Source of the DNA: a bacterium | GTDB taxonomy: Bacteria; JALSQH01 | Reading direction: 5' to 3' | Length of the DNA: 6,700 nucleotides | Assembly: GCA_026985515.1 (NCBI GenBank) | Contig: JALSQH010000247.1 | Coordinates: forward strand, 1 to 6,700 | Shown: in pieces, positions 1-6,700 of the stretch | Position numbering within the stretch: position 1 is the first letter of the stretch | Layout of the letters: each line of letters begins with the position of its first letter | Translations under genes and position numbers: made by a program | Notes under the pieces: model-generated | Told to the model about the DNA's origin: nothing | What the model saw: only the letters and a program-made list of their open reading frames with translations | Databases searched by the model: none

Positions 1-1144
1 AAAGGGGGTGGTCAGGGACTTTTCCATTTATGAAGGAGTAATGAGGTCTCACCTGAGAATGACATATGAAAAACTGGCCAGTATTTTAGTTGAAGGAAAT
101 CAGGAACTGGCAAAGGAGTACGAAAAATTTATTCCTCTTTTTAAACTCATGGAGGAACTCGCATGGATTCTGAGAAAAAGAAGAGAGGAGATTGGAAGTC
201 TCGATTTTGATCTTCCTGAGCCTGAATTTATCTTTGATGAAATGGGCAGGATTGAAAAGATCAGGAAGCTCGAAAGAAACATTGCCCATTTTATAATTGA
301 AGAGTTTATGCTCATTGCCAACAAACATGTGGCTATTTTTGTAAGTGAGAAAGGTTTTCCAATGCTCTACAGATGTCACGCTCCACCTGACGAGATGAAA
401 CTGGAATCACTTCGTGAGTTTTTGAAAATATGGGGATTTACTCTGCCCGAGAAAGTCAAGCCCAAACATCTTCAAAAAATTTTGAAAAAGGTGGAGGGAA
501 CCCCACACGAACATCTGGTAAACACCGTGATTTTGAGATCAATGATGCATGCTGAATATTCTCCGGTAAACTACGGACACTTTGGACTTGCCTTCAAGTA
601 TTATACACATTTCACAAGTCCCATCAGAAGATATCCAGACCTGATAGTTCACAGAATACTTAAGGATATCCTGCACAATAAAATGAGCGAGAGAAGGGTA
701 AAGTACTGGAAGGAAAAATTGCCAGGAATAGCAAGGCACTCATCTGAAAGAGAAAAAATTGCGGAAAAGGCGGAGAGAGAGATCGTTGAGTACAAAAAAG
801 TTGAATTTATGATGGACAAAGTGGGAGAGGAGTATGAAGGAATTGTAAGTGGAGTTTCTGGAGTGGGATTCTGGGTTGAATTGAAAAATTACTTTATTGA
901 GGGATTCGTACCTCTCTATTCACTCACAGATGATTTTTACAGATTCTCCCCAAAAACTTATTCCATAGTTGGTATGAGGAGCGGAAGGAGTTTTCAGATA
1001 GGTGATGAGGTAAAGGTTAAGGTTGTAAGAGTCGACCTGACGGAGAGACAGATTGAGTTAAATGTGGTGGGAATTGAAAGAAGAAAAAGCAAAAGGAAAA
1101 AGGCAAGGAAAAAGAGAAGAAAGAAAAAGGGAAGGAAAAAATGA
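1..1144 (+). CDS. rnr: Ribonuclease R, C-terminal part (5' end outside the window)
   Basis: RNase R is a processive 3'-to-5' exoribonuclease that degrades structured RNA in the cytoplasm. The open frame is already running at the window edge (first full codon at base 2), so the GTG at base 8 is not a real start. The cold-shock domains and the acidic metal-binding cluster of the RNB domain lie upstream and cannot be checked. What is present is the second half of the RNB domain, beginning with a [12 protein letters not shown] segment typical of RNase R and including the signature [12 protein letters not shown] (about bases 606-645). An S1 RNA-binding domain follows (about 821-1070). The last 22 residues are a basic tail with 18 Lys/Arg; lysine-rich tails are known in the RNase R family. 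The stop overlaps the dgt start (ATGA), so the two genes are probably co-translated. Family assignment is very secure. Confidence 0.96.
1127..1135 (+). promoter_or_regulatory. Ribosome binding site of dgt inside the rnr tail codons
   Basis: The purine run AAGGGAAGG ends five bases before the ATG at 1141. It is formed by the lysine/glycine codons of the RNase R tail, so the same bases code for the tail and serve as a likely Shine-Dalgarno site for the next gene. The match to AGGAGG is imperfect. The ATGA overlap suggests that translational coupling also contributes. Confidence 0.5.
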
Positions 1145-2175
1145 TAAGGGAGGAGCTGGAGAGGATAGAAGATGAAATACTTCATCCTGCTGCTGTAAGA
1201 AGCAGTAAGACTCGTGGAAGGCTGAAGGAAGAGCCGCCTCACCCATACAGAATGGCATTCCAGATTGACAGAGACAGGATAATTCACAGTAAATCGTTCA
1301 GAAGATTGAAACACAAAACCCAGGTTCTCCTTCACCCCATCGGTGATCATTACAGGACGAGGCTTACCCATACTCTCGAAGTCTCCCAAATTGCCAGAAC
1401 AATTGCAAGGGCTCTGAGATTGAATGAGGACCTCACAGAGGCCATTGCACTGGGACATGATCTGGGTCATACACCCTTTGGACACGCAGGGGAAAGTATC
1501 CTCAACGAACTCTGTCCGGGAGGATTCAAACATTATGAGCAGAGCCTTAGAGTGGTTGATCTCCTTGAAAAGAATGGGGAAGGCCTCAATCTCACCTGGG
1601 AAGTGCGTGATGGAATTTTAAAACATTCCAAGGGGAAGGGACCAATTGTTGGTCCAGGGGCTGAAAAACCTGAAACTCTGGAAGGACAGATCGTCAGAAT
1701 TTCTGACATAATTGCCTATGTGAACCACGACATAGATGATGCCATAAGAGCAGGAGTTATAAGAGAAGATATGTTGCCCCGGGATTGTGTGAAGGTTTTA
1801 GGAGAGAGATACTCTGAGAGGATAAACACAATGGTAACAGATGTGATAAATGAGACCCAAAAGAGAGATTATGAAGAAATATCACTTTCACCTGTAATGC
1901 TTGAAGTCATTGAAAAATTGAGAGATTTTCTTTTCAGAAATGTTTATGAGACAGAGGTGATGATAAGGGAATTTGTGAAGGCAAAAAAAATTTTAAAAGA
2001 GCTTTATGAATTTTACGAAAATAATGCTAAAATATTTGAGAAAGATGCGGGAAATTTCGGTGTAAAAGAGGGAAACTTAAAGAGAAGGATCTGCGATTTC
2101 ATAGCGGGAATGACAGATGAATATGCTCTATACGAGTATCAGGAATTATTCATACCTTCAAGGTGGAAACTGTGA
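1141..2175 (+). CDS. dgt: dGTPase-like deoxynucleoside triphosphate triphosphohydrolase (HD domain)
   Basis: Enzymes of this family cleave dNTPs to deoxynucleoside plus triphosphate and so tune the cytoplasmic dNTP pool. The 344 residues match the shorter dGTPase-like group in length and throughout. The N-terminal SSKTRGR segment (21-27) and [20 protein letters not shown] (43-62) are typical. The HD metal site is intact: His77 in RLTHTLE, His106-Asp107 in [12 protein letters not shown], and probably Asp189 in [31 protein letters not shown] segment (127-140) follows, where many relatives have Asn in place of Tyr132. The substrate (dGTP only, or several dNTPs) cannot be read from sequence. The start is the ATG overlapping the rnr stop; the next gene begins 11 bases after the stop. 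The gene appears intact. Confidence 0.93.
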
Positions 2176-2176
2176 T

Positions 2177-2182
2177 AGGAGG
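2177..2182 (+). promoter_or_regulatory. Strong ribosome binding site (AGGAGG) of the PilZ/AMIN gene
   Basis: A perfect AGGAGG lies directly after the dgt stop codon and four bases before the ATG at 2187. It favours this start over the in-frame ATG nine codons downstream (2214). Confidence 0.8.
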
Positions 2183-2186
2183 TTGA

Positions 2187-3452
2187 ATGCCCGGGGAAGG
2201 TAAAATAAGAAAAATGCCATTTCTGCGGGTATTTTTCAATACTTTTGACGAGTTTCTTGATGCCTATGCCCAGTATCTTTCAAAGGGTGGGATGTTCATA
2301 AAAACTCCCGTTAAATTGCAGGGTGGAGAAAAAATCAAGATTGAAATGAAATTAAAGAGTGGTCAGCCCCTGCTCAGAGGAATTGCTGAGGTGGTCTGGG
2401 AAAAGGTTGAAGGTGGAAAGACAACAGGAGTCGGAGTAAAGTTCATACAGTTAACTCCTGAAAGCCTGAAATTTGTGGAGAATGTGGTACAGAAAAAGTT
2501 GAAGGAGAAGGAGGAAAAGCAGTCTGTAGAAAAAGAAATTCTTCAGGATGAAAAAGTTCAGGAGGAGGAGATCATTGAAGAACCGGAGGTGATAGAGGAA
2601 CCTGAAGAGGTTGTGGAACCTGAGGAGGTGATAGCTCCGCCTGAAGAGGAGAGTAAGGGAGATTTCCTCGCTCCACCAGAAGAGGTTGAGGAGGTTGTGG
2701 AGGAGATTCCCCCGGAAGTGTCTGAAAAAGGGGAAAAGGAGCCAGAAAAAGAGGTAGAGAAGAGCGAGACTGTGGAGCCCGTTGATGAGTTTGCAATAGA
2801 TGAGGAAATTGCCCCCTCCCAGGGTAAGAAAAAGATTGTGCCTATAATACTGCCAATCATTCTTGCTGTGGTTGTTGCTGCAGGAGCAGGGTTCCTCTTC
2901 CTGAGAAAATCACACAAAGAGGTTCCTGTGGAGACAGCGGCGGTCAGCGGTAAGAATATTCCTTCAGGGGTAGTTCCCGGGGAGAATCTTCCAGAGGAGA
3001 ATGTTGAGAAAACTCCTGCTGTTACTCCTGTCACAGCAGAGGTGAAGAAAGAGGAGTCTGCTCAATCAACAGCAAAAGAATCATCAGGGGGAAAGAATGC
3101 AGCAAAGAGTCTCCCTGAAGCCGCTGAAACCAGGGCAGCCTCAAGAATAGTTGATATAAAAGTTGGAAATAGGGAAAGTGAAGTTATTCTGGATGGTAAA
3201 ATTGAGAAAAACAGGGTGAGAATTATAGCACTTAAAGGTGGTGTGGGAAATTATCCGAGAGTGGTGCTGAAGATAAAAATTCCACAGAGAAAGCTTGACA
3301 GATGGGTTGTGAGGGGAAAGGGAAAATTGAAACGGATAAGACTTGGGATTCACCCCCCGGAAGTGTGGCTTGTGCACGACTTTTTAACAGGAAAACATCC
3401 ACCTCGTTGCAGAATCGAAGTTAAAGATAACAGGATAATTCTCAGGTGGTAG
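2187..3452 (+). CDS. PilZ-like / transmembrane / AMIN-like domain protein
   Basis: This 421-residue protein has four parts. Residues 11-105 resemble a PilZ-type domain: LSKGGMFIKT (31-40), a hydrophobic strand ending in EVVWEKV, then TGVGVKFIQL (80-89). Residues 106-212 are a charged, acidic linker with irregular Glu/Pro repeats at 128-170. Residues 217-239 form one clear membrane helix flanked by KKK and RKSHK. After a Ser/Thr/Ala/Pro-rich spacer, residues 318-421 resemble an AMIN domain, with SRIVDIKV, YPRVVLKI, a WVVRGKGKLKRIRLGIHPPEVW segment split around 373-394, and a final hydrophobic strand. PilZ domains act in the cytoplasm and often bind cyclic di-GMP. AMIN domains of AmiC and PilQ are periplasmic and bind the cell wall. 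I infer an N-in, single-pass protein linking the two sides; the basic flanks on both sides of the helix do not decide topology alone. It has no signal peptide. It probably shares an operon with rnr and dgt. Domain calls are from pattern recognition and moderately sure. Confidence 0.72.
   Translation: MPGEGKIRKMPFLRVFFNTFDEFLDAYAQYLSKGGMFIKTPVKLQGGEKIKIEMKLKSGQPLLRGIAEVVWEKVEGGKTTGVGVKFIQLTPESLKFVENVVQKKLKEKEEKQSVEKEILQDEKVQEEEIIEEPEVIEEPEEVVEPEEVIAPPEEESKGDFLAPPEEVEEVVEEIPPEVSEKGEKEPEKEVEKSETVEPVDEFAIDEEIAPSQGKKKIVPIILPIILAVVVAAGAGFLFLRKSHKEVPVETAAVSGKNIPSGVVPGENLPEENVEKTPAVTPVTAEVKKEESAQSTAKESSGGKNAAKSLPEAAETRAASRIVDIKVGNRESEVILDGKIEKNRVRIIALKGGVGNYPRVVLKIKIPQRKLDRWVVRGKGKLKRIRLGIHPPEVWLVHDFLTGKHPPRCRIEVKDNRIILRW
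2569..2697 (+). repeat. Imperfect Glu/Pro coding repeats in the linker
   Basis: This stretch codes for alternating acidic and Pro-containing units (EEPEVIEEPEEVVEPEEV, then APPEEE and APPEEVEEVVEE). At DNA level GAGGTGATAG occurs twice about 37 bases apart, and CCTGAAGAGG also recurs. The units vary in length and are too diverged to be a simple tandem array. They probably form an extended, disordered tether between the PilZ-like domain and the membrane. Confidence 0.55.
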
Positions 3453-3459
3453 AGAAAAG

Positions 3460-3533
3460 CGCCCCCGGCAGGATTCGAACCTGCGACACCGGGATTAGGA
3501 ATCCCGTGCTCTATCCTCCTGAGCTACGAGGGC
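3460..3533 (-). tRNA. tRNA-Arg (anticodon CCU, reads AGG)
   Basis: Read on the minus strand, 74 bases fold into a full cloverleaf. The 7-bp acceptor stem is GCCCTCG with CGGGGGC, containing one G-U pair. The D stem is GCTC/GAGC with a 9-base loop. The anticodon stem is CGGGA/TCCCG with loop TTCCTAA, placing CCT at the anticodon (plus-strand bases 3497-3499). A 5-base variable loop follows, then the T stem GCAGG/CCTGC with loop TTCGAAT. The discriminator base is G and no CCA is encoded, so CCA must be added after transcription. It lies 7 bases from the stop of the PilZ/AMIN gene and is antisense to the surrounding genes. AGG is one of the two dominant Arg codons here, so this is probably a heavily used tRNA. 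Confidence 0.96.
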
Positions 3534-3543
3534 ACCATAAAAC

Positions 3544-3571
3544 ATTATATCAAAAGAAGAGGGAGATTCAA
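3544..3571 (-). promoter_or_regulatory. Sigma-70-type promoter of tRNA-Arg
   Basis: On the minus strand TTGAAT (3566-3571) is followed after 16 bases by a perfect TATAAT (3544-3549). Transcription would start near 3537, giving a leader of only about three or four bases before the tRNA 5' end at 3533. An A/T-rich block at 3579-3590 sits just upstream of the -35 box, where an UP element would be, and lies inside codons 2-5 of the dehydrogenase gene. Confidence 0.75.
3561..3565 (+). promoter_or_regulatory. Ribosome binding site of the dehydrogenase gene
   Basis: GGGAG, within a longer purine run, lies ten bases before the GTG start at 3576. It supports GTG as the start codon. The site falls within the spacer of the oppositely oriented tRNA promoter. 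I see no convincing plus-strand -35/-10 pair between the tRNA and this start. Confidence 0.55.
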
Positions 3572-3575
3572 ATCT

Positions 3576-4532
3576 GTGAAAATAGTTTTTCTTGATGCAG
3601 CAACTCTTGGGAATGACATTGATTTCAGCATCTTTTATGATTTAGGAGAGGTGGTTCTCCATGAACTTACTGGTAAAGAAGAAACAGCGGAAAAGATCTC
3701 TGATGCAGATGTTGTGGTCACAAACAAAGTTGTCATTGGTGAGGATGAACTTAAAAATGCTGAGAATCTCAAACTAATAGTCGTTGCAGCAACAGGTTAT
3801 AACAATATAGATATTGAGTCTGCAAAAAGAAGGGGGATTGCTGTTTCAAATGTAAGGGGTTATTCCACCGAGAGTGTTGTACAGCACACCTTTGCCATGC
3901 TCTTCTACCTGCTTCACCATCTTCGCAGTTACGACGATTTTGTGAAAAGCGGGAAATACAGCGAATGGAAAATGTTCACGAATCTTGAATATCCCTTTCA
4001 TGAGTTGAGGGAAATGAGATGGGGTATAATTGGTCTTGGCAATATAGGAAGAAAGGTGGCTGAAAAGGCCTCGGTTTTTGTTAAGGAAGTTGTGTACTAC
4101 TCCACTTCCGGGGTTATCAGAGATGAACCGGTTAAAAGGGTGGAGCTTGACACCCTTCTTGGAGAATCTGACATCGTTTCCATTCATGCTCCCCTCAATG
4201 AGAGGACCAGAAATTTAATTGACTATCCGGAACTGAAAAAAATGAAGAGGTCCGCAATCTTGCTGAATCTGGGAAGAGGTGGAATTGTGAATGAAGCTGC
4301 CCTTGCAAGAGCCATTGATGAGGGAATTATCTGCTGTGCGGGAACAGATGTGCTTGAAAGGGAACCTCCACCTCCATCCAGCCCCCTTTTAAAGATAAAA
4401 CACAGAGACAGGATACTGATAACGCCTCATATTGCATGGGCTTCTGTTGAGGCAAGGGAAAGGCTTGTTAACGAGATTTACGACATCATAATTAAATTTC
4501 AGAGGGGTGAATTCAAAAACAGGGTGGCATAA
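3576..4532 (+). CDS. D-2-hydroxyacid dehydrogenase, glycerate dehydrogenase/hydroxypyruvate reductase type
   Basis: Members of this family reversibly reduce a 2-keto acid to a D-2-hydroxyacid with NAD(P)H in the cytoplasm. The 318 residues match the family length. The start is GTG; the N-terminus MKIVFLDAATLGNDIDFS matches the hydroxypyruvate reductase-like subgroup. The substrate-domain motif ATGYNNIDI (72-80) is followed by the dinucleotide-binding GLGNIG (153-158). The catalytic trio is present: Arg234 in NLGRGGIVNE, Glu263 in LEREPPP, and His285 in ITPHIAWASVEAR. After the second beta strand the sequence is VVYYSTSG, without the acidic residue that usually selects NAD, so cofactor preference is open. 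Hydroxypyruvate/glycerate is the likeliest substrate, but glyoxylate or another keto acid is possible. The TAA stop overlaps the ATG of the debranching enzyme by one base, implying coupled translation. Confidence 0.88.
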   Translation: MKIVFLDAATLGNDIDFSIFYDLGEVVLHELTGKEETAEKISDADVVVTNKVVIGEDELKNAENLKLIVVAATGYNNIDIESAKRRGIAVSNVRGYSTESVVQHTFAMLFYLLHHLRSYDDFVKSGKYSEWKMFTNLEYPFHELREMRWGIIGLGNIGRKVAEKASVFVKEVVYYSTSGVIRDEPVKRVELDTLLGESDIVSIHAPLNERTRNLIDYPELKKMKRSAILLNLGRGGIVNEAALARAIDEGIICCAGTDVLEREPPPPSSPLLKIKHRDRILITPHIAWASVEARERLVNEIYDIIIKFQRGEFKNRVA

Positions 4533-6493
4533 TGGTAAGGGAAGGAGAATGGATTTTAACCTCCGGTACGGGCGGATACGCCCTTGGCACCGGTAACTTT
4601 CTGAATGAGAGGAAGTACCACTCGCTTCTCGTGGCTCAGTGCTGTGGGAATAGAATAAATGTTGTTCCCACCCTGGAGGAGAAGATTTATCTTTGCGGTG
4701 GAGAAATCTATCTTGATTCCAACCACTATCCCTCCGTTATCTATCCCGATGGATGGCAACGGGTAATTGAAAACTGGCTCAGGCCCTATCCAGGTGCCAT
4801 TTTCCAGATTGCTGAGGGTATTCAAATAATAAAAGAAGTGAGGATGGTGGAGGGAGAAGATATCACCATTGTGTCATACAGGAATCTTTCCGGTGAACCT
4901 CTGAAGATGGAAATAAGGCCAAAATTTGCTCTGAGGAACCATCATTTTCTGAATTCACCCGGATCCCTTGATGGTATCCATTTTACAGTTGTGGAAGAGG
5001 AACATGGGATTCTGGTAAGAAGGGAAGATACGGGGATATGCGGCTTTGTTGCAATTCCTGAAGGGGAATTTTCACAGGAGAGATTGATCTACAGAAATGT
5101 GCAGTACCCTGTGGAAATGGCAAGGGGTTACGATTCTGTGGAGGACCTATTTTCTCCCGGGAAATTCTCCCTTGTTATTGACCCGGGAGAGGAAAAAAAT
5201 GTGATTATATCTGCAAATAAGATAAAAAACCACCAAGAGGTTATTTCACTGGCAAAGAATAGGTATGCACCATATCCGAGGCCATACTTCATGAAAAGTG
5301 GAAAAGCAATAACAAAAGGTGAGTACCTGTTTGATCTTGTGGAGTACCGCCAGTTGCTTCCCCTTATGGGTAAAGACTTTCTCTGCTGCGGCAATGATCT
5401 GGTTGCGGGATACCCATGGTTCTTTACATGGGGAAGGGACGCTATGATTTCCCTTGGAGGGGTTAAGTACCTTGAAGGTGGAGAGGAATTCGGAAGGAGG
5501 GTTTTGAAGCATTACGCTGAGAAAATGAAAAACGGGATAATTCCCAATGTGATTTACGAGGATGGAAGTGGTAATTACGAGACTGTAGATGCCTCACTCT
5601 GGTTTGTAGTGAGAACAGGGGAATATATGAAATATGAATACCTTGAAGAAGGAATAAAATGGGTTGAGGAAGTTATCCATAACTACATCTGCAACAGGAA
5701 TCTCAGATTTGTGTTAGACGCTGATGGATTGATAAAGATAAGGGATTGTTCAACCTCCCTAACCTGGATGGATGCAAGGATTTATGATCTGCCTGTTACT
5801 TCAAGGTGTGGAAAACCGGTGGAAATTGAGGCTCTCTGGATCAATGCCCTTGAAACTTACAGGAAGATGTTGAACGAAAATAGATATCTGAAAAGGAAGG
5901 TTGACAGAAAGGATGAATTAACACCTGAGAAGGTTGAAGAAGTACTGCAGAGGGCAAGAAGCTCTATTTCAAAACTCTTTGATCCAGATACAGGGGAGGT
6001 TTTTGACAGACTTGACACAGAAGATAGACCTGTAAGGGAGACCAGACCAAATATGGTGATTGCCGCCTCACTTCCCTTTGATGTTTTTCCCGAGGAAATT
6101 AACAGAAAAGTTATTGAGATCACACAGAGAGAACTCCTCACCCCCTATGGCCTCAGAAGTCTTTCTCCAGAATCTCCTTCATTCAGAAGAAAGTATGCAG
6201 GAAATCAGAGGCAGAGGGACCTTGCATATCATCAGGGCAGTGTCTGGCCCTATTTACTTATCTTTTATGCCAGATTGCTCCAGAAGGTTTACAGAAATGA
6301 AAGGGAAAGACTGAAAGAAATGCTTGAGGATCTTGTGTGGATATTCAGAGAGAAGGTAAGAAGAGGAGAATACGCATCCATTCCTGAGCTGTACGATGGG
6401 GAAGAACCTTCGGTTCCCCGCGGCGCTCCTGCCCAGGCATGGAGCGTTTTTGCCCTGATTGAAATTGAAGAGATGATAAGGAGGCTCATTTGA
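4532..6493 (+). CDS. Glycogen debranching enzyme (amylo-alpha-1,6-glucosidase, GDE_N + GDE_C)
   Basis: This enzyme hydrolyses alpha-1,6 branch points of glycogen-like glucans in the cytoplasm. The 653 residues match the single-polypeptide bacterial/archaeal type without the GH13 transferase half of eukaryotic debranching enzyme. The N-terminal beta-rich domain starts with EWILTSGTGGYALGTGNFLNERKYHSLLVA (split about 6-35). The C-terminal (alpha/alpha)6 domain carries GYPWFFTWGRDAMISL (293-308), NYETVDASLWFV (348-359), TWMDAR (411-416), GKPVEIEALW (427-436), RPNMVIAASLP (505-515), RDLAYHQGSVWPY (562-574) and PRGAPAQAWS (629-638). The usual Cys in the last motif is Ala632. Acid residues in VDASLW and WMDAR are candidates for catalysis, but I cannot assign them firmly. 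The start ATG overlaps the upstream stop, with AGGGTGG (4521-4527) as ribosome site. It overlaps the following glycosyltransferase by four bases. Intact. Confidence 0.93.
   Translation: MVREGEWILTSGTGGYALGTGNFLNERKYHSLLVAQCCGNRINVVPTLEEKIYLCGGEIYLDSNHYPSVIYPDGWQRVIENWLRPYPGAIFQIAEGIQIIKEVRMVEGEDITIVSYRNLSGEPLKMEIRPKFALRNHHFLNSPGSLDGIHFTVVEEEHGILVRREDTGICGFVAIPEGEFSQERLIYRNVQYPVEMARGYDSVEDLFSPGKFSLVIDPGEEKNVIISANKIKNHQEVISLAKNRYAPYPRPYFMKSGKAITKGEYLFDLVEYRQLLPLMGKDFLCCGNDLVAGYPWFFTWGRDAMISLGGVKYLEGGEEFGRRVLKHYAEKMKNGIIPNVIYEDGSGNYETVDASLWFVVRTGEYMKYEYLEEGIKWVEEVIHNYICNRNLRFVLDADGLIKIRDCSTSLTWMDARIYDLPVTSRCGKPVEIEALWINALETYRKMLNENRYLKRKVDRKDELTPEKVEEVLQRARSSISKLFDPDTGEVFDRLDTEDRPVRETRPNMVIAASLPFDVFPEEINRKVIEITQRELLTPYGLRSLSPESPSFRRKYAGNQRQRDLAYHQGSVWPYLLIFYARLLQKVYRNERERLKEMLEDLVWIFREKVRRGEYASIPELYDGEEPSVPRGAPAQAWSVFALIEIEEMIRRLI
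6479..6484 (+). promoter_or_regulatory. Ribosome binding site choosing a TTG start for the glycosyltransferase
   Basis: A perfect AGGAGG inside the last codons of the debranching gene lies five bases before TTG at 6490, eleven before GTG at 6496 and seventeen before ATG at 6502. The spacing best fits TTG, which also gives the family-like start MRVVMLSWEFPP. Confidence 0.7.
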
Positions 6494-6700
6494 GAGTGGT
6501 GATGCTATCATGGGAGTTTCCCCCTCTCCTTGCGGGGGGGATGGGGATGGCATGTTACGGGATGAGCAGAGCTCTTCTTGAAATGGGAGTTGAAATTGAT
6601 CTGATTCTTCCAACAGAAGAAGATGTGTATTTCCCTCTCAGGAAACCAGAAGATGTTGATATCCTGCCTGTAGAGAGTCCAGGTGGAAGAGTTATTGAAG
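6490..6700 (+). CDS. GT4/glycogen-synthase-like glycosyltransferase, N-terminus (3' end outside the window)
   Basis: About 70 residues are visible. MRVVMLSWEFPPLLAGGMGM followed by ACYGMSRALLEMGVEIDLILP is the typical first beta strand, glycine-rich loop and helix of GT-B fold, group 1 glycosyltransferases. The phrase GG-G-ACYG is most like the subgroup annotated as glycogen synthase-like enzymes, which use a nucleotide sugar to extend or start alpha-glucans. TTG at 6490 is the likely start and overlaps the TGA of the debranching enzyme (TTGA), so translation is probably coupled. ATG at 6502 would lose the first four residues. Context supports a role in glycogen metabolism. The nucleotide-sugar site lies beyond the window, so donor and acceptor are unknown. 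Confidence 0.85.
   Translation, partial: MRVVMLSWEFPPLLAGGMGMACYGMSRALLEMGVEIDLILPTEEDVYFPLRKPEDVDILPVESPGGRVIE

Follow-up and report, generated by a model that had tools for sequence, protein, structure and literature searches.

A protein family joining PilZ to AMIN through one membrane helix, and its possible role as a scaffold of type IV-filament machines

AmiC and PilQ are the two classical AMIN proteins. In the type IV pilus, the secretin PilQ is brought to the peptidoglycan of septa and poles by its AMIN domains (PMC10653833), while in flagella AMIN is used by PflA (PMC11870540) and by FliO, which provides a precedent in flagellar export (PMC12403147). In type II secretion systems (T2SS), a single-span scaffold, GspB/OutB, ties the machine to membrane and wall (PMC9239104). 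Here we analyzed a bacterial protein that combines PilZ with AMIN in one polypeptide, encoded in a DNA stretch of 6,700 nucleotides (hereafter, the window), which is contig C247 of a 2.36-Mb draft genome, 97.6% complete. Both domains are already known, and their fusion appears to be undescribed; we found no description of it in a literature that was thin on subscription papers and lacked the main 2008 AMIN survey, so an earlier mention is possible. Papers in that literature that name both PilZ and AMIN did so in unrelated connections.

The open reading frame is a real gene (Table 1). It starts 11 nt after the stop codon of dgt, on the same strand, and stops short of a tRNA gene on the opposite strand. 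In the one sister genome available from the same phylum (JALTID01), the gene order is identical, i.e., rnr, dgt, the PilZ–AMIN gene, and a 2-hydroxyacid dehydrogenase gene, and the orthologue has the same layout as the window protein. The two orthologues differ at 76% of synonymous but only 31% of nonsynonymous sites, which is the pattern of a gene under purifying selection. Protein identity between them amounts to 73% in PilZ, the most conserved part, 57% in AMIN, and 30% in the spacer. As for the rest of the window, the tRNA gene, a convergent tRNA-Arg with anticodon CCT, occupies positions 3459–3533 (−), an archaeal-type glycogen debranching enzyme (GDE_N/GDE_C) is encoded at 4532–6493 (+), and the start of a starch-synthase-type glycosyltransferase follows it at 6490–6700 (+); the latter two are likely a glycogen gene pair.

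Table 1. Features of the PilZ–AMIN gene, its protein, and its upstream neighbors (positions within the window; residues of the 421-aa protein)
Feature	Position	Strand	Basis
RNase R (rnr), 3' part	2..1144	+	TIGR02063, E 1.2e-131; upstream neighbor
dGTP triphosphohydrolase (dgt)	1141..2175	+	NF002327, above cut-off; directly upstream
Shine-Dalgarno-like AGGAGG	2177..2182	+	Sequence; 4 nt upstream of ATG
PilZ–tether–TM–spacer–AMIN gene (421 aa)	2187..3452	+	ORF, orthologue, substitution test
PilZ domain, degenerate, residues 18–97	2238..2477	+	Pfam PF07238, motif alignment
Acidic low-complexity tether, residues 116–219	2532..2843	+	Composition
Single transmembrane helix, residues 220–238	2844..2900	+	Hydropathy
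Variable spacer, residues 239–317, inferred periplasmic	2901..3137	+	30% identity to orthologue
AMIN domain, residues 318–421	3138..3449	+	Profile comparison, predicted structure, invariant residues

By profile comparison, by its match to PilQ, and by its predicted fold, the C-terminal domain is identified as AMIN, which bears out what the initial annotation had proposed for this end. A direct Pfam scan of the window protein returned no PF11741 match even at E 10, and PHROGs and NCBIfam scans returned no AMIN match either. The AMIN end of a homologue with the same architecture from Candidatus Dadabacteria (G049), on the other hand, lies directly above the Pfam cut-off (E 4.1e-8), in the same frame. 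When profiles were compared with hhalign, the C-terminal end of 11 family members matched AMIN domains from other genomes at 98.8% probability (E 1e-16), a value that had been 74.9% with two members and 98.7% with six, whereas for the PilZ end, which served as negative control, the value against the AMIN profile was 0.1%. Searching the Protein Data Bank (PDB) with the profile of the C-terminal end (hmmsearch) yielded Myxococcus xanthus PilQ (1.4e-8) and, with a profile built from fewer members, Escherichia coli AmiC (3.2e-4); in a single BLASTP comparison, this end also matched the AMIN of PilQ from its own genome (2e-5). Four residues (R385, H389, V396, and D398) are invariant in 11/11 members.

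The predicted structure points the same way. An AlphaFold model of the AMIN end from three sequences reached a pLDDT of 92; whole-protein prediction from a single sequence was uninformative (pLDDT 42). When the AMIN model was aligned with VIA-align, the best solved neighbors were AmiC (Z 11.1), a Synechocystis protein (Z 10.3), and PilQ of two species (Z 9.7–10.3), so that AmiC and three PilQ entries are among the five best (Z 9.7–11.1). The AMIN-like domain of PflA followed at Z 7.4, and the first unrelated fold at Z 7.0. Foldseek alone was indecisive, with a best E of 0.097 and small heat-shock proteins intermixed; its highest probability (0.96) went to PilQ 4aqz.

At the opposite end, the PilZ-like domain that had been noticed from the letters alone was recovered by PF07238 (E 9.7e-9; 35.9 bits versus a cut-off of 22.5). 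The PilZ paralogue model TIGR02266 matched this end over nearly its full length (E 1.3e-15) with 57.3 bits, which does not reach its curated cut-off of 68.7 bits, and it matched 6/6 family members tested. Both c-di-GMP motifs are lost from the domain. In place of RxxxR, K9 replaces the second arginine and no arginine stands four residues before it, while [DN]xSxxG is replaced by YLSKGG, with Y for D/N; in the sister orthologue, T and H are found at those places. Conversely, among the nine members outside this phylum, [DN]xSxxG is kept in 9/9 and RxxxR in 7/9. The idea that the window protein senses c-di-GMP is thus not supported, since its motifs are gone both here and in the nearest orthologue. 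Because PilZ is nevertheless the best conserved part, selection is likely for something other than c-di-GMP binding, and judging from the sequence, the domain is probably protein-binding rather than c-di-GMP-sensing. In a PDB sequence search, the sole PilZ chains matched by the PilZ end were those of Xanthomonas PilZ (3dsg, 4f48, 7lkq, and 3cnr); the match is weak, and we treat it as a lead, not as proof.

Between the two domains, the 104 residues of the tether include 40 D/E versus 10 K/R. The membrane helix stands out clearly in hydropathy (2.76), the next most hydrophobic stretch scoring 0.62, and this single-span layout agrees with the earlier expectation that the two ends lie on opposite sides of the membrane. 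The domain types suggest an N-in/C-out orientation, as does a slight positive-inside bias: counting 15 flanking residues on each side and summing over 11 members, 35 basic residues fall inside versus 21 outside, and the window protein by itself has 3 versus 3. Matches to MapZ, a streptococcal division protein (E 4e-4), and to FliL were set aside as products of tether and helix composition.

The domain order first read in the window protein, i.e., PilZ, low-complexity tether, one helix, spacer, and AMIN, recurs across a family from 11 genomes in four phyla. Two members belong to the window's phylum (G000 and G001) and one is the Dadabacteria homologue; three come from three families of one small phylum (G034, G179, and G386), and five from one large phylum (G083, G616, G453, G530, and G521, the last of them Thermoanaerobaculia). 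In a survey of 386 diverse genomes, the architecture was present in at least six, a lower bound because only the best few candidates per genome were scored. The architecture is thus widespread but patchy. One further candidate (L052) was rejected as a member, having PilZ and the helix but no AMIN. A protein of another genome (G375; L053:1471-3324) has the order PilZ, tether, one helix, and PEGA, and this swap of PEGA for AMIN on the same PilZ–membrane chassis suggests a modular class.

The surroundings of the gene differ between phyla. In the three genomes of the small phylum, a type II secretion operon ends with it, behind gspK, gspL, gspM, and a gspN-like gene; the gspN-like gene directly precedes it in G179 and G386, and one extra gene lies between them in G034. 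Further upstream are gspE, F, and G, where the locus extends that far. Some of these gsp assignments were made by Pfam and others by operon position and reading of the translation. Such operon membership was seen neither in the window nor in the large phylum, where the loci read showed varying contexts and no T2SS link. In the window itself, pil and gsp genes are absent and the neighbors are rnr, dgt, the tRNA, and sugar genes, which give no clue to the machine that the protein serves. The window's genome, however, encodes a type II secretion operon from gspC to gspJ, with a secretin lacking AMIN, as well as the type IV pilus genes pilB, pilT, pilC, and pilNOPQ, with AMIN domains in PilQ. The link to pilus-type machinery drawn in the initial annotation is therefore sustained in part, by the T2SS operons of three genomes and by the machine genes of the host, and finds no backing in pil genes within the window.

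Other loci deserve mention. The linkage to rnr is common to the window's phylum, where dgt lies between, and to a Dadabacteria contig (L078:3841-7446, L006), where the PilZ–AMIN gene stands directly behind rnr and is followed by mutS. The sister contig carries exbB and exbD upstream of its rnr gene. Elsewhere in the window's genome, an AMIN–Amidase_3 protein with a long N-terminal region (L084:2-1705) is likely the genome's AmiC-type amidase, and a response-regulator receiver–PilZ fusion (L002:211-921) adjoins genes that were recognized by eye as START-like and MlaD-like.

We propose, tentatively and at somewhat below an even chance, that the window protein is bitopic, spans the inner membrane, and serves as a scaffold for a type IV-filament machine, either a T2SS or a type IV pilus. 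PilZ would dock in the cytoplasm on a component of the machine, the most plausible candidates being GspE/PilB, its assembly ATPase, and the GspL/PilM platform; the chain would then cross the inner membrane by way of the long acidic tether and the single helix; and AMIN would bind peptidoglycan in the periplasm, or the machine near the wall, such that the machine is held or positioned. In the window's lineage, c-di-GMP binding by the PilZ end has probably been lost, while c-di-GMP could gate the same scaffold in those relatives whose PilZ retains the motifs. We infer the topology, the partners, the peptidoglycan binding, and the use of the same kind of machine as in the T2SS-linked relatives. 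This proposal is plausible because PilQ recruitment by AMIN, the GspB/OutB anchor, and an AMIN-bearing FliO are known. Counting for it are the AMIN identity, the T2SS operon position in three genomes, the T2SS and type IV pilus genes of the window's genome, and the conservation of PilZ; counting against it are the gene's neighbors in the window, the large phylum without a T2SS link, the weak PDB match of the PilZ end, and the slightness of the positive-inside bias.

AMIN alone does not pick the machine, since it also occurs in amidases, in flagellar FliO, and in PflA, and other roles were therefore weighed. In cell division or wall growth, AMIN would go to septal peptidoglycan while PilZ either regulated the amidase or recruited a division or synthesis protein from the cytoplasm. 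This would fit the AMIN of AmiC, a septal targeting domain and the top structural neighbor (Z 11.1), the AMIN–Amidase_3 protein encoded in the same genome, and the weak MapZ match of tether and helix (E 4e-4), which is likely compositional. However, none of the neighbors in the loci read was recognized as a division gene, and the position within a T2SS operon in three genomes also argues against such a role, which we judge unlikely. Equally, the protein might be an adaptor for another envelope system, for instance a Tol-type system or the export of flagellar proteins or exopolysaccharide. Flagella do use AMIN, as seen in FliO (PMC12403147) and PflA (PMC11870540), the ExbB/ExbD genes are found ahead of rnr in the sister contig, and the gene's contexts vary from phylum to phylum; yet genes for flagellar or polysaccharide export were not recognized beside it in the loci read, and rnr and dgt stand between it and exbBD. 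An adaptor of this sort seems improbable to us.

A receptor that relays the c-di-GMP level through the membrane to wall or pilus machinery appears very unlikely for the window protein. PilZ has the classical fold of a c-di-GMP receptor, seven GGDEF domains are encoded in the window's genome, and other members mostly keep the binding motifs. Against this, the window protein and its orthologue have lost both motifs while the rest of PilZ is 73% identical, and one helix amid long flexible stretches would presumably make a poor signal conductor.

Returning to the scaffold, PilZ–TM–AMIN proteins in general could be an undescribed, widespread accessory subunit of T2SS and type IV pilus machines, in which one polypeptide ties the cytoplasmic ATPase to peptidoglycan with or without c-di-GMP control, the window's phylum having lost the c-di-GMP input and kept the coupling; this wider proposal we regard as possible but rather doubtful. 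The family is a conserved fusion of modules from opposite ends of pilus and T2SS machines, PilZ at the ATPase and AMIN at the wall. If the proposal is true, it would provide a direct physical route tying a cytoplasmic regulator to peptidoglycan and make the placement of such machines in the envelope of poorly studied phyla testable.

Among described proteins, PilQ, the type IVa pilus secretin (M. xanthus 3jc8; Neisseria meningitidis 4aqz/4av2), has AMIN domains of the same predicted fold as the C-terminal domain here (Z 9.7–10.3), but the window protein has no secretin domain and is a membrane protein that begins with PilZ and ends with AMIN. The AMIN of AmiC (4bin) aligns over 95 residues, with a profile E of 3.2e-4; the window protein differs in lacking an amidase domain and in being membrane-anchored, whereas AmiC is secreted. 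At the PilZ end, TIGR02266 covers this end only, and the weakly matching type IV pilus PilZ of Xanthomonas likewise lacks the c-di-GMP motifs but is a stand-alone cytoplasmic protein without tether, helix, or AMIN. The PilZ–TM–PEGA protein of G375 has the N-terminal half, tether, and helix of the window protein, with PEGA instead of AMIN outside. Two further systems would work alike, a comparison that claims no homology in the case of GspB/OutB. This single-span inner-membrane wall anchor of the T2SS (PMC9239104) carries a periplasmic HR domain and lacks PilZ; in the window protein, sequence and model identify the domain outside as AMIN. AMIN-bearing FliO (PMC12403147) crosses the membrane with one helix, its AMIN lying outside and a small beta domain inside; in this flagellar protein, AMIN is N-terminal and the FliO core is cytoplasmic, whereas in the window protein AMIN is C-terminal.
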